DNA of 64,000 nucleotides from Chryseobacterium arthrosphaerae. GTDB lineage: Bacteria > Bacteroidota > Bacteroidia > Flavobacteriales > Weeksellaceae. Positions 1 through 64,000 of the stretch are shown piece by piece (position 1 is the stretch's first letter; every line of letters begins with the position of its first letter). The DNA lies in NCBI RefSeq assembly GCF_001684965.1, contig NZ_MAYG01000001.1:744001-808000 (forward strand). Reading direction: 5' to 3'. The translations under genes and the position numbers were made by a program. The notes beneath the pieces are model-generated. The model ran no database searches and was not told where the DNA came from. It saw only the letters and a list, made by a program, of their open reading frames with translations.

Positions 1-206
1 TGAAGATTAAAAAAAAGAAGATTGAGGTAAGAAGTTGGGGGCGAAGGTATTGGATACACAAAAGAAATCTTTTTTGATATTAACCTTAGTACAACCAATT
101 GAAGGAGAAAGTCATTCCTTATCCTTAACAATCTCCAACCTCAGCTCCCATTATTCTGAAGGTTTTTTATTACCTTTATATAACTAAATTCTAATCATAG
201 AAAGGT

Positions 207-995
207 ATGAATATTCAACTTTTTTCGAAAAATGCACTGGTAGGAGGAGCTACGCAGGGAATAGGAGCAGGAATAGCCACTGAACTGGCAAAATGCGGAG
301 CCAATGTCACTGTAATGGCCCGGAATGAAGCAAAACTTAAGGATTTCATCGCTACGTTACCTGTAGTGACTCCGGAGCAGAGACATCAGTATCTTACGGT
401 AGATTTTTCAGATTTTGAAAGCTATAAGAAAACCATTACTGAATATTTTAATATCCATTCTATTGATATTCTTGTGAATAATACCAATGGCCCGGAACCG
501 GGGCTGGCTCTTGAAAAAAACGTTGAAGATTATCAGAAAGCCTTCGATCTGCTTTTTAAGACTGTCTGTGAGACTACTTTGCTGGCTTTACCTCATATGA
601 TCAAACAGGGAAGCGGCCGCATCATCAATGTGTCCTCACTCTCTGTGAAAGAACCCATAGGGAATCTGGCGCTTTCGAATTCCATACGCTCAGCAGTGAT
701 TGCCTGGGCCAAAACCTTATCCAACGAGGTCGCTCAGCACCAAATCACGGTCAATAATGTTCTGACAGGCTATTTCGATACGGAAAGGATTCAGAACCTT
801 ATCCGCCATGAGTCACAACAGACAGGAAATTCTACAGAAGAAATAAAAAAAGCAAGGGAAAATAAAATTCCTATGAAAAGACTGGGCAAAACTGAAGAAT
901 ATGGTCATCTGGTCGCCTTTCTGGCTTCTGAATACGCCTCTTATCTTACCGGCACAAGCATTCCTTTGGATGGCGGGCTGAATAATACGTATTAA
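207..995 (+). CDS. SDR family oxidoreductase, non-canonical active site
   Basis: A 262-residue protein with the Rossmann NAD(P)-binding fold of the short-chain dehydrogenase/reductase family. The dinucleotide loop GGATQGIG is at residues 13-20, the NNT(N)G variant of the NNAG motif is near residue 91, and the NVSS serine motif is near residue 141. The C-terminal PLDGG motif is also typical. Where classical SDRs have Tyr-x3-Lys, this one reads S-N-S-I-R, so both catalytic residues appear replaced. A subfamily of SDRs with an L-S-N-x-x-R pattern is known, so this is probably not a sequencing error. The substrate cannot be inferred. The ATG follows AAAGG by one base. It stands alone, with a DUF2723 gene downstream. 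Confidence 0.9.
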   Translation: MNIQLFSKNALVGGATQGIGAGIATELAKCGANVTVMARNEAKLKDFIATLPVVTPEQRHQYLTVDFSDFESYKKTITEYFNIHSIDILVNNTNGPEPGLALEKNVEDYQKAFDLLFKTVCETTLLALPHMIKQGSGRIINVSSLSVKEPIGNLALSNSIRSAVIAWAKTLSNEVAQHQITVNNVLTGYFDTERIQNLIRHESQQTGNSTEEIKKARENKIPMKRLGKTEEYGHLVAFLASEYASYLTGTSIPLDGGLNNTY

Positions 996-1167
996 TCTGT
1001 TGATAATGAGATTTATATATTGAATTCAAGATGGTTGATGTTCCTGTTTCTAAACATTTCCAGCCTCTTTCTTTCAGATTCCAGCTCCTCATTTAATAAA
1101 AATTTTTATTTCTTCATGTAATAAATTCTTTCCATCAGTTGTCCTATCTATTATTGGAAAATAGTAT

Positions 1168-4100
1168 ATGAAAAACTGGTCTTTTAAAAAATGGAACACC
1201 GTACTCGGATGGTTCCTCTTCGCTATTGCATTGATTACTTATCTGTCTACCATGGAGCATTCCCTCAGTTTCTGGGATTGCGGGGAGTATATTTCTTCAG
1301 CAGTAAAGCTGGAAGTTACCCATGCACCGGGAGCTGCTTTATTTCAGATTCTGGGAGCCGTGGCCAGTATTTTTGCATTGGGCAAAGCAGAAAATTATTC
1401 AGTTGTTATCAATGCAATGTCGGCAATATGCAGTTCATTTACCATTTTGTTCCTGTTCTGGACCATTACTCATTTCGTAAGACGGCTATTACATAAAGAT
1501 TTTGAAGAAATTACCAGGCATCAGGGAATTGCCATTCTGTTTGCAGGAGTAACGGGTGCTTTATGCTTTACCTTTTCCGATACATTCTGGTTTTCAGCAG
1601 TTGAAGGAGAAGTATATTCCATGGCGTCTATGTTTATCGCATTGCTGGTATGGCTTGTTACAAAATGGGAGAACGAATATAAGGCTGCTGACAGTGAACG
1701 GTGGATCATTCTTATTTTCTTTATCATAGGTCTTTCCGTGGGCGTACACATGATGTGTATGCTGGCTATACCGGCTATCTGCCTGATCTATTATGCCAGA
1801 AACTATACCTTTACCTGGAAGAGTTTTATACTCGCCAACCTGATGACCCTCGGCGTCCTGGCCTTTGTGTTCAAAATGATTTTCCCTCTGATCATGACAA
1901 TGTTCGGGAAGCTGGAAATTTTCTTTGTCAATGGATTGGGGCTTCCTTTCCATTCCGGGACGATTGCAGCATTTGTTATAATGGCGGTTATCTGTTACCT
2001 GGTGATCAGATATGCAGGAAAAACAAAAAAAAATATCTATCAGACCATTGCTTTATCAGTTGTGTACATGATCATAGGCTTTTCATGCTGGCTGGTGATT
2101 CCGATCCGGGCCAATGCCAATCCGCCTATGAACCTGAACGATCCGGACACGGCTATCGGGATGAGGGATTATTACAACAGGGAACAATACGGAGACTGGC
2201 CTACCATCTATGGGCAGAATTATACCGCATTCCTTGATAGAAACGGAATAGAGAAAAATGAAGACGGAAGCTATAAAAGAGATATAACCGGAGATATTTA
2301 TGAAAAAGATGAGAAAACCGGAACGTACAGGAAAACTGGAGAACGTTTCAATTATGTTTTCAATAAATCCCATATAAGCTTTATGCCGAGAATGTTTAAA
2401 GAAGATAAGGAGGTGATGGCCAATTATATTGCTTTGTACGGAGCGCCTGATTTTACATTCAATTATGATAATGAAGATGTGGCAGATAATCCTCAGGCTC
2501 AGCAGATCTTTGACGGGCTGAGGACCAAATATGAGGACGATTCCATTATGGTAGAAGATTATATGAAGGTAAAACCTTATGACCTGATCAAAGTACAGAG
2601 ACCTTCTTTTGCTCAGAATATGGATTATTTTATTTCCTTTCAGAACGGATATTATTTTGTGCGGTATCTGATGTGGAACTTTGTAGGAAGACAGAACGAC
2701 CTTCAGGGGCATATGGAAAATACCCATGGAAACTGGATCTCAGGATTTTCATTCATCGATAATGCTTTACTGGGGAATCAGGACCATCTTCCCGCCAAAT
2801 TTAAAAATGAAAGTACCGTAAAATTCTTCTTTTTGCCATTGATTTTAGGCCTGATCGGATTCTTTTTTCAGCTGAACAGGGATTTCGGGAGATTTTATGC
2901 CCTTCTTTCCCTTTTTATTCTGACGAGCGTAGGTATTGTTTTTTATACAGGCGTGAAACCGTTTGAAGTAAGGGAAAGAGATTATGCCATGGTAGGGTCA
3001 TTCTATGCTTTTGCTATCTGGATCGGCCTCGGAGCCGGTGCTGTTTTGTGGTTTCTGCAATCCAGGATAAGGTCCAATGCTGCTCATGTAGTATTGGGAG
3101 TTCTTCTGTTGGGAATTCCTTTTATGATGGGGTTCCAGAATTACAAACCGCACGACAGAAGTAAAAAGACGGCGGCTTATGATTCGGCATATTCATTCCT
3201 GGCATCATTGCCAAAAAATGATATTTTTTTCATTTATGGTGATAATGATACTTTCCCGGTGTGGGCCATTCAGGAAACAGAGAGGTTCAGGGATGATGTG
3301 AAGACGGTCAATTTTACACTTCTGGCCACTCCATGGAATATTGACCAGGTAAAAAGAAGAACTTACAATGCGATGGGAATTCCCGGAGAGCTAACCCATG
3401 AGGAATACAGAGACGGGGTCAATGATCAGGTTTATCTGATGAAGAAAGAAGATTGGGAAGGTTTGTTTGCCATGTTAAAAGAGCAGGGAGCTCCGGAAAC
3501 GGAATTCCAGGAATTCAGGAAATATCTGACCCAGGATTCCCTGACATTAAAAGAAGCGATACAATTTCTGAAATCCAAATCTCCCACAAAAGATGAGCTG
3601 CTGAAAATGTATTTCGGGGAAAAAGAATATGAGAAATACAATATTATTCCGGTCAATAAATTTATTCTTCCTGTCAACAAAGAAAATGCGGTGAAGGCCG
3701 GAATTATAAAGAAAGAAGATCTCCCTGTTACAGTGGATCACATTACAATCAGCTATGAAGCCAATACGCTTTATAAGAGCAACCTTATGATGCTTGATAT
3801 GCTGGCCAACTTCGACTGGAAACGACCGGTCAATTTCTCATCAGGAGGAATGTATGACAGTGAAAATATTTTTTACCTGGATGATTATCTGCAGTTTGAC
3901 GGGTTCAGCTACAGGCTTGTGCCGATCCGTACGCCGCAAGGTCCTGATGGAGATAAAGGAAGAGTAGACGCAAATGATCTTTATAATATCGTGAAAAACT
4001 ACAAATGGGGAAATTTCAAAGACCTGGGTATTTATTATGATGAAACAGCTACTTCCAATATTATTGGGTACAGGATGTCTGTAAGCAGAGCGGTCTCTGC

Positions 4101-4653
4101 CCTTGTGGCCAGTGGTCAGAAAGCCAAAGCATTGGAACTGTTGGATCTTGCAGCCAGAGAAATTCCTGCTGAAAAATACGATGATCCACGCTCACTGAGT
4201 TCCCTTGTTACCGGCTATATTGTTGCCGGGCAGGAACAGAAAGGGCTTCAGCTGGCAGAAAGGCTTAAAAAAGGAATATTTGATGAATATGAATATTATC
4301 AGAAACTTTCCCCTTCATTCCGGGCAGCTGCAAGAAAACAGATACGCACAAAACCTATGGAATATGCACTGGTAGTATCTGCCGTTACAGAAGCTTACAG
4401 AATGACCGGACAGGATGAAAAGGCTCATGCTTATGTACTGAAATCAGTGGTGCCGATAGATCAGAAATTCAATTCCTTTGTGAAGGGGCTTCAGCAGATG
4501 GGAAGAGAAAAAGCCATGAAGGAATCTGAAAATATTCAGCAGATCGTTCCTTTTTATCAATATTTATTTGACGTGATAAAACCTTTGGATTCTAACTATT
4601 CAAAAATGAAGGAAGAACAGATTACCAAAGCAATGATCAAAGCTACACAGTAA
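1168..4653 (+). CDS. DUF2723 family membrane protein, possible glycosyltransferase
   Basis: An 1161-residue polytopic membrane protein of the Bacteroidota DUF2723 family. The N-terminal half has many hydrophobic helices and the acidic motif FWDCGEY at residues 35-41, followed by a THAPG loop near residue 52. This resembles the first periplasmic loop of GT-C type glycosyltransferases such as the protein O-mannosyltransferases. A second helix block lies near residues 550-660, followed by a long soluble C-terminal region with the motif YGDNDTFP near residue 690 and TPR-like helices near 985-1050. Length is usual for the family. The family is thought to use lipid-linked sugar donors in the inner membrane; that role is known only by family resemblance. 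It appears monocistronic, followed by a strong hairpin terminator. Confidence 0.93.
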   Translation: MKNWSFKKWNTVLGWFLFAIALITYLSTMEHSLSFWDCGEYISSAVKLEVTHAPGAALFQILGAVASIFALGKAENYSVVINAMSAICSSFTILFLFWTITHFVRRLLHKDFEEITRHQGIAILFAGVTGALCFTFSDTFWFSAVEGEVYSMASMFIALLVWLVTKWENEYKAADSERWIILIFFIIGLSVGVHMMCMLAIPAICLIYYARNYTFTWKSFILANLMTLGVLAFVFKMIFPLIMTMFGKLEIFFVNGLGLPFHSGTIAAFVIMAVICYLVIRYAGKTKKNIYQTIALSVVYMIIGFSCWLVIPIRANANPPMNLNDPDTAIGMRDYYNREQYGDWPTIYGQNYTAFLDRNGIEKNEDGSYKRDITGDIYEKDEKTGTYRKTGERFNYVFNKSHISFMPRMFKEDKEVMANYIALYGAPDFTFNYDNEDVADNPQAQQIFDGLRTKYEDDSIMVEDYMKVKPYDLIKVQRPSFAQNMDYFISFQNGYYFVRYLMWNFVGRQNDLQGHMENTHGNWISGFSFIDNALLGNQDHLPAKFKNESTVKFFFLPLILGLIGFFFQLNRDFGRFYALLSLFILTSVGIVFYTGVKPFEVRERDYAMVGSFYAFAIWIGLGAGAVLWFLQSRIRSNAAHVVLGVLLLGIPFMMGFQNYKPHDRSKKTAAYDSAYSFLASLPKNDIFFIYGDNDTFPVWAIQETERFRDDVKTVNFTLLATPWNIDQVKRRTYNAMGIPGELTHEEYRDGVNDQVYLMKKEDWEGLFAMLKEQGAPETEFQEFRKYLTQDSLTLKEAIQFLKSKSPTKDELLKMYFGEKEYEKYNIIPVNKFILPVNKENAVKAGIIKKEDLPVTVDHITISYEANTLYKSNLMMLDMLANFDWKRPVNFSSGGMYDSENIFYLDDYLQFDGFSYRLVPIRTPQGPDGDKGRVDANDLYNIVKNYKWGNFKDLGIYYDETATSNIIGYRMSVSRAVSALVASGQKAKALELLDLAAREIPAEKYDDPRSLSSLVTGYIVAGQEQKGLQLAERLKKGIFDEYEYYQKLSPSFRAAARKQIRTKPMEYALVVSAVTEAYRMTGQDEKAHAYVLKSVVPIDQKFNSFVKGLQQMGREKAMKESENIQQIVPFYQYLFDVIKPLDSNYSKMKEEQITKAMIKATQ

Positions 4654-4810
4654 ATGGAATCATGGGATTTTGAAAAATAATTTAAACCATAAGACGTACT
4701 AAGGTGCTATGAAGAAAAGCTGTTTCTTTCGCAGAATCATCTTAAAAAACTTTTTGAGTTCTTAGTCTTTATCAGATATTAAAAGTTCATTTAATATAGT
4801 TTGTAATTAA
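4654..4810. repeat. Degenerate intergenic hairpin repeat
   Basis: The stretch after the DUF2723 gene begins with AACCATAAGAC (near 4685) and ends with a CTTAGTCTTTAT-like arm (near 4770). These are partly complementary and look like a decayed relative of the AACCATTAAG...CTTAATGGTT repeats seen intact at 37961, 38215 and 42305. No gene is visible in it. Confidence 0.35.
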
Positions 4811-4811
4811 A

Positions 4812-4846
4812 AAAAGCCTTAACCTTCAATGGTTAAGGCTTTTTGA
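4812..4846. terminator. Bidirectional rho-independent terminator
   Basis: A perfect 13-bp stem AAAAGCCTTAACC / GGTTAAGGCTTTT with a 6-base loop. It is A-rich on the left and T-rich on the right, so it can stop transcription from the DUF2723 gene (+) and from the convergent AraC gene (-). Confidence 0.9.
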
Positions 4847-4982
4847 CTGACATCTGCGAAACGATACTTTTCCTGCCATTATTTTTCCAGATAAATATGC
4901 TCAACTCATCCAACTGAATATTCCCCTTCAAAGAAAAGGTGTCAGATAAAAGATTTTGGATGGTGATAAAAAAACTTTATTA

Positions 4983-5792
4983 TCATACAGGATTCTTAAA
5001 CGCCTTACTGCTTTTCCTGAGATCCGATGGCCTGGATCGGGTAAACTCATGAAAAGTATCGCTGAAAGCACTGATGGAGCTGTAACCCACATCATCCGCA
5101 ATTTCATTAATGGGTTTATCGGTATTTAAAAGCAGCTCAATCGCCTTGATGATCCTTAACGTTTTCAGGTACTGAAGAAAGGAAATATCCATATCTGCCT
5201 TGAAAAGACGGGACATGGAACGTTCACTCAACCCGAATCTGGCGCTTACATTGCCTAATGTGAGTTTTTCGCTGATATTCCATTCAAGGTAGGAGACTAT
5301 CCTCATCATCTGTTTATTGTGAGTGGCCGGAAGAATAATCGGTAAAGGCTGTTTGTGGGTTTTGGGTAAGATCTTCTTTAATGCTACTAAAAATTCAAAA
5401 TTTTCATCCTTATCCGTTACATGTTTTTCATCCCAGATTTCCGTGTATTTGATCATTTGAATCAGTAATTCCGAGGCAGGATAAATTCCCAGTTTACCAT
5501 AAAAAGGATCCGAAACATCATCGTGGGCATAGAAATAAAGCGACCGGAGTACAGTGGCGGTATGGCCAATCTCTAAAATATGCTCCATTCCCTGCGGAAT
5601 CCAGAAGAAATGTCTGGCAGGAACCACATATGTGCGGTTATCAATGGTAATATAAGCAATACCACCCTCTACATAGCTCAGCTGTCCTTTGGTATGTTTG
5701 TGGAACGGAATCAGTTTTTCTGATTTTTCATGCATGACAAATACACTTTTATCATGCCTGTCTATATCCGGAAGTGCAGCAATTAATCCCAT
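4983..5792 (-). CDS. AraC family transcriptional regulator
   Basis: A 269-residue regulator with an N-terminal cupin-like sensing domain (about residues 15-85) and a C-terminal double helix-turn-helix of the AraC family (about 165-262), including the usual GYSSISAFSDTFHEFTRSRPSDLRK segment. It is divergent from the TolC/EmrA/EmrB-type operon and is its likely activator or repressor. The frame can be extended to a TTG at 5822, but that codon lies inside a consensus -7 element (TATATTTG, 5827-5820 on this strand), so the ATG at 5792 is the better start. The inducing ligand is unknown, though a drug or toxic metabolite exported by the neighbouring pump is plausible. Confidence 0.92.
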   Translation of the reverse strand: MGLIAALPDIDRHDKSVFVMHEKSEKLIPFHKHTKGQLSYVEGGIAYITIDNRTYVVPARHFFWIPQGMEHILEIGHTATVLRSLYFYAHDDVSDPFYGKLGIYPASELLIQMIKYTEIWDEKHVTDKDENFEFLVALKKILPKTHKQPLPIILPATHNKQMMRIVSYLEWNISEKLTLGNVSARFGLSERSMSRLFKADMDISFLQYLKTLRIIKAIELLLNTDKPINEIADDVGYSSISAFSDTFHEFTRSRPSDLRKSSKAFKNPV

Positions 5793-5819
5793 AAAAAGAA
5801 ACTGGTGGTAATGAAAATG

Positions 5820-5827
5820 CAAATATA
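5820..5827 (-). promoter_or_regulatory. -7 promoter element of the AraC gene
   Basis: TATATTTG on the minus strand matches the Bacteroidota -7 consensus TAnnTTTG. It lies about 28 bases upstream of the ATG at 5792. No clear TTG -33 element is seen at the right distance. Confidence 0.55.
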
Positions 5828-5861
5828 GTCATTTGGCCGGAATCATGTAAAACTTGACTAT
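5825..5861. promoter_or_regulatory. Candidate AraC-type operator, 7-bp inverted repeat
   Basis: ATAGTCA (5825-5831) and TGACTAT (5855-5861) are perfect inverted repeats in the 100-bp divergent region between the AraC gene and the efflux operon. The left arm overlaps the AraC -7 element. That they bind the regulator is inference. Confidence 0.35.
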
Positions 5862-5891
5862 TTTAGATAAATAAAATTTCCGGATTGAGGA

Positions 5892-5899
5892 TAAATTTG
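5892..5899 (+). promoter_or_regulatory. -7 promoter element of the efflux operon
   Basis: TAAATTTG matches TAnnTTTG, 26 bases upstream of the tolC-like ATG. No TTG lies 17-23 bases upstream (the nearest are 4 and 35 bases away). A weak -33 would fit activator dependence, for example on the adjacent AraC protein. Confidence 0.6.
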
Positions 5900-5924
5900 C
5901 AGTGCAATAATTCGAAAAATTCAA

Positions 5925-7247
5925 ATGAAAATCTATGTCACCGGACTGCTGATACTGGGAACTTCCTATGCTATATCAGCCCAGACAGGCAGTCCAAAGA
6001 ACGATACCATCCGGATTTCCCTAAAAGAAGCATGGCAGAGAGCTGAAGAAAACAGCCGTCACATTAAAATCAAAACCATCAGTGTAGACATTGCAGAAGC
6101 CGAAGTAAAAGATGCCAAAAGGGAAAGGTTCCCTGAAATAGAAGTAAAAGGATCTGCAGAAAAAGCCTCCAACATTCCCATCTATGAAAACGGAATTTTT
6201 TCCAAACCTACCCAACACGAAGTTATACACACGCTTTACAGAGCCGGAGCAGATTTTTATTTAAATATTTACAATGGAAACAAGCTGAACCTTAAAATCA
6301 AGGAAAACCAGACGCTTCAGAAAATCAGTGACATCCGGAAAGAACAGTCCGTTTCCGATATTCATTACAAAACAGCAGCGCTTTATCTTGAGCTCCAGAA
6401 AACTCTCATTTTCAGAGATCTTATAAGACAGGATATTGCGGACCAGATGACCCAGCTGAAGGAAATAAAGGCCCTGTATAAAAACGGTGTGGTTCTGAAA
6501 AGTGATGTGCTGAGGGTAGAGCTTGAACTTTCCAAACGGAAAATGACTTTGACGACCATTGAAAATGATATCCTTATCGCCACCCAGAAGCTGAATATTA
6601 TTCTGGGAATTCCTGATGAGCAGGTGGTCATCCCTGAAGCTCCCTTCAGTGAGTGGGATGAAAATACAACCTATCATGAATATCTGAAAATGGCACTGGA
6701 TCACTCTTTTGATTATCATGTTTCAGAGCAGCAGACAGAATTGAGCAGGATTAAACTCAAGCAGGTAAAAGCCAATGTAAGACCGAAAATAGGTATGTAC
6801 GGGGAGTTTTATTATGCCAATCCGCAGATCTTCCTTTATCCTTACAATCCGTATTGGTACTCATTGGGAATTATCGGGGTAAAAGCTTCGTTTTCCATTT
6901 CCTCCCTTTATCACAACACGCAGAAAGTGAAAGCCGCAGCACTGGAATTTGAAAAAGAGGAAGAGGTACATAAAGATACGGAAGATAAAGTAAGACAACA
7001 GGTAAAAGAAGCCTATTTGCGATATCAGGAAGCTTTGGAACAGATCAGAGTTGCTGAAACCAATGTAGCCCAGGCAAAGGAAAATGCCAGAATTATCAAA
7101 AATACCTACTTCAACCAGACTTCCCTCATTACAGAACTTCTGGATGCAGATATACAGCTTCTTCAGACAAAGTTTGAATTGGAAGCCGCAAAAATCATGG
7201 CCCAGAACAATTATTATTTACTACAAAATATCACAGGCGTTTTATAA
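5925..7247 (+). CDS. TolC family outer membrane efflux protein
   Basis: A 440-residue outer-membrane channel subunit of the TolC / OEP family. A signal peptide covers residues 1-19, ending in ISAQ. Two homologous OEP halves follow, with long amphipathic helices rich in Glu, Lys and Gln (for example near 130-220 and 330-430). It is the first gene of a three-gene operon and lies 3 bases before the HlyD-family gene. In the assembled pump it would form the trimeric tunnel across the outer membrane. The substrate is unknown; EmrAB-TolC pumps typically carry hydrophobic drugs or fatty acids. Confidence 0.93.
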   Translation: MKIYVTGLLILGTSYAISAQTGSPKNDTIRISLKEAWQRAEENSRHIKIKTISVDIAEAEVKDAKRERFPEIEVKGSAEKASNIPIYENGIFSKPTQHEVIHTLYRAGADFYLNIYNGNKLNLKIKENQTLQKISDIRKEQSVSDIHYKTAALYLELQKTLIFRDLIRQDIADQMTQLKEIKALYKNGVVLKSDVLRVELELSKRKMTLTTIENDILIATQKLNIILGIPDEQVVIPEAPFSEWDENTTYHEYLKMALDHSFDYHVSEQQTELSRIKLKQVKANVRPKIGMYGEFYYANPQIFLYPYNPYWYSLGIIGVKASFSISSLYHNTQKVKAAALEFEKEEEVHKDTEDKVRQQVKEAYLRYQEALEQIRVAETNVAQAKENARIIKNTYFNQTSLITELLDADIQLLQTKFELEAAKIMAQNNYYLLQNITGVL

Positions 7248-7250
7248 ACA

Positions 7251-8309
7251 ATGAAAAAAAAATATACTCCCACCGACAGGCTGATTACAAAAATTACAGG
7301 CTGGATTTCCGTCTTTATCGTTGCCGCACTTGCTGTCTGGGGCGCTTTTACCCTTAAAAGCTATTACCAGTATGAGCAAACCAATGATGCGCAGGTTCAG
7401 GAATACATCAATCCGGTAATTTCAAGAGCCGGAGGATTTATTGTAGCAGTAAAATTTGAAGAAAATCAGGAAGTAAAGAAAGGTGATACCCTTTTGCTGA
7501 TAGACAACCGTGAATATGTTCTTCAGCAGCAGCAGACCCAGGCCGCCCTTCAGAAAGCCCGTGCCGAACTGAAAGTACTGGAGAGCAACACCGGCACTAC
7601 CGAAAAAGAAGCAGCTTCTGCACAGGCACAGGTAGAAGCCGGCAAAGCAAAAGTATGGAAGCAGCAGCTTGATTACAACCGTTACAAAAAGCTTTATGAC
7701 GAGGAATCTGCCACAAAACAGCGCCTTGAAGATGTGAAAGCAGCATTGGATGTGAATGAAAGCGAATATCAGTCGTCACAGGACAATTACGCTGCATCCT
7801 TATCTAAAATAAATGACATCCGGGCTGAGAAAACAGTAGTACAGGCAGAAATTGCCAGATTGGAAGCACTGCTGAACCGCCACAAACTGGATGTGAGCTA
7901 TACGGCAGTTGTAGCTTCGTATGATGGAAGAATGGGACGGAGAACCGTTGAAGTGGGGCAGATGATTGACGCCGGAGAAACCCTTGCATTTATCGTTAAT
8001 AATGAAACCGATAAATGGGTAGTGGCCAATTATAAAGAAACTCAGATCAGAGATATGCATATTGGCGATCGTGTGAAAATAGTTGCTGATTCCTATCCGG
8101 ACAGGGAGTTTCAGGGAACGATAATCTCACTTTCACCCGCTACGGGGTCCAGTTTCTCACTGCTGCCACCCGATAATTCTACCGGAAATTATGTGAAAAT
8201 TGTACAGCGTATTCCTGTGAGGATCAGAGTGGATGGGAAACGAAAAGATATTGATATCCTTAAAATGGGAATGAACGTGAATGTATATGCTAATAAAAAG
8301 CATTCCTGA
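7251..8309 (+). CDS. HlyD/EmrA family membrane fusion protein
   Basis: A 352-residue periplasmic adaptor of the EmrA type. One N-terminal membrane helix (about residues 15-36) anchors it in the inner membrane. A split lipoyl-like domain (about 45-90 and 205-240) flanks a long Gln/Ala/Glu-rich coiled-coil hairpin (about 90-200), and a beta-barrel domain follows. The motif NDAQVQEYINPVISRAGGFI at residues 46-65 is typical of EmrA. It lies between the TolC and MFS genes: 3 bases after the first, and its TGA shares one base with the ATG of the next. This tight coupling supports one efflux complex. Confidence 0.93.
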   Translation: MKKKYTPTDRLITKITGWISVFIVAALAVWGAFTLKSYYQYEQTNDAQVQEYINPVISRAGGFIVAVKFEENQEVKKGDTLLLIDNREYVLQQQQTQAALQKARAELKVLESNTGTTEKEAASAQAQVEAGKAKVWKQQLDYNRYKKLYDEESATKQRLEDVKAALDVNESEYQSSQDNYAASLSKINDIRAEKTVVQAEIARLEALLNRHKLDVSYTAVVASYDGRMGRRTVEVGQMIDAGETLAFIVNNETDKWVVANYKETQIRDMHIGDRVKIVADSYPDREFQGTIISLSPATGSSFSLLPPDNSTGNYVKIVQRIPVRIRVDGKRKDIDILKMGMNVNVYANKKHS

Positions 8310-9901
8310 TGACTAAAAGACAAATGCCTTTCTTTAAAAGATGGGCCCCGGAATGGCTTGTGAAAATCATCCTTTTTGCCATGACGCTGCCGGGAATCAT
8401 TATATTCTTTCTGCCGCTGGCCAATGTGAATGCTGCCGCAGGATATTACGGAAGCGAGCCTGCTGATATTCAGTTTGCAGTAGCTCTGTTCTATGCAGGA
8501 TACGTTGGCTTTTACAGTCTGGAAAGAAGATTTTTCAGTTTTCTGGCTGCTAAAGAATATTTTCTATTATTTACAACCTTACAGATAATGGCTTGCCTTA
8601 TCTGCTATTTCACCCGTGAAATATATGTGCTCTTTCCGGTACGTTTTATTCAGGGGATGCTGTTTGCCGGAAATGTAAACCTTTCACTTACGCTGATTTT
8701 CACCAGGCTGAGCAGTGAAAGAGGGCGGGAGATCAGTTTCTCGGTATTCTTCGGTATCCTGATCTGCGCCCTGCCTTTCAATAATCTGATTACAGTGGAT
8801 CTTATAGACTCCTATAATTTTAATATCGTCTACAAAACCGCTATATTTTCATACCTGCCGGGGCTTATTTTCCTGACCTTTGCCATGAGCAATTACAGGA
8901 CTCACGCCCGGTTTCATTTGTATAAGCTGGATTGGCAGAGTTTTGCGGTGCTCAGTACCATTCTGGTGCTTATCGGGTACATTGCTATTTTCGGACAGGA
9001 GTATTACTGGCTGGAAGATCAACGGATTTCAGGAAGCGTCATTGCGATCATTATTCTGGGAGGAATATCTTTATTCCGTCAGCATTCGATCAAAAGACCC
9101 TATATTGATCTGAGAGTTTTCCGCTACAGGAATTTTAAAGTAGGGCTGATGGTCCTCTTCGTAATGTATATCTGCCGTTTTGCTTCCGGGATTACCAATA
9201 CTTATTTTGCCACAGAACTGCATCTTGATCCGTTTTATATATCGTATATCAATGTTTTCAATCTTTCAGGACTGATCATTGGGGTCATTATTGCGTGCTG
9301 TATGGTTTTGCAGAAGAAGAGAATACAGTATATCTGGGTACCGGGGTTTTTAATGCTGCTGCTGTTTTATGTTTTGATGTATTATTCCTTTGATGTGCAG
9401 GCGGATGAGTTCAATTACTATATTCCGTTATTGCTACAGGGATTGGGTGTGGGGCTGATCATGGTTCCTACTATTATTTTTATTATATCCTCCGTTCCCG
9501 CTTCTATTGGTCCGTCAGCTGCAGCAATGGGGTTAGCAATACGTTATCTGGGTTTTTGTGTCAGCATTGCCCTGATCAACTTTTTTGAACTTTATGAAAA
9601 GAGCCGTCATTACAATGCCTTTCAGGATCATCTGAGTGCGGTAGAGCCTTTTGTAAAAGACTTTCTTCATAAGCAGACAGCTAAGCTTACCGCAAGAGGG
9701 ATGCCCGAAGATCACGCTGTAAAGGCTTCCAATAAACTATTGCTGGGAAGGATGAATGTACAGGATCATGTACGTTTTGCTATGGATTATTATGAAATGA
9801 TGATATGGCTTCTTGCAGGTTTTCTGTTGCTGATCGTGCTTTTCCCCTATCTGAACCGTACGGCACTTTATTTGAAATCCCGCAGATTATCTCCTGCGTA
9901 A
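8309..9901 (+). CDS. MFS transporter, EmrB/DHA2-type drug exporter
   Basis: A 530-residue major facilitator protein with about 14 membrane helices, the size and topology of the DHA2 (EmrB/QacA) family. The cytoplasmic loop after helix 2, ERRF (near residue 71), replaces the usual GxxxDRxGRR motif only loosely, which is common in Bacteroidota members. It is the third gene of the pump operon, overlapping the adaptor gene by one base. It would energise export by proton antiport across the inner membrane. Substrate unknown. Confidence 0.9.
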   Translation: MTKRQMPFFKRWAPEWLVKIILFAMTLPGIIIFFLPLANVNAAAGYYGSEPADIQFAVALFYAGYVGFYSLERRFFSFLAAKEYFLLFTTLQIMACLICYFTREIYVLFPVRFIQGMLFAGNVNLSLTLIFTRLSSERGREISFSVFFGILICALPFNNLITVDLIDSYNFNIVYKTAIFSYLPGLIFLTFAMSNYRTHARFHLYKLDWQSFAVLSTILVLIGYIAIFGQEYYWLEDQRISGSVIAIIILGGISLFRQHSIKRPYIDLRVFRYRNFKVGLMVLFVMYICRFASGITNTYFATELHLDPFYISYINVFNLSGLIIGVIIACCMVLQKKRIQYIWVPGFLMLLLFYVLMYYSFDVQADEFNYYIPLLLQGLGVGLIMVPTIIFIISSVPASIGPSAAAMGLAIRYLGFCVSIALINFFELYEKSRHYNAFQDHLSAVEPFVKDFLHKQTAKLTARGMPEDHAVKASNKLLLGRMNVQDHVRFAMDYYEMMIWLLAGFLLLIVLFPYLNRTALYLKSRRLSPA

Positions 9902-10055
9902 CCATAATGTATGATTAAATCAGCTCCTTTCACTTACGGGTTTTATTTATTCTGTTGATCATGCAGGGATGGCGGGATTTCTTTTCCTTTTATAATTATA
10001 AAGGTTTTTATACCGGAAAGTATAGCTTATTAGCTAATTTTATAGTAAGAGTGGT

Positions 10056-10085
10056 AAGACTGTCTTTAGAAGGCAGTCTTTTTTA
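10056..10085 (+). terminator. Rho-independent terminator
   Basis: An 11-bp stem (10056-10066 with 10070-10080, one G-T pair) followed by a run of T. It lies 155 bases after the MFS gene and probably ends the efflux operon. Confidence 0.8.
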
Positions 10086-10228
10086 TTGTCAATGGTAGAA
10101 TAGAATGACCGGAACTGTCTTTTTTGTCATTGAAGCTTAGAAGCATTCTCAGTATATTGTACGGTATAATTAGGGATACAGCTACAGTAAAACGTAATAA
10201 TGAATAAAAGATGAGATTTCGGGATTGA

Positions 10229-10255
10229 TTTCCGGCGGCTGAAAGCCGCCGGAAA
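10229..10255. terminator. GC-rich inverted repeat after the S66 peptidase gene
   Basis: A 12-bp perfect stem (TTTCCGGCGGCT with its complement, loop GAA), 26 bases beyond the stop of the minus-strand gene. There is no clear T run on either side, so it may be a terminator-like or mRNA 3'-end structure. The rest of the 9902-10281 gap holds only the terminator at 10056 and a short AT palindrome near 10000. Confidence 0.5.
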
Positions 10256-10281
10256 TTTACTTTTAATCCCTATTTTTAATT

Positions 10282-11316
10282 TTAAAGAACCCCACTTTCC
10301 AGGATTGAAAATGTCTGCTCTATACAATTGATCTCTGCAAGCCTTCCATAAGGAAGTGTAAACGTAGGACAGGTATGCCCGAAATCCATCTGAGTGATCA
10401 CAGGAAAATCATATAAACCTTCTTCGTCAAGTACTTTAAGGATTTCCGTTTCATAGGCTTCCGCGTACAGATTATCGTAAGGACGTCCGAAAATAATACC
10501 TTTGGCATTTCCCAGAATTCCCATAGAGGCATAGTTTCTCAGCCACCATCTTACGTATTCCGGCTTGGGTTTATCTTCTGAAGTTTCAAAAAACAGGATG
10601 CAGCCTTTCCAAACTTCCTGATCTGGCCAGTAATCTGTTCCTTTCAGCATTTCCAGAACCTCCATGCAACCTCCGATCAGTGGTCCTTGTACGATAGAGT
10701 TTCCTCTGATAAAGCGCCAACCTGCAGGAGGTGTCAGTTTTCTTTTTATGTCCTGTAGGGAAATATCAAACCAGTCAAGAAATTCTGTAGTCCAGCCTTC
10801 TTTGTTCGGATGAACCTGTCCGATTACGGAAGGTGAAAATAAGGTTCTGTTGATATCATCGATCTGATATTTATGCATGGCTTCGTTTTCAGCAAATCCT
10901 ACCAATAGGGAAGTGCCGTAGAAAGAACCTAAACCTGCTTTCAGACAGATAAAATGAGTAATCGTACTGTCAGAAAATCCCAGAAATATTTTAGGGTTGT
11001 TTTTAATAATCTCCAGATCAATATATTTCAGCATTCGGATACTGTCATCACCACCAATATTGGAAATAACAGCTTTTATGGAAGGATCTGAAAATGCTTC
11101 CATAAGATCCTGAGCTCTGGCTTCCGGATGCTCATAAATCCATTGGGCCGGTTGCAAAGCATTTTTAGTTTCAGTGACTTCCAGATTGAAAATCCGGTCT
11201 AATCTTTCTTTTCCTTTCAGATAACGGTGTGGCAGTTCACCGGCAGCTCCCCATGACATGGAAATAGTGGCTACTTTATCACCGCTGGTTAATCTCTTGG
11301 GTGTAATTAATTTCAT
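10282..11316 (-). CDS. S66 family peptidase, MccF-like (LD-carboxypeptidase family)
   Basis: A 344-residue serine peptidase of family S66. The nucleophile elbow is GFSDST (near residue 116), preceded by the GGDDSIRML segment characteristic of MccF. The Glu of the dyad is in LFFETSED and the His in DFGHTCP near the C-terminus. Length and the long insert in the middle match MccF-like proteins, which hydrolyse toxic aminoacyl-nucleotides and give self-immunity to microcin C7, rather than the shorter peptidoglycan-recycling LD-carboxypeptidases. The natural substrate is not known here. It appears to be transcribed alone. Confidence 0.92.
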   Translation of the reverse strand: MKLITPKRLTSGDKVATISMSWGAAGELPHRYLKGKERLDRIFNLEVTETKNALQPAQWIYEHPEARAQDLMEAFSDPSIKAVISNIGGDDSIRMLKYIDLEIIKNNPKIFLGFSDSTITHFICLKAGLGSFYGTSLLVGFAENEAMHKYQIDDINRTLFSPSVIGQVHPNKEGWTTEFLDWFDISLQDIKRKLTPPAGWRFIRGNSIVQGPLIGGCMEVLEMLKGTDYWPDQEVWKGCILFFETSEDKPKPEYVRWWLRNYASMGILGNAKGIIFGRPYDNLYAEAYETEILKVLDEEGLYDFPVITQMDFGHTCPTFTLPYGRLAEINCIEQTFSILESGVL

Positions 11317-11489
11317 AAATATTGAACGATTTAAAACAGAGAACTGAGAATATGGTGATTTATCTGTTGAAGAATAAATCAGTTAAAGGTCTTTAGCTCT
11401 ATTTCTTTCAAAAATAGCACATCTCTGGAAGAAATACAAAGATAAGTCTCTGGAAACCTGGAATAGTCTGATCTTACTATCTGATCTGC

Positions 11490-11993
11490 TTATGACCGGA
11501 GATTCAATACTTTGATACACAGAGGAATCAATCCTATAGAAATAGCAATGAAAATGGTAACACGTATATAATTAAGGGTTTGCCAGGCTGAGGTTCTGGA
11601 AGCCAGATTCTCTGGGATAACTGAAGTTTCTGCCAGCTTTTGAAAATCGATAATGTTGGGGGCAAAAAATATCAGCGTCCAGGCTCTTACTGCAATATGT
11701 GCAATAAACAGAATCAAAAGCCAGTTTCTTACCGGATCTATTTTCCAGCAAAAGACAAGAGCAAGAATAAAGGCGATTTCGTGTACAGAATGAAATATAA
11801 TCCAGAATATTTTCAGGCTTACTCCTTTTCCATCCAGCAGTAATTTAAAATTCTGCGGAGGTGAAGACACCCATTGCGGTACAAATACAAGTGTCTCAAA
11901 GATCTGGGCACCATTCATCATAAAATAGAGTAGTGTTGTGATGCAGAGCCAGATCTCTGCACGTGCTACATCAGTTGTTGTTAAGCTTTCCAT
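11490..11993 (-). CDS. Four-helix membrane protein of unknown function
   Basis: A 167-residue protein with four predicted membrane helices (about 15-34, 60-82, 90-110 and 142-163) and little extramembrane sequence. I do not recognise a named family with certainty. It starts 8 bases after the MarR gene ends and is almost certainly in the same transcript, so the MarR protein probably regulates it. This arrangement suggests a role in tolerance to a small molecule, but that is inference only. Confidence 0.8.
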   Translation of the reverse strand: MESLTTTDVARAEIWLCITTLLYFMMNGAQIFETLVFVPQWVSSPPQNFKLLLDGKGVSLKIFWIIFHSVHEIAFILALVFCWKIDPVRNWLLILFIAHIAVRAWTLIFFAPNIIDFQKLAETSVIPENLASRTSAWQTLNYIRVTIFIAISIGLIPLCIKVLNLRS

Positions 11994-12001
11994 GATTTAT
12001 A

Positions 12002-12457
12002 TTATGTTTTGTTTAAGTCATTGGCGGTTTCCTGCATGATTGCTGTAGCTCCTTTGAAATAGCGTTCGATGGTTTTTATTTCATCTTCAGAAAAAGTTGA
12101 GACCAGCTGCATGGTTTTCTGCTGTAGTGTTTCAAAAACAGGCCCCAGCAATTTCATACTGTTTTCAACATGGGGAATGATGAGCACCTTTCTCCGGTCT
12201 TCTTTTGTGAATTGCCTTTTAACAAGCTCTTTTTTTTCCAGGCGGTCGATTAATCCCGTGACCGCTCCGGTAGTAAGCCCTGTCAGTTTTGAAATTTCAC
12301 CGGCTGTTATGGTATCATATGGCAAGATCAGACCCAGATACTTATGATCAGCGCTGGATAATCCCGCTTTTCTCGCAATAGCTTCATGCATGAAAATAGA
12401 AGCATCTGAATATTGTCTGCTGGCTTCCCTGAATTGTTCATGAATATTTTTTTTCAT
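12002..12457 (-). CDS. MarR family transcriptional regulator
   Basis: A 151-residue winged-helix regulator. The recognition helix region is near residues 55-80 (ITAGEISKLTGLTTGAVTGLIDRLEKK) and the wing near 80-95 (EDRRKVLI), as usual for MarR. It precedes a small membrane protein gene by 8 bases. A near-perfect palindrome immediately upstream (12476-12496) is a likely autoregulatory operator. Ligand unknown. Confidence 0.92.
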   Translation of the reverse strand: MKKNIHEQFREASRQYSDASIFMHEAIARKAGLSSADHKYLGLILPYDTITAGEISKLTGLTTGAVTGLIDRLEKKELVKRQFTKEDRRKVLIIPHVENSMKLLGPVFETLQQKTMQLVSTFSEDEIKTIERYFKGATAIMQETANDLNKT

Positions 12458-12475
12458 AATTATCTTATTGTATTA

Positions 12476-12496
12476 ATATCTTAGTTGCTAAGATAT
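12476..12496. promoter_or_regulatory. Palindromic operator upstream of marR
   Basis: ATATCTTAG-TTG-CTAAGATAT is a perfect 9-bp inverted repeat, 19 bases upstream of the MarR start codon. The size and AT-rich symmetry are usual for MarR dimer sites. Binding is inferred. Confidence 0.6.
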
Positions 12497-12646
12497 ATTT
12501 TATTTTTAAACTGACAAAATAATTTTTCATCCATTAAAAATGGGGGACGGTTATGATTTTCTGAAAAAATAATTTTCCGTAATTAATTTATAAACAGATG
12601 TTTAATTATTTTAATCAAACTTTCCTGATAAAAAAGCGTGAAAAGC

Positions 12647-12676
12647 TTGTATTTAAAGGAGATTTTCCTATCTTTG
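12647..12676 (+). promoter_or_regulatory. Promoter of the tRNA-Lys cluster
   Basis: TTG (12647-12649), 19-base spacer, TATCTTTG (12669-12676) is an excellent match to the Bacteroidota -33/-7 consensus. Transcription would start about 35 bases before the first tRNA. Confidence 0.8.
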
Positions 12677-12719
12677 CAGTCCCTTAAACAAAGGGATTTA
12701 CTTAGAAAAGTAAGTGGCC

Positions 12720-12792
12720 GACTCGGTAGCTCAGCTGGTAGAGCAATACACTTTTAATGTATGGGTCCTGGGTTCGAATCCCAGCCGGGTCA
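12720..12792 (+). tRNA. tRNA-Lys (anticodon UUU), copy 1
   Basis: Cloverleaf with acceptor stem GACTCGG / CCGGGTC, D arm GCTC...GAGC, anticodon stem ATACA / TGTAT with loop CTTTTAA (anticodon TTT), and T arm CTGGG-TTCGAAT-CCCAG. The discriminator base is A. CCA is not encoded. It is the first of three identical copies. Confidence 0.97.
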
Positions 12793-12856
12793 CAAATAAA
12801 AGAGAACACTTTATAAGGCAGTTCCTTAAATAAAAATTACTTAGAAATAAGTGGCC

Positions 12857-12929
12857 GACTCGGTAGCTCAGCTGGTAGAGCAATACACTTTTAATGTATG
12901 GGTCCTGGGTTCGAATCCCAGCCGGGTCA
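12857..12929 (+). tRNA. tRNA-Lys (anticodon UUU), copy 2
   Basis: Identical in sequence to copy 1, 137 bp downstream, with the same TTT anticodon and no encoded CCA. Confidence 0.97.
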
Positions 12930-12993
12930 CAAACAAAAGAGAACACCTCATAAGGCAGTTCCTTAAACAAAAATTACTTAGAAATAAGTGGCC

Positions 12994-13066
12994 GACTCGG
13001 TAGCTCAGCTGGTAGAGCAATACACTTTTAATGTATGGGTCCTGGGTTCGAATCCCAGCCGGGTCA
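12994..13066 (+). tRNA. tRNA-Lys (anticodon UUU), copy 3
   Basis: Identical to copies 1 and 2. Followed after 7 bases by the terminator of the cluster. Confidence 0.97.
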
Positions 13067-13073
13067 CAAATAA

Positions 13074-13108
13074 AAAGAACTACTCACACAGTAGTTCTTT
13101 TTTGTTTT
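13074..13108 (+). terminator. Rho-independent terminator of the tRNA cluster
   Basis: An 11-bp stem AAAGAACTACT / AGTAGTTCTTT with 5-base loop CACAC, followed by a T-rich tract. Confidence 0.92.
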
Positions 13109-13450
13109 ATATGTCTATTTCGTTATGAATCAATCTGAGGTGAAAAACAGAGCGGAATAGTGTCTGTTTCAACTATCTGTCTGAACCCTTTTTTTTGTAA
13201 AAAATAAGTACTATTATCCGGATATAATGCTCATCAGGATATCATTTGATTTTAGCCGGATTGTTTTGTTAATACCGGCTTTATCAGGGATTATTGTCTT
13301 CTTATTTCACTAAAAAAGTAGAGTATTGCTGATGTTAATATTTGGTAAGAATGCCCTGTTTTTTTATTGAAATTATGTATATTTATAACAAATAATGTTA
13401 AAAAAGAATCAGATGTCAGTATTTAATGTTTAGGCTTATATACCGGCAGA
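13109..13450. other. AT-rich intergenic region
   Basis: No gene is visible. A weak inverted repeat (AGCCGG...CCGGCT near 13254-13283) and a near-consensus -7 element TATATTTA (13378-13385, no TTG at the right distance) are the only structures. The promoter of the TPR regulator downstream probably lies here. Confidence 0.5.
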
Positions 13451-14947
13451 ATGATAATCAATTCAAAACCTGACCGTATTAAAAATTATAAAACATATCT
13501 GGAGATCTTGGCTAAAGCCATCATCAGCTCAATTTTTATGGGGCTACTGCTGCTTATGATATCGTGCAGCAAAAGTTCCGGAGAAAAGGAGAGAGACCAT
13601 TTCGATACTACACTGCTCAAACGGAATTCAGAACTTCAGCTTTCCGGTGAATACGAAGCCCTTATCAGGTTTAATATAGAATATCTGAAGAAAGCTGCAA
13701 AGATGAACTATCCCGCAGGGAAAGGACTTTGCTATCTCAATATTGCAGATGTCAATGTTTCTGCCGGAAATTATGAAAAAGCCCTGTTCTTTTTCAACAA
13801 GGCGGAAAAAGATCTGGAAAACTCCGGGAATATGTATCATAAGGCACTGTTCTATAACGACTATGGTTTGTATTATTCTCATCTTGAATTGTATGATAAG
13901 GCAATAGCATATGACAATAAAGCATTTTATTATTTGAAGCAGGCGAAAAATTCTGCGCTGAAAACAAAGCTGCAGTCAAGGCTGTATATCAACCGGGGGA
14001 TTTATTATGCTAAAAAAGGATGGCCGGGAACCTCCCTGAAATGTTTCCTTAAAGGTAATGCACTGGAAAATTCAGCGTACAGCAACTGTATGGTTGCCCA
14101 ATATTATCTGTATACCCGCCAGCCGGATTCTGCAGGAGTATATGTATCAAGGGCAGATCAGAAAATGCTCAGCCAGAAAACAAGTGATGTAGAATCCCTC
14201 TGGGTATATTTTACGATGGGGTATTATTACAATGAGGTCAATAATAACAGCAAAGCTGAAGAAGCCCTGAAAAAGGCACTTGAGATCAATATAAAAACAA
14301 GACGTACCTATTCTACCCATATCAACGGGGTGTATAAAGCTTTGGCAGAACTGTACAGGAAAAAGAATGACGGGGGCAAAGCCTACCACTATCTAAAACT
14401 GTATATGGAAGAAGAAGGAAGGATCAATGCTGCCCGTATGGCTTCAATGAATAAGGCTACGGAAATTTTTATCTCTGAAGTGAAAAAAGAATCCGACTGG
14501 CATAAAAATGAGCTGCCTTTGTTTATCGCTCTGTCTATTACCGTACTCACAGTCTCAGGAGTATATGTCAGAAAGGTAGTCAATGACATGAAGCAGAAAA
14601 AAAGAAAGCTGAAGATAGAAACGGATGAACTCAAAAATCATGTGCATACCAAACAGCTTGAAGAAGTGATTGGACTGGCTAAAAAAAATGATTCGGCTTT
14701 TTTATTGAAATTCAGAGAGTTATATCCGGATTTTATCAGTACACTTTTAAAAATAAATCCTGATCTTGAAAATTCGGAACTGGCTTTCTGTGCCATGCTG
14801 AAACTGCGCTTTTCATCTAAAGAAATTGCAGATTATACTTTCGTACAACATAAATCTGTTCAGCAAAAAAAATACAGGATCAGAAAAAGGCTCAGTATCT
14901 CCGGTGAAACAGATATCTACGAATTCTTCGACAATATAACAGGATGA
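13451..14947 (+). CDS. TPR protein with transmembrane helix and C-terminal HTH
   Basis: A 498-residue protein. It has a lipoprotein-like N-terminus (…LLLLMISC, Cys near residue 39), about six tetratricopeptide repeats (residues 60-340), one membrane helix (about 355-376), a charged coiled coil (about 378-415) and a C-terminal helix-turn-helix (about 448-483, FSSKEIADYTFVQHKSVQQKK). If the membrane helix is real, the TPR domain is periplasmic and the HTH cytoplasmic, giving a one-component membrane-spanning regulator. An internal ATG at 13538 would give a start like that of the paralogue at 15102. It is followed by that paralogue, 154 bases away. The family is common in flavobacteria; target genes are unknown. 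Confidence 0.85.
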   Translation: MIINSKPDRIKNYKTYLEILAKAIISSIFMGLLLLMISCSKSSGEKERDHFDTTLLKRNSELQLSGEYEALIRFNIEYLKKAAKMNYPAGKGLCYLNIADVNVSAGNYEKALFFFNKAEKDLENSGNMYHKALFYNDYGLYYSHLELYDKAIAYDNKAFYYLKQAKNSALKTKLQSRLYINRGIYYAKKGWPGTSLKCFLKGNALENSAYSNCMVAQYYLYTRQPDSAGVYVSRADQKMLSQKTSDVESLWVYFTMGYYYNEVNNNSKAEEALKKALEINIKTRRTYSTHINGVYKALAELYRKKNDGGKAYHYLKLYMEEEGRINAARMASMNKATEIFISEVKKESDWHKNELPLFIALSITVLTVSGVYVRKVVNDMKQKKRKLKIETDELKNHVHTKQLEEVIGLAKKNDSAFLLKFRELYPDFISTLLKINPDLENSELAFCAMLKLRFSSKEIADYTFVQHKSVQQKKYRIRKRLSISGETDIYEFFDNITG

Positions 14948-15101
14948 AGATATAGAGAATTCTGCTTTTTGAACATTGTGTATTGCATAGTTTTTCAAAA
15001 AATATCATAAATAATTAAAGAAAATATAATATTTATCACTTTATAAAGTTATTCTTTTAACTTAATTTATACAGGAATTTCAGCTTAAATTAAAGAAGTA
15101 T

Positions 15102-16526
15102 ATGATACGTATTTTTCTTTTGGTTTTACTTATTGTCTTAGTTTCATGCCATTCTCATTCTCAGAAAGAACGTGAAAAAAACTTTGATATTCCATTGATG
15201 ACGAAAAATGAAAGACTTCGGCTTTCAGGGGAATATGATTCACTGGTCAGTCTTAATAAACAATATTATAAAAAAGCAGAGCAGGAAGGATATGAGGACG
15301 GTAAAGCATTATGCTATATAAATCTGGCACAGATTAATATCTCCCTGGAAAATTATCAGAAATCAAAAATACTGTTTGATAATGCAGGAAAAATATTAAA
15401 AGACTCGGAAAGTAATATTCATAAAGCTATATTTTATAATAATTATGGCCGGCTTAATAATGAGCTGGGAAGAAGGGACAAAGCTCTTGAATATAATAAT
15501 ACAGCACTGAGCTGTATTCAAAAGGTCACAGGTTCCCAACTGAAAAATACGGTTCTTTATAATGTCTATATCAGACAGGGCGAATATTATGTGCAGAAAG
15601 AACAATATAAAAAAGCTTTAGAATACTTTAATAAAGCAAGAAAATTTGATGATACCGGTATTGCTGATTGTGCCATAAGTGATTATGTATACATGCACAA
15701 GAATAAAGATTCTGCCTATAAGTATATTACCAGGGCCTATAACCAAATGAGTTTAAAAAAACGGGAAGATGCCATTACTCTCAATATACACACCATTATG
15801 GGGGAATATTACCTTACCTACGGACAGCCTGAAAACGCCGAAAAAGAATTTTTACGGGCTCTGGAGATTGATAAAAAAACCCGCCGTATCTTTTCTCAGT
15901 ATACCAAATATATCTATAACGATCTCAGGACCCTGTATGACAGGATGGGGAATAAGGAGAAAGCCTATTTTTATCTCAATGCCTATACAGAAGCTAAAAG
16001 CAGGACCAATACCGCTTTACTGGCAACAATTAATCAGGATATGCAATCCTTTATTACCCTTACTGAAGAAAATACGGAAAAGCATAAAAACAATTTACAG
16101 TGGGTGATTCTCTTCTCAATAGCGGGTCTTTCATTACTAGGAATATATGCCTGGAGGGTAATAAGTCTGCTCAGAAAAAGAAAAAAGGATCTTAAACTCG
16201 AAGCAGAGCAGTTGAAAACCAGGATGAATGATAATAAACAGGACGAAATCATAGAGCTGGGACGAAGCAATGATCCTGACTTTCTGAACCGTTTTAAAGA
16301 AGTCTATCCCGGCTTCATAGACAAGCTCCTTACCATCAATTCAGGTCTGGAAAACTCAGAACTTGTTTTTTGTGCCATGTTGAAACTTCATTTTACCTCC
16401 AAGGAGATTGCAAACTATACTTTGGTACAGCACAGAACCGTTCAGCAAAAAAAATACAGGATCAGGAAAAAACTGAATATTCCCGGAGAAATTGATACCT
16501 ATGATTTTTTTGATGCTTTAGGATAA
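15102..16526 (+). CDS. TPR protein with transmembrane helix and C-terminal HTH (paralogue)
   Basis: A 474-residue paralogue of the protein encoded at 13451, collinear along its length. It has the N-terminal lipobox-like LIVLVSC (Cys 17), TPR helices (residues 40-320), a membrane helix (about 331-353), a charged linker and an HTH (about 428-462, FTSKEIANYTLVQHRTVQQKK). The N-terminus here is short and clean, which makes the extra 29 residues of the other copy doubtful. The last HTH segments of the two copies are nearly identical, whereas the TPR domains are much more divergent. Same DNA target with different sensed signals is a reasonable inference. Confidence 0.85.
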   Translation: MIRIFLLVLLIVLVSCHSHSQKEREKNFDIPLMTKNERLRLSGEYDSLVSLNKQYYKKAEQEGYEDGKALCYINLAQINISLENYQKSKILFDNAGKILKDSESNIHKAIFYNNYGRLNNELGRRDKALEYNNTALSCIQKVTGSQLKNTVLYNVYIRQGEYYVQKEQYKKALEYFNKARKFDDTGIADCAISDYVYMHKNKDSAYKYITRAYNQMSLKKREDAITLNIHTIMGEYYLTYGQPENAEKEFLRALEIDKKTRRIFSQYTKYIYNDLRTLYDRMGNKEKAYFYLNAYTEAKSRTNTALLATINQDMQSFITLTEENTEKHKNNLQWVILFSIAGLSLLGIYAWRVISLLRKRKKDLKLEAEQLKTRMNDNKQDEIIELGRSNDPDFLNRFKEVYPGFIDKLLTINSGLENSELVFCAMLKLHFTSKEIANYTLVQHRTVQQKKYRIRKKLNIPGEIDTYDFFDALG

Positions 16527-16533
16527 AAAAAAA

Positions 16534-16558
16534 CTGTCTGATTCATCAGGTCAGACAG
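16534..16558 (-). terminator. Hairpin with T run on the minus strand
   Basis: CTGTCTGA / TCAGACAG with a 9-base loop, directly after the stop of the TPR gene. The A run lies to the left, so the terminator is best oriented for minus-strand transcripts. On the plus strand it can still act as a 3'-end hairpin. Confidence 0.55.
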
Positions 16559-17148
16559 CACTCGAAATATTCTCTTTTCGCCACCTGTATTTTTTAGTGG
16601 CATTTGCTCAAATTTGAAAAATTTTGACCAGATAAGAAAAAAAAACTATACTACACGAATACTACAGTTCAAAAATAAAAATGTAAATGTTTGATATGTA
16701 GTTGTTTACATTTTATGTTGAAATGCCGTAAAAAATTTGTACCAACCGGAGATTGTATCTCTATACATTCATATTTTACAGATAACCTGATAATAAATGA
16801 TAATCTTTTGCAGTAAATTCAAGATCAGATTTTGTCTGTTTTTTTCTACGTATCCTATTGTTTTTTCTGTGTTTCTGATTTTATTTTAAAATTGATCCAA
16901 AAATGCACTTATTTATAATTTTCTGTTTATCAATTGTTTGAGCGAATGTTGTATATGTGTAGTAGGATGTTTTTATGTGTTTTTGAATTTAAAATATAGT
17001 TTTGTGGAAGATTTTTAATACAAAATAGTTGCTGAACTGATTTTTTTAATTAATTATTCCATTAATCAGTGAAAGTATAACACAAATGAATCTCCGAATC
17101 AGGATCTAAAAATGGAGAGAAAAAAAATTACTTAAGAGGGAAAAAGTC
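16559..17148. other. Long AT-rich intergenic region without genes
   Basis: About 590 bases, very rich in A and T with frequent stops in all frames. I see no convincing ORF, RNA structure or repeat. It separates the plus-strand TPR genes from the minus-strand monooxygenase operon. Confidence 0.5.
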
Positions 17149-17178
17149 GCTGTCTCTGCTATGGAGACAGCCTTTTTT
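17143..17178. terminator. Bidirectional terminator after the monooxygenase gene
   Basis: GCTGTCTC / GAGACAGC stem (17149-17156 with 17164-17171), flanked by an A run on the left and a T run on the right. It ends 10 bases or less from the stop of the minus-strand gene. Confidence 0.85.
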
Positions 17179-17180
17179 TA

Positions 17181-18344
17181 TTATGACTCCAAATGACCGT
17201 TGAAGAATTCCAGCATTGTCGTCAGAGCATTTTCAGAATGCATTCTTTCCCCATTTTCAAGAGAATCTTTTGTGGCTGCTGCTGCCCGTTTGCGCATATT
17301 GTTCTCATAATCGAAAATAGCGTCCTGTAAAGTATTGTAGCGGTTGTCTGTTAAACATTCACTCAATTCCAGAGCATCAAGCATGGCCATATTAGCACCT
17401 TCACCGGCAAATGGCGGCATTACGTGTGCAGCATCACCTATCATCGTCAGGTTGGGTCTGGCTTCCCAGGTCTGATCCAATGGCATATAATAGATGGGTC
17501 TTGGAACGAAAGGAGACATGGCATTTTCAAACAATTCGTACCATACTTCGCTCCATTCCGGATACGTTTCTTTAAACCAATTCAGGACCTGTAAAGGATC
17601 AGAAAAGTCCAGCCCGCTTTCAGAAACCCAGTTTTCATCCGCTTTAAAGCTGGCATAGAAGCCCAGGTCACCATTGCCTTTTTGGCCCATCAATATATTT
17701 TTTGTGTTCCCGAAAGCCATGATTTTACCACCATTGATCAGGGCGTTAATATGGGGTGCTTTTTCTTTTGAAACATTTCCTTCAAGCATGATGATTCCTG
17801 AGTAAACAGGTTGATTATCATTAAGATAATGGCGTATTTTGGAATTGGCACCATCAGAAGCAATAACGAGGTCCGCATACTCTGAGGTTCCGTTTTTAAA
17901 ATGAAGCAGCCAGCCTTCATGGTGAGGTTCCATAGCGGTGAAATGACTGTCCCAGACCACGGTTTCGGGTTTCAGCGAATTCAGCAGCATCTTTCTTAGA
18001 GGCGCCCGGTCTATTTCAGGCCGGAAGTGTTCCGCACCAAAATCTTCATCAGGTTTCATTTGATGATCGCTGAACAGGATTTCAGCTTGTTCATTGACGA
18101 TCAGGGTTTTATCAGCTCCCGGCCGGAAGGTGTTTTTAAACTCTTCCAGAAGTCCGGCCTTACGGATGGCCGCCAGCCCGGAATCTTCATGCATATCGAG
18201 AGGAGAGCCCTGTACACGGGCATATTGATTGATATCTCTTTCATAGACTTTTACATTGGCATTTTTCAACTGTAAAAGTCTGGCCAGGGTAAGCCCGGCA
18301 GGACCACCGCCAATAATGGCGATTGATTTATTGTTTATCAGCAT
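17181..18344 (-). CDS. FAD-dependent monooxygenase, Tet(X)-like
   Basis: A 387-residue class A flavin monooxygenase. The N-terminal Rossmann motif GGGPAGLTLARLL is at residues 12-24, an Arg/Asp-Gly motif (LVIASDGANS) near 160, and the FAD-ribityl motif GDAAHVMPPFAGEGANMAM near 300. Length and collinear motifs (for example KLLQ...YERD near the start and a WD motif near residue 130) resemble the tetracycline-inactivating Tet(X) family. However, positions that I recall contacting tetracycline in Tet(X) (the His of ALHFG and the Gln of FFQLCNG) are Gly and Ala here. A related but different aromatic substrate is therefore more likely. It lies 25 bases after the AraC gene, probably in one operon. 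Confidence 0.88.
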   Translation of the reverse strand: MLINNKSIAIIGGGPAGLTLARLLQLKNANVKVYERDINQYARVQGSPLDMHEDSGLAAIRKAGLLEEFKNTFRPGADKTLIVNEQAEILFSDHQMKPDEDFGAEHFRPEIDRAPLRKMLLNSLKPETVVWDSHFTAMEPHHEGWLLHFKNGTSEYADLVIASDGANSKIRHYLNDNQPVYSGIIMLEGNVSKEKAPHINALINGGKIMAFGNTKNILMGQKGNGDLGFYASFKADENWVSESGLDFSDPLQVLNWFKETYPEWSEVWYELFENAMSPFVPRPIYYMPLDQTWEARPNLTMIGDAAHVMPPFAGEGANMAMLDALELSECLTDNRYNTLQDAIFDYENNMRKRAAAATKDSLENGERMHSENALTTMLEFFNGHLES

Positions 18345-18369
18345 TTCTTTTAAATTTTACAGGACAAAA

Positions 18370-19125
18370 TTACTTTCCCTTCAGTACTGATAATAGTATA
18401 AATCGGTCGTTTTTATTTTTTGATAATTCCCGGGGCGCAACCCCTGAAAATTTTTTCACTTCTTTGATGAAATGGTTTTGATCCGTATAATTAAGTTCAG
18501 GAAACAATTTACCGTGAGCAATATGTTCCAAAGAGGCCCTGAAACGTAAAACTGTAGAGTAGGCTTTTAATGAAAGCCCCAGCTGTTTTGTGAAATAACG
18601 ATTGATCTGTCTGCTGCTCCATCCTGTTTTTTCAGAAAGTTCATGCACACTCATTTCACCTTTTGAAGCGTAGATAAGTTCAAAAAGTTTGTGTTTTCTT
18701 TCATCCCTTTTCTGAGGAATCAGTTCTTTGATCTTTTGTACCGCTTTTGTACAACAGAGTTCAAAATTTTGAAGATCGTCCGCCTTAAAATCCCAGAAAT
18801 CATCCGGAAGATTCCTGGCTGTATTTAATATATCGGCAATGGAAGTTTTTAAAATATATTCAACAGCAAGAGGCTTGAAACTCACTACAAAAGCCTTGGT
18901 AAACGGAAGGATCAGCCTTTGATCCGGGTAGGTTTCAAGACCTATAAGGGCTACCTGAAAGGGCTGGGCGGAAGACTGGATAAAAAACAAATCAATTCTC
19001 CCATCCGGAATGATAACCACTTCTTTCGCTTCCTGCGACTGATTAGAGAATGTTCCCAGATTTTCTACAAAATCCGAAATACTCCGTTCAGGCTCAATGA
19101 AGTGGAAATGAAAACCGTTATCCAT
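18370..19125 (-). CDS. AraC family regulator (DUF6597-type sensor)
   Basis: A 251-residue regulator. The N-terminal domain (about 1-110, with the IIPDGRIDLFF segment) matches the DUF6597 sensor found in many AraC proteins. The C-terminal AraC HTH covers about 150-240 (SVHELSEKTGWSSRQINRYFTKQLGLS). It is the first gene of a two-gene operon with the Tet(X)-like monooxygenase and probably regulates it. It is divergent from a Crp/Fnr gene. Confidence 0.92.
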   Translation of the reverse strand: MDNGFHFHFIEPERSISDFVENLGTFSNQSQEAKEVVIIPDGRIDLFFIQSSAQPFQVALIGLETYPDQRLILPFTKAFVVSFKPLAVEYILKTSIADILNTARNLPDDFWDFKADDLQNFELCCTKAVQKIKELIPQKRDERKHKLFELIYASKGEMSVHELSEKTGWSSRQINRYFTKQLGLSLKAYSTVLRFRASLEHIAHGKLFPELNYTDQNHFIKEVKKFSGVAPRELSKNKNDRFILLSVLKGK

Positions 19126-19154
19126 AAATCGTTATATTCTTGTGTATGAAAATA

Positions 19155-19188
19155 CAAAGATAAAGGTAAGGAATTGCAGATCATCCAA
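19155..19188 (-). promoter_or_regulatory. Promoter of the AraC-monooxygenase operon
   Basis: On the minus strand, TTG (19188-19186), 23-base spacer and TATCTTTG (19162-19155) match the Bacteroidota consensus, 30 bases upstream of the AraC start. Confidence 0.65.
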
Positions 19189-19284
19189 TAAATACAATTT
19201 GAGTCAAAAAGACAATATGACATTTATTTATAGGCCCATTCATTAGAATTATTCCTATTTTAGCCTGTATTATTGCAGTATTCC

Positions 19285-19860
19285 ATGGATAAATCATCGA
19301 TCAACAATTATTTTCATTCCTTATTCAGCATCAAAGATGAAGTGGTGGAGCAGATTACAGAAACTTTCAGCCATTTTGATTTGAAAGCGAATGCTGTTTT
19401 GCTGGATAAAGATACCATCAGCACCCGGACATTCTTTCTGGAAAAGGGATATGTGAGGTCTTATCTGTTGAATGAAGATAACGAAGAAATTACTACCAAT
19501 ATTTATGCTGCCCCCTGTTTTGTGAATGATTTTTTATCCTTTTTCAGGCAGCAGCCTACCAGAGAAATTTACCAAACGGTTACCGACTGTACATTTTGGG
19601 CAACCGGGCTGGAAAATGTACAGCATAACTTCCATAATATTCCTGAATTCAGAGAGTTCAGCAGACTTCTCTTTGTTCTGAATTATTACAGCATCCATGA
19701 CCGGCTGATCGAAATGGCCAGCCAGAAAGCATCAACGAGGTATTCCAATCTGATGAAGAAAGATCCGGATATCTTTCAGCATGTTCCCTTAAAGATTATT
19801 GCGTCTTACCTGGGCATCAAAGACAGCTCACTGAGCAGGATAAGGAGAGAGATTAAATAG
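19285..19860 (+). CDS. Crp/Fnr family transcriptional regulator
   Basis: A 191-residue cyclic-nucleotide-binding-fold regulator. The cNMP-like beta barrel occupies about residues 10-115, and the C-terminal HTH_Crp covers about 145-190 (PLKIIASYLGIKDSSLSRIRREI). It lacks the Arg/Ser phosphate-binding cassette of Crp, and no Fnr-type Cys cluster is visible, so its signal is unknown. The frame extends four codons further to a TTG at 19273, but the ATG at 19285 is preferred. It is divergent from the AraC-monooxygenase operon. Confidence 0.9.
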   Translation: MDKSSINNYFHSLFSIKDEVVEQITETFSHFDLKANAVLLDKDTISTRTFFLEKGYVRSYLLNEDNEEITTNIYAAPCFVNDFLSFFRQQPTREIYQTVTDCTFWATGLENVQHNFHNIPEFREFSRLLFVLNYYSIHDRLIEMASQKASTRYSNLMKKDPDIFQHVPLKIIASYLGIKDSSLSRIRREIK

Positions 19861-20026
19861 TGTGAAGTCAGGAAGCTGGAAGAAGGAAGTAATTTGAATC
19901 TTTATAGCAACTATAATCTTTGCTTTATTAATTTTAGGGGATTAGTTATCCAAACTCTTTTTCTGCTTCCGGTAACAAAATCTCATTTCTTTTCATTTGT
20001 CAAGTGATAGATCAGAATTTGTCCTG

Positions 20027-20034
20027 CATCTTTG
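20027..20034 (+). promoter_or_regulatory. -7-like element upstream of the ketopantoate reductase gene
   Basis: CATCTTTG, one mismatch to TAnnTTTG, 14 bases before the ATG at 20049. It decides against the GTG start at 20004, which lies upstream of it. Confidence 0.45.
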
Positions 20035-20048
20035 TCAAAAATAATTTC

Positions 20049-20990
20049 ATGAACAGAAAACATATTGTAGTTATCGGATTGGGAGGTGTAGGCGGATATT
20101 TTGGCTTTAAAATAAATCAGGCGAACGAAACTTCCGGAAAATATAAAATTACTTTTGTGGCCAGAGGAGAAACCTATGAAAAAGTAAAAGAAAACGGATT
20201 GGTGCTTCTATCTCCCGAACATCCTGATCATACCACGCATCCTGATGCTATTGAGAAAAATATTGAGGATGTTCAGAATCCTGATCTGATCCTTATATGT
20301 GTAAAGGAATATGATCTGGAAAATGTATGCAGGCAGCTATTGCCGGTGATCAGCAAAGACACTGTACTGCTTCCGATGATGAATGGTGCAGATATTTATG
20401 ACAGAATCCGGAAGATCATTCCTGATCATGTTATTTTGCCTACCTGTCTGTATGTGGCTTCCCATATTAAGGAAAGAGGAACGGTGGAACATAAGGGAAA
20501 AGCTGGGAAGATGATAATAGGAAGAGATCCGGAACACTTTTCTGCAGAGGTGAACTGGATCAGTGACCTGCTTGAAGAAAGTAAGATTGATTTTGATTTT
20601 AAAGACAATTCTTTATCGGATATCTGGACCAAATTCATTTTCATTGCCAGCTTCGGACTGGTGACTGCAAAACATAACTCGTCAATCGGGAAAGTATGTA
20701 CTGATGAGGAACAGAAATATGAAGCGACAGAAATAATGAAAGAAATCAGACAGATCGCAGCCCAAAAAGAAATTCACCTGCCGGAAGATATTATAGAAAA
20801 GACATTTGAGAAAGCCTCTGCTTTTCCTTTTGAAACACCCACTTCTTTACAGCTTGATATTCATTCCGGAAAAAAAGAAAATGAGCTTGAATTATTTGCA
20901 GGAGCAGTGTTGAAATATGGAGCAGAGCTTCATAGCAAAACTCCGTTTACTCAAAAAATATATAATGAGATTAAAAGTAAACAGAACTGA
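20049..20990 (+). CDS. panE: 2-dehydropantoate 2-reductase family protein
   Basis: A 313-residue protein of the ApbA/PanE family. The NADP-binding motif VVIGLGGVGGYFG is near residues 6-18, and the conserved Lys lies in DIWTKFIF near residue 190. The C-terminal helical domain has the substrate-loop segment PTSLQLDIHSGKKENELE. PanE reduces 2-dehydropantoate to pantoate in coenzyme A synthesis; family members outside pantothenate clusters may act on other 2-keto acids. No other pantothenate genes are nearby. It is convergent with the ferredoxin operon. Confidence 0.85.
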   Translation: MNRKHIVVIGLGGVGGYFGFKINQANETSGKYKITFVARGETYEKVKENGLVLLSPEHPDHTTHPDAIEKNIEDVQNPDLILICVKEYDLENVCRQLLPVISKDTVLLPMMNGADIYDRIRKIIPDHVILPTCLYVASHIKERGTVEHKGKAGKMIIGRDPEHFSAEVNWISDLLEESKIDFDFKDNSLSDIWTKFIFIASFGLVTAKHNSSIGKVCTDEEQKYEATEIMKEIRQIAAQKEIHLPEDIIEKTFEKASAFPFETPTSLQLDIHSGKKENELELFAGAVLKYGAELHSKTPFTQKIYNEIKSKQN

Positions 20991-21008
20991 TGCCATACAA
21001 GTAACGAA

Positions 21009-21040
21009 CAAATCAGGCCGGCTCCAGCCGGCCTGATTTG
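21009..21040. terminator. Strong GC-rich hairpin between convergent genes
   Basis: A 15-bp perfect inverted repeat (CAAATCAGGCCGGCT, two-base centre, complement). It lies between panE (+) and the 4Fe-4S ferredoxin (-). There is no long T run, but the position fits a shared 3'-end structure. Confidence 0.6.
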
Positions 21041-21139
21041 AATATCAGAAATAGAAATTTAAATATATTACTACAGATTTTAAAGCTTCTGTAATTTTCT
21101 GTTTTCTATGAAAACTAATAGAGTATTATCAATCAAAAA

Positions 21140-21490
21140 TCATGTCCCATGCATGAATTTTTGCCTGCTCAGTAATACTTCCTCTGTTTCCCGGTGGTCG
21201 GGATCGTCGATACAGCAGTCTACAGGACATACGGCTTTACATTGCGGTTCTTCATGAAAGCCCTTGCACTCAGTACATTTTCCGGACACAATATAATAGA
21301 CTTCATCTGAGACAGCCTGATTATAAGCATTAGCATCTGCTGTTGTACCATCCGGAAAAGTGATGGTTCCTGAGAGTTTGGTTTTGTCCTGCCAGCGCCA
21401 GTCGATAGCCCCTTCATAAATGGCTGAATTGGGGCATTCGGGCTCGCAGGCTCCGCAGTTGATGCAGTCATCGGTTATTTTTATAGCCAT
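21140..21490 (-). CDS. Ferredoxin with two 4Fe-4S clusters
   Basis: A 116-residue ferredoxin. The first cluster motif is C9-x2-C12-x2-C15-x3-C19-P. The second is C72-x2-C75-x8-C84-x3-C88-P, with the extended loop typical of Alvin-type or bacterial 2[4Fe-4S] ferredoxins. An insert of about 45 residues separates the motifs. It is a low-potential electron carrier. It lies 133 bases after the 2Fe-2S ferredoxin gene, with a hairpin between, so it may be read both from the upstream operon and from its own promoter. Confidence 0.93.
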   Translation of the reverse strand: MAIKITDDCINCGACEPECPNSAIYEGAIDWRWQDKTKLSGTITFPDGTTADANAYNQAVSDEVYYIVSGKCTECKGFHEEPQCKAVCPVDCCIDDPDHRETEEVLLSRQKFMHGT

Positions 21491-21515
21491 ATTATGTATT
21501 TTAAGAGTTTGTAAA

Positions 21516-21552
21516 AGGGATTTCTTCAGCTTGTACTGCTTTAGAAATCCCT
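21516..21552 (-). terminator. Hairpin between the two ferredoxin genes
   Basis: AGGGATTTCT / AGAAATCCCT, 10-bp inverted repeat with a 17-base loop, followed on the minus strand by TTTTAC. It may partly stop transcription before the 4Fe-4S ferredoxin gene. Confidence 0.5.
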
Positions 21553-21623
21553 GCTAACTTAATTAAAACAGTTTCAACAATTTATATACATCATAAACTG
21601 TGCAAACCTGTATCTTAAATCTG

Positions 21624-21947
21624 TTAATCTGCTGCGATTTTTACAGAAAGTCCGTCCATTTGAGCGGTAAGGTGAATCTGACAGGCTAGCCTGCTGTTTT
21701 CCCCGGAATTGAAAAGCTCAGATAGAAGTGCTTCTTCAATATCACTTTTTTCAGGTAATGTTGTTTCCCCATCAAGAATGTAGCAGTGGCAGGTAGCGCA
21801 CATGGCCATTCCGCCGCACATTGCTTCCATAGGCAGATCGCAGGCTTTACAAATATCCTTTAAAGTAAGACCCATCTCCAGCGGGCAGACCAGGGCATGC
21901 TCATGACCATCCTGATCTGTTACGGTAATTGTAATTTCATTCTCCAT
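21624..21947 (-). CDS. 2Fe-2S ferredoxin (adrenodoxin type)
   Basis: A 107-residue ferredoxin. The cluster ligands are C44-x5-C50-x2-C53 and C89, the spacing of vertebrate-type or bacterial ISC-associated and P450-associated 2Fe-2S ferredoxins. It lies 4 bases after the ferredoxin reductase gene, so the two are very likely electron-transfer partners: NADPH to FAD of the reductase, then to this protein. Confidence 0.93.
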   Translation of the reverse strand: MENEITITVTDQDGHEHALVCPLEMGLTLKDICKACDLPMEAMCGGMAMCATCHCYILDGETTLPEKSDIEEALLSELFNSGENSRLACQIHLTAQMDGLSVKIAAD

Positions 21948-21951
21948 GGCA

Positions 21952-23004
21952 TCAGTCGATCGTTGCTACTACTTGTTTTTCTGCCTGCTTTTTTGTTCCG
22001 TCAAAACCTTCAATCCCGCTTACGGTGGTATATTTCAAAACAAACTTTTTGTTTGGGTTAAGGCGCTGATAAATGCTCTGGCAGGCGATAGCTGTTTCGT
22101 GAAAACCACAGAGGATCAGTTTCATTTTATAAGGATAGGTATTGATGTCACCTACAGCATAAACTCCAGGAATGCTGGTCTGGAAATCAGTGCTGTTATC
22201 CACCTTTATGGCGTTCTTTTCCAGTTCCAGCCCCCAATCTGTCAAAGGTCCCAGTTTAGGTACCAATCCGAACAGAGGAATGAAGTGATCCGTTTCTATA
22301 GTCTGGAGAGTTCCTTCCTTCTCCACAATGATTCTTTGTAAAGCACCATTACCTTCAAGTCCGATAACTTCAGCCGGTGTAATCAGATTGATTTTTCCCT
22401 GATGCTTCAGTTTTTTCACTTTTTCAACGGAGTCTAAAGCTCCTCTGAATTCATTCCGTCTGTGAATCAGAGTAAGGGAAGATGCTATTTCAGCAAGATG
22501 AACAGACCAGTCCAGAGCAGAGTCACCTCCTCCGGCTATGACAACATGTTTCCCTACATAATCCTCCGGACGCTTAATGAAATAGCTGACACCTTTTTCC
22601 TCAAAGTCAGCGATATTTTCAATGGGTGGTTTTTTAGGCTCAAAGCTTCCCAGACCTCCTGCAATAATAACGGCTTTGGCTCTGTGTCTTGTTCCTTTAT
22701 CTGTGATCACCTCAAACAGGTTTTCTTCCAGCTTCAGAAGATGTACCGCCGTTTCATTGAAAGTAAAACCAGGTTCAAACTGCCGGATCTGCTCATAAAG
22801 TTGATCAATCAGATCACCGGCAAGCACACTGGGAAATCCCGGAATATCGAAAATAGGTTTCTTGGGATATAATTCTGATAACTGGCCTCCCATCTGGGGT
22901 AATGCATCTATAATATGGCACCGCATTTTGAGAAGGCCGGCTTCAAATACCGTAAATAACCCTGCAGGGCCGGCTCCAATGATCAGTATATCTGTTTCTA
23001 TCAT
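21952..23004 (-). CDS. Ferredoxin-NADP+ reductase, thioredoxin-reductase-like
   Basis: A 350-residue FAD protein of the bacterial TrxR-like ferredoxin reductase family (like YumC). The FAD motif GAGPAGLFTVFEAG is at residues 10-23, the NADPH motif VIAGGGDSALDW near 160, and the C-terminal FAD motif GVYAVGDI near 285. There is no CxxC active-site disulfide, so it is not a thioredoxin reductase. It lies one base after the flavin reductase gene and 4 bases before the 2Fe-2S ferredoxin gene. It belongs to the operon headed by superoxide dismutase. Confidence 0.93.
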   Translation of the reverse strand: MIETDILIIGAGPAGLFTVFEAGLLKMRCHIIDALPQMGGQLSELYPKKPIFDIPGFPSVLAGDLIDQLYEQIRQFEPGFTFNETAVHLLKLEENLFEVITDKGTRHRAKAVIIAGGLGSFEPKKPPIENIADFEEKGVSYFIKRPEDYVGKHVVIAGGGDSALDWSVHLAEIASSLTLIHRRNEFRGALDSVEKVKKLKHQGKINLITPAEVIGLEGNGALQRIIVEKEGTLQTIETDHFIPLFGLVPKLGPLTDWGLELEKNAIKVDNSTDFQTSIPGVYAVGDINTYPYKMKLILCGFHETAIACQSIYQRLNPNKKFVLKYTTVSGIEGFDGTKKQAEKQVVATID

Positions 23005-23005
23005 G

Positions 23006-23575
23006 TTACAAATGATTTATAGTTGTTTTTTCTATTTTTTTTGAGGCTGCAATGCTGATAAGCTTTTCAAACTTATTGATATACAGCGGGGAAATTTCCT
23101 TTTTATCGTCTCCGTTAAATAATGCAGACCGAACAATAGGGACACTGAACGGGAGTGGCCATGCCCGTAATGATTTGGCTATAACATCCATCGCATTAAT
23201 GCCCTGCATAGCCTGCAAGCCGTCTGCCCAGCATACCAGTCCCACCGTTTTATCTGTCAGGTAAGGCTCATACCTGTTAGCGGTAACTTCAAGCCAGTCG
23301 AGGCAGTTTTTCATCACTCCCGGGATGCTCCCGTGGTATAAAGGTGCCAGCCAGATGTGAAGATCAGCATCTGTAAACATCTGGGCCATGCGTTCTACCG
23401 CTAAAGGCGTTTTGGTAAGTGTGACATCAAACAGGGGAATCCCGGAATCCGCAAGGGTAAAAATGTCAGTCTGTACTCCCAGCGCTTCCAGACGGTCAGA
23501 AAAATAGCTGGAAATAATTCCTGAAGTAGACTCACTTCTTCTTTCCAGTGATCCGTTGAAAAGGATTGCTTTCAT
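23006..23575 (-). CDS. NAD(P)H-dependent FMN reductase family protein
   Basis: A 189-residue flavodoxin-fold protein. The FMN phosphate loop is near residues 8-17 (NGSLERRSES), and the PLYHGSIPGVMKNCLDW segment near residue 78 is the usual NADPH-dependent FMN reductase motif. Such enzymes supply reduced flavin or reduce quinones. It lies 6 bases after DUF2480 and one base before the ferredoxin reductase gene, in the redox operon. Confidence 0.92.
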   Translation of the reverse strand: MKAILFNGSLERRSESTSGIISSYFSDRLEALGVQTDIFTLADSGIPLFDVTLTKTPLAVERMAQMFTDADLHIWLAPLYHGSIPGVMKNCLDWLEVTANRYEPYLTDKTVGLVCWADGLQAMQGINAMDVIAKSLRAWPLPFSVPIVRSALFNGDDKKEISPLYINKFEKLISIAASKKIEKTTINHL

Positions 23576-23581
23576 GTTGTT

Positions 23582-24076
23582 TTATTTTTTGAAAATTACT
23601 TTGGGCAAACCTATTTCACCATACATCAGACTTTTGACCAAAGGCTGTAAAAGCCCGGCGGCCAGTAGATACAGGGCAGGGTCATGGTCTGCATTCGCTC
23701 TTACTACTACTTTCTGATCCTTATAGCACTTCAGGTCTGCATAGATGAGCCGGCGTTTCCACAGATCCAGCAGAATTGTTCCGGCGTTGTTCAGATCTGT
23801 ATAAACTGCGTAGGGATACAGCTTTTCCATAAGGAACATATAAGCCCATGGCGGAATAATGGCCTCCGTAGAGCAGACGATCCCCACTGCTTTTCCTTCA
23901 TAGATGGAAAAATCCACAGCAGCAATCGATTCTTTAAATTCCTTTTCCCTGACGATCATTCCCATGAAAAGATGGTCTTTGATATCCAGTTCTACAATTT
24001 CCGTAGTAGGTTTATAGGTTAAAAGATCAAAAGCAATGATACCCGATGCTTTTGCTTTATTGATAAAAGTTTCCAT
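23582..24076 (-). CDS. DUF2480 family protein
   Basis: A 164-residue protein of the DUF2480 family, found mainly in Bacteroidota. It contains the segment EAIIPPWAYMFL near residue 70 and a C-terminal Lys-rich tail. No signal peptide or membrane helix is visible. The function is unknown. Its position, 28 bases after sod and 6 bases before the flavin reductase, places it in oxidative-stress or Fe-S electron transfer. Confidence 0.9.
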   Translation of the reverse strand: METFINKAKASGIIAFDLLTYKPTTEIVELDIKDHLFMGMIVREKEFKESIAAVDFSIYEGKAVGIVCSTEAIIPPWAYMFLMEKLYPYAVYTDLNNAGTILLDLWKRRLIYADLKCYKDQKVVVRANADHDPALYLLAAGLLQPLVKSLMYGEIGLPKVIFKK

Positions 24077-24104
24077 TGATAATTGATTTTCCAGTCCGTA
24101 TCGG

Positions 24105-24731
24105 TTACCTTACTTTCGAAAGGGCTTCCTCATATTTTTTTTCTACAGCAGACCAGTCCAGCACAGACCAGAAAGCGTCAAGGTAATCTGCTCTCTTGTT
24201 CTGATAATTCAGATAGTAAGCGTGTTCCCAGATATCAATTCCAAGGATTGGAAAACCTCTGTTCACCGGAAGAACATCCATCATCGGGTTATCCTGATTG
24301 GGAGTAGAGCTTACTGCCAGCGAGCCGTTGAATTTTACATACAGCCAAACCCATCCTGAACCAAACTGAGCAAGACCTGTTTTCTTCATTTCAGCCTTTA
24401 ATTCTTCCAGGCTTCCGAAAGTGGAAGTAATTGCATCATTAAGTTTTCCTTCAGGCTTCAGTTTAGGCTGTGGAGAAAGGATTTCCCAGAATAAAGAATG
24501 ATTGTAGTGGCCACCGCCATTATTCCTGACCGCCGGGCTGTATTCACTTATTCTCTGTAATAATGAATCCAGATCCGGATTGGTCTCACTGGTTTGTGCC
24601 AGGGCAGTATTAAGATTATCTACATAGGCCTGGTGATGGCGCTGATGGTGAATGGTCATTGTTTCTGTATCGATAAAAGGAGTCAGGGCATCATAAGCAT
24701 AGGAAAGCTGAGGTAATGTAAATGGTTTCAT
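24105..24731 (-). CDS. sodA: Superoxide dismutase, Mn-type signature
   Basis: A 208-residue Fe/Mn superoxide dismutase. The metal ligands are in TIHHQRHHQAYV (near residue 28), GGGHYNHSLFW (near 76) and DIWEHAYYLNY (near 167). Gly occupies the position where Fe enzymes have Gln (NNGGGH), and Gln occurs in TPNQDNPM; both are Mn-type signatures. It lacks a signal peptide, so it is cytoplasmic. It is the first gene of a six-gene minus-strand redox operon. Its promoter is overlapped by a palindrome shared with the divergent SufR-like regulator. Confidence 0.95.
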   Translation of the reverse strand: MKPFTLPQLSYAYDALTPFIDTETMTIHHQRHHQAYVDNLNTALAQTSETNPDLDSLLQRISEYSPAVRNNGGGHYNHSLFWEILSPQPKLKPEGKLNDAITSTFGSLEELKAEMKKTGLAQFGSGWVWLYVKFNGSLAVSSTPNQDNPMMDVLPVNRGFPILGIDIWEHAYYLNYQNKRADYLDAFWSVLDWSAVEKKYEEALSKVR

Positions 24732-24759
24732 TCTGTTTATTTTTTTGATTACTGTGTGA

Positions 24760-24789
24760 CAAAGGTAATAATATATTTGAATAAAACAA
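24760..24789 (-). promoter_or_regulatory. Promoter of the sod redox operon
   Basis: On the minus strand, TTG (24789-24787), 19-base spacer and TACCTTTG (24767-24760) match the -33/-7 consensus. The -33 element is inside the palindrome at 24781-24806, a typical repressor arrangement. Confidence 0.8.
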
Positions 24790-24806
24790 CTTTTTAGTTG
24801 TTTTAT
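24781..24806. promoter_or_regulatory. Operator 1, palindrome overlapping the sod -33 element
   Basis: ATAAAACAAC-TTTTTA-GTTGTTTTAT is a perfect 10-bp inverted repeat with a 6-base spacer. The sequence AATAAAACAAC recurs at 24901-24911 by the second promoter of the same divergent region. Confidence 0.7.
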
Positions 24807-24863
24807 ATATTTGGATTTTAATTGATGTAACTTGTTGTTAGTGTGTGATTTATTCTTTATTTT

Positions 24864-24891
24864 TTGAAATTATAGAAAATGACTATCTTTG
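24864..24891 (+). promoter_or_regulatory. Promoter of the sufR-like gene
   Basis: TTG (24864-24866), 17-base spacer, TATCTTTG (24884-24891), 35 bases before the start codon. Confidence 0.75.
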
Positions 24892-24911
24892 TTGTTGAAA
24901 AATAAAACAAC
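24891..24911. promoter_or_regulatory. Operator 2, at the transcription start of the sufR-like gene
   Basis: GTTGTT (24891-24896) and AACAAC (24906-24911) are inverted repeats over the predicted start point. They share half-sites and the 11-base AATAAAACAAC with operator 1, which suggests autoregulation by the same protein. Confidence 0.65.
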
Positions 24912-24925
24912 CAAAATATTGTCAA

Positions 24926-25543
24926 ATGAAGAAATCAGCGGCAGACCGCATTCTGATGTTTTTGAAGATGAGAGGGGAGGCAACATCACTTCTTATTTCC
25001 GAAGAACTCTCCATCACCAAGGAAGGAGCGAGAAAGCATCTGCTGAATCTTGCCCAGGAAGGACTGATCCGGCCTGATGTGAAGAGCGAAGGAGTAGGCC
25101 GCCCATCTACTTACTATATTCTTACAGAAAAAGGACTGGCACAGTTTCCGGATACTCATGCCGACGTGACGGTACAGCTTCTGAAATCGGTAAAAAATCT
25201 ACTGGGTGAAAATGCACTGGAACTCCTGATCAGTGACCGTGAAAAAAATACCCATGACCGGTATGAAAAAGCACTTTCAAAAACCAGAAATCTGGAGCAG
25301 CGTCTTGAAGTACTTGCACAAGCCCGAAGCAAAGAAGGCTATATGGCAGAATGGAAAAAAGAAGGAAACGAATATTTCCTTATTGAAAACCATTGCCCGA
25401 TCTGTGCTGCCGCTACGGAATGCCAGGGGTTTTGCCGTGCCGAACTTTCCAATTTTCAGTCTCTGATCGGAAAAGAATATACCGTTGAAAGGGTAGACCA
25501 CATTATCTCCGGAGGGCAGCGCTGCGTATATAAGATCAGCTGA
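24926..25543 (+). CDS. SufR-like Fe-S-sensing transcriptional regulator
   Basis: A 205-residue regulator. The N-terminal winged helix (about 8-75, ISEELSITKEGARKHLLNLAQEGLI) is of the ArsR/DeoR-like type found in SufR. The C-terminal part carries a Cys cluster, C157-x2-C160-x5-C166-x3-C170, and C200 near the end, suited to binding a 4Fe-4S cluster. It is divergent from the sod-DUF2480-flavin reductase-ferredoxin reductase-ferredoxin operon, and both promoters carry related inverted repeats. It probably represses or activates both according to cluster state. No suf genes are in the window, so it is named SufR-like only. Confidence 0.88.
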   Translation: MKKSAADRILMFLKMRGEATSLLISEELSITKEGARKHLLNLAQEGLIRPDVKSEGVGRPSTYYILTEKGLAQFPDTHADVTVQLLKSVKNLLGENALELLISDREKNTHDRYEKALSKTRNLEQRLEVLAQARSKEGYMAEWKKEGNEYFLIENHCPICAAATECQGFCRAELSNFQSLIGKEYTVERVDHIISGGQRCVYKIS

Positions 25544-25554
25544 AATACCAGTGA

Positions 25555-26046
25555 TCAGGATAAATTTTTATCTGTTTCTTCCAAAAACTCCTGTGCTTTA
25601 GGAGAAAGTCTGCATTTTTGTTTCAGTATTCTGAGTACTTCTGCCAGTTTTTGTCTGTTATTGAGGTTTCCGGCAAAAGATTTCCTGCTGTCCTTAAATT
25701 CCAGGATGATATTGGTTGTTGCAGGCGCCAACAGAATATGTACCTGCTCAATATCACTGTATGGCCTTTTTCTTGAGAACAGGACTTTATATTCTGCATA
25801 ACTTTCATGCAGCAAAAGGCGGGGTGAGATACTGTTGTTGGACAGGGAAAGCGGATAAAGCCCTTTAATCAGGGTAAATGAAGCTATAAGAGGAACATTG
25901 ACGGTTTTGCCGGCGTCCTGGCTCAGCGGTTCATTCTGTTTGTTCCGAATTTTACGGATCATCCGTACAGTCATGAATATTCCGATACCTAAAGTAACGA
26001 AAAACATTAGAAAAATGATTAAAGGCAAATATTCAGGCGATATCAT
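25555..26046 (-). CDS. Membrane-anchored protein of unknown function
   Basis: A 163-residue protein. One membrane helix (about residues 8-28) is followed by a short charged stretch and a beta-rich domain (about 50-140), whose segment SRKRPYSDIEQVHILL resembles small PH-like domains. I do not recognise a named family. It is convergent with the SufR-like gene and is followed, on its own strand upstream, by the ECF sigma gene with a 60-base gap. Confidence 0.65.
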   Translation of the reverse strand: MISPEYLPLIIFLMFFVTLGIGIFMTVRMIRKIRNKQNEPLSQDAGKTVNVPLIASFTLIKGLYPLSLSNNSISPRLLLHESYAEYKVLFSRKRPYSDIEQVHILLAPATTNIILEFKDSRKSFAGNLNNRQKLAEVLRILKQKCRLSPKAQEFLEETDKNLS

Positions 26047-26106
26047 TTGATACTTTAACAGATAATATTCTGCAATTTAACAAAAACAAAATAATCTGTC
26101 CGAGAA

Positions 26107-26733
26107 TTAATATTGGGTCAATATTTCCATCAGCATCAGAATAGAGATCAGCTTTTTTGATGACTGATAATCCGGAGCCAGCTGTTCCCGGATCTCTCCA
26201 AGAGCCTTACTCAGTTTATTGCTTACGGTTTTATTACTGATTCCCAAAGCTTCTGCCGTTTCATTGACCGACATATTCTGCCGGATTCTCATGTCATATA
26301 CCTGCTGCTCTGTAGAAGGAAGACGTGAAACCACTTCATCAATCATGGATAATAAAACGGAGATTTCATTCTCTTCCAGGATTTCAAAATATTCAGTATC
26401 GGAGATGTCTGTTTCTGCAGGCATGTCAAACTCGTCAATACTCAGTGTTGGCGGAGCTTTTTTATAGCTGTTATAATAATCCAGAATCCGATAATGAAGA
26501 TGGCGTAGCAGATAGCCTTTGGCACTTTCCGATTCATCCGTTTGTATGGCATCTGTATTTTCAAGGATCTTCACCCATAAGTTCTGAAGCAGTTCTTCAG
26601 AAACTTCCTTGTCCTTTGTGCGTATAAAAACAAAGCGGTACAGACTATCCCAGTAACGGTCGTACAGAAGCATAAATGCAGGGCGGTCGCCTGATTTTAT
26701 TTTCTTTAATAAAGTAGAGTCTGTTAGGTTCAT
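26107..26733 (-). CDS. ECF RNA polymerase sigma factor, FecI-like
   Basis: A 208-residue ECF sigma factor of the Bacteroidota FecI-like group. Region 2 is at about 20-85 (YDRYWDSLYRFVFIRTKDKEVSEELLQNLWVKI). Region 4 is at about 125-180, with the HTH MSVNETAEALGISNKTVSNKL. A short hydrophobic C-terminal tail (LISILMLMEIL) is usual in this group. It is divergent from fecR and the TonB receptor gene, its likely anti-sigma and signal-transducing partners. It would direct transcription of the TonB-linked locus at 26964-37820. Confidence 0.93.
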   Translation of the reverse strand: MNLTDSTLLKKIKSGDRPAFMLLYDRYWDSLYRFVFIRTKDKEVSEELLQNLWVKILENTDAIQTDESESAKGYLLRHLHYRILDYYNSYKKAPPTLSIDEFDMPAETDISDTEYFEILEENEISVLLSMIDEVVSRLPSTEQQVYDMRIRQNMSVNETAEALGISNKTVSNKLSKALGEIREQLAPDYQSSKKLISILMLMEILTQY

Positions 26734-26743
26734 ATTGCTGCAA

Positions 26744-26751
26744 CAAAATTA
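26744..26751 (-). promoter_or_regulatory. -7 element of the ECF sigma gene
   Basis: TAATTTTG on the minus strand matches TAnnTTTG, 10 bases before the ATG. No clear TTG -33 is present. Confidence 0.45.
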
Positions 26752-26963
26752 CCTAAAGGAAAATTAACTTTTTGTGAACTTTAATTATGGTAAGGTTAAA
26801 TATTTCTGAAAAACCGGGCGTGAATATGAAGTTAATGTTGAGTAAATGTAAAATAGGTTGAAAATAATAATGAATCCGGCTTTAATATGAATAGAATGTT
26901 AAGAATAGCCTGGGGAAGTTTTTCATTTTCACTGTCTTATACATAGAAGCATCTGTGAATACG

Positions 26964-27923
26964 ATGAAATATTTTATGAAACGTTTTACCTATAAAAATA
27001 TAGAAGCCTTTGTTTTCAGACTTTGGACACGGGAAGTTTCAGGGGAAAAGATCTCTGAAAAAGAAAATGAAATTTTAAACCAGTGGAAGCTCCGGGCAGA
27101 AAAAGACCTGGATCCTGTTCATATGTCGGAAGCCAGAGAAAGAATATTGGCCGGACTGAATCATTATTTTGTATCTGGTGAAAAAATAATTCCTGTCAGC
27201 AGGTTTCAGAAGAATGCCTATAAAATTGCAGCAGTTATCATTCTGCTGATCTCGTTAGGTGGGTTCTTTGCCTATCATACCTACATCAGGGCGGATGTTT
27301 ACCTTGCCGGATCCGGGAACAGGATCATTCAGCTTGAAGACGGATCGGTAGTTACCTTATTGCCAGGTTCAGAACTTACGGTTGAAAAATCATTTCCTGC
27401 TGATACCAGAAGGGTGAACCTGAAAGGTGATGCATTATTTTCCGTAGCAAAATCAAAGAACCATCCTTTTATTGTTCAGGCTGATGGGTTCAGTACCAAA
27501 GTGTTGGGAACGATATTTAAAATTTCCCAATCCGGGAAGAAAAAGGCTGTAGATCTTTATGAAGGTAAAGTGGCGGTGTCTGCAGCCGGAGGACCTGTAG
27601 CTTTCCTTACACCGAATCAGAAATGGACCAATTTCGGAGTCGCTCATACCAATGCGGTGATTTCATTTGAACTTAACAGGGTTTCCGGAAAACCAACTCC
27701 TGAACTATTGTCTTTAAGCTTCAATGATGTTCCTTTAAAAGAAGTGATCGCCGTTCTCGAAGGCAATTACAGCACAAAAATCCATTATCCTAAGGAAGCT
27801 GGAGATAAGAAGATCACAGCAGACTTTACCGGAGGAACAGTGGGAGAGAATATAGAATCCCTGGCCTTTATACTCGGATTTGAAGTTCAGAAACAAGATA
27901 ATGTCTACATCCTGAAGAAATAA
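26964..27923 (+). CDS. FecR family anti-sigma factor
   Basis: A 319-residue inner-membrane regulator. The cytoplasmic N-terminal segment (1-80) would bind sigma, one membrane helix is at about 87-107, and the periplasmic FecR domain is at about 112-205 (LEDGSVVTLLPGSELTVEKSF). A C-terminal DUF4974/STN-like domain is at about 240-315. Its partners would be the divergent ECF sigma factor and the STN domain of the TonB receptor encoded 53 bases downstream. The ATG at 26964 is chosen over a GTG three codons upstream. Confidence 0.93.
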   Translation: MKYFMKRFTYKNIEAFVFRLWTREVSGEKISEKENEILNQWKLRAEKDLDPVHMSEARERILAGLNHYFVSGEKIIPVSRFQKNAYKIAAVIILLISLGGFFAYHTYIRADVYLAGSGNRIIQLEDGSVVTLLPGSELTVEKSFPADTRRVNLKGDALFSVAKSKNHPFIVQADGFSTKVLGTIFKISQSGKKKAVDLYEGKVAVSAAGGPVAFLTPNQKWTNFGVAHTNAVISFELNRVSGKPTPELLSLSFNDVPLKEVIAVLEGNYSTKIHYPKEAGDKKITADFTGGTVGENIESLAFILGFEVQKQDNVYILKK

Positions 27924-27976
27924 ATCATAAAAATAATAATCAGATAATTCTTAAATCTAAAAGAGAACACTTACGT

Positions 27977-30900
27977 ATGAAAAGTTTGAAATGTGGTTTT
28001 ACCATAGCAGCCTTATTTTTTACTGTTGCAGCAGAAGCACAGGAACTGGTTCAGAAAGTTTCGTTTTCCGTTCCTTCCAGCAGGTCTTTAATTGAAGTTC
28101 TGGAGGAGTTTGCAGGAAAAACAGGAATGAGGCTGGCCTATTCAAAGGTAGATATCAAAGAGCTGAAGGTAAAAGGGATAAAATGTGAAAATTCCACAAT
28201 CAATAGCTGCCTGAAAGACATTACCAGCGGGCTTCCCGTAGTATTCCGCTTACATGGGGACCTTATTTCAATAAAATATGAGAACTCTGCGGTTTCTGTA
28301 CCGGGCAACGGACGTATATCAGGAAAAATAGTAGATGAAGTGGGAAATCCTGTTGCCGGAGCTGAGGTAAATATCGCAGGAAGAACTGCCGCAACAGATA
28401 ATAACGGTGATTTCTCTATAGATCTTCCTTCGGGAATGTATAATCTGACGATAAAAGCTTCTCAATACAATACACTGAGGGTAGAAAAATTAGTAGTTAA
28501 TCATAAAGAAACCAACACGGTTTCATTTGCCCTGAACCGAGCTTCAGATAAAGTTACAGATATTAAAGAAGTGGTAGTTACCGCTACCCGCAAAGCAGAT
28601 ACCCAGGCCGGATTGCTGACGCAACAGAAAAAAGCGGCTCAGATGAGCGACGGAATCTCAGCCGAACAGATTGCCAAAACCCCTGATAATGATGTAGGAG
28701 GAACTTTGAAAAGAGTAACGGGAATTACGACCATCGATAATAAATATGTGGTGGTAAGGTCTATGGGAGAACGCTGGAATACGGCGGCGATGGACGGAAT
28801 AAACCTTCCCAGCACTGAAACCTATAATCAGAATTTCTCTTTTGATATCATTCCTACGGCAATGGTAGAAAGTGTTGTGGTGAGCAAATCGGCAACTCCC
28901 GATATGAATGCCAACTTTGCAGGAGGCTATGTGGAAGTACGGACCAAAGATATTCCCAATGAAAATTTTACAACGGTAAGCATGGGAACTTCCTATAATG
29001 ACCAGGCGGCTTTCAAAGAGTTTCTGACCCGGCAGCGGGGAAAATATGATTATTTCGGGTATGATGACGGAACCCGGGATTTCCCGAAAGGTCTTGAAGC
29101 TGTTGGATTGACCGGTCCCAGGTTTTTCGAGCAGTCCAGACAGTTTACCAATGACAATTTCACCACTTATAAAACAAGAGGCGATATGGGTTCTAACCTG
29201 CAGCTCGCATTGGGAAGAACTTATGCCCTTAAAAATAATAACAAATGGGGATTTGCAGGAGCATTTGTCATCAGGAATGAGCAGAATAAACTGGACATAG
29301 ATCATACAGGAAGGGGAAACTGGCTGGATACGACCGGGGTGCCGGATGCCAACGGAAAAATTCCTTTTTATAACTTTAAAAACAAAGGGGCATCCTACAA
29401 TTATAATTCTACAGTCGCAGGAATGCTAAACTTCGGTCTGCAGCTGAATAAAACCAGAATATCATTCCGTAATTCGTATACCCATATCTATGATAATACA
29501 CTGACGAGAATTACAGGTTGGGATGAATACACCGGAGGAAGCGGCTTGCCTTCCAATGCAGAAGCCTCCTATAATTACTTTTATCACGGGATTATTCCCA
29601 ATAATGATCCGTCACAGATTCCTTCTCTAGACAAACCTTTTACCGGAAATACAGATTATCCTGTGTATCAGACATTCCTGCAGAATAAGCTGGAAGGGAG
29701 TCATAAGTTCAGCAATATGGAAGTCAGCTGGTTTGCCGCCAGAACGGGCGTTTCCTCAGATACCAAAGATTATACTTTGCACAAGAACCTGTACAGTTTT
29801 GTGGGGCGTGAAATTTTAAGCTATTATGAGGTTAACAATTCATCAAGTGATTTTGCCAGAGGATACATCGCCAGCAAAGAAACGGATTATAATTACGGTG
29901 CCTCTTTCAAATGGAGTTTTGACAGACAAAACTTTAAAAATGATATTAAAATAGGATATGCCGGAGCATCCAAGACCAATACCAATCAGCAGCAGAAATT
30001 TTTACTGAGAGTTGATGAAAACAGAGCCGTTCCGAATCCGAAAATTCTCCATATGTACGGTGCCCTTGCCGATTGGTTTGATGGTTCTCATTATGTACCC
30101 GGAGGAATTGGCTGGGAGACCAGACCCTTATTTGTAGATGGTAAATATGAAGGGGAAGTGGAGCAGCATGCAATGTATGTAATGTTTGACAACCGGTGGA
30201 AAAATAAATTCAGGCTGGTCTGGGGATTACGGGCTGAATATTTCCAGTACGACCTGATTTCCCAGCAAATGGATTCCAAAGACTCCCGGAATTTTACCCG
30301 CTTTGGGCTTGATGATAAACCGTGGCAATGGATGCCGTCAGCCAATTTTACCTATAGCCCCACCAATAAGATCAATCTGAGACTGGCTTACAACAAAACG
30401 GTGATTCGTCCTCAGTTTAATGAAAGAACAGGATTGCCTTATTTTGATCCTGTTGCCAATGGGCAGATTTTCAATACGGAGATGGTATCGTCGGTGGTCA
30501 ACAACTATGATTTTAAATTTGAATGGTTCCCCGGGCTTGGGGAGATATTTTCAGCAGGATTGTATTATAAAAATATAGATAATCCTATTGAACGGGAAGG
30601 ATTCATTTCCAGTGAAGGAAACCTTTATCTCTACAACGGAAATTCAAAAAACGCCAAACTGAAAGGATTTGAGGCGGAAGTGAGAAAAAACTTAGGCTTT
30701 ATTGCTCCGGATACTTTTCTTTCAAAACTTTTCGTCAGCGGAAACTTTACCTACAATGACACCAAAGTCATTGCTTTTAAAGACAAAGAAAAAAACGGAG
30801 AAAATGATGCTACCTACGAAGTGGAAAGGCCTCTTTACGGGCAGACTCCTTACGCTTATAATGTTGGATTAATGTATGATGGGCAGAGACTGGGATTAAG

Positions 30901-31258
30901 CTTTTTGTATAATGCAAAGGGCGACCAATACATCACGGTAGGATATGCTTACAACGGAGAAGAGATACAGAGAGCCTATGCGGTGGCAGATGCACAGATC
31001 TCCTATAAATTCCTTAGAAACAGAAACCTTGAAGTGAAACTGAACGTAAGAAATCTTTTCAACAGGGTAAAAGAATATTACAACAATTATAATTCCTATG
31101 TCAGCAAAAAAGATGCAGGAAGTAATCTGGACACGGTAAGGGAATCAATGGAACTGCTGCCGGGTGCCACCAATAAATACGACAGGGATATTGATAAAAT
31201 TCTGTTCCGGGCGTACAGCGGAAGAATATTCGGGTTGAGTGTAAACTATACATTTTGA
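27977..31258 (+). CDS. TonB-dependent receptor with STN signalling domain
   Basis: A 1093-residue outer-membrane transporter. Signal peptide at residues 1-22, STN domain at about 27-100 (secretin/TonB short N-terminal, the signalling module that contacts FecR), carboxypeptidase-like regulatory domain at about 112-195, plug domain at about 205-330, and a 22-strand barrel to the C-terminus (last residue Phe, as usual). The TonB box is not obvious. The plug has the SMGERWNTAAMDGINLPSTE motif of a Bacteroidota subfamily. It would import a substrate captured by the beta-helix lipoproteins encoded next. No susD-like gene is present, so it is not a SusCD locus. Substrate unknown. Confidence 0.93.
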   Translation: MKSLKCGFTIAALFFTVAAEAQELVQKVSFSVPSSRSLIEVLEEFAGKTGMRLAYSKVDIKELKVKGIKCENSTINSCLKDITSGLPVVFRLHGDLISIKYENSAVSVPGNGRISGKIVDEVGNPVAGAEVNIAGRTAATDNNGDFSIDLPSGMYNLTIKASQYNTLRVEKLVVNHKETNTVSFALNRASDKVTDIKEVVVTATRKADTQAGLLTQQKKAAQMSDGISAEQIAKTPDNDVGGTLKRVTGITTIDNKYVVVRSMGERWNTAAMDGINLPSTETYNQNFSFDIIPTAMVESVVVSKSATPDMNANFAGGYVEVRTKDIPNENFTTVSMGTSYNDQAAFKEFLTRQRGKYDYFGYDDGTRDFPKGLEAVGLTGPRFFEQSRQFTNDNFTTYKTRGDMGSNLQLALGRTYALKNNNKWGFAGAFVIRNEQNKLDIDHTGRGNWLDTTGVPDANGKIPFYNFKNKGASYNYNSTVAGMLNFGLQLNKTRISFRNSYTHIYDNTLTRITGWDEYTGGSGLPSNAEASYNYFYHGIIPNNDPSQIPSLDKPFTGNTDYPVYQTFLQNKLEGSHKFSNMEVSWFAARTGVSSDTKDYTLHKNLYSFVGREILSYYEVNNSSSDFARGYIASKETDYNYGASFKWSFDRQNFKNDIKIGYAGASKTNTNQQQKFLLRVDENRAVPNPKILHMYGALADWFDGSHYVPGGIGWETRPLFVDGKYEGEVEQHAMYVMFDNRWKNKFRLVWGLRAEYFQYDLISQQMDSKDSRNFTRFGLDDKPWQWMPSANFTYSPTNKINLRLAYNKTVIRPQFNERTGLPYFDPVANGQIFNTEMVSSVVNNYDFKFEWFPGLGEIFSAGLYYKNIDNPIEREGFISSEGNLYLYNGNSKNAKLKGFEAEVRKNLGFIAPDTFLSKLFVSGNFTYNDTKVIAFKDKEKNGENDATYEVERPLYGQTPYAYNVGLMYDGQRLGLSFLYNAKGDQYITVGYAYNGEEIQRAYAVADAQISYKFLRNRNLEVKLNVRNLFNRVKEYYNNYNSYVSKKDAGSNLDTVRESMELLPGATNKYDRDIDKILFRAYSGRIFGLSVNYTF

Positions 31259-31300
31259 TGCTTCTTTAAACTAATACATAAACCAATAAACTCATTAAGA

Positions 31301-32596
31301 ATGAAAAAATTAATCCTCACTGCAATAACCGGGCTATCTCTTACAGCCTGCCAGAGTGACCAGCTGTCAGGTTCTTCAGAATCTTTTGATTTAAAACCTG
31401 TTTCTGCAGAGTATATTACGGTTTCATCTTTACCGGTAACACCTGTAAGTGGAGATATTACCTCCAATACAACATGGAGCGGGGTGATTGAAATGGACGG
31501 AATCATTACAGTGAAAAACGGAGCAACATTAACGATTCTTCCGGGAACTTACATTAAGGCTAAACCTAATACAACCGGAGCCGCCACAGGTATTCTGATT
31601 ATTTCTAAAACCGGAAAGATCAATGCGGCCGGTACGGAAAATCAGCCTATTGTATTTACAAGCTATAAGCTGCTGGACGGAACTGAAGATACTTATCCTG
31701 CACCCGGTGATTTTGGCGGGGTAATCCTGTTGGGTGATGCGCCTACCAATGTTCCTTCCACAACATCCATCGAGGGACTAAGTCTGAATAGTGACCGTTA
31801 CTTCGGCGGCTCCAATCCTTCTCACAATGCAGGAGTAATGAAGTATGTGCGCATTGAGTTTGCGGGCTATGACTATTTGGGCGGGAATTCCGGCAACGAA
31901 GTGAATGCATTGTCATTAGGCGGAGTTGGGAACGGAACGACTTTAGATCATATCCAGGTTTCTTACAGCAAAGATGATTCTTTTGAATTTTTCGGAGGAA
32001 CAGTGAATGCATCCAATCTCATCTCCTTAGCAGCCGAAGACGATAATTTTGATTTTGATAACGGATATACAGGTACAATTACCTGCGCTGTTTCTTTGGC
32101 AGATTACAACGCATATCACTCACTAAGCGGGATCGTGCCGGATTCTAACGGGATTGAGCTGGATAATAATTCTACAGGTACGGCTACCAGCTTGATAACA
32201 CATCCTGTGATCAATAATCTGACGATAATAGGAGTGAAATACAGCAATTGGGGCAATAAATACGAAAACGGAATTCATATCCGTAGAAATGGCAGACTTA
32301 CATTAAATAACGCCGTAGTGACAGGTTATCCTACAGGGATCAGGGTAGAAGGAACCGGTTCTCAGCTTTCTTCAGCATCTGATTTCAGTACCATTCAGGT
32401 CCATGGATTTTCAACAAGTGTTACAGGACCCGGTACGGCCGGTATTCCTGCAGCTAACCTGCTTACAGGCTCTGTAGCTGCATTTTTTGGTATGAAACAG
32501 CCTTTCTATAATGAAGGATCATGGAATATATCACCCAGAAACTGCGGAAACTTCCAGGGAAACTGGACGAAATATGATTTCTCTATTGTAGAATAA
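31301..32596 (+). CDS. Surface lipoprotein with beta-helix repeats (copy 1)
   Basis: A 431-residue lipoprotein. The signal peptide ends in the lipobox LTAC (Cys 17), followed by QSDQ; acidic residues after Cys are typical of surface-exposed Bacteroidota lipoproteins. The mature part has repetitive Gly/Asn-rich segments (for example YVRIEFAGYD, NALSLGGVGNGTTLDHIQVSY, FEFFGGTVNASNLI) that fit a right-handed parallel beta-helix. It is the gene after the TonB receptor (42 bases). A paralogue follows at 32926. It is likely a partner of the receptor in substrate capture. Confidence 0.85.
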   Translation: MKKLILTAITGLSLTACQSDQLSGSSESFDLKPVSAEYITVSSLPVTPVSGDITSNTTWSGVIEMDGIITVKNGATLTILPGTYIKAKPNTTGAATGILIISKTGKINAAGTENQPIVFTSYKLLDGTEDTYPAPGDFGGVILLGDAPTNVPSTTSIEGLSLNSDRYFGGSNPSHNAGVMKYVRIEFAGYDYLGGNSGNEVNALSLGGVGNGTTLDHIQVSYSKDDSFEFFGGTVNASNLISLAAEDDNFDFDNGYTGTITCAVSLADYNAYHSLSGIVPDSNGIELDNNSTGTATSLITHPVINNLTIIGVKYSNWGNKYENGIHIRRNGRLTLNNAVVTGYPTGIRVEGTGSQLSSASDFSTIQVHGFSTSVTGPGTAGIPAANLLTGSVAAFFGMKQPFYNEGSWNISPRNCGNFQGNWTKYDFSIVE

Positions 32597-32925
32597 GATG
32601 TTTAAAAGTGGAGGTCATACTCTGCTTTTGAAAAAGATAAGATAAAAAGAGCTCTTGATATAGAAGTGTACAGGTTTCGGAATCCTGAACATGAGCCGGA
32701 TTTATACTGATGATGCGCACAGCAGTACCGGATCAGCAGAAACCGGACGCTATTGTCTTTTCCCGGGCAGTAGCGGAACAGAAGGGAACTCCTGTATATC
32801 AGCTCCTCATGAAATACCGGGTGAAACAAAAACCAAATCGCAGAGATATAGAGGCGGATATTTCTGAATATTAAAAACTTCCGGTCATAAAAATAAATAA
32901 CCGGAATGACCAAAAAATTATAACA
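32597..32925. other. Spacer between the two beta-helix lipoprotein genes
   Basis: No certain gene. A 58-codon ATG frame is possible at 32691-32867 but has no recognisable product. A 7-bp inverted repeat (TTCCGGT...ACCGGAA, 32878-32906) lies just before copy 2 and may affect its expression. The 3' half has base composition closer to coding DNA than other intergenic regions here. Confidence 0.4.
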
Positions 32926-34224
32926 ATGAAAAGATTAACTTTAATTGCAGTTGCTGCATTATCCCTTACTGCTTGTCAGAACGATCATTTGGCAGATTCT
33001 TCGACTCCTTTCGAAATGAAGCCTACTTCAGCTGAATACCTTACAGCTTCTGCACTTCCTGTAACGAAGGTAAGCGGTCCTATTACTTCCGATACAACAT
33101 GGAGCGGGGTAATAGAAATTGATGGTACGGTAGCCGTGAAAAACGGAGCAACTCTTACGATTCAGCCCGGAACTTTTATCAAGGCAAAACCTAATGCTAT
33201 AGGAGAAGGTTCAGGAATCCTTGTTATTACCAAAACAGGTAAGATCAATGCTACAGGAACTGAATCTCAGCCAATTGTTTTTACAAGTTATAGGTTATTG
33301 GATGGTGATGATCTTACTACAGCTACTCCTGGAGATTTCGGAGGAGTGATCCTGTTGGGTGATGCACCTACCAATGTACCTGCTACCACTACAATCGAAG
33401 GATTAAGCGGTAGTGATTATTATTTCGGAGGAACCAATCCTTCTCACAATGCAGGAACAATGAAATATGTACGTATTGAGTTTGCAGGATACGACTTCGT
33501 AGGAGCGAACTCAGGAAACGAAGTGAATGCATTATCATTAGGAGGTGTGGGTAACGGTACTACTTTAGATCATATCCAGGTATCTTACGGTCAGGATGAT
33601 TCTTTTGAATTCTTCGGAGGAACCGTAAATGCTTCCAACCTGATCTCTTTCGCCGCTGAAGATGATAACTTCGACTTTGATAACGGATATACAGGAACCA
33701 TTACATGTGCTTTATCTTTAGCAGACTACAGATCAGCTCATACCGTGAGCGGAGGGGATCCTGATTCTAACGGTATCGAACTTGATAACAACGCCGGTGG
33801 TACTTCTACATCATTGATTACCAATCCTGTGATCAACAACCTTACCATCATCGGAGCTAAAAACGGATTGGCAGGACAGGGTCTTGCTTATGAAAATGGT
33901 ATCCACATCAGAAGACACGGAAAATTGACATTGAACAATGCCGTAGTTACAGGATATCCTGTAGGGATTAAAGTGGAAGGAACAGGTTCTGAACTTTCTT
34001 CAGCTTCTACACTTAACTCAATTTTTGTACACGGATTCGGAACTTCTGTAACGGGAGCCGGAACTGCCGGAATTCCTGCAGCCAACCTGTTGACAGGTAC
34101 TCTTGCTTCAGTATGGGGGATGAGCCAGCCGTTCTTCAACGAAGGACCATGGAATGTTTCTCCTAGAAACTGTGGAAACTTCCAGGGAATCTGGACAAAA
34201 TATGACTTCTCAGTTCAGGAATAA
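32926..34224 (+). CDS. Surface lipoprotein with beta-helix repeats (copy 2)
   Basis: A 432-residue paralogue of the protein encoded at 31301, collinear over its whole length including the last residues (NCGNFQG-WTKYDFS). The lipobox is LTAC (Cys 17), followed by QNDH. The copies differ mainly in short loops, for example around residues 120-125 and 270-300. Codon choice differs from copy 1: this gene uses more ACT/GCT/GGT and AAC/ATC, as expected of highly expressed flavobacterial genes. It is followed by a hairpin and then by the T9SS cargo gene. Confidence 0.85.
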   Translation: MKRLTLIAVAALSLTACQNDHLADSSTPFEMKPTSAEYLTASALPVTKVSGPITSDTTWSGVIEIDGTVAVKNGATLTIQPGTFIKAKPNAIGEGSGILVITKTGKINATGTESQPIVFTSYRLLDGDDLTTATPGDFGGVILLGDAPTNVPATTTIEGLSGSDYYFGGTNPSHNAGTMKYVRIEFAGYDFVGANSGNEVNALSLGGVGNGTTLDHIQVSYGQDDSFEFFGGTVNASNLISFAAEDDNFDFDNGYTGTITCALSLADYRSAHTVSGGDPDSNGIELDNNAGGTSTSLITNPVINNLTIIGAKNGLAGQGLAYENGIHIRRHGKLTLNNAVVTGYPVGIKVEGTGSELSSASTLNSIFVHGFGTSVTGAGTAGIPAANLLTGTLASVWGMSQPFFNEGPWNVSPRNCGNFQGIWTKYDFSVQE

Positions 34225-34235
34225 AACCTAAAAAA

Positions 34236-34268
34236 CAGGGAAAGCATTGTGTCTTTCCCTGCTTTTAT
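34236..34268 (+). terminator. Hairpin between the lipoprotein and T9SS genes
   Basis: CAGGGAAAG / CTTTCCCTG, 9-bp stem with an 8-base loop, followed by CTTTTATTCTT. It covers a GTG at 34249, supporting the later ATG at 34297. It may lower transcription into downstream genes. Confidence 0.7.
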
Positions 34269-34296
34269 TCTTCAAAACATCTTAATAATAAGTATT

Positions 34297-35223
34297 ATGA
34301 AAAAATTATTTTTATTATCTATTGTATTGGTTTCACAGGCCGCATTTGCACAGGAACTGGTATGGAGCAATTCTTTTGAAACGGCTGATGATCTTCAGGG
34401 CTGGACGCTCCATGATCTGAACAACAACGGAAACGGATGGATTCAGGGAAAAAATATCTATCATAACGGAACTGCAATGGCGTACGGAACGTCAGGAACA
34501 ATCCGACATTCTATCAATCTGGTACCTTCAGGAACTGCCGCTAATTTTGCTACAGAAAACGACTGGATCACCTCTCCGGAGATTGACCTTTCTTCAGCTT
34601 CAGGAACTGTTACTTTAGCAGCTTATGTAGGAAGACAGAGAGCAAGTCAGACAGCTGTTGCCAGAGACCTTTATATCTACGTAAGCACTCCTCAGAAACC
34701 TGTTCCTTCCTTGGCAGATTTCCAGGCACTTGCAGTAGATGCGAACGGGAATGACCTTCCTAATCCCTATAAAATCAAAGGTGGATATACTGAAAATCCT
34801 TTTCCTGCAGATCTTACCCAGTTTGTGGAAAGTCTTGTAGATCTGTCTGCTTTTGCAGGAAAGAAAATCTACATCGGGATCTGGTCCAACAGAAAATCAG
34901 CCGGAAGCAATATTCAGAATATCAATATTGATGAAATGGCTATTTATGCTTCATCAGTTACCTTAAGCACAAAGGATGTAAAAAAGAACGAAATTGTTAC
35001 TAAAATAGCAGAAAACCCTGCGAAAGATTTCCTGCGCCTGAAACTGAATCCGGCATTGAAAGAAAACAAGACCACGATAGTTATTTATAACAGGGCAGGG
35101 CAGAAAGTTATTACTGTTCCCTATTCCGGAGCAATCCATATTGCAGGTTTACCTGAAGGGGTATACACAGCGGAAGTTACGGATGGAAAAACTACAGAAC
35201 ACCTGAATTTTATTAAAAGATAA
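34297..35223 (+). CDS. Secreted protein with T9SS type A sorting domain
   Basis: A 308-residue secreted protein. Signal peptide at residues 1-18 (…QAAFAQE), then a jelly-roll-like domain of the choice-of-anchor J type (about 20-220, WSNSFETADDLQGWTLHDLN), and a C-terminal Por_Secre_tail domain (about 235-308, ending LPEGVYTAEVTDGKTTEHLNFIKR). The C-terminal domain sends it through the type IX secretion system to the surface or medium. The longer frame starts at a GTG inside the hairpin at 34236, so the ATG at 34297, which begins a clean signal peptide, is used. It lies in the TonB receptor locus. Confidence 0.9.
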   Translation: MKKLFLLSIVLVSQAAFAQELVWSNSFETADDLQGWTLHDLNNNGNGWIQGKNIYHNGTAMAYGTSGTIRHSINLVPSGTAANFATENDWITSPEIDLSSASGTVTLAAYVGRQRASQTAVARDLYIYVSTPQKPVPSLADFQALAVDANGNDLPNPYKIKGGYTENPFPADLTQFVESLVDLSAFAGKKIYIGIWSNRKSAGSNIQNINIDEMAIYASSVTLSTKDVKKNEIVTKIAENPAKDFLRLKLNPALKENKTTIVIYNRAGQKVITVPYSGAIHIAGLPEGVYTAEVTDGKTTEHLNFIKR

Positions 35224-35337
35224 ATAGTCTTCCCTTCAAAACTGATTTTTAGAAATACATGAAATTTTATATACAATAATGGGTAGCTGTTGAGTAAAGC
35301 TATCCAGAACATATCCAACTAGTTTTTTTATAATTAT

Positions 35338-35373
35338 ATATTGCCCTGCACAATGGGCGGGGCAATATTTTTT
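35338..35373 (+). terminator. Rho-independent terminator
   Basis: ATATTGCCC / GGGCAATAT, 9-bp stem, followed by a run of T. It lies only 20 bases before the next gene. Confidence 0.82.
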
Positions 35374-35393
35374 AAGTTAAAATAAAATAAAAG

Positions 35394-36134
35394 ATGAATA
35401 AGATCTTTGTACTTCTGTTATTGACCCTGCTATTTTCCTGCACAGATAATACCGTGATGGAAAGATATGATGCTGTTCAGAAACCGGGTGAAGTAACCAT
35501 TAAAGGATATTCCAGGCCTGAAGTGCTTCAGCTGAGGTTCAACGGGGAGCCTGTGGCTATAGGCGGGAAGACTTCCTATACCGATAAAATAGAAACCAGA
35601 CTCCAGTTTGTCCTTGACCAGGGAGAAACCAACAGGCTGGCCCTTTATAATAATGAAACAGGCTCGGAAATAGCAAGATACAATATCAGTTATGATAATG
35701 TAGAGGATTATAAAAATATATATTTCTTTAACCTGCCCGGTATTTTTCTACAGGCAGATGCTGTAAAACCACAGGTGAATCTGGGAAAAGTAGGCTTTGA
35801 GTTTATTTTTCCGAACCTGGGAGAATATTCCGGATCTGCCCTTAAAAATGTAAAAGGGGTTTTAAAAAGAGAAAACGGGGTAGTGCTGGCAGAATTTGAC
35901 AACATCGGAAAAGACAGCTTTACGTCTGTTAAAATTTATAGTAATTTCAGCATTACAGCTCCTGTATACCTTGAATTATATAAACCGGGAACTACAGAAC
36001 CCTACACAGGATCCCAGCCCATTAGAGTTAAACTAAAACAGCGTATAGGTGCCAATATGATCGTACTTCAGGAAAAAACAGAAAATGGAGTATGGGTTGT
36101 AAAAGGTGACATTGATATTGCAGAATATCTATAA
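35394..36134 (+). CDS. Hypothetical lipoprotein
   Basis: A 246-residue protein with a signal peptide and lipobox LFSC (Cys 16). The mature part is beta-rich and resembles a DUF4397- or DUF-type surface domain, but I cannot assign it. It ends 6 bases before the S41 peptidase gene, so the two are in one transcript. Confidence 0.8.
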   Translation: MNKIFVLLLLTLLFSCTDNTVMERYDAVQKPGEVTIKGYSRPEVLQLRFNGEPVAIGGKTSYTDKIETRLQFVLDQGETNRLALYNNETGSEIARYNISYDNVEDYKNIYFFNLPGIFLQADAVKPQVNLGKVGFEFIFPNLGEYSGSALKNVKGVLKRENGVVLAEFDNIGKDSFTSVKIYSNFSITAPVYLELYKPGTTEPYTGSQPIRVKLKQRIGANMIVLQEKTENGVWVVKGDIDIAEYL

Positions 36135-36140
36135 TAACTG

Positions 36141-37487
36141 ATGAGGAATTTTTTTAAACTTCAATGCATAGCTTTTGTTTTTATCCTTATTTCCTGTACA
36201 AATAATGATGAAAATGCTCCTGTTTTTCCTGAAGGAAGTACGGAATCTGTCAATCTCTGGGTACAGGATAGCATGAGAAGATATTATTATTGGGCAGATC
36301 AGATGCCTGCCCAACCGGATTATCATTTACCTGTAAAAGACTTTTTTCAGAGCCTTCTGTCTCCTCAGGACCGGTTTTCTTTTATTGTGAATACAGAAGA
36401 TTCTTCCACCTATCCACGTTCTGTACGCAATATGTACGGTTTTGATTATACCGTGATCCAGTTGGGAAATGGGAAAGTGGTTACCGTGGTGAAGCTGGTT
36501 CTCCAGAATTCTCCTGCTTTCAATGCCGGACTGGAACGGGGAACAGTCATTACCAAAATCAACGGAAAAGCCGTAACCGCAGCCAATGCAGAAACCATTG
36601 CAGCATCTATGAAAGATTTTACTGTTCTGGACCTTACCGTAGGAAGCTGGAAAAACGGGACGGTGACTGATGAAAAGGACATTAAAGTATACTACGGTCT
36701 TTCTTTCCCGCAGTCTACCTTATCTAAAATATTTGAAAAAAACGGTAAAAAGGCAGGTTACCTTTATATCTACGATTTCCCGGAAGGAATGATGCCGGTT
36801 CTCAGTCAGAAATTTGCCGAGTTTAAAGCTGCCGGCGTGCAGGAACTTATCCTGGACCTGAGGTACAACTACGGAGGATCGGTATCCGCCGCTGCTGCTC
36901 TTTGTGCACTGATCCCTTCAGGAATATCATCCGATTCTCCATTCATTATTTTTAAGGGAAACAAAAACGGTGGTGAAGTGAAAAGGACTTTCTCTCAACA
37001 GATTGCCTATGAGCCCAAAGCAATTGGTTTCAATACATTACGGGCGAATGCATTAGGGTTGGGCAAAGTCTATATTCTTACGTCAAACAGTACCGCTTCT
37101 GCAGCTGAAATAGTCATCAATAATCTGAAACCTTATATGCAGGTTATCCAGATCGGGGATGTAACGCTGGGAAAAGATATGGCCGGATTTGTTGTAGAAG
37201 ACCGCCGTAAGCCGAGAAAAATCCCATGGCAGATTCATCCCGTCATTTATAAAGTGTATAACGCCAATGGAGCCGGAGAATACAGCAGTGGAATTACACC
37301 ACAGATTTCTGTAAATGAATATGGTGAGCTTCCCTTATTGCCCTTAGGTGACCCCAATGAAACCTTGATTTCCTCCGTCCTGAACGGCAATTACTTTAAA
37401 ACAGCCAGTGGAGCAACCGTTTCAGGAAAAACCAGAATCCTGTTCCAGAGTGATGTACCTCCCATGGTTTTTGGAAAAGGAAGATAA
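36141..37487 (+). CDS. S41 family tail-specific peptidase, lipoprotein
   Basis: A 448-residue C-terminal-processing-type peptidase. Lipobox near residue 19 (LISC), a PDZ-like domain at about 90-185, and the S41 catalytic core at about 190-400. The core has the LDLRYNYGGS motif near 240, the catalytic Ser in TSNSTASAAE near 320 and Lys in LGKDMAG near 345. Such proteases act in the periplasm or at the surface. It lies 6 bases after the preceding lipoprotein gene. In this locus it may process the surface proteins or peptides imported by the receptor, which is inference. Confidence 0.92.
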   Translation: MRNFFKLQCIAFVFILISCTNNDENAPVFPEGSTESVNLWVQDSMRRYYYWADQMPAQPDYHLPVKDFFQSLLSPQDRFSFIVNTEDSSTYPRSVRNMYGFDYTVIQLGNGKVVTVVKLVLQNSPAFNAGLERGTVITKINGKAVTAANAETIAASMKDFTVLDLTVGSWKNGTVTDEKDIKVYYGLSFPQSTLSKIFEKNGKKAGYLYIYDFPEGMMPVLSQKFAEFKAAGVQELILDLRYNYGGSVSAAAALCALIPSGISSDSPFIIFKGNKNGGEVKRTFSQQIAYEPKAIGFNTLRANALGLGKVYILTSNSTASAAEIVINNLKPYMQVIQIGDVTLGKDMAGFVVEDRRKPRKIPWQIHPVIYKVYNANGAGEYSSGITPQISVNEYGELPLLPLGDPNETLISSVLNGNYFKTASGATVSGKTRILFQSDVPPMVFGKGR

Positions 37488-37550
37488 GAGGAAAAGCCGG
37501 GAAGTGGAAAGACAAATCTTTATTTAAAAATAATCACAAAAAATAATAGT

Positions 37551-37820
37551 ATGCAGGGAATAGAGCCAAAACTTCACACGAGCCTGACCAGCCGTATCGA
37601 ATATTACCGCCTGCTGATAGAAGCGGTAAATGATCCTGAAGCCGGATCATCCGATGTAGCCACCCAGATTTCAGAATTGGGCCATCTGTATGAAGAGTAT
37701 CTGCTTAATAAAAAGAATCTTGAACAGAGCATTAAGAACTACAGGGCATATCATAATGATTTAAGAAAGAAACTGACTTTAAGACTCCGGGAACTCAGAA
37801 GAAAAGAAAGACAGAAATAG
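37551..37820 (+). CDS. Small helical protein of unknown function
   Basis: An 89-residue, highly charged protein with no signal peptide. The C-terminal half (about 45-89) is strongly Lys/Arg/Glu-rich and likely forms a coiled coil. It starts 63 bases after the S41 gene. I do not recognise a family. Confidence 0.7.
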   Translation: MQGIEPKLHTSLTSRIEYYRLLIEAVNDPEAGSSDVATQISELGHLYEEYLLNKKNLEQSIKNYRAYHNDLRKKLTLRLRELRRKERQK

Positions 37821-37960
37821 CGTATTGCCTGCCATCAGGTTAAACGAGTAAAAATGATGCGGATATTTTATTCTCTTGGAGATTTCACAGATTGTATGGA
37901 TGTCTGTGGATAAGAAAACAGAGATTTTCAAAGCTCTTTTGTAATTAAACCATATTTTTA

Positions 37961-38087
37961 AACCATTAAGGAGAATGATGTTTTTAAGCTAAGTTAAGGT
38001 AAAAATCAAAGATTTTTACGGTGCAGCTCTTAAATAAAGCGAAGCTCTTCTTAATATTCTTATCTTCTTAATTTGCTCTTAATGGTT
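37961..38087. repeat. Dispersed hairpin repeat, copy A
   Basis: Bounded by AACCATTAAG (37961-37970) and CTTAATGGTT (38078-38087), a perfect 10-bp inverted repeat 127 bases long. It has no coding capacity and resembles a small non-autonomous element. Confidence 0.75.
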
Positions 38088-38214
38088 CAAATAAAAAATA
38101 TAAAATTTATTTGCAGATCAACACAGAATCTTTTGTGGTATTATTTTATTCTCTCACAGATTATGCAGATGTTTGAGATTTTCAAAGCTCTTTTGTAATT
38201 AAACCATATTTTAA

Positions 38215-38337
38215 AACCATTAAGGAGAATGAAGTTTTTAAGCTAAGTTAAGGTAAAAATCAAAGATTTTTACGGTGCAGCACTTAAAGCGAAGCTCTTC
38301 TTAATATTCTTATCTTCTTAATTATCTCTTAATGGTT
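38215..38337. repeat. Dispersed hairpin repeat, copy B
   Basis: Bounded by AACCATTAAG (38215-38224) and CTTAATGGTT (38328-38337), 123 bases, with interior nearly identical to copy A. Confidence 0.75.
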
Positions 38338-38574
38338 CAAATAAAAAATATAAAATTTCATTTGCAAATCAAAGCAGGGTCTTTTTGGTGTTATTTTTTA
38401 TTTCTCGCAGATGACGCAGATTACGCAGATGTTTGTACATAAAAAACTAAGATTTTCAAAAATCAATTAATTGAATTAATTCTTCTAAGAAAATTTTAGT
38501 GCGTTTTGATATAGCCAGCCATTGTTACATCTCTTCTTTTATTTTTAAATTCATACATTTATGACTTCAAGTTG

Positions 38575-38582
38575 AGAGGAGG
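38575..38582 (+). promoter_or_regulatory. Strong Shine-Dalgarno sequence
   Basis: AGAGGAGG, 5 bases before the ATG at 38588. Such a strong site is unusual for Bacteroidota and fixes the start of the next gene. Confidence 0.75.
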
Positions 38583-38587
38583 TATTT

Positions 38588-39310
38588 ATGAATTACTATG
38601 CATCAGATTTATCGGGATATCTGCACCTGTTTTGGCAGTTTTCCTGGCCGCAGTGGCTGGTGTTCAGTCTTATCATCAATGTTTTTCTGTATCTGTTTTC
38701 CATAGGACTTTATCTTTTTATAGACAGGACCTGCCGCAAAAGGGCTTTGCAGGAAAAGGATCATCCTGTCACAAAATCTGACTTGTATCTGAGCTTTCTT
38801 ACCATCATTTGTAATAGTCTCGTCATGCTGATCGGTGTTTTTTTATGGAAAAACGGCTGGATTCAGCTGGGATCAGGACAGTCGGCAATGACGGTTATCC
38901 TGGAAGTGGCTGTACTGCTTCTGTTGATGGATCTTCTGATGTATTTCTTTCATTATGCAGCTCATTTACCTTTTGTTTACAAGCTGTTGCATGGAAAACA
39001 CCATGAGCATGTAAGCACCAATTATCTGAGCCTTTTTGTACTTCATCCGTTAGAAACGATCGGTTTCGGATTGATGATGCTGGTATTGCTGATGAGCTAT
39101 GATTTTTCTGTAATTTCAATTTCCGTTTATCTGCTGATCAATCTGATATGGGGAACTGTTGGCCATCTGAACAGAGAATTTTTTCCAGCCTCCTTCGACA
39201 GGTTTTTCGTGGGAACAACAAGATTTCATAATCTGCACCATCAGGATGAAACCAAAAACTTTGGATTTTATACATCTCTCTGGGACAGGCTGTTTGGAAC
39301 TTATAAATAA
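38588..39310 (+). CDS. Sterol desaturase / fatty acid hydroxylase family protein
   Basis: A 240-residue integral membrane di-iron enzyme. The histidine boxes are in FFHYAAH (near residue 118), HGKHHEH (near 134) and HNLHHQ (near 217), matching the H-x3-H, H-x2-HH and H-x2-HH pattern of the family. Four or so membrane helices surround them. It hydroxylates or desaturates a lipid using oxygen; the substrate could be a fatty acid or a hopanoid-type lipid. It stands alone, with intergenic repeats on both sides. Confidence 0.9.
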   Translation: MNYYASDLSGYLHLFWQFSWPQWLVFSLIINVFLYLFSIGLYLFIDRTCRKRALQEKDHPVTKSDLYLSFLTIICNSLVMLIGVFLWKNGWIQLGSGQSAMTVILEVAVLLLLMDLLMYFFHYAAHLPFVYKLLHGKHHEHVSTNYLSLFVLHPLETIGFGLMMLVLLMSYDFSVISISVYLLINLIWGTVGHLNREFFPASFDRFFVGTTRFHNLHHQDETKNFGFYTSLWDRLFGTYK

Positions 39311-39576
39311 GAATTATTTCACACTCTCTTCATCTGATCGATTGCAAATCGATGTATTCTTAGCTCCCTTACAATTCAGCATAAACAAAAATGAACTTTG
39401 CGTTAAAAAAATTATGGAGTAATTATTTCTCGCAGATTTTGCGGATTTCGCAGATGATTGGGATTGCTTATTATTTAAATATTTAATAAAAAAGCATGCT
39501 ATGTACCTATGTGGTTAAGACTCTCACTTCGAATCATACCATGCATCTGCGCAGTCAAGATCTTCCGGATCCAATA
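39311..39576. repeat. Intergenic region with repeat fragments
   Basis: It holds a CTCGCAGATTTTGCGGATT-type tract (from about 39427), related to those at 38154 and 38404, and a CTATGTACCTATGTGG half-repeat at 39499, related to the hairpin at 58056. No gene is seen. Confidence 0.55.
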
Positions 39577-39999
39577 TTAAAACCTGAGATGATCTAAAAC
39601 CTTACCCAGCAGGTAATTAAATTGATCCAGTTCTTTCGGGGACAGTATTGCAGAGGTCTGCCGGGTGATATTTTTCCGGAAAGTTTCTGAGTTCTCGATG
39701 ATAAATCTCCCTTTTTCCGTGACAGAAAGATTAAATTTCCGGCGATCCGTTTCGTCTTGTTTCTGAATAATAAGATCATGCGTGATCAAAAACTTCAGCT
39801 GTTTTGAAATGGCTGCCTGGCTTATATTAAAAGCTGCTGAGATTTCTTTTCCCGTTGCTCCCTTTTTGCGGAGAATAAACTCAATAATATTATAATGAGC
39901 TGCCGTCACTCCATTAATGTTCCCTCTGTTCATATGAGCCAGAATAAGGCACTGAAAATCAGTAAATGTGTTAAAAAATTCTTTTTCAATCGGTTTCAT
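39577..39999 (-). CDS. MarR family transcriptional regulator
   Basis: A 140-residue winged-helix regulator. Its recognition helix region is near residues 52-75 (GKEISAAFNISQAAISKQLKFLITHDLI) and the wing near 80-90 (DETDRRKFNLSV). It is divergent from a UvrA-like gene with only 50 bases between the start codons and a TTAAC/GTTAA palindrome in the gap, so it very likely controls it. Confidence 0.92.
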   Translation of the reverse strand: MKPIEKEFFNTFTDFQCLILAHMNRGNINGVTAAHYNIIEFILRKKGATGKEISAAFNISQAAISKQLKFLITHDLIIQKQDETDRRKFNLSVTEKGRFIIENSETFRKNITRQTSAILSPKELDQFNYLLGKVLDHLRF

Positions 40000-40010
40000 G
40001 ATAAATATAC

Positions 40011-40023
40011 TTAACTTAGTTAA
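40011..40023. promoter_or_regulatory. Candidate MarR operator between marR and uvrA-like
   Basis: TTAAC-TTA-GTTAA, a perfect 5-bp inverted repeat just after the -7 element of the marR gene (TATCTTTG on the minus strand, 40038-40031). Confidence 0.5.
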
Positions 40024-40049
40024 TTATTAACAAAGATAATCATTGTATC

Positions 40050-42299
40050 ATGGAAAATATAAAAATTACGAATGCAAGGCAGAATAATCTTAAAAATATT
40101 TCCATACATATTCCAAAAAATAAGATGGTTGTTTTTACGGGCGTATCAGGTTCAGGAAAATCATCGCTGGTATTTGAAACCATTGGTGCAGAAGCCCAGC
40201 GGCAGATCAATGAAACGCAGAACAGCTTTGTAAGAAACAGGCTGCAGCATTATGGCGTACCGGATGTAGATAAAATTGAAAACCTCAATGTTCCTATTAT
40301 CATCAATCAGAAAAGGTTAGGAGGGAATGCAAGGTCAACGGTAGGAACGGCTGCTGATGTTTATGCTTCTCTGAGACTTCTGTTTTCAAGAATGGGAAGA
40401 CCGTTTGTGGGATATTCCAATGTTTTTTCTTTCAACAACCCTCAGGGGATGTGCCCGGAATGTGAAGGATTGGGATTTATTCAGACCGTTAATATTACAA
40501 CCCTGATTGATAAGAATAAATCTTTAAACGAGGGAGCGGTACAATTTCCAACCTTTCAGCCGGGAGGATGGCGATTAACCAGATATACTCTGTCCGGTTA
40601 TTTTGATAATGATAAAAAGCTTAAAGACTTTACCGGTAAAGAATGGGAAATTCTGCTGTATGCGGAAGAACATAAACCTAAACATCCTCATAAAGATTGG
40701 GGAAAAACTGTAAAATATGAAGGAATTATTCCAAGAATAGAAAAAGCATTCCTTAAAAAAGATTCGAAGGAAAATATATCAAGAAAAGAGGCCCTCAAAA
40801 ATGTTGTCATTACGAAAACCTGTCCATCCTGCCACGGGAAACGCCTTAATGAAAAGGTATTGTCCTGTACAATCCAGGGAAAAAGTATTGCCGACTGTAC
40901 GGCACTCTCTATTGATGAATTGTCCGGATTTATCAATTCTTTAGAATCAAAAACCTATGAAGTGATCATTAAAGAACTTTCCGGGAAATTACAGAATATC
41001 ATCAATATCGGATTGCAGTATCTGACACTGGACAGAAGTACCAATACGCTTTCCGGCGGTGAATCCCAACGGATAAAAATGGTCCGGAATCTGGGAAACA
41101 GCCTGGTAGACCTGCTGTATATTTTTGATGAGCCGAGTATTGGACTTCACCCGAAAGACTTACAAAACATTATCAGCATCATTGAGCAGATCAGGGACAA
41201 AGGAAATTCTGTACTGATTGTGGAACATGACCCTGATATTATCAAAACGGCAGACTGGGTGATCGATATAGGTCCCGGCTCCGGAAAAAACGGCGGTGAA
41301 GTAATATTTGAAGGGACATTCCGTGAGCTGATGAGGTCCAAAGGAAAAACAGGATCGTATTTTGCACAGAAGCCTGTCATCAATAAGCAACCAAGGCCGC
41401 ACTCAGGTTATCTGGAAATCAGAAATGCAGATCTTCATAATTTAAAAAATATAAATGTCAATATTCCAACCGGGGTGATGACGGTGGTAACCGGTGTGGC
41501 CGGTTCAGGGAAAAGTTCTTTGATCAATAGGGTTTTACCAATGTTTTATCCGGATATTACGGTGATAGACCAGTCTATGTTTGCTGCCAGTGCCCGTTCC
41601 AATCTGCTCACGTATTTAAATATATCCGATACTGTGCGTCAGCTTTTTGCCCATTCTAATCATGTTTCGGAGAAACTTTTCAGCAGAAACAGTGAAGGGG
41701 CCTGTAAAAATTGTAAAGGATTGGGTGTTGAAAGAATAGATCTTGCCTTTATGGATGATATTGAGCAGCCTTGTGAAGAATGTGGCGGCTCCGGTTTTGA
41801 CCCCAAAGTATTAAAGTACAGGTATCACCAAAAAACCATCGTAGAGGTAATGAATATGACTGTCTCAGAAGCTATCTCTTTTTTTACGGATCAATCGGTC
41901 ATCAGACATTTTGAGGTACTGATTAGGTTAGGGCTGGATTATCTTATTTTGGGACAGCGTTTAGACAGTTTTTCCGGAGGAGAAAGACAACGGTTGAAAT
42001 TAACCAGAGAACTCAGACACAGCCATCAGACAATCATTCTGGATGAACCGAGCACAGGGCTGCATCCCAGCGATACCCGGAAGCTTTTATCTTTTTTCAG
42101 TGAACTTACAGATCAGCATAATACCCTGATCGTTATAGAACATAATCTGGACATTATTGCCCAGGCAGACTGGATCATTGATATAGGACCGGGAGCAGGA
42201 AAATTGGGCGGGGAAATTATGTTTGAAGGAACTCCGGAAGAGCTGCTGAAGGATAAAATCTCCTATACTGGTCAGTTTTTAAGAAAGCATCTGAAATAA
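40050..42299 (+). CDS. UvrA-like ABC protein lacking the UvrB-binding domain
   Basis: A 749-residue member of the UvrA family with two ABC ATPase modules. Walker A motifs are GVSGSGKSS (near 32) and GVAGSGKSS (near 482). Signatures are [10 protein letters not shown] (near 336) and [10 protein letters not shown] (near 644). Walker B motifs are [11 protein letters not shown] and [11 protein letters not shown]. Zinc-type Cys pairs occur in CPECEG, CPSCHG, CKNCKG and CEECGG. After the first Walker A region the sequence passes from [10 protein letters not shown] directly to [15 protein letters not shown]. The UvrB-binding segment of canonical UvrA (about 940 residues) is therefore missing. This is the UvrA2/DrrC class, associated with drug tolerance rather than general excision repair. 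It is divergent from a MarR regulator. Confidence 0.92.
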
Positions 42300-42304
42300 T
42301 AATA

Positions 42305-42408
42305 AACCATTAAGATTTTTGAAGACAAAAGGAAGTCAGACAGCAGGCGTTTTCTTAAAGCGATGTTTTACTTAGCTATCCTTAAACTCTTATCCGATCT
42401 TAATGGTT
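42305..42408. repeat. Dispersed hairpin repeat, copy C
   Basis: Bounded by AACCATTAAG (42305-42314) and CTTAATGGTT (42399-42408), 104 bases. It has the same ends as copies A and B but a different interior, and begins 6 bases after the UvrA-like stop codon. Confidence 0.7.
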
Positions 42409-42463
42409 TAAAACTATAAATCATTATGTCTTAAAAACACATAACAGGTAACTGGAATTGAGA

Positions 42464-42820
42464 TCACTTGTTTTCTATTGAAGGAATATTCGTAATGATC
42501 TGCCATCTCCCATGGTTCTGTACACAGGTAATAAGAGATGAGAATCGCAGAACAGAACTCTCCAGAGAAACCTGTGCATAGGCAATATTATTTTTCTTTT
42601 CAATAGACTGATAAATAATTTCACGGGGCTTCCCTCCAAAAATCTTATCCCGTACCAGGCTGATATATTCTTCTTTGGAAATAACAAAGATCCCCGTCTG
42701 ATCAAAAAATCCATCCTGAATGTTCTGATAATTGGGGTGAAGAATATGTTCCAGAAGTTCAGCGTCGCTGTTATCACCTCCTTTGATAAAACTTTCAATG
42801 GCTTGTTTTATTTTTTCCAT
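42464..42820 (-). CDS. NTF2-like / SnoaL-like small protein
   Basis: A 118-residue protein with the alpha+beta fold pattern of nuclear-transport-factor-2-like (lumazine-binding-like) proteins: N-terminal helices, then VAQVSLESSVLRFSSLITCVQNHGRWQIIT-like strands. It lies 2 bases after the azoreductase gene. The C-terminal domain of the sigma factor at 43446 belongs to the same fold family, so this may be a partner, inhibitor or ligand-binding enzyme of the same module. Confidence 0.85.
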   Translation of the reverse strand: MEKIKQAIESFIKGGDNSDAELLEHILHPNYQNIQDGFFDQTGIFVISKEEYISLVRDKIFGGKPREIIYQSIEKKNNIAYAQVSLESSVLRFSSLITCVQNHGRWQIITNIPSIENK

Positions 42821-42822
42821 AA

Positions 42823-43401
42823 TTAATTAAAGTGTTTTAAAATTTGTGATTGCTGTAAACTGATTGTATCATAAACTTTTGCCTGATCTACCGTTCCTTC
42901 AAGAGGAAAGTAGGAAATATCGGCAATTCCCATGTGATTCAACAGCTGGGTTAGATGACTTTCCAAAGGATTCAATGCCCCCGTAGGAATGCCGCCCATG
43001 GAAGAAATAATGAAGGCCTTTTTATTTTCCAGCAATCCTTTTGGAATATTGTATCCTGAAAATGTTTTCTTCGTTCTGATCACCAGGTCAAAATAGGCTT
43101 TTAAAGATGAAGGAATACCATAGTTATACATCGGGCAGGTAATGAGAATTTCATTACATCCGTAAAGCTCACTGACCAGTTCATCAGACAGGCTGATGTT
43201 TTCTGAGTCCGGATTTTCACTGAAAAAGGCCTCCACGGTCTGCTGGGTAATATGCGGTAGAGGCGATCTGGTAACATCTCTTTCAAGGATGATTCCATTA
43301 GGATTCTTTACTTTCCATTGCCTGATAAAATAATCTCCAAGTGCTCTTGAATAAGAACCTTCAGTTCTTAGACTGCTGTCGATTCTGAGTAGTGTGTTCA
43401 T
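42823..43401 (-). CDS. azoR: FMN-dependent NADH-azoreductase / flavodoxin-fold quinone reductase
   Basis: A 192-residue flavodoxin-fold enzyme. The FMN-binding region is RIDSSLRTEGSYSRALG near residue 5. The PMYNYGIPSSLKAYFDLV motif near 95 and the SMGG loop near 138 are usual for the AzoR family. AzoR-type enzymes reduce quinones and azo compounds with NADH in two-electron steps. A longer frame begins at a GTG at 43422, but that lies inside the predicted sigma promoter (43418-43444), so the ATG at 43401 is used. The gene is second in the ECF41-type operon. Confidence 0.9.
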   Translation of the reverse strand: MNTLLRIDSSLRTEGSYSRALGDYFIRQWKVKNPNGIILERDVTRSPLPHITQQTVEAFFSENPDSENISLSDELVSELYGCNEILITCPMYNYGIPSSLKAYFDLVIRTKKTFSGYNIPKGLLENKKAFIISSMGGIPTGALNPLESHLTQLLNHMGIADISYFPLEGTVDQAKVYDTISLQQSQILKHFN

Positions 43402-43417
43402 ACTTTTTTTCTTTAAA

Positions 43418-43444
43418 GACACACTGCTTTTGAGAAATGTGACA
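43418..43444 (-). promoter_or_regulatory. ECF41-type promoter of azoR
   Basis: On the minus strand, TGTCACA (43444-43438), 16-base spacer and TGTC (43421-43418). It is identical in both boxes and spacing to the element before the sigma gene, and lies between the sigma stop codon and the azoR start. ECF41 promoters are recalled as TGTCACA and CGTC. Confidence 0.78.
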
Positions 43445-43445
43445 T

Positions 43446-44279
43446 TTATTGCAGCCTTTTTAATTTTTCAGGATCTACAATGGAGTAGATTTCACGGATC
43501 ATCCCCTGGGCATCAATATCCAGAATGTGACAATTATAAATGCGATCTCCCTGCCAGAAGCAGACTGCCGGCTGATGATTGAAAGTATGAAAGCTAAAAG
43601 GTTTATTGCCCAAAAACTGTTGCTGTACAAAAGCCAGAAGCTGCGCAGCAGCAGATTTTCCAACTTCAACCGCTTTGATTACACGAATCCGCTTTCCTCC
43701 ATCTGCCGAGAGCCTGATATCATCCAGGAGAAGTTCCTCTATTTTCGGAATATTGCCGTCGCTTAATGCCTGCTGATACTGTTGGAGAATATTGGGATCA
43801 GCGGATGTGTTAATATGATCCGGGCGGTATTGTATATTCTGCAGTTGCTTGCCGGCACGGCTCAGCAGTTTACGGGAATTTTCTGCCGAAATATCAAGGA
43901 TTTGTGCAATTTCCTGATGGGAATAATCAAAGGCTTCTTTGAGAATGTATACGGCACGTTCCCTTGCATTCAGCTTTTCTAAAAGAACCAGCAGGGTATA
44001 TCGGGTTGTTTGTTCTTTAATCAGTTTATTTTCTGCATTATCAAAAGATATGGGCTCAGGAAGCCATTCTCCGTACACCATTTTTTTGCTGTGGCGGTTT
44101 TTAAAATTAATAGCATGGTTGACGGTGCTTTTGATCAGAAAATTGGTTTCATTTCTAATCTCTGACTGGTCCAAAGAAATATATTTTTCTATTACATCCT
44201 GTACCAGATCCTGGGAATCCTCATATGAACCGGTAATATTATAGGCATAGGTAAGCAGCCTGCTGTAATTTTCCTGCAT
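43446..44279 (-). CDS. ECF41-type sigma factor with fused SnoaL-like domain
   Basis: A 277-residue sigma factor. Region 2 is at about 1-70 and region 4 at about 100-155 (AFDYSHQEIAQILDISAENSRKLLSRA). A C-terminal SnoaL/NTF2-like domain is at about 165-275, carrying DGGKR near residue 192, close to the DGGGK motif of the ECF41 group. In ECF41 the fused domain, not a separate anti-sigma, controls activity. The gene has its own ECF41-type promoter and is followed by azoR and an NTF2-like gene. The inducing signal is unknown; a redox-active small molecule is plausible from azoR. Confidence 0.9.
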   Translation of the reverse strand: MQENYSRLLTYAYNITGSYEDSQDLVQDVIEKYISLDQSEIRNETNFLIKSTVNHAINFKNRHSKKMVYGEWLPEPISFDNAENKLIKEQTTRYTLLVLLEKLNARERAVYILKEAFDYSHQEIAQILDISAENSRKLLSRAGKQLQNIQYRPDHINTSADPNILQQYQQALSDGNIPKIEELLLDDIRLSADGGKRIRVIKAVEVGKSAAAQLLAFVQQQFLGNKPFSFHTFNHQPAVCFWQGDRIYNCHILDIDAQGMIREIYSIVDPEKLKRLQ

Positions 44280-44294
44280 GATATTTCTTTTTAA

Positions 44295-44321
44295 GACAAA
44301 CTTAGTAAAGATAATGTGACA
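44295..44321 (-). promoter_or_regulatory. ECF41-type promoter of the sigma gene
   Basis: On the minus strand, TGTCACA (44321-44315), 16-base spacer and TGTC (44298-44295), 16 bases before the ATG at 44279. A housekeeping-type -7 element, TAAGTTTG (44304-44297), overlaps it, so both basal and autoregulated expression are possible. Confidence 0.75.
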
Positions 44322-44441
44322 GTTTTTATTAAGATAAAAGATTTGTTGTAAACTAATACATAGATTATTATACTATGAACACATTCCCGGAAATTCTGTA
44401 AGATGAAAAATACTAAGGAAAAATAACCGGCAGAAAATATA

Positions 44442-44472
44442 AAACCGCATTGAAACAATTCCAATGCGGTTT
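44442..44472 (-). terminator. Rho-independent terminator of the 1883-residue protein gene
   Basis: AAACCGCATTG / CAATGCGGTTT, 11-bp stem with a 9-base loop, followed on the minus strand by TATATTTT. It lies 39 bases after the stop codon. Confidence 0.82.
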
Positions 44473-44511
44473 ATCATGATCAGTCAGTTTTAATGAAGAA
44501 GCAGATCCTGT

Positions 44512-47500
44512 TTAGTCGTTATCCACTCTGATCCACTTTCCGTTTTCTACACCTTCATAGAAATGATCGTTATGATAGATGATTGCTCCCTGAATATGTG
44601 TTTTGTTTGCCGGAAGAGTAAGCGTTTCCGGTATGGCATCAGTATTACGGATCATGTAGAGCTCATTTCCTTCTTTTATTACAATTCCTGTTCCTGAAAT
44701 AAGTCTTGTAACACCTGCATCAGCTGGTGGATTCAATACCGTTGCAGGATTTAATTCTGATAAGCGTCTTGCTCCCATAGAAGCCGTACATCCTCTCAGA
44801 ACATTATCCATCAGCATCATTACTCCGGGAGCAGGACACTCAGGATTGATATTCACAATAATCTCTTTATTGTTAATAACCACGGGACAGGCATCTCCGC
44901 CGGCAAATCTGATCCCTTTGAGACGGTAAACAAATGTTCCGGTCTGGTTTTTAGCATGCAGGATAATGGCTTCACCATTCGCTGCGGAAGTAATCTCCTG
45001 ATCCGGACCATTATTAAGGGTATAGGTGAAAATATAGCTTTGTGCAAGAGATCCTTTAAACTTTACCTGTACATCACCTGTAGGCTGCTTTATGGCACTG
45101 GTTACGGAAGAAGCTGTGTTATCAGCAGGCAAAGCAACAGATGAAATCGTAAAGTCTTCTGTAATATTGCATCCATCCTGGCTGTATGTAACATTTACCC
45201 TGTAGGTTCCCGGCTGTGTGAAGGTAACCATACGGCCTGTGCTGATGGTTCCCTGGTTAGGGCTGTTGGTTTTAGTCCACGTATATGCTGCATTGGTATC
45301 TGTTCCGAACAAGGTGGAGGCATCATACGTTTTGGGAAATTCCGAAGCACAGAGGGTTTTATTTCCCCCGAAACCTGCTGCCTGTACATTGGTAGGAATG
45401 ATGGTAAGATTACTGGTGTTTCCCAGATCCTGGCTGTTTCCAAAAGCATTTACAGGACGGGAGAAGTTCATATCTTTAATGGAAGCATAGAACATGGTAT
45501 AGAGGGCTGCCGGATCAAGGCTGATGGTATTCTGGCCTGCGTTGGATCTGACTACGGAAATCCTGTTGCACGGTGTCCCTGTCATAAAGAGGTTTTCAGT
45601 TACCGTCTGGTTATTATCAACCTGGTAAGATCCGGGATTGAAATACAGCGTTTTATATTTTCCGGCAGAGATAAGTGTACTTACAGAGCTTCCGGTAGTA
45701 CTTCCCAGGAAGGTCAGTTTATTAAAATTCCATACTTTGGATCCGGTATTTACACTGCCGTCTTTCCATATAGTAAGATCTCCAAAGCTGAAGGGGTCGG
45801 GCGTAGTGGTTGTCAGATATCCTATATCTGCTTTTACATCAGCTGTGTTCAGGGTTAACGGGTTGTTTCCGGAATTGACATAAAAATAAGGACTGTAGAA
45901 ACCGTAAAAAGGAAGTGAAGCCATATAATAATTAGCTGTTCCTGCACTGTTTGTTCTGGTACCGGTAATCACAGACTGCCCGAAATCCACCACCGGATTA
46001 TTATTGATGGTCTGATTCCAGCTGAAATTAAGCAAGGTAATAGGGTAGCTGTTGGTTTTGAATCCGGCAGTATTCGTAAAGTTCATATCTCCCTGGTAAG
46101 CACTTTTCAGCTCAAAATAATCCTGAGCATTGATGTTAAGATAAGTATAGGCTCCTTTGGTATCAATATACCGTGTTCTTCCTGCTGAAGCTCCCTGGGC
46201 CATAATGATATTACGGATAAGTCCGTAACTGTTTAACGGAACAATGATTTTAAGATCACTTTGTAATGTAAGGTTTCCATAAACCGTCAGATAGTAAGGA
46301 TTACTGCCGTCGGTACCAAAATCTATAACCGGTTGCCCCGGAGTATTGGTAAAAGTAATGTTATTGGCTTTTGAAAGGCTGATTCCTTTCATCAATATCC
46401 TGTTCTGGGCAGGAGTAAACCCAGAATTCTGATCAAAGTATACATTGTCTGCAGAAGTCGGAATATCACAGTTGCTAATAGCGGTACCGCCTGAGCTCAG
46501 TGACCAGTGTGAAGGATCTCTCCATTCTCCCTGTCCGCCGATCCAGTAAAGATTTCTGGGAGCTGAGGTTGTCATATCTGGGAAACTGATGCCGGTATTA
46601 CCCCCAAGATCCGTTCCTTTTGATGCCGTATAGGTTTGCCCGCCTGAAGAAGAAATTGCTTTAAACTGCACCCTGTCTATTATATAGTTGGAAGGGTTGG
46701 TTGCGTAATTCGGAAGTATAAGTGTTTTGGTCTGATTGTTTGAAGAAGCAAAAGTCAGTCTGTCTATACAATCTCCCAGCATAGCGAGCGATTGGGTGAC
46801 CTGAAAACTTGCATCTAAGGCGATGTAATTATTCTTTTCTACCGTAAGATTATTTACATTCATCGCGAATTTGAAGATCACCGAAGGATTAATTTTATCC
46901 AGTCTCGGAGCAGATGCGGAGCGAATGATAAAATGATTGATCATACCTCCCGGAAAGCTGAAAGAAATAGCCTGATCACCGGATCCTGCGGTATTGGTAA
47001 ACTCTATTTTTTCGAAATAATGATTCAGGTTGTTGAAAACTATATCATTTCCCATATTGGTATAGGATTTAGCCAGTTTCAGAACACTGTTGGCAGTATT
47101 GGTTACCGGCAATGCAGTATTGACAGTAATTCCTGTATTGACAGCAAGATCAGCATTGTCCATGACCAGCTGGGTTCCGTTCAGTACCATGGAGTTGAGG
47201 CTTATGACCGTGCCGCTTATATCCAGTATATTTCCTGCAATATTGTTCTGATTAATAACAGAATTCACAAGGTCGTACTGGGTTGTTCCCCTGTTGATTT
47301 TCCATCTGGCATTTCCTGCAAAAGTAAACACAGATGTTGCCCCGTTGGGAGTTATATTTTTGAGGGTACCTGCAGGTTTATTGGTATTAATGAAATTAAA
47401 CCCGCTAAAATAGCCGGCATCATAATACCCTGGATGGAGAACCACATTTCCGTTGACCAGTATTTTATAATAATTGTTATAACCTGTAAAGTGAGACTTT

Positions 47501-50163
47501 GTATTGGCCGGAAGACCGCTGAATGTAATATCATTTACAGAAACATCGCTATACAGGGTAATTCCTGTAATATTTCCCACCGTAAAACCTGAATACTGAT
47601 CAAAAAATACGTTATCGTTGATCGTAGGAAGTCCGCAGTTGGAAGCCAGTCTCGCACTTGAGGGGTCCAGAGACCAGTGGTTGATATCGTTCCAGCTGCC
47701 GCTGCCTCCTTTCCAGTAGAAGTTTTTAGCCGCAGGAACGGTAAAATTGATCCCTGAATTGTTTCCACCGTCAATGGAATTATTTGCATTTACAGGTTTG
47801 GAACCAGCAACAGGAGTTACATATCCGGCATTGATGCCCGTAATATTCATACGGTTGAGTTCAATAAATCCGGTTCCGTTAATATTGTTTCCAAGTATAA
47901 GGTTATTCCCTCCTTGGCCTGTGAAATTAAGAACAAGATCACAGTCTGCACGGTTATAAACAAAACTGTCCGTTACAGTCAGTTTTGTAAAAGAATCAAG
48001 CATTGTAATGTTAGAACCAGCATTGATGGCTACATTATTGGCTTTATTGGTATAGGAAAATCTGACATCACCGGCATTTACCTGGAATGTTCCGGTATTT
48101 ACAAACTGTATATCTCCTATAGCGGTTCCTTCCTTATGGATCTTGCCAAAAAAGTGGTTGATATTTCCAAGGTTATTGTACCGCCCGTTATAGTTGACGG
48201 CATATACCGTGGTATTGGGAGCAGTAATAGTCTGCTTGGTGTTGATATAAAGCGTTGTGGCGCGCAATACGGCATTGTCAATACTTACGCTGTTCCCTCC
48301 CAGCCAGAATTCGCCTGCTTTTATTTTCCTTCCATCTGCATACATAGTACCTGTGAGTGCATTATTGTCGAAATTGAGTGTTGCAGCAACCTCCACGTCA
48401 TAAGGAGTAGCAGTGCCTGATGGTAATAAATAAAAATTATCATTTCCACTTATAGTCAGTTGATAGACTTTCTGGCCTTCAAAATTCATGTATCGGTTTG
48501 TGACAGGATCATTAGCCGCATATTTCTGTATATAGAATGATGTATTGATTCCTGTCGTCATATCTTTCTGAAGGTAAAGATTCCCGTATACAGAAGCTGT
48601 GGCATTGAAAACAGGATTGGAAGGAGCATTGTTCCAGGTCATATTCCGTACCGAAACCCCTGCAGTACCGCTTACGGTATTATTTCCTGTGCTGAAGCCG
48701 GAATCTGTGTTGAAAATCACATCATCATACATCGTGGGAACACAGCTGGAAGAAGGCCCTCCCGAAGTGAATGACCAGTGTAGAGGATCATTCCAGTTTC
48801 CTCCGCCACCTATCCAATAATACGTTTTCGGATTGATTCCCGGATACGTAATATTCCCCGTGTTGTTTCCTCCGTTTATTCCTGCAGTTACGGAAGCTCC
48901 GCCTGTGAGTTTTGTATTAGCAACATTATATCCTGTAAAAGCTGCGGTACCGTTTCCATTGATGGTGGAGGGAATAATAAGATTAACAGCATACGTGATA
49001 TCAATTCCTCCGAATTTTGGAATAGCCCCATTGCAGGCTGTATTGGCGCTAAGGCTTTGGTTGATCTGGAAATAATTGGGGGCAGGGTTGGCATTCTGAC
49101 GGAAATTATACTGCCCGCCATTAAGGGTAAGATTATTAATATCAAACTGCTGGGCCTTAAGGATATGATTTCCTTTACCCAATGTCAGGTTATTGATTTC
49201 ATACCGTATTCCTGAAAGGTCAACTGTTCCGTCACCTATAATCATATCATTGGCTTTGAATACATTGGCAGTAACAGAATAAGCATACATACTGATCTTG
49301 TTGATTATAAATTCGTTTCCGCCGATGCTGCCGCCGGTGGTTCCGGTTCCCAGGATTTCATCAACTTTCAGTGAATTTCCCCCTGTTATCTGCACATACC
49401 CGGTAATTGCAGGCAATACAATCTTTTTTATATCCTGTGTGGTCTGAACCGTCAGGTTCGAATAAGAAAGGGTAGCCTGTGTAAGATTGGCAGCAGCATT
49501 AAAAGTGGCAAGATTACCGGCAAGCGTTGAGGTTCCGAACTTAGATGGGGTAGTGGAACCGTACACAAACTGCTGGGAAGTAATACTTTTATTATCAGTA
49601 TCAAGAAAAGCACTTTCGCTCACATTAAACTGAAAATAACCGTTGCTGGCAAAATTCCTGACCAGTTTGAAGGTCCCGTTTCCCTTAAGATTAACAGAAG
49701 ATGTGGAGTTGATATAAATGTAGTTCGGATCAATCAGGTTATCCGGAATATCAATCAGGTTAGGAGCCGGGTTTGAACTGTCAGCGTACAGGTTCATGGT
49801 CATATTGTAAAGAGCTCCTGCATTGGATTTCCACTTCAGATTTCCATAGATGTTGAAAATACTTCCTGCCGGGAAATTCACTTTTCCTGTAAATGAATCA
49901 TCAATGATGAAATCTTTGCAGGTTGCGCTGGAAGGAATCGTAAGGGTAACGGAACCGCTGGCGGGAAATCCGCTTCCTGAATTGAAGTATACATTATCAT
50001 ATCGTGAAGGAATAATAGTGGCCGTCTGCCCTGATGATGAACCGATACGCCAGTGGTTGAGATCCGTCCAGCTTCCGGCGCCACCTACCCAGTAATAATT
50101 GTTCTGGGCAAAAAAACTCTTACCGATCAGAAAGAGCAGTAGGATATATAATTTAAGTTTCAT
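44512..50163 (-). CDS. Giant secreted modular protein with four YWxGGxGxW repeats
   Basis: An 1883-residue protein with a signal peptide (…FLIGKSFFAQ). Four related modules begin with YYWVGGAGSWTDLNHW (near 23), YYWIGGGGNWNDPLHW (near 445), FYWKGGSGSWNDINHW (near 810) and LYWIGGQGEWRDPSHW (near 1200). Each is followed by a P-T-x-x-D-x-V-x-F motif (YDNVYFNSGSGF type) and by long Asn/Thr/Gly-rich beta-strand repeats that suggest beta-helices. A PKD-like segment is near 1590-1670. The C-terminus (ending GVENGKWIRVDND) does not look like a type A or B T9SS domain, so its surface route is uncertain. It is downstream of an S74-chaperone protein, 95 bases away. The function is probably adhesion or surface structure. 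Confidence 0.85.
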   Translation of the reverse strand: MKLKLYILLLFLIGKSFFAQNNYYWVGGAGSWTDLNHWRIGSSSGQTATIIPSRYDNVYFNSGSGFPASGSVTLTIPSSATCKDFIIDDSFTGKVNFPAGSIFNIYGNLKWKSNAGALYNMTMNLYADSSNPAPNLIDIPDNLIDPNYIYINSTSSVNLKGNGTFKLVRNFASNGYFQFNVSESAFLDTDNKSITSQQFVYGSTTPSKFGTSTLAGNLATFNAAANLTQATLSYSNLTVQTTQDIKKIVLPAITGYVQITGGNSLKVDEILGTGTTGGSIGGNEFIINKISMYAYSVTANVFKANDMIIGDGTVDLSGIRYEINNLTLGKGNHILKAQQFDINNLTLNGGQYNFRQNANPAPNYFQINQSLSANTACNGAIPKFGGIDITYAVNLIIPSTINGNGTAAFTGYNVANTKLTGGASVTAGINGGNNTGNITYPGINPKTYYWIGGGGNWNDPLHWSFTSGGPSSSCVPTMYDDVIFNTDSGFSTGNNTVSGTAGVSVRNMTWNNAPSNPVFNATASVYGNLYLQKDMTTGINTSFYIQKYAANDPVTNRYMNFEGQKVYQLTISGNDNFYLLPSGTATPYDVEVAATLNFDNNALTGTMYADGRKIKAGEFWLGGNSVSIDNAVLRATTLYINTKQTITAPNTTVYAVNYNGRYNNLGNINHFFGKIHKEGTAIGDIQFVNTGTFQVNAGDVRFSYTNKANNVAINAGSNITMLDSFTKLTVTDSFVYNRADCDLVLNFTGQGGNNLILGNNINGTGFIELNRMNITGINAGYVTPVAGSKPVNANNSIDGGNNSGINFTVPAAKNFYWKGGSGSWNDINHWSLDPSSARLASNCGLPTINDNVFFDQYSGFTVGNITGITLYSDVSVNDITFSGLPANTKSHFTGYNNYYKILVNGNVVLHPGYYDAGYFSGFNFINTNKPAGTLKNITPNGATSVFTFAGNARWKINRGTTQYDLVNSVINQNNIAGNILDISGTVISLNSMVLNGTQLVMDNADLAVNTGITVNTALPVTNTANSVLKLAKSYTNMGNDIVFNNLNHYFEKIEFTNTAGSGDQAISFSFPGGMINHFIIRSASAPRLDKINPSVIFKFAMNVNNLTVEKNNYIALDASFQVTQSLAMLGDCIDRLTFASSNNQTKTLILPNYATNPSNYIIDRVQFKAISSSGGQTYTASKGTDLGGNTGISFPDMTTSAPRNLYWIGGQGEWRDPSHWSLSSGGTAISNCDIPTSADNVYFDQNSGFTPAQNRILMKGISLSKANNITFTNTPGQPVIDFGTDGSNPYYLTVYGNLTLQSDLKIIVPLNSYGLIRNIIMAQGASAGRTRYIDTKGAYTYLNINAQDYFELKSAYQGDMNFTNTAGFKTNSYPITLLNFSWNQTINNNPVVDFGQSVITGTRTNSAGTANYYMASLPFYGFYSPYFYVNSGNNPLTLNTADVKADIGYLTTTTPDPFSFGDLTIWKDGSVNTGSKVWNFNKLTFLGSTTGSSVSTLISAGKYKTLYFNPGSYQVDNNQTVTENLFMTGTPCNRISVVRSNAGQNTISLDPAALYTMFYASIKDMNFSRPVNAFGNSQDLGNTSNLTIIPTNVQAAGFGGNKTLCASEFPKTYDASTLFGTDTNAAYTWTKTNSPNQGTISTGRMVTFTQPGTYRVNVTYSQDGCNITEDFTISSVALPADNTASSVTSAIKQPTGDVQVKFKGSLAQSYIFTYTLNNGPDQEITSAANGEAIILHAKNQTGTFVYRLKGIRFAGGDACPVVINNKEIIVNINPECPAPGVMMLMDNVLRGCTASMGARRLSELNPATVLNPPADAGVTRLISGTGIVIKEGNELYMIRNTDAIPETLTLPANKTHIQGAIIYHNDHFYEGVENGKWIRVDND

Positions 50164-50258
50164 GTTTTTTGAATTACAAAATTGGTATGGACTGAGGTCG
50201 TTACCTCAGCCTTAGCGACACTGAATAGAATCAGAATATGATCTGAATTCGTGTTCCG

Positions 50259-51116
50259 TTATTCCGGTTTTTTCAGCAGTTGTATCTCTTTCTGTAATTC
50301 GGTGATTTTTTTATCCTGTTCCTGTACGGTCTGTAATAATAAAGGAATCAGCTCATTATAATTGACAGACTTGTATCCTTCGTTGTCTGTGCTGACGATA
50401 TTGGGTAATACTTTTTCAACTTCCTGTGCTATCAGTCCATACTGAAGCTGTGTATTTCCGCCTTTCTTTTTTCCTTTTTCATTCCAGAAATAGGAGACAG
50501 GTCTCAGTTTACCTAATAGTTCACCGGAAGAATTGATGGAGGCGATATTTTGTTTTAATCTTTCATCTGAATTATAATCTATGGCACTTGCTTTCACAGT
50601 TCCGGCCACATCAAGCTTTGCAGAAGCAGAAGGAGTAGTCCCGATCCCAACACTTCCACTACCGGAAAAGACAAGGTTTTTACCATTCAGGTCCACATTT
50701 CTTGCAGCCAGTGGAGTGCTGATGCTTCCGTCTGCTGTATAGATATTCTGGCTTGCCATACTGTCCCAGTTGCTGCCGTTCCAGAAATAATAACCGGGTT
50801 GGGTGATTCTTGCAACTTTTGCCGTTGGGGAAGCAGGAACTGCAGTGGCGTAGATCATCAGGGATTCTGTGCCGGGCTGAATATTTGCAGTCATGGTCTG
50901 GATCTGGTCACCTGTAAGGCGTGGGATCATCAGACCTTCTGCTGCGGCTGAACCGTCTGTTCTGGCTGTAATGTCCAGAGTGGCTTTAGGATTAGGAGTG
51001 TTGATGCCTATTCTACCGGTTTGGGAAAACATCATTGAGCTGATGGAGATGCTTCCGATAAGGCATAACCTGAATGCTGCAGAATGTTCTTTCTGCAAAA
51101 AAATAGAGTTTTTCAT
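50259..51116 (-). CDS. Tail-fibre-type protein with S74 intramolecular chaperone
   Basis: A 285-residue secreted protein. The signal region is at about 1-35, a GRIGINTPNPKATLDI repeat near residue 36 is typical of flavobacterial fibre proteins, and beta-rich repeats follow. The C-terminal peptidase S74 chaperone (about 180-285) includes the SDERLKQNI motif, where self-cleavage occurs in this family, and the final coiled coil (LLQTVQEQDKKITELQKEI). Trimerisation followed by autocleavage is the known mechanism. It is upstream of, and probably cotranscribed with, the 1883-residue protein. Confidence 0.9.
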   Translation of the reverse strand: MKNSIFLQKEHSAAFRLCLIGSISISSMMFSQTGRIGINTPNPKATLDITARTDGSAAAEGLMIPRLTGDQIQTMTANIQPGTESLMIYATAVPASPTAKVARITQPGYYFWNGSNWDSMASQNIYTADGSISTPLAARNVDLNGKNLVFSGSGSVGIGTTPSASAKLDVAGTVKASAIDYNSDERLKQNIASINSSGELLGKLRPVSYFWNEKGKKKGGNTQLQYGLIAQEVEKVLPNIVSTDNEGYKSVNYNELIPLLLQTVQEQDKKITELQKEIQLLKKPE

Positions 51117-51165
51117 AGTTTTTTTGATTGCTTTTTATTCGGGTATATTAAACTCTTCCTTAGTG

Positions 51166-51699
51166 TTAAGAAGTTAAGAGTAGGTTTTTTACAATTGTTT
51201 TAGAAGTTTCTATTAATTCATTGGACCGGTAAAGCTGGCTGGTCAATATGCAGCTTTCAAAGAGAAGATAAATATGATCAGATAAAAAAGGATCTTTGAG
51301 ATCTCCCATAAAGGCATCCCTCAATGTTTTTTTATGATTCCGGATCACCTTGTGGATCTCTGTTTTTTCTCCTGGGATTTCAGATAGAATATTCAGAAAA
51401 CTGCATCCCCTGAAATCTTCCTTTTCATTCATATAGATCAGAAAATCGAATGATTTCAGGAATTTTTCCTCAAGGGTCTGTGCTCCGGATGTAAAACTTT
51501 CCAGCTCAGATACCCAGTAAGCATATCTTCTATCCAGAAACTCAATGCACAGATCGTCCTTTGACTTGAAATGCTGGTAAAAACTTGCTTTCGAGACTTC
51601 AGCATCATCAATGATCTGATTGATGCCGGTACTGTTATAACCCTGTCTGTGAAACAGGACCATAGCGGTACTTAAAATTCTTTCACGAGGTTTACGCAT
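51166..51699 (-). CDS. TetR family transcriptional regulator
   Basis: A 177-residue TetR regulator. The HTH is at about 8-50 (ILSTAMVLFHRQGYNSTGINQIIDDAEVSKASFYQHFKSKDDL). The C-terminal ligand domain is otherwise unremarkable. An AACAGAC-TGGTAT-GTTTGTT inverted repeat and a -7 element lie upstream, consistent with autoregulation. The target gene is not evident: nothing is divergent from it within 250 bases. Confidence 0.92.
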   Translation of the reverse strand: MRKPRERILSTAMVLFHRQGYNSTGINQIIDDAEVSKASFYQHFKSKDDLCIEFLDRRYAYWVSELESFTSGAQTLEEKFLKSFDFLIYMNEKEDFRGCSFLNILSEIPGEKTEIHKVIRNHKKTLRDAFMGDLKDPFLSDHIYLLFESCILTSQLYRSNELIETSKTIVKNLLLTS

Positions 51700-51717
51700 A
51701 GAGCAAATGTTTTTTTA

Positions 51718-51756
51718 CAAATGTAAATAAAATATGAACAGACTGGTATGTTTGTT
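51718..51756 (-). promoter_or_regulatory. Promoter and operator of the TetR gene
   Basis: TACATTTG (51725-51718, minus strand) is a -7 match. AACAGAC (51737-51743) and GTTTGTT (51750-51756) form a 6-of-7 inverted repeat over the -33 region. The core AGACTGGTAT resembles the AGACCGGTCT type of site known for some TetR proteins such as NemR. Confidence 0.5.
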
Positions 51757-51831
51757 AAAAGAATCTTAAAAATAATATTTTATTACTATGAGATAAAATA
51801 ATGTATAGTGATTATGGTAGGTTTATTATAT

Positions 51832-51857
51832 AAAAAACACAGGAATTATACCTGTGT
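51832..51857 (-). terminator. Hairpin with T run after the membrane protein gene
   Basis: ACACAGG / CCTGTGT, 7-bp stem with a 7-base loop. On the minus strand it is followed by TTTTTTATA, which suits the gene ending at 51978. Confidence 0.7.
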
Positions 51858-51977
51858 CCTTTATTTATTTTAATGGAAGTTTTCCCGTCGAAAGAAGGTT
51901 GTGTGCTTATTTTTTATTTAACCGATTTTAAAGCCGGGAAATAGAATGAAAATATCAATGGCAATTTCAGTTTTACT

Positions 51978-52700
51978 TTATATAAAGCCTCTTGCGTAAT
52001 AAAGCTGTATAAGGAAAAACAGCAATGTAAAGAACCATACAACATAAGGGTGGTACCGGAAGTTCTCTTTCAGGATATGATGCAGCGCTTTAAATAGTTT
52101 TACTAAACCGATAATGGTAATGACAAAGAACACGGCGAGAACGATGAAGAAGATCAAATCCCTGGAACTGTAATTTTCTGAAACAGAAATCTTCTCAAGA
52201 TGGTGCAGATAAGACTGTACATTCATGGTCTGCCCCAGGAACATTGTAGAAATGATCAGTATGAAAAACGGAGTAGAAGTATATACTGTAGTGTAAATAA
52301 ATGAGAACAGTAATGTACGGAATGTGGGCGAATTGATCTTTTCCTTTTTGTACCATAATAATACCACACTGAAGACAACAGCCGTAAAATTATTCACCAG
52401 GAATATAAATAAAGCTTTTTCCACCATGCTCAATCCTTTGATCCTGGAGATGAAGTTTTCTTCCCCGCTGTAGTCCATAAGAAGAACGGAAACAATAACG
52501 GATGTATAAACAGACAGCTTGATGGGAGACAGGTAATCACGAAAACGTTCTGTTTCTTCCTTTTCCATTTCATGCACAGAGAGATCATAGCAACGGTGAG
52601 GAGCCTGAAACAATTTGAAAACAGTCACGGGAACCAGCAGAATTTCAATGATGATCTGCAGGCAAAGCTTTTCAAAGCTGTCAATCAGTTTTTCGAACAT
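51978..52700 (-). CDS. Membrane protein with about five helices, unknown function
   Basis: A 240-residue protein. Hydrophobic helices lie near 15-32, 62-78, 98-118, 130-152 and 185-235. It has no signal peptide or cysteine motif, and I do not recognise its family with confidence; it resembles Yip1-like or DUF3667-type proteins only loosely. It has its own terminator and appears monocistronic. Confidence 0.65.
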   Translation of the reverse strand: MFEKLIDSFEKLCLQIIIEILLVPVTVFKLFQAPHRCYDLSVHEMEKEETERFRDYLSPIKLSVYTSVIVSVLLMDYSGEENFISRIKGLSMVEKALFIFLVNNFTAVVFSVVLLWYKKEKINSPTFRTLLFSFIYTTVYTSTPFFILIISTMFLGQTMNVQSYLHHLEKISVSENYSSRDLIFFIVLAVFFVITIIGLVKLFKALHHILKENFRYHPYVVWFFTLLFFLIQLYYARGFI

Positions 52701-52851
52701 ATACAGAGTATTAAGGGAACGGGTTCACTATGCAATTTAAAGAAATTTCAGATGAGATATAAAAATTTAGGTATAAATATTGAAAAGAACTGAATACAAA
52801 AAATCAGAATAGAAAGGGTCTATCCTGATTCACATATTGTTGTTTTTTTTA

Positions 52852-53733
52852 TTATTTTGGAAGTCCTTTCTTCAGAGCAATATTTGCTTTTTCTATGGCT
52901 TTTCTCTCCTTCCAGTCCATGTATCTCTTTTTATACCTTCCTTTCATGAAATTATCAAAATTACGCTGAATGGCAAGATTCCAGAGGGAATGTGCTTTTA
53001 CAGCCCAGCTTTTGTCCCACGCGCGCAGAGAAATAGAGAATGAGCCGTCAAGATATTTCATCCAGTGCCACCAGCCGGTTGGCATAAACAAAGTATCTCC
53101 ATGTTCCAGGAAACACTCAATGCCTTCTATACCATCCAGTGCCGGGAATTTTTCAAAATCCGGATTGGCAATATCATAGTCTTCCAGTGCATAGGTCGCA
53201 TAAGGAAGCTTATACAGGCGGGTTTTCCATTTATATTCAAACAGAAGAACATGCTTTCTGCCATTAAAATGGGTATGGAAAATATGAGGCATGTCAATAT
53301 CATAATGAAGGAACGTCACCGAACCTTTACCCCCGAAAAACATACTCGGATATTTGTCTAAAAAGCCACCCATCAGATTTTTTGGCGGTACATAGTCGTC
53401 CAGTAATTTAGGGGCAAATTTAATAGGATCAAAGAAAAAGATTCTGAGGTCTGTAGGCTCTCTCTGAATAAGATCTACATACTCACCGAACTTCATTTTG
53501 GTTGTCGGAGTATTGATAGGGGCTGCAGGATCAGCTTTAGCACTGTCGTATAAAGGTACTTCTACATCTCCCACCACTTCTTTCATGTACTCCATTGTCC
53601 ATTTTTGATATGCAGGCCAGTTTCTTGCCATATTTCTGATTACCACTGGCTTACATGGCTTTAGATACTTTTCACGAAAATCTTCCTGCGAAATGTCTTC
53701 TACAATATCAATAGGTTTAAGGAGTATTCCCAT
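52852..53733 (-). CDS. Cupin-like / JmjC-type 2-oxoglutarate oxygenase family protein
   Basis: A 293-residue cupin_8 family protein. The metal-binding HxD...H pattern is in HYDIDMPHIFHTHF (near residue 145) and HGDTLFMPTGWWHW (near 208). These fit Fe(II)/2-oxoglutarate hydroxylases of the JmjC fold, which often modify proteins such as ribosomal proteins. The longest frame begins at a TTG three codons upstream; the ATG at 53733 is used. It stands alone. Confidence 0.9.
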   Translation of the reverse strand: MGILLKPIDIVEDISQEDFREKYLKPCKPVVIRNMARNWPAYQKWTMEYMKEVVGDVEVPLYDSAKADPAAPINTPTTKMKFGEYVDLIQREPTDLRIFFFDPIKFAPKLLDDYVPPKNLMGGFLDKYPSMFFGGKGSVTFLHYDIDMPHIFHTHFNGRKHVLLFEYKWKTRLYKLPYATYALEDYDIANPDFEKFPALDGIEGIECFLEHGDTLFMPTGWWHWMKYLDGSFSISLRAWDKSWAVKAHSLWNLAIQRNFDNFMKGRYKKRYMDWKERKAIEKANIALKKGLPK

Positions 53734-53948
53734 TCTTTTCAAATTATTATGCTAAAGTATTAAATATTTATGAAAATTAATGAGAAGAATTTAAATTATT
53801 TGGAATTGATATAAATAGATCTTATAAGCTTTGTATTCAAACTGCTGTATATGCATTCACATTTCACGAGAATGAAATATTTTAATATTATCATTAAAAA
53901 ATAATTGGCTTCACTGGAAAATAACAGGCTTTGCATAAGAAAGAACAG

Positions 53949-53979
53949 TTGTGAAATATGATAATTATCTGTATACTTG
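53949..53979 (+). promoter_or_regulatory. Promoter of the HExxH protein gene
   Basis: TTG (53949-53951), 20-base spacer, TATACTTG (53972-53979, one mismatch). It lies 17 bases before the ATG at 53997 and downstream of the alternative ATG at 53958, so it supports the later start. Confidence 0.6.
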
Positions 53980-53996
53980 CCAGGTTAAAAATAATC

Positions 53997-55298
53997 ATGA
54001 AACGTAGCCTTACCATTATATTATCCCTTGTATTTGCAGGGATCTCTGCTCAAAATTCAAAGACAATTTTTACTTCTGATATAGACAACTTCTGGAACGC
54101 GTATGATCAGATTAAAAAGACTGATGATTTTTCTAAAAAGGTGAATCTGATCAACGAACTTTACATCAGCAAAGGAACCAAAGGGCTTAAAGCATTTATG
54201 AAAGCCAGAGATTATAATGATACGGCGTATGTAAAACTGATCGATGAATATCCGAAATTCTGGAATTCAGTAAGACCCAATACACTGACCGTACAACAGA
54301 AGAATAAAGAACTTAATGATGCTGTAGACCATTTAAAACAAATCTATCCTGAGCTGAGAGAAGCAGGCATGTACTTCACAATAGGTGCACTTGGAGCAGG
54401 GGGAACTACAGTTGAGAACATGGTATTGGTAGGAGCAGAAATAGGAACAGGAACTCCTGATACAGATACTTCCGAATTTAAGGATGACTGGCTGAAAACT
54501 CTTTTTGCAGCACAGTCTTTAGACAATATTGTATCATTGAACATTCATGAATATATCCATACCCAGCAGAATGGCTACAGCAAAACCGTTTTAGGAGCTT
54601 CCATTAAAGAAGGTTCATGTGACTTTATTGCTGAACTGGCAGTTCAGAGACCTTTGCAGACAAAATATCTGACTTACGGAAACGCACACGCATCCCAGAT
54701 CAAAGATCAGTTTAAAAAAGAAATGTTCACCGACAGGCTTTCAAACTGGCTGAATAATGGACGGAAAAAAGGTGAAAGTGCAGAGTTAGGGTATTATATA
54801 GGATATGAAATCTGTAAATCCTATTATCAGAATGCAAAAGATAAAAAACAGGCCGTAAAAGATATTATTGAGCTGAATTATAGTGACGAAAAAGCAGTAG
54901 AGTACTTCCTGAAGAAATCAAAATTTTTCAGCGAAAAGATTGATAAGGTAAAGCTGATCAAAGAATACCATGATCATCTGCTGACCGTGGTAAAAACAGA
55001 TCCAGAAAACGGAGCTGTCAATATAAATCCGGATACCAAGGAGATAAAAATCACTTTTTCAAAAGAAATCGTCCCGAATAAATATTCCATAAGCCTTTCG
55101 GATAAAGGAAAAGAGAATTTCCCCATTACGAAGATAACAGGTTTGGAGAACAACGATAAGACACTGGTCCTGTCCATGGATCTGAAGCCCGGTAAGGAGT
55201 ATGAATTTGTTCTCACCAATAAAACCTTTGAATCTAAAGACGGTTATCCACTGAAAGATGAAAGATTCATTGTGAAATTTCAGACAAAGGCTCAGTAA
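53997..55298 (+). CDS. Secreted zinc-peptidase-like protein with Ig-like domain
   Basis: A 433-residue protein with signal peptide (…GISAQ). The central part has HEYIH (near residue 182), an HExxH zinc motif, with a possible third ligand in the EGSCDF segment about 22 residues later. The C-terminal Ig-like domain of the Big_5 / SbsA type covers about 330-430 (TDPENGAVNINPDTKEIKITFSKEI). It is similar to DUF2268-type gluzincins but not a known enzyme. It precedes an M1 aminopeptidase gene by 115 bases. Proteolytic activity is inferred from the motif only. Confidence 0.75.
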   Translation: MKRSLTIILSLVFAGISAQNSKTIFTSDIDNFWNAYDQIKKTDDFSKKVNLINELYISKGTKGLKAFMKARDYNDTAYVKLIDEYPKFWNSVRPNTLTVQQKNKELNDAVDHLKQIYPELREAGMYFTIGALGAGGTTVENMVLVGAEIGTGTPDTDTSEFKDDWLKTLFAAQSLDNIVSLNIHEYIHTQQNGYSKTVLGASIKEGSCDFIAELAVQRPLQTKYLTYGNAHASQIKDQFKKEMFTDRLSNWLNNGRKKGESAELGYYIGYEICKSYYQNAKDKKQAVKDIIELNYSDEKAVEYFLKKSKFFSEKIDKVKLIKEYHDHLLTVVKTDPENGAVNINPDTKEIKITFSKEIVPNKYSISLSDKGKENFPITKITGLENNDKTLVLSMDLKPGKEYEFVLTNKTFESKDGYPLKDERFIVKFQTKAQ

Positions 55299-55401
55299 AG
55301 CTGATTAGGCCAATGCATTTTGAGCATTATGTGCAGGGTTTCCTGAGTGAAACCGAGAGTTTTCAAAGGTAACAATCAGTGTAGAATTCCGATTCTATTC
55401 T

Positions 55402-55409
55402 TATATTTG
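55402..55409 (+). promoter_or_regulatory. -7-like element just before the M1 peptidase gene
   Basis: TATATTTG, 4 bases before the ATG at 55414, so any transcript would be leaderless or nearly so. No TTG is at the right distance, so it may be chance. Confidence 0.3.
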
Positions 55410-55413
55410 ATCT

Positions 55414-57978
55414 ATGAAAACAGGTTTACTCGCATTATCTTTTGCCATTGTGAGCAGCGGATACCTTGCACAGATGAAATCGCTGCCCAAATTGGAATCC
55501 GGGGTTTCTTATGAATTGGCACAGTTTAGAAAAAGTGTATTAAGTGATATCAAATATCAGCTCGATCTGAAGATCCCCGAAAGTAAATCAGAAAGGATCT
55601 CAGGAACGGAAGTCCTGTCTTTCAATTATAAAAAACAAAATGAAGCCCCATTACTGATCGATTTCAAGGAAGAGGCCGCTTCATTGGTATCCGTGGCTGT
55701 AAACGGAAAAGTGACAAAGCCTGTATTTCAAAATGAACATATCATCATTGATGCCCAATACCTGAAATCAGGATTGAATCAGGTTCATTTTACCTTTCTT
55801 GCAGGGAACGGAGCCCTGAACAGACGGGAAGGGTATCTCTATACATTATTTGTTCCGGACCGTGCCCGGACCATGTTCCCGTGTTTTGATCAGCCCAACC
55901 TGAAAGCCAACTATTCCTTAACCTTAACGATTCCTGAGAAATGGAATGCCATTGCCAATGGAAAACTTAAAGAAACCAGGGCGCAGAAAGGAACAAAAAC
56001 CCTTTATTTTGAAACATCAGATCTGATTCCTACTTATTTATTTTCCTTTGCTGCCGGAGACTTTAAAGCCTTTACAGACAAAATTGACAGGCAGGATTCC
56101 AGAATTTTATACCGTGAAACAGATTCTGCAAAGATCACAAACAGCATGGATTCGGTTTTTACTCTGTACAGGAATTCCCTTGACTATTTTGAAAAATGGA
56201 CGCAGATTCCGCATCCCTTTCAAAAGCATGGAATGGTAGCGGTTCCGGATTTTCAGTTTGGCGGAATGGAACATCCGGGAGCAATCCTGTTTCAGAATTC
56301 TACCTTATTTTTAGATAAAAATGCTACCCAGAATCAGCTCAACAACCGTTCCAACCTGATAGCCCATGAAGTGGCTCATCTCTGGTTCGGGGATATGGTT
56401 ACCATGGATTGGTTCAATGATGTTTGGATGAAGGAAGTTTTTGCCAACTTTATGGCAGATAAAAGCACAGGAGCGGCTTCGGATAAAAGTGTTTATGACC
56501 TTAAGTTCCTGACCACACACTTTCCTGCCGCTTATTCGGTAGACCGTACCCTGGGAGCTAATCCGATAAGACAGGTGCTGGATAATCTGCAGAATGCAGG
56601 TATGATGTACGGACCTATTATTTACAGCAAAGCACCTATTATGATGCGCCAGCTGGAATTACTGACCGGAGAGGAAAATTTCAGAAAAGGAATAGGAGAG
56701 TACCTTAAAAAATATGCTTACAGCAACGCAACCTGGCCGGATCTCATTGATATTCTGGACCGTCGTACCCGGGAAGACCTCCAAAGCTGGAATAAAGTAT
56801 GGGTCAATGATCCGGGAAGACCTGTGGTAGAATACCAGGTGAAGTATAAAGGAGATAAAATAGAAAATTTTACGGTTTCCCAACATCCGGAATATGGAAA
56901 AGAACAGAAAAGCTGGCCGCAGGAATTTGAGATCAGCTTGTTTTATCCGGACCGTACTGAAAAAATAGATGTAAAGCTGTCCGGAATGCAGAAGGAGATC
57001 CCTGAACTGAAAGGAAAAGCAAAACCACTTTTTATTTTACAGAATTCTTCCGGGATAGGATATGGGGTGTTCAGCATTGATGTAAAAGCCATGTCAAACT
57101 TTTCACTGATCAAAGATCCTGTAAGCCGTGCAAGTGCCTATATTTCGTTATATGAAAATATGCTGGGAGGCAGGTCGGTGTCACCGGAAGAAGCATTGCA
57201 GTTTTTTGCGGAGCAGCTGCAAAAAGAAACCACAGAACTGAATGTCCGCCTCATAGCGGGTTATATTTCCACGATCTATTGGGAATTTTTACCGGAAAGC
57301 AAAAGACTGAAAATATCTGACACTTTAGAAAATACGGTATGGCAGGCATTACAAACCCAAACGGCAAAGAATAATAAGAAAATCCTTTTCGATTGCTATC
57401 AGGGAATTTTTCAGTCTCAGCAGGCATACAATACCCTGTACAAGATCTGGGAATCAAAGGTAACCCCTCAGGATGTTTCTCTCAATGATGAGGATTTCAC
57501 CAATCTTGCCCTTTCCTTATCATTGCGCAGTAAGGAGAATAAGGATTTATTACAGAAACAGCTTGACAGAATTACGAATACGGACAGGATCAACCGTTTT
57601 AAGATCATTATGAAAGCAGCTTCATCAGATCAGAAAACACGTGATGAATTCTTTAATGGTCTGGTACAGAAAGAGAACAGGGCCAACGAGTCGGCGGTGG
57701 GAGCAGCTTTGGGATATTTACACCATCCGCTGAGACAGCAGACCTCTATCCATTACCTTCCGGAAAGCTTAGAATTATTACAGGAGATCCAGAAAACAGG
57801 AGCTATCTTTTTCCCGGACAACTGGCTTCGTTCCACATTTGGAAATTATCAGGATCCGAAGGCTCTTGAATCGGTCAATCAGTTTCTTATGAAAAACCCG
57901 GATTATAATGCCATTCTTAAAAATAAAATATTACAGGCAACGGATAACCTGAAGAGGGCCCAAATACTTGTAAAATAA
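55414..57978 (+). CDS. M1 family metallopeptidase (aminopeptidase)
   Basis: An 854-residue secreted aminopeptidase with a signal peptide (…SSGYLAQ). The zinc motif HEVAHLWFGD (near residue 317) is followed 18 residues later by the Glu of KEVFANF. The exopeptidase motif is GGMEHPG (near 289), in place of the common GAMEN. The C-terminal helical domain covers about 530-850. It would remove N-terminal residues from peptides in the periplasm or at the surface. It follows a putative zinc-peptidase gene by 115 bases. Confidence 0.95.
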   Translation: MKTGLLALSFAIVSSGYLAQMKSLPKLESGVSYELAQFRKSVLSDIKYQLDLKIPESKSERISGTEVLSFNYKKQNEAPLLIDFKEEAASLVSVAVNGKVTKPVFQNEHIIIDAQYLKSGLNQVHFTFLAGNGALNRREGYLYTLFVPDRARTMFPCFDQPNLKANYSLTLTIPEKWNAIANGKLKETRAQKGTKTLYFETSDLIPTYLFSFAAGDFKAFTDKIDRQDSRILYRETDSAKITNSMDSVFTLYRNSLDYFEKWTQIPHPFQKHGMVAVPDFQFGGMEHPGAILFQNSTLFLDKNATQNQLNNRSNLIAHEVAHLWFGDMVTMDWFNDVWMKEVFANFMADKSTGAASDKSVYDLKFLTTHFPAAYSVDRTLGANPIRQVLDNLQNAGMMYGPIIYSKAPIMMRQLELLTGEENFRKGIGEYLKKYAYSNATWPDLIDILDRRTREDLQSWNKVWVNDPGRPVVEYQVKYKGDKIENFTVSQHPEYGKEQKSWPQEFEISLFYPDRTEKIDVKLSGMQKEIPELKGKAKPLFILQNSSGIGYGVFSIDVKAMSNFSLIKDPVSRASAYISLYENMLGGRSVSPEEALQFFAEQLQKETTELNVRLIAGYISTIYWEFLPESKRLKISDTLENTVWQALQTQTAKNNKKILFDCYQGIFQSQQAYNTLYKIWESKVTPQDVSLNDEDFTNLALSLSLRSKENKDLLQKQLDRITNTDRINRFKIIMKAASSDQKTRDEFFNGLVQKENRANESAVGAALGYLHHPLRQQTSIHYLPESLELLQEIQKTGAIFFPDNWLRSTFGNYQDPKALESVNQFLMKNPDYNAILKNKILQATDNLKRAQILVK

Positions 57979-58055
57979 AACTTTTCTGTAAAATATTGAC
58001 AACTCTGAAGTTTAGATTTAACAGGGATTTTCATAGCGGAAAATCATTGAAAAAA

Positions 58056-58101
58056 CTATGTAACTATGTGGTTAAAAACATTCAACCAAATAGTTACATA
58101 G
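58056..58101. repeat. Intergenic 18-bp inverted repeat
   Basis: CTATGTAACTATGTGGTT and its complement (17 of 18) with a 10-base loop. A related half-copy is at 39499-39518. No T run follows, so it is not a typical terminator. Confidence 0.6.
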
Positions 58102-58206
58102 AATATAAGCATAAAAATTAAATGAAACTTTGCTGTGGCCTGATAAAGTTTCAGTTTTTGTGACTCCCTGGAAAATGGTTATATTCGGCTTCATAAAAAA
58201 AATGAT

Positions 58207-59703
58207 ATGCAAGTATATGAAGCGGTTTCTGTGGGGCTGTACCTTTTGCTGATGATAGGTATAGGCATTTATTCTTATAGAAAATCAACAAGTAATTCAG
58301 AAGAATTTTTAATAGGCGGGCGGAAAATGGGAGCTGCGGTTACAGCATTGTCTGCCGGTGCTGCCGATATGAGCGGATGGCTCCTGATGGGAGTTCCGGG
58401 AGCAATGTATCTGGCCGGGATCTCAAGCTCGTGGATCGCTATAGGCTTAACGATTGGAGCTTATCTCAACTATATTATTGTGGCACCAAGGCTCAGGATT
58501 TATACAGAAGTAGCTCAGAACGCCATTACATTACCCGTATTTTTTGAAAACAGATTTAAAAATAAAAACCACCTTTTAAAAATTACATCATCTGTTTTTA
58601 TTCTGGTATTCTTTACACTGTATACCTCTGCAGGAATGGTGTCCGGAGGGAAGCTTTTTGAATCGGCTTTCGGAATGGATTATACCCTTGGTTTACTTCT
58701 CACAAGCCTGGTCGTCGTATTGTACACTTTTTTAGGCGGATTCCTGGCGGTGAGCCTTACCGATTTCGTACAGGGTACCATTATGGTGCTGGCGCTGGTA
58801 ATTGTTCCTATTGTAGCGATTACCCAGATCGGAAGCATAGGGGAGACTTTTTCATTGATTGAAGCGAAAGACCCCAAATACCTGGATCTTTTCAGAGGAA
58901 CAACAACGGTGAGCATTGTCTCTTTGCTGGCCTGGGGGTTAGGCTATTGCGGGCAGCCCCATATTCTCGTACGCTTTATGGCAATTGATAAACCTAAAGA
59001 TCTGGTTAAAGCAAGAAGAATCGGGATTACCTGGATGATCTTTACAGTTGCCGGAGCATTGGCTATAGGTCTGGTAGGAATTGCTTACCTGCAGAAATTT
59101 GATATGGAAACGATGCTGAAGTTTGATGGTTCCAAGACCGAAGCCGAAACTATTTTCATTTATTTCTCCCGTATTTTGTTCCATCCGTTTATTGCGGGTT
59201 TCCTACTTACGGCAATTCTGGCTGCGGTGATGAGTACTATTTCTTCCCAGTTACTGGTAACTTCCAGTTCATTAACCGAAGATATTTATAAAGCTTTTCT
59301 GAATAAAAAAGCAACTCCAAAACAATTGCTTACAGCCAGCAGAATCTCCGTTTTGCTAGTGGCTGCTATTGCTGTCCTGTTATCACTGAACCCTAAAGAC
59401 AGCATCCTAAACCTGGTAGGAAATGCCTGGGCAGGTTTTGGTTCAGCATTCGGACCACTGATTTTATTGTCACTGTTATGGAAAAAAACAACCTGGCAGG
59501 GTGGCTTTGCAGGAATGATGGTAGGCGGAATAACAGTACTGGCATGGGTATACCTTCAGCATCCGCTGAAAAACTGGTATGAAATAATCCCTGGATTTAC
59601 CCTTTCATTAATCACCAATATTATTGTTTCTCTGTTAACCTACAAACCTGATGCAGTGATTGAAAGTGAATTTGATGAAATGAAAAAAATTATGCAGGAA
59701 TAA
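58207..59703 (+). CDS. putP: Sodium/proline symporter (PutP)
   Basis: A 498-residue sodium:solute symporter with about 13 membrane helices. It has the SSS-family sodium-site features in GAADMSGWLLMGVPGA near residue 52 and VMSTISSQLLVTSSSLTEDIYK near 340, strongly matching PutP. It imports proline with Na+. No proline dehydrogenase is adjacent. It ends 31 bases before a terminator. Confidence 0.93.
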   Translation: MQVYEAVSVGLYLLLMIGIGIYSYRKSTSNSEEFLIGGRKMGAAVTALSAGAADMSGWLLMGVPGAMYLAGISSSWIAIGLTIGAYLNYIIVAPRLRIYTEVAQNAITLPVFFENRFKNKNHLLKITSSVFILVFFTLYTSAGMVSGGKLFESAFGMDYTLGLLLTSLVVVLYTFLGGFLAVSLTDFVQGTIMVLALVIVPIVAITQIGSIGETFSLIEAKDPKYLDLFRGTTTVSIVSLLAWGLGYCGQPHILVRFMAIDKPKDLVKARRIGITWMIFTVAGALAIGLVGIAYLQKFDMETMLKFDGSKTEAETIFIYFSRILFHPFIAGFLLTAILAAVMSTISSQLLVTSSSLTEDIYKAFLNKKATPKQLLTASRISVLLVAAIAVLLSLNPKDSILNLVGNAWAGFGSAFGPLILLSLLWKKTTWQGGFAGMMVGGITVLAWVYLQHPLKNWYEIIPGFTLSLITNIIVSLLTYKPDAVIESEFDEMKKIMQE

Positions 59704-59734
59704 AATTGATATTCTATCGACTCTGAAATAAAAC

Positions 59735-59770
59735 AAACCCTTGCCGTTGAGCGAGGGTTTACTATTTTTC
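59735..59770 (+). terminator. Rho-independent terminator after putP
   Basis: AAACCCTTGC / GCGAGGGTTT, 10-bp stem (one G-T) with 6-base loop, followed by T-rich sequence. Confidence 0.82.
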
Positions 59771-59938
59771 TGAAGAGATTTTTAATTATCTTTAAAAGAA
59801 GGGACCTGCTGGAATTCTCGTACTTTTATCAACAGTATAAAAAAGCAGAATATCATAAAAACAGTTAAATAATCCCCGGTTATTCCTGAATAAGTTGGCA
59901 AATTCATATTATTGTAGAAGAGAATATCAGGATCCCTT

Positions 59939-60850
59939 TTGAAAAAACTAATCAATCATTTTAAATTCAGGCTCAGCCAGAGCTTCAGACTTTTAAACCT
60001 CAATCCCCGGGCAAGTATACCTGCATTGCTCATTTTTATTATTTTAATAGTAATGAAGCTGCCGGAAAGCTATTATTATCCGCCTTTATTTTTTATACTC
60101 ACATTGCTGTTTCATTATGAAAGAAAAGATATTCCTTTTCTGAAAAAAGTTTTTGTAAGCAGCTGGAGGTGGGTTGTTGGGCTTGAGGCGGCATGTATTT
60201 ACAGCGTTTTACTGTTGGGAAATATCCATTATCAGTTTGAGAAAACAGGCGGGGTTTGCTTTCTTCTGATCGCTTTATCAGGATTTCTGACACCCGGCGC
60301 AGTAACTTTACCTGCCTGGAAATGGAATTTTATCCCTGAAGATCTGTTTGAATGGAAAAGCTTTCTGAGAAAAAATAGCTGGATGGCAGTTTTGGGATGG
60401 ATGGTTGTCCTGCTTTCCTGTTATCATCCGGCATCGTTAATTCTTGCAGGGGTTTTTGCACTTGATTATGTATCGCATATCTACGAGCCCAACGAAAATA
60501 AAGAAATGCTGGCCATGTATTTCAGGAAATATACCTTAAAAGAGAAGATCAGGAGGAATTCATTGTTTTTCAATGGACTGCTTTTACCTGCCTACTGCCT
60601 GTTTATGATCCTGAATCCGGCCGAAAGTTTATATGTGCTGTATTATTTTGCTTTTATGAACCTCTATTTTTTACTGATTCTCACCAGAAAATACAAAAAA
60701 TACCACTATAAAGAAAAAAACAATTATTACAATATGGGCGTTTACTTTGAATATTTCATTTGCAGTATGACCATTATTCCTGCCATACTGCTGTTGAAAA
60801 ACAATATAAAGGATGCCGGACAAAATATCAGAACCTATGCTGGAGATTAA
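59939..60850 (+). CDS. Membrane protein, probable ABC permease partner
   Basis: A 303-residue protein with about seven hydrophobic helices (for example near 25-42, 48-60, 78-97, 100-120, 143-163, 205-225 and 265-285). The start is a TTG at 59939; an ATG exists only at codon 39, inside a membrane helix, so TTG is kept. It overlaps the ABC ATPase gene by 14 bases, which suggests it is the transmembrane partner, though it lacks recognisable ABC-2 permease motifs. Substrate unknown. Confidence 0.7.
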   Translation: MKKLINHFKFRLSQSFRLLNLNPRASIPALLIFIILIVMKLPESYYYPPLFFILTLLFHYERKDIPFLKKVFVSSWRWVVGLEAACIYSVLLLGNIHYQFEKTGGVCFLLIALSGFLTPGAVTLPAWKWNFIPEDLFEWKSFLRKNSWMAVLGWMVVLLSCYHPASLILAGVFALDYVSHIYEPNENKEMLAMYFRKYTLKEKIRRNSLFFNGLLLPAYCLFMILNPAESLYVLYYFAFMNLYFLLILTRKYKKYHYKEKNNYYNMGVYFEYFICSMTIIPAILLLKNNIKDAGQNIRTYAGD

Positions 60851-61472
60851 AAACATCAATGTAGAATTTAAAAACCAAAAAGTATTGAACGGTCTTCATT
60901 TATCCATAGAAGAAGGCTGTATATTGGGAATACTTGGAAAAAACGGAGCAGGGAAGACCACTTTATTTGAATCATTATACCAGACTCTGAAATTCTCAGG
61001 AAGCATTACCTGGAAGAATGAGCGTTTGCAGAGGAAAATGATCTCTTATCTGGAAACAGAAAATTATTTTTATCCTTATATCACAGGCGAAGAGTATCTG
61101 GCCTATTTTACTTCTGGAAAAGAAGCTGACATCACAGAGATCATCAAAAAATTCAACCTTCCGCTGAAAAAATATGTACAGTACTATTCCAGTGGGATGA
61201 AGAAAAAGCTGGCACTAATAGGAATGCTCATGCTGGACAAACCTATTAATATTCTGGATGAACCTTTCAACGGAGTAGATTTTGAAGGTGTTCATATTCT
61301 GTATGATATCATCAGTCAGTTGAAATCTGAGAATAAAATAGTGATTGTGAGTTCCCATATCATTGAAACCCTTTTTCATACCTGTGACAAAATAGCGGTG
61401 CTGCAGAACGGTAAAATTGAGAGAATATATGATAAAGAAGACTTCGGCCAGCTGGCTACACTTAAATTTTAA
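60837..61472 (+). CDS. ABC transporter ATP-binding protein
   Basis: A 211-residue ABC ATPase. Walker A is GILGKNGAGKTT (near residue 33), the signature SSGMKKKLAL (near 121), Walker B INILDEP (near 143) and the H-loop SSHIIETL (near 177). Its length fits a single-domain ATPase for an ABC-2-type exporter. The start chosen (60837) overlaps the membrane protein gene by 14 bases; an ATG at 60813 is also possible. Confidence 0.92.
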   Translation: MLEIKNINVEFKNQKVLNGLHLSIEEGCILGILGKNGAGKTTLFESLYQTLKFSGSITWKNERLQRKMISYLETENYFYPYITGEEYLAYFTSGKEADITEIIKKFNLPLKKYVQYYSSGMKKKLALIGMLMLDKPINILDEPFNGVDFEGVHILYDIISQLKSENKIVIVSSHIIETLFHTCDKIAVLQNGKIERIYDKEDFGQLATLKF

Positions 61473-61511
61473 AAAGAAATATTGACGTCTGCTTAATGTA
61501 AACCATTCAAA

Positions 61512-62090
61512 ATGAAATATAAAACCTATCCGCTATACATCATCACCGGTGGCCCCGGAGCTGGAAAAACAACATTACTGAATGAGCTGGAAAGCATCGG
61601 ATATCGTACCGTACCGGAAGAAGGACGGAGGATTATCAAAGAACAGATTCTGGTGAATGGAGAAGGCCTGCCGTGGATGAATAAAAAACTTTTTGGAGAG
61701 CTGATGTTTGAGGCTTCAGTAAGATCCTATCAGGAAGTGATGGAAACCGGTAGTTCCGGACCCGTTTTCTTTGACCGTGGAATACTGGATTCCATTGGAT
61801 ATCTCAGATTGGAAAATATTCCTGTTCCTGAGGAGATGACCACAATAGCCCGGGAAATGATCTATCATAAGAATGTATTTATTCTTCCGCCCTGGAGAGA
61901 AATTTATGAAAATGATCCGGAAAGAAAACAAAACTTTGAAGAAGCTGTTTCCACTTACCAACATATGAAAGAAATCTATCTGGAGTACGGTTATCATCTG
62001 ATTGAAGTTCCTGAAGTTCCGGTAGAAAAAAGAGCTGGATTTATCCTTGAGATCATTGAAGCTGATTATACTGAATTGAATATTTTATAA
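61512..62090 (+). CDS. AAA family NTPase (AAA_28-like)
   Basis: A 192-residue P-loop protein. Walker A GGPGAGKTTL is at residues 12-21. FFDRGILDSIGY near 86 resembles the Walker B and substrate region of AAA_28 proteins, which may be small kinases. It lies 39 bases after the ABC ATPase gene and before a DUF6624 gene. Substrate unknown. Confidence 0.88.
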   Translation: MKYKTYPLYIITGGPGAGKTTLLNELESIGYRTVPEEGRRIIKEQILVNGEGLPWMNKKLFGELMFEASVRSYQEVMETGSSGPVFFDRGILDSIGYLRLENIPVPEEMTTIAREMIYHKNVFILPPWREIYENDPERKQNFEEAVSTYQHMKEIYLEYGYHLIEVPEVPVEKRAGFILEIIEADYTELNIL

Positions 62091-62120
62091 CTTGTATCAT
62101 TAAAAGTACTGAAATGAAAA

Positions 62121-62681
62121 ATGAATGACACACTGGCAAAAGAACTGACAGAACGGGCGGGTCATGATTTAGCCATAAGAGAAGAACTGTTGGCGGCGGG
62201 AAAACTTTCTGAAGGCTATCATCCCGAAATGGAAAAAGTCCATCGGGAAAATGCAAAACGACTGCGTGAAATTATTGCAGACATAGGCTTTCCCACCATT
62301 TCAAAAGTAGGTGAGAAGGGCAGTGATGCTGCATGGCTTATCATCCAGCATTCCATTGGTGAACCTGATTTTATGAAACAATGCTATCAGATGATGGAAG
62401 AACATTCCGGTGATATCAATCCCAAAAACAAAGCCTTTCTATATGACAGAATAAAGGTTTTTGAAAGCAAACCTCAAAAATACGGTACCCAGTTGACAGC
62501 CAATGGAGTCCCTTTCCCGGTAGAAAATAAAGAACAGCTGAATAAAGTACGCAAAAAAGTAAACCTTCATGAATTCTCACAGGAAGAAATCAACAGCATT
62601 CCTGAACCGGACCGAATTCCTGAAATAGAAGCTGCTGACAGTGGATATACAGTCTGGAGAAAGAAAGTAGGCTGGCTTTGA
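62121..62681 (+). CDS. DUF6624 domain-containing protein
   Basis: A 186-residue soluble protein with the DUF6624 pattern: AAWLIIQHSIGEPDF near residue 74, FLYDRIKVFESKPQKYGTQ near 110. The His and Gln/Lys residues in these segments are conserved in the family. Function unknown. It lies 30 bases after the NTPase gene. Confidence 0.85.
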   Translation: MNDTLAKELTERAGHDLAIREELLAAGKLSEGYHPEMEKVHRENAKRLREIIADIGFPTISKVGEKGSDAAWLIIQHSIGEPDFMKQCYQMMEEHSGDINPKNKAFLYDRIKVFESKPQKYGTQLTANGVPFPVENKEQLNKVRKKVNLHEFSQEEINSIPEPDRIPEIEAADSGYTVWRKKVGWL

Positions 62682-62733
62682 AAGTAAACGAATAGCTGCT
62701 TTAGCAATAAAATGGGATTTTTTTATATTTTTA

Positions 62734-63360
62734 ATGACAGTATCAATTTTTACTATGGAACAGGAATCCGAACATATCTATGCAGAGACTTTAATTTCTT
62801 ACTTTAATCATATAATTCCGTTAAATAAAGAGGAAATTAATTTAGTCAATGACTATTTTAAACCAAGGCTTTATCGTAAGCGCCAGTATATTTTACAGGA
62901 AGGAGATGTGTGTAAACAATTCAATTTTGTGGTGAAGGGCTGCTTGCGCACCTACAGGATTGATAAAAAAGGAAACATGCATATCCTGCAGTTTGCTACA
63001 GAAAATTGGTGGACTATGGATATCGCAAGTTTTCATGAAAAAAAACCTTCCGGTTTGAATATTGAGGCTGTTGAAGATACCGTTGTTCTGCAGATTAATT
63101 ATCAGGATCTTATTCAGTTATATCGGAAAGCCGGTAAATTTGACCGTATTTTTCGGGTCCTGATAGAAAATGCATATGTCACTTTACAAAATCGGCTGCT
63201 TGAAAATATCAGTTCTACTGCGGAAGAACGGTATACTACATTTCTGGAGGTTTATCCCCATTTACTTAACCGTTTACCGCAAATACAGATTGCGTCATTC
63301 ATAGGGGTAACACCGGAATTTCTAAGCAGGCTCAGAAATAAACGCGTTAAAAATAAATAA
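62734..63360 (+). CDS. Crp/Fnr family transcriptional regulator
   Basis: A 208-residue regulator. The cNMP-binding-like barrel is at about 35-135 (YILQEGDVCKQFNFVVKGCLRTY), and the C-terminal HTH_Crp is at about 168-207 (QIQIASFIGVTPEFLSRLRNK). An alternative ATG is at 62755. Two 18-bp direct repeats and the promoter of the next gene lie immediately after it, so it may control that gene. Confidence 0.88.
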   Translation: MTVSIFTMEQESEHIYAETLISYFNHIIPLNKEEINLVNDYFKPRLYRKRQYILQEGDVCKQFNFVVKGCLRTYRIDKKGNMHILQFATENWWTMDIASFHEKKPSGLNIEAVEDTVVLQINYQDLIQLYRKAGKFDRIFRVLIENAYVTLQNRLLENISSTAEERYTTFLEVYPHLLNRLPQIQIASFIGVTPEFLSRLRNKRVKNK

Positions 63361-63361
63361 T

Positions 63362-63403
63362 CTTAAACCAGATCAATGGTATTTCTTAAACCAGGTCATT
63401 GGA
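63362..63403. promoter_or_regulatory. Two direct repeats with internal dyad, candidate operator
   Basis: CTTAAACCAGATCAATGG (63362-63379) and CTTAAACCAGGTCATTGG (63386-63403) are 16 of 18 identical and 24 bases apart. Each contains CCA-N6-TGG. The second overlaps the -33 TTG of the next gene. Confidence 0.6.
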
Positions 63404-63430
63404 TCAGGACATTCCGGTAAAATAAATTTG
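63399..63430 (+). promoter_or_regulatory. Promoter of the NADP-binding protein gene
   Basis: TTG (63399-63401), 21-base spacer, TAAATTTG (63423-63430), 39 bases before the start codon. Confidence 0.72.
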
Positions 63431-63469
63431 TGGTGTTAAAACATAATTGTATAACTAAAAATAAATAAT

Positions 63470-64000
63470 ATGTCAACAACAACACCCAAAGTGGCTGTAA
63501 TCGGCCTTGGAAACATTGGAAAAACTATTGCAGGAAACCTGATCAAAGGAAACCGTGAAATTATTATCGCCGGTAGAAAGATAGAGGACGCCCGATCTCT
63601 GGCAAAACAGCTTGGTCCGCTGGCCACTGCCGAAGATACAGCCTCAGCAATTGTGGATGCTGATATCATCATCATGTCGGTTTGGTTTAATGTTGAGCAG
63701 GAATTGCTGTCACAATACCGGGATTTATTGAAAAATAAAATCATCATCGATCCTTCCAATCCTATTGCACCGGATGAAAAAGGTGGTTTCAGAAAAATCA
63801 TTGATGAATCGGAAAGTGCCGGTGAAATTATTTCTGCAAAAATACCTGAAGAAACAAGATTAGTAAAGGCATTTGGAACTTTAGGAGCAGCATCTTTACA
63901 AACAGCTGCTTTCCAGGGCCCGGAACAAGCAGTCTTATTCTATGCAAGCAATGACAGCAGCGTGGATAAAGACGTTGAACAGCTTATTGCCGATAGTGGT
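63470..64000 (+). CDS. NADPH-dependent reductase-like protein (F420-type), partial
   Basis: The frame is open from the ATG at 63470 to the window edge, giving 177 codons with no stop, so the 3' end is missing. The N-terminal Rossmann motif VAVIGLGNIGKTIAGNLI is at residues 8-25. The segment IIIAGRK near 36 and the later IDPSNPI near 103 are usual for NADPH-dependent F420 reductase-like proteins. The family often includes oxidoreductases with other electron carriers. It is preceded by a strong promoter and direct repeats. Confidence 0.88.
   Translation, partial: MSTTTPKVAVIGLGNIGKTIAGNLIKGNREIIIAGRKIEDARSLAKQLGPLATAEDTASAIVDADIIIMSVWFNVEQELLSQYRDLLKNKIIIDPSNPIAPDEKGGFRKIIDESESAGEIISAKIPEETRLVKAFGTLGAASLQTAAFQGPEQAVLFYASNDSSVDKDVEQLIADSG

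Follow-up and report, generated by a model that had tools for sequence, protein, structure and literature searches.

What does a SufR-like regulator control when it is encoded beside a superoxide dismutase gene and not beside suf genes? The question is raised by positions 21,140 to 25,543 of the window, the whole 64,000-nucleotide stretch of Chryseobacterium arthrosphaerae DNA that was analysed, where a first-pass annotation had described a regulator with a C-x2-C-x5-C-x3-C motif, divergent from genes for a superoxide dismutase (sod), a DUF2480 protein, an FMN reductase and ferredoxins. All of these genes are open, their domains match the names they had been given, and the motif is confirmed. 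In our view the regulator is likely to be a SufR-like Fe-S sensor that, in this lineage, acts mainly on the superoxide-defence and electron-transfer operon and not on suf.

The divergent operon

The sod gene (24105..24731, minus strand) encodes a superoxide dismutase (SOD) of the Fe/Mn family (PF00081/PF02777), with the Sod_Fe_N and Sod_Fe_C domains both above gathering score; the best solved relatives of its product are 6gsc and MnSODs. It is followed on the same strand by genes for an operon-type paralogue of DUF2480 (23582..24076; PF10652, 144.7 bits; AlphaFold pLDDT 91.8), an ArsH-like FMN reductase of flavodoxin fold (23006..23575; PF03358; solved relative ArsH, 2q62), a thioredoxin-reductase-like ferredoxin-NADP reductase (21952..23004; solved relatives the FNRs 5ygq and 3ab1, and 2zbw, which is named thioredoxin reductase), an adrenodoxin-like 2Fe-2S ferredoxin (21624..21947; PF00111; 2mjd) and a YfhL-type dicluster 4Fe-4S ferredoxin (21140..21490; NF033683, 97.5 bits against a cut-off of 86). 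Gaps of 28, 6, 1 and 4 bases agree with the spacing of 1-28 bases proposed earlier, but 133 bases precede the final 4Fe-4S ferredoxin gene. Membership of the operon likewise held in part. DUF2480, sod and the FMN reductase form a core, found near the regulator in 74, 73 and 73 of 80 related loci, whereas the ferredoxin reductase (22 loci) and the 2Fe-2S ferredoxin (36) are optional; the 4Fe-4S ferredoxin is near the regulator in 56 of the 80.

The regulator and the operon-type DUF2480 occur in an identical set of 60 of the 118 genomes of the genus, a co-occurrence that mostly reflects physical linkage. Each of these 60 genomes has at least three SOD matches, and the 58 genomes without the regulator have two (56 genomes) or one (2 genomes). 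The uncharacterised DUF2480 thereby gains a regulatory setting; a literature search, with subscription papers mostly outside its coverage, found no paper naming it. A second, core-type DUF2480 copy lies elsewhere in the C. arthrosphaerae genome. A location of the core type near suf found no support, there being no SufA, SufB, SufC or SufD match in five loci. The core-type gene adjoins a gene that looks by eye like lpxB in all four loci inspected.

The operon might instead be an iron-starvation response, with cluster loss at low iron as the true signal and SOD carried along. This is a variant of the reading preferred here and the odds of the two overlap, but we regard it as unlikely. The genome holds three SOD copies, that of the operon included, and all three carry the same motif, which we take to be Mn-type, so that an Fe-to-Mn metal swap is not apparent. 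The operon also encodes Fe-S ferredoxins and no flavodoxin replacement, which would argue against iron starvation as the cue.

The regulator and its suf-linked relatives

The regulator (24926..25543, plus strand; 205 residues) matches TIGR02702 (SufR_cyano) over its full length with 106.9 bits, residues 7-204 aligning to model positions 4-208. This score is below the equivalog cut-off of 178.8 bits, which is reached in none of 395 genomes of the phylum, so that the SufR-like identity first proposed stands but the protein lies outside the TIGR02702 equivalog. Membership of the SoxR/MerR family found no support, as searches of Pfam and NCBIfam gave no MerR hit with an E value of 0.01 or better and had SufR_cyano as the best match. 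The C-x2-C-x5-C-x3-C motif consists of Cys157, Cys160, Cys166 and Cys170. As a description of the cysteine cluster it was correct but incomplete, since Cys200 is equally invariant, all five residues being present in 81 of 81 sequences; Cys200 is likely to belong among the candidate cluster ligands. In a wider alignment the triad C157-x12-C170-x29-C200 is kept in 103 of the 103 rows that have residues there, one further row being gapped at the triad and eight distant rows having been dropped by score. Cys160 is missing in L149 and L205, and residues 157, 166, 170 and 200 are cysteine in every row with residues at those positions.

In the AlphaFold model of the regulator (mean pLDDT 85.6) the N-terminal domain is a winged helix, and its fold matches are of the MarR, PadR, YodB and HypR types. 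These would suit a thiol or quinone redox switch in the style of YodB/MarR, or a zinc-bound repressor, responding to a quinone or electrophile cue and not to Fe-S status. The ArsH-like FMN reductase within the operon points the same way, as does a perfect box upstream of a nitroreductase-looking gene in L083 (from the same genome as L209) and L086. We nevertheless judge such a switch quite improbable. The SufR match covers the whole regulator, five cysteines would be more than a thiol switch needs, and in another Bacteroidota family seven of eight homologues flank suf genes, with most of the cysteines kept and the same motif in six of the seven. Across the phylum, homologues scoring at least 100 bits are sparse (13 genes in 12 of 395 genomes).

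The proposal of a regulon different from suf was supported in C. arthrosphaerae itself. Its suf operon lies on another contig, and no box matching at least 9 of 10 arm bases was found in 19 kb around sufA, sufB, sufC and sufD, the genes covered by this check (sufS and sufE were not located); the regulon of our SufR-like sensor therefore differs from that of classical SufR. Independence from suf does not extend to the homologues in the other family, which do adjoin suf genes and have CAAG-N6-CTTG boxes at five of the seven suf-flanking loci. In the family tree, which has a midpoint root only and in which some suf-linked rows are long branches, the deep f24 rows L139, L141, L142 and L147 are also linked to sod, and for this reason sod linkage may be older than suf linkage.

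Predicted operator boxes and the recognition helix

Two repeats sharing AATAAAACAAC had been reported at the -33 element of the sod promoter and after the -7 element of the regulator's own promoter. Both were located, with AATAAAACAAC present in each box region. Box 1 (24786..24801; ACAAC-TTTTTA-GTTGT) is a perfect palindrome, extended over 24780-24807, and its GTTGT arm sits on the -33 region and ends 18 nt before the sod -7 element TACCTTTG (24760..24767, minus strand). Box 2 (24907..24922; ACAAC-CAAAAT-ATTGT) starts 15 nt after the regulator's -7 element TATCTTTG (24884..24891, plus strand); its second arm, downstream of AATAAAACAAC, is conserved, and its position makes it the likely autoregulation site. 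Both -7 elements are of the TAnnTTTG type, presumably the Bacteroidota -7 consensus. The two repeats are SufR-type boxes of the form ACAAC-N6-RTTGT. Against CAAC-N6-GTTG, the published SufR box, box 1 is perfect and box 2 is off by one base.

The conservation check suggested earlier supported the proposal: the repeats are retained in the majority of relatives with the same gene order. With a box called at 9 or more of 10 matching arm bases, both boxes are present in 55 of the 80 related loci, one in 15 and none in 10. At least one box is thus present in 70 loci, where 50 mononucleotide shuffles gave 0.24 such loci on average and never more than 2. The arms are constant and the spacers variable. 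The sod-side box is 18 nt from the -7 element at 53 of 73 loci and 19 nt from it at a further 10; between box 2 and the regulator -7 element the distance is 15 nt at 46 of 73 loci and 14 nt at 15. Among the ten loci called box-less, five (L100, L101, L103, L104 and L105) carry the CAAG form of the box. At L102 there is a long palindrome whose centre is shorter by one base, sites with 8 of 10 matching bases are present at L094 and L096, and no box lies at the regulator/sod position of L083 and L086.

Allowing up to three mismatches, the extended palindrome occurs at a single place in the 5.05-Mb genome, box 1, and nowhere in the reversed control. The plain ACAAC-N6-RTTGT pattern is weak by itself, since the reversed control already gives 16 matches against its 28 on both strands; these 28 fall at 22 places, 18 of them within open frames, and the intergenic ones beyond boxes 1 and 2 are L018 and L021 only. 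Nor can the 22-base box be used alone for calling targets, because with one mismatch it is found in 91 of the 118 genus genomes, including 32 of the 58 without the regulator. These near-matches, and the fact that the boxes are predicted sites, could be taken to mean that the boxes serve another DNA-binding protein to which the regulator is merely adjacent, which is most improbable given that, of 33 perfect extended boxes among the matches listed for the 118 genomes, 31 are located upstream of the regulator at no more than 200 bases from it, and that the half-site tracks residue 37. In G494 the regulator lies about 330 kb from the operon, yet the sod promoter retains a 9-of-10 box, which is 53 bases ahead of the start codon, against 54 in the window, and again 18 nt before TACCTTTG.

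Residue 37 is a lysine within the recognition helix, ITKEGARKHLLNL. Among scored distinct rows, the half-site is CAAC in 73 of 73 with Lys37 and has C in 0 of 18 without it (of the 100 distinct rows, 9 were not scorable, including two Lys rows); with duplicates kept, Lys37 accompanies C in 76 of 76. Rows with Phe37 have no single matching half-site. The covariation, a simple helix-to-half-site rule, probably represents one evolutionary change, since the Lys rows form one clade.

Proposed mechanism and comparison with known systems

In our best reading an Fe-S-loaded repressor would run an inducible, additional SOD together with a redox set; we infer the Fe-S cluster, the binding as a dimer, the direction of regulation and the inducing signal. 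With its cluster intact, a dimer would bind the ACAAC-N6-RTTGT boxes; on box 1 it would obstruct RNA polymerase at the -33 region of the sod promoter, and on box 2 it would block the regulator's own start. Breakage of the cluster by superoxide or other oxidants, or a shortage of iron, would cause the regulator to leave the DNA, and additional SOD, DUF2480 protein, FMN reductase, ferredoxin reductase and ferredoxins would be produced. The gene arrangements and boxes suggest that some Bacteroidota run superoxide defence, instead of Fe-S cluster assembly, through a relative of SufR. A broader proposal, which we hold tentatively and would place a little short of an even chance, is that the Bacteroidota SufR is a superoxide sensor standing in for SoxRS, that the family switched between suf and sod promoters on two or more occasions, its half-site (CAAG to CAAC, or in the opposite direction) changing along with one recognition-helix residue, and that DUF2480 is a new protein serving superoxide defence or Fe-S protection, with a duplicate copy kept for inducible use.

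The enterobacterial SoxRS regulon contains sod, ferredoxin reductase and flavin reductase. A putative Fe-S sensor likewise stands over such genes here, but it belongs to another protein family, would act by repressor logic and has no second regulator. A search by title, with subscription literature mostly outside its coverage, found no paper on SufR-type control of sod in Bacteroidetes or Flavobacterium. With this locus, SufR-like regulators would extend to a third phylum, and their distinct and sharply delimited target set here would clearly exemplify a sensor whose signal seems to have been kept while its regulon changed.

Cyanobacterial SufR (Synechocystis sll0088, TIGR02702) shares full-length homology with the regulator and a cysteine-bearing C-terminal domain, and according to reviews it represses its own gene and has the box CAAC-N6-GTTG, as here. 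Unlike it, our regulator scores below the equivalog cut-off and would target a sod/DUF2480/redox operon, not suf. Since the reviews disagree on the Synechocystis ligands, the triad was compared with that of M. tuberculosis SufR (Rv1460), whose required cysteines are given as C203-x12-C216-x27-C244. The x12/x27 spacing is nearly kept as x12/x29, and unlike the Rv1460 triad the regulator has two more near-invariant cysteines (160 and 166). Further literature behind these comparisons comprises PMC8593673, PMC6034842, PMC9973013, PMC6255865 and PMC13421787. RisR of Myxococcus xanthus is also described as a holo-repressor freed by oxidative stress or iron limitation, but it is of the unrelated Rrf2 family and controls isc and suf. 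The S. avermitilis SufR box is again CAAC-N6-GTTG, as quoted in PMC11995493. The arms of the boxes described here differ from those of the cyanobacterial SufR box in extending into AATAAAA, and whereas in actinobacteria sufR heads the suf operon, here the suf genes lie elsewhere and are box-less.

Gene layout and the SufR-like protein

The SufR-like regulator (24926-25543, plus strand) is divergent from six minus-strand genes: sod (24105-24731; Pfam Sod_Fe_N/C), a gene with a DUF2480 domain match (23582-24076), an FMN reductase (23006-23575; FMN_red, nearest solved relative ArsH), a ferredoxin-NADP reductase of the thioredoxin-reductase type (21952-23004), an adrenodoxin-like 2Fe-2S ferredoxin (21624-21947) and a YfhL-type 4Fe-4S ferredoxin (21140-21490). 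The names given to these genes in the first-pass annotation agree with Pfam, NCBIfam and PDB sequence matches. From sod through to the 4Fe-4S ferredoxin the intergenic gaps are 28, 6, 1, 4 and 133 bases. Elsewhere in the window three tRNA genes of equal score lie at 12720-13066 (plus strand), their starts spaced 137 bases apart.

The SufR_cyano model (TIGR02702) aligned with residues 7 to 204 of the regulator at 106.9 bits, against an equivalog cut-off of 178.8; judged by that cut-off the protein is not a member of the SufR equivalog, and its sequence suggests that it works like SufR. Protein searches found a single copy in the 5.05 Mb genome, and the nearest relative among the named loci returned, from which records very near the window's own may be absent, was that of Chryseobacterium indologenes J31 (94%). 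The sole other SufR-model match in the genome, weak and partial (25.8 bits), is a MarR-like helix-turn-helix protein at 39676-39891 (minus strand).

Cysteines 157, 160, 166, 170 and 200 are invariant across 81 sequences (the window's and 80 loci). A wider alignment had 112 rows. Eight distant rows scored too low to be kept, and one of the remaining 104 was a gap row; in the 103 counted, cysteine occurs at 157, 166, 170 and 200 in 103/103 and at 160 in 101/103. One homologue that has lost Cys160 (L149:6956-7618; HCPIGAAAAEC) adjoins an azurin-like gene (by eye) and has a CAAG-type box. The eight distant rows are without C-x2-C-x5-C-x3-C and carry NCPF and a later PC instead. Loci L150-L157 form a distant SufR-like group in which NCPF...PC replaces the five-cysteine motif; the references used matched neither suf nor sod in these loci.

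Operator boxes and promoter position

Both inverted repeats, site 1 (24786-24801) and site 2 (24907-24922), read ACAAC-N6-RTTGT, and an additional half-site-like stretch, AACTTGTTGTTAG, lies between them at 24829-24841. Calling a site at 9 or more of 10 matching arm bases, we found both sites in 55, one in 15 and neither in 10 of the best 80 of 96 relatives. Site 1 was present in 55/55 and site 2 in 48/55 of the Chryseobacterium loci L026-L080; neither was found at the regulators of L083 and L086, which are also Chryseobacterium loci. The arm bases show little or no variation; the six spacer bases vary. Fifty mononucleotide shuffles gave matches in a mean of 0.24 and a maximum of 2 of 80 loci, compared with 70/80 observed, a control that takes no account of shared ancestry, which the free spacers answer in part.

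Position was surveyed in 73 loci having a divergent sod. On the sod strand the distance from the end of the box to the -7 element TAnnTTTG is 18 nt in 53/73 loci and 19 nt in 10/73 (the remaining ten: 17 nt in two, 16, 5, 128, or not found in five). On the regulator strand TAnnTTTG precedes the start of box 2 by 15 nt in 46/73 and 14 nt in 15/73 (the remaining twelve: 16 nt in two, 13, 23, 52, or not found in seven). Box 1 therefore lies over the -33 region and box 2 over the start region, and both would be suited to blocking polymerase.

Distribution and covariation

The regulator is present in 60/118 genus genomes, and the operon-type DUF2480 in exactly the same 60, alongside the core-type copy; at least one DUF2480 occurs in 118/118. 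Each of these 60 genomes has at least three SOD matches; of the 58 lacking the regulator, 56 have two and 2 have one. Among the matches listed there were at least 33 perfect extended boxes, 31 of them within 200 bases upstream of the regulator. A one-mismatch box occurs in 91/118 genomes, 32 of these without the regulator, which counts against box specificity.

In the genome of the window the extended palindrome, allowing up to 3 mismatches, occurs in one place. No box with at least 9 of 10 arm bases was present in 19 kb containing the suf operon (contig 12; sufA, sufB, sufC and sufD); neither sufS nor sufE was located. An intergenic ACAAC-CGCAAT-ATTGT with matching A/T flanks (L021:1501-1516; G000:C32:111878-111893) immediately precedes a secreted-protein-like gene, with a sensor-kinase-like gene close by. 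Genome G494 has the regulator approximately 330 kb from the sod-DUF2480-FMN-ferredoxin operon on the same contig, and its sod in that operon retains a 9-of-10 box 53 bases before its start and 18 nt before TACCTTTG. Perfect boxes at L083:8198-8213 and L209:4053 (same genome) and L086:8195-8210 stand upstream of a nitroreductase-like gene, a likely further target. This gene is approximately 2 kb from the regulator and is followed by MarR-like and OsmC-like genes (by eye); in the genome of L083 and L209 the regulator and the sod operon are not linked.

Sphingobacterium relatives without a CAAC box (L100, L101, L103, L104, L105) have AATAAAACAAG-N6-CTTGTTTTATT or a near-match. Upstream regions were scored on the shared flanks alone, excluding the varying base, and 91 of 100 distinct rows scored 15 or more of 20; among the nine unscored are two Lys rows and three suf-linked rows with CAAG. 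Lys37 of the recognition helix pairs with half-site C in 73/73 scored distinct rows (76/76 including duplicates), and half-site C is found in 0/18 rows without Lys37, with or without duplicates; Gln and Leu go mostly with CAAG, and Phe is mixed. As the Lys37 rows form one clade (support 98/90), the covariation may be a single event, and it supports binding without proving it.

Suf-linked relatives and the proposed role

A phylum survey found 13 genes of at least 100 bits in 12/395 genomes. In the fetched stretches sod is the divergent neighbour in 8/13 (the window's own, L139, L141, L142, L145, L146, L147 and L148), suf in one (L143) and DUF2480 without sod in one (L144); L138, L140 and L149 have no sod, suf or DUF2480 directly adjoining, the sod of L140 being approximately 2 kb away. 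One genome of family f24, G282, has SufR-like matches at five places (L138, L147 and three others), four of them full-length paralogues and the fifth short.

Homologues occur in 8/147 genomes of the G253 family and adjoin suf genes in 7/8, six divergently and L200 in the same direction just upstream of sufB; CAAG-N6-CTTG is in the gap of 5/7 (L143, L202, L203, L204, L205). At L202:6773-7490 an FMN reductase gene between the regulator and sufA ties the suf and sod target sets together. Of the seven suf-linked rows, six branch outside the main clade of sod-linked ones, and L200 clusters with a Pedobacter row that is sod-linked (99/88), implying at least two suf/sod changes; deep f24 rows are also sod-linked, in a tree whose root is not fixed.

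The simplest account would have a SufR-like repressor sense its own putative cluster and control, in this lineage, an additional, inducible SOD together with its partners DUF2480, FMN reductase and ferredoxins. The sequences show the gene anatomy, the conservation, the co-occurrence and the covariation; the cluster, DNA binding, repression and the signal are inferred. The main rival makes the regulator a thiol or quinone switch: in the predicted structure (mean pLDDT 85.6) residues 1-75 are a winged-helix domain resembling MarR, PadR and YodB. A second rival keeps the operon and takes iron starvation, not superoxide, as the main cue.

The matches listed from the open-access literature contained no account of SufR-like control of a sod/DUF2480 regulon. 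PMC8593673 describes SufR as confined to Cyanobacteria and a subset of Actinobacteria, with suf as its dedicated target, and PMC13421787 gives ftrC as a further target; the published SufR operator, in both, is CAAC-N6-GTTG. M. tuberculosis SufR, Rv1460, requires the cysteines C203, C216 and C244, which are matched by C157-x12-C170-x29-C200 of the regulator.
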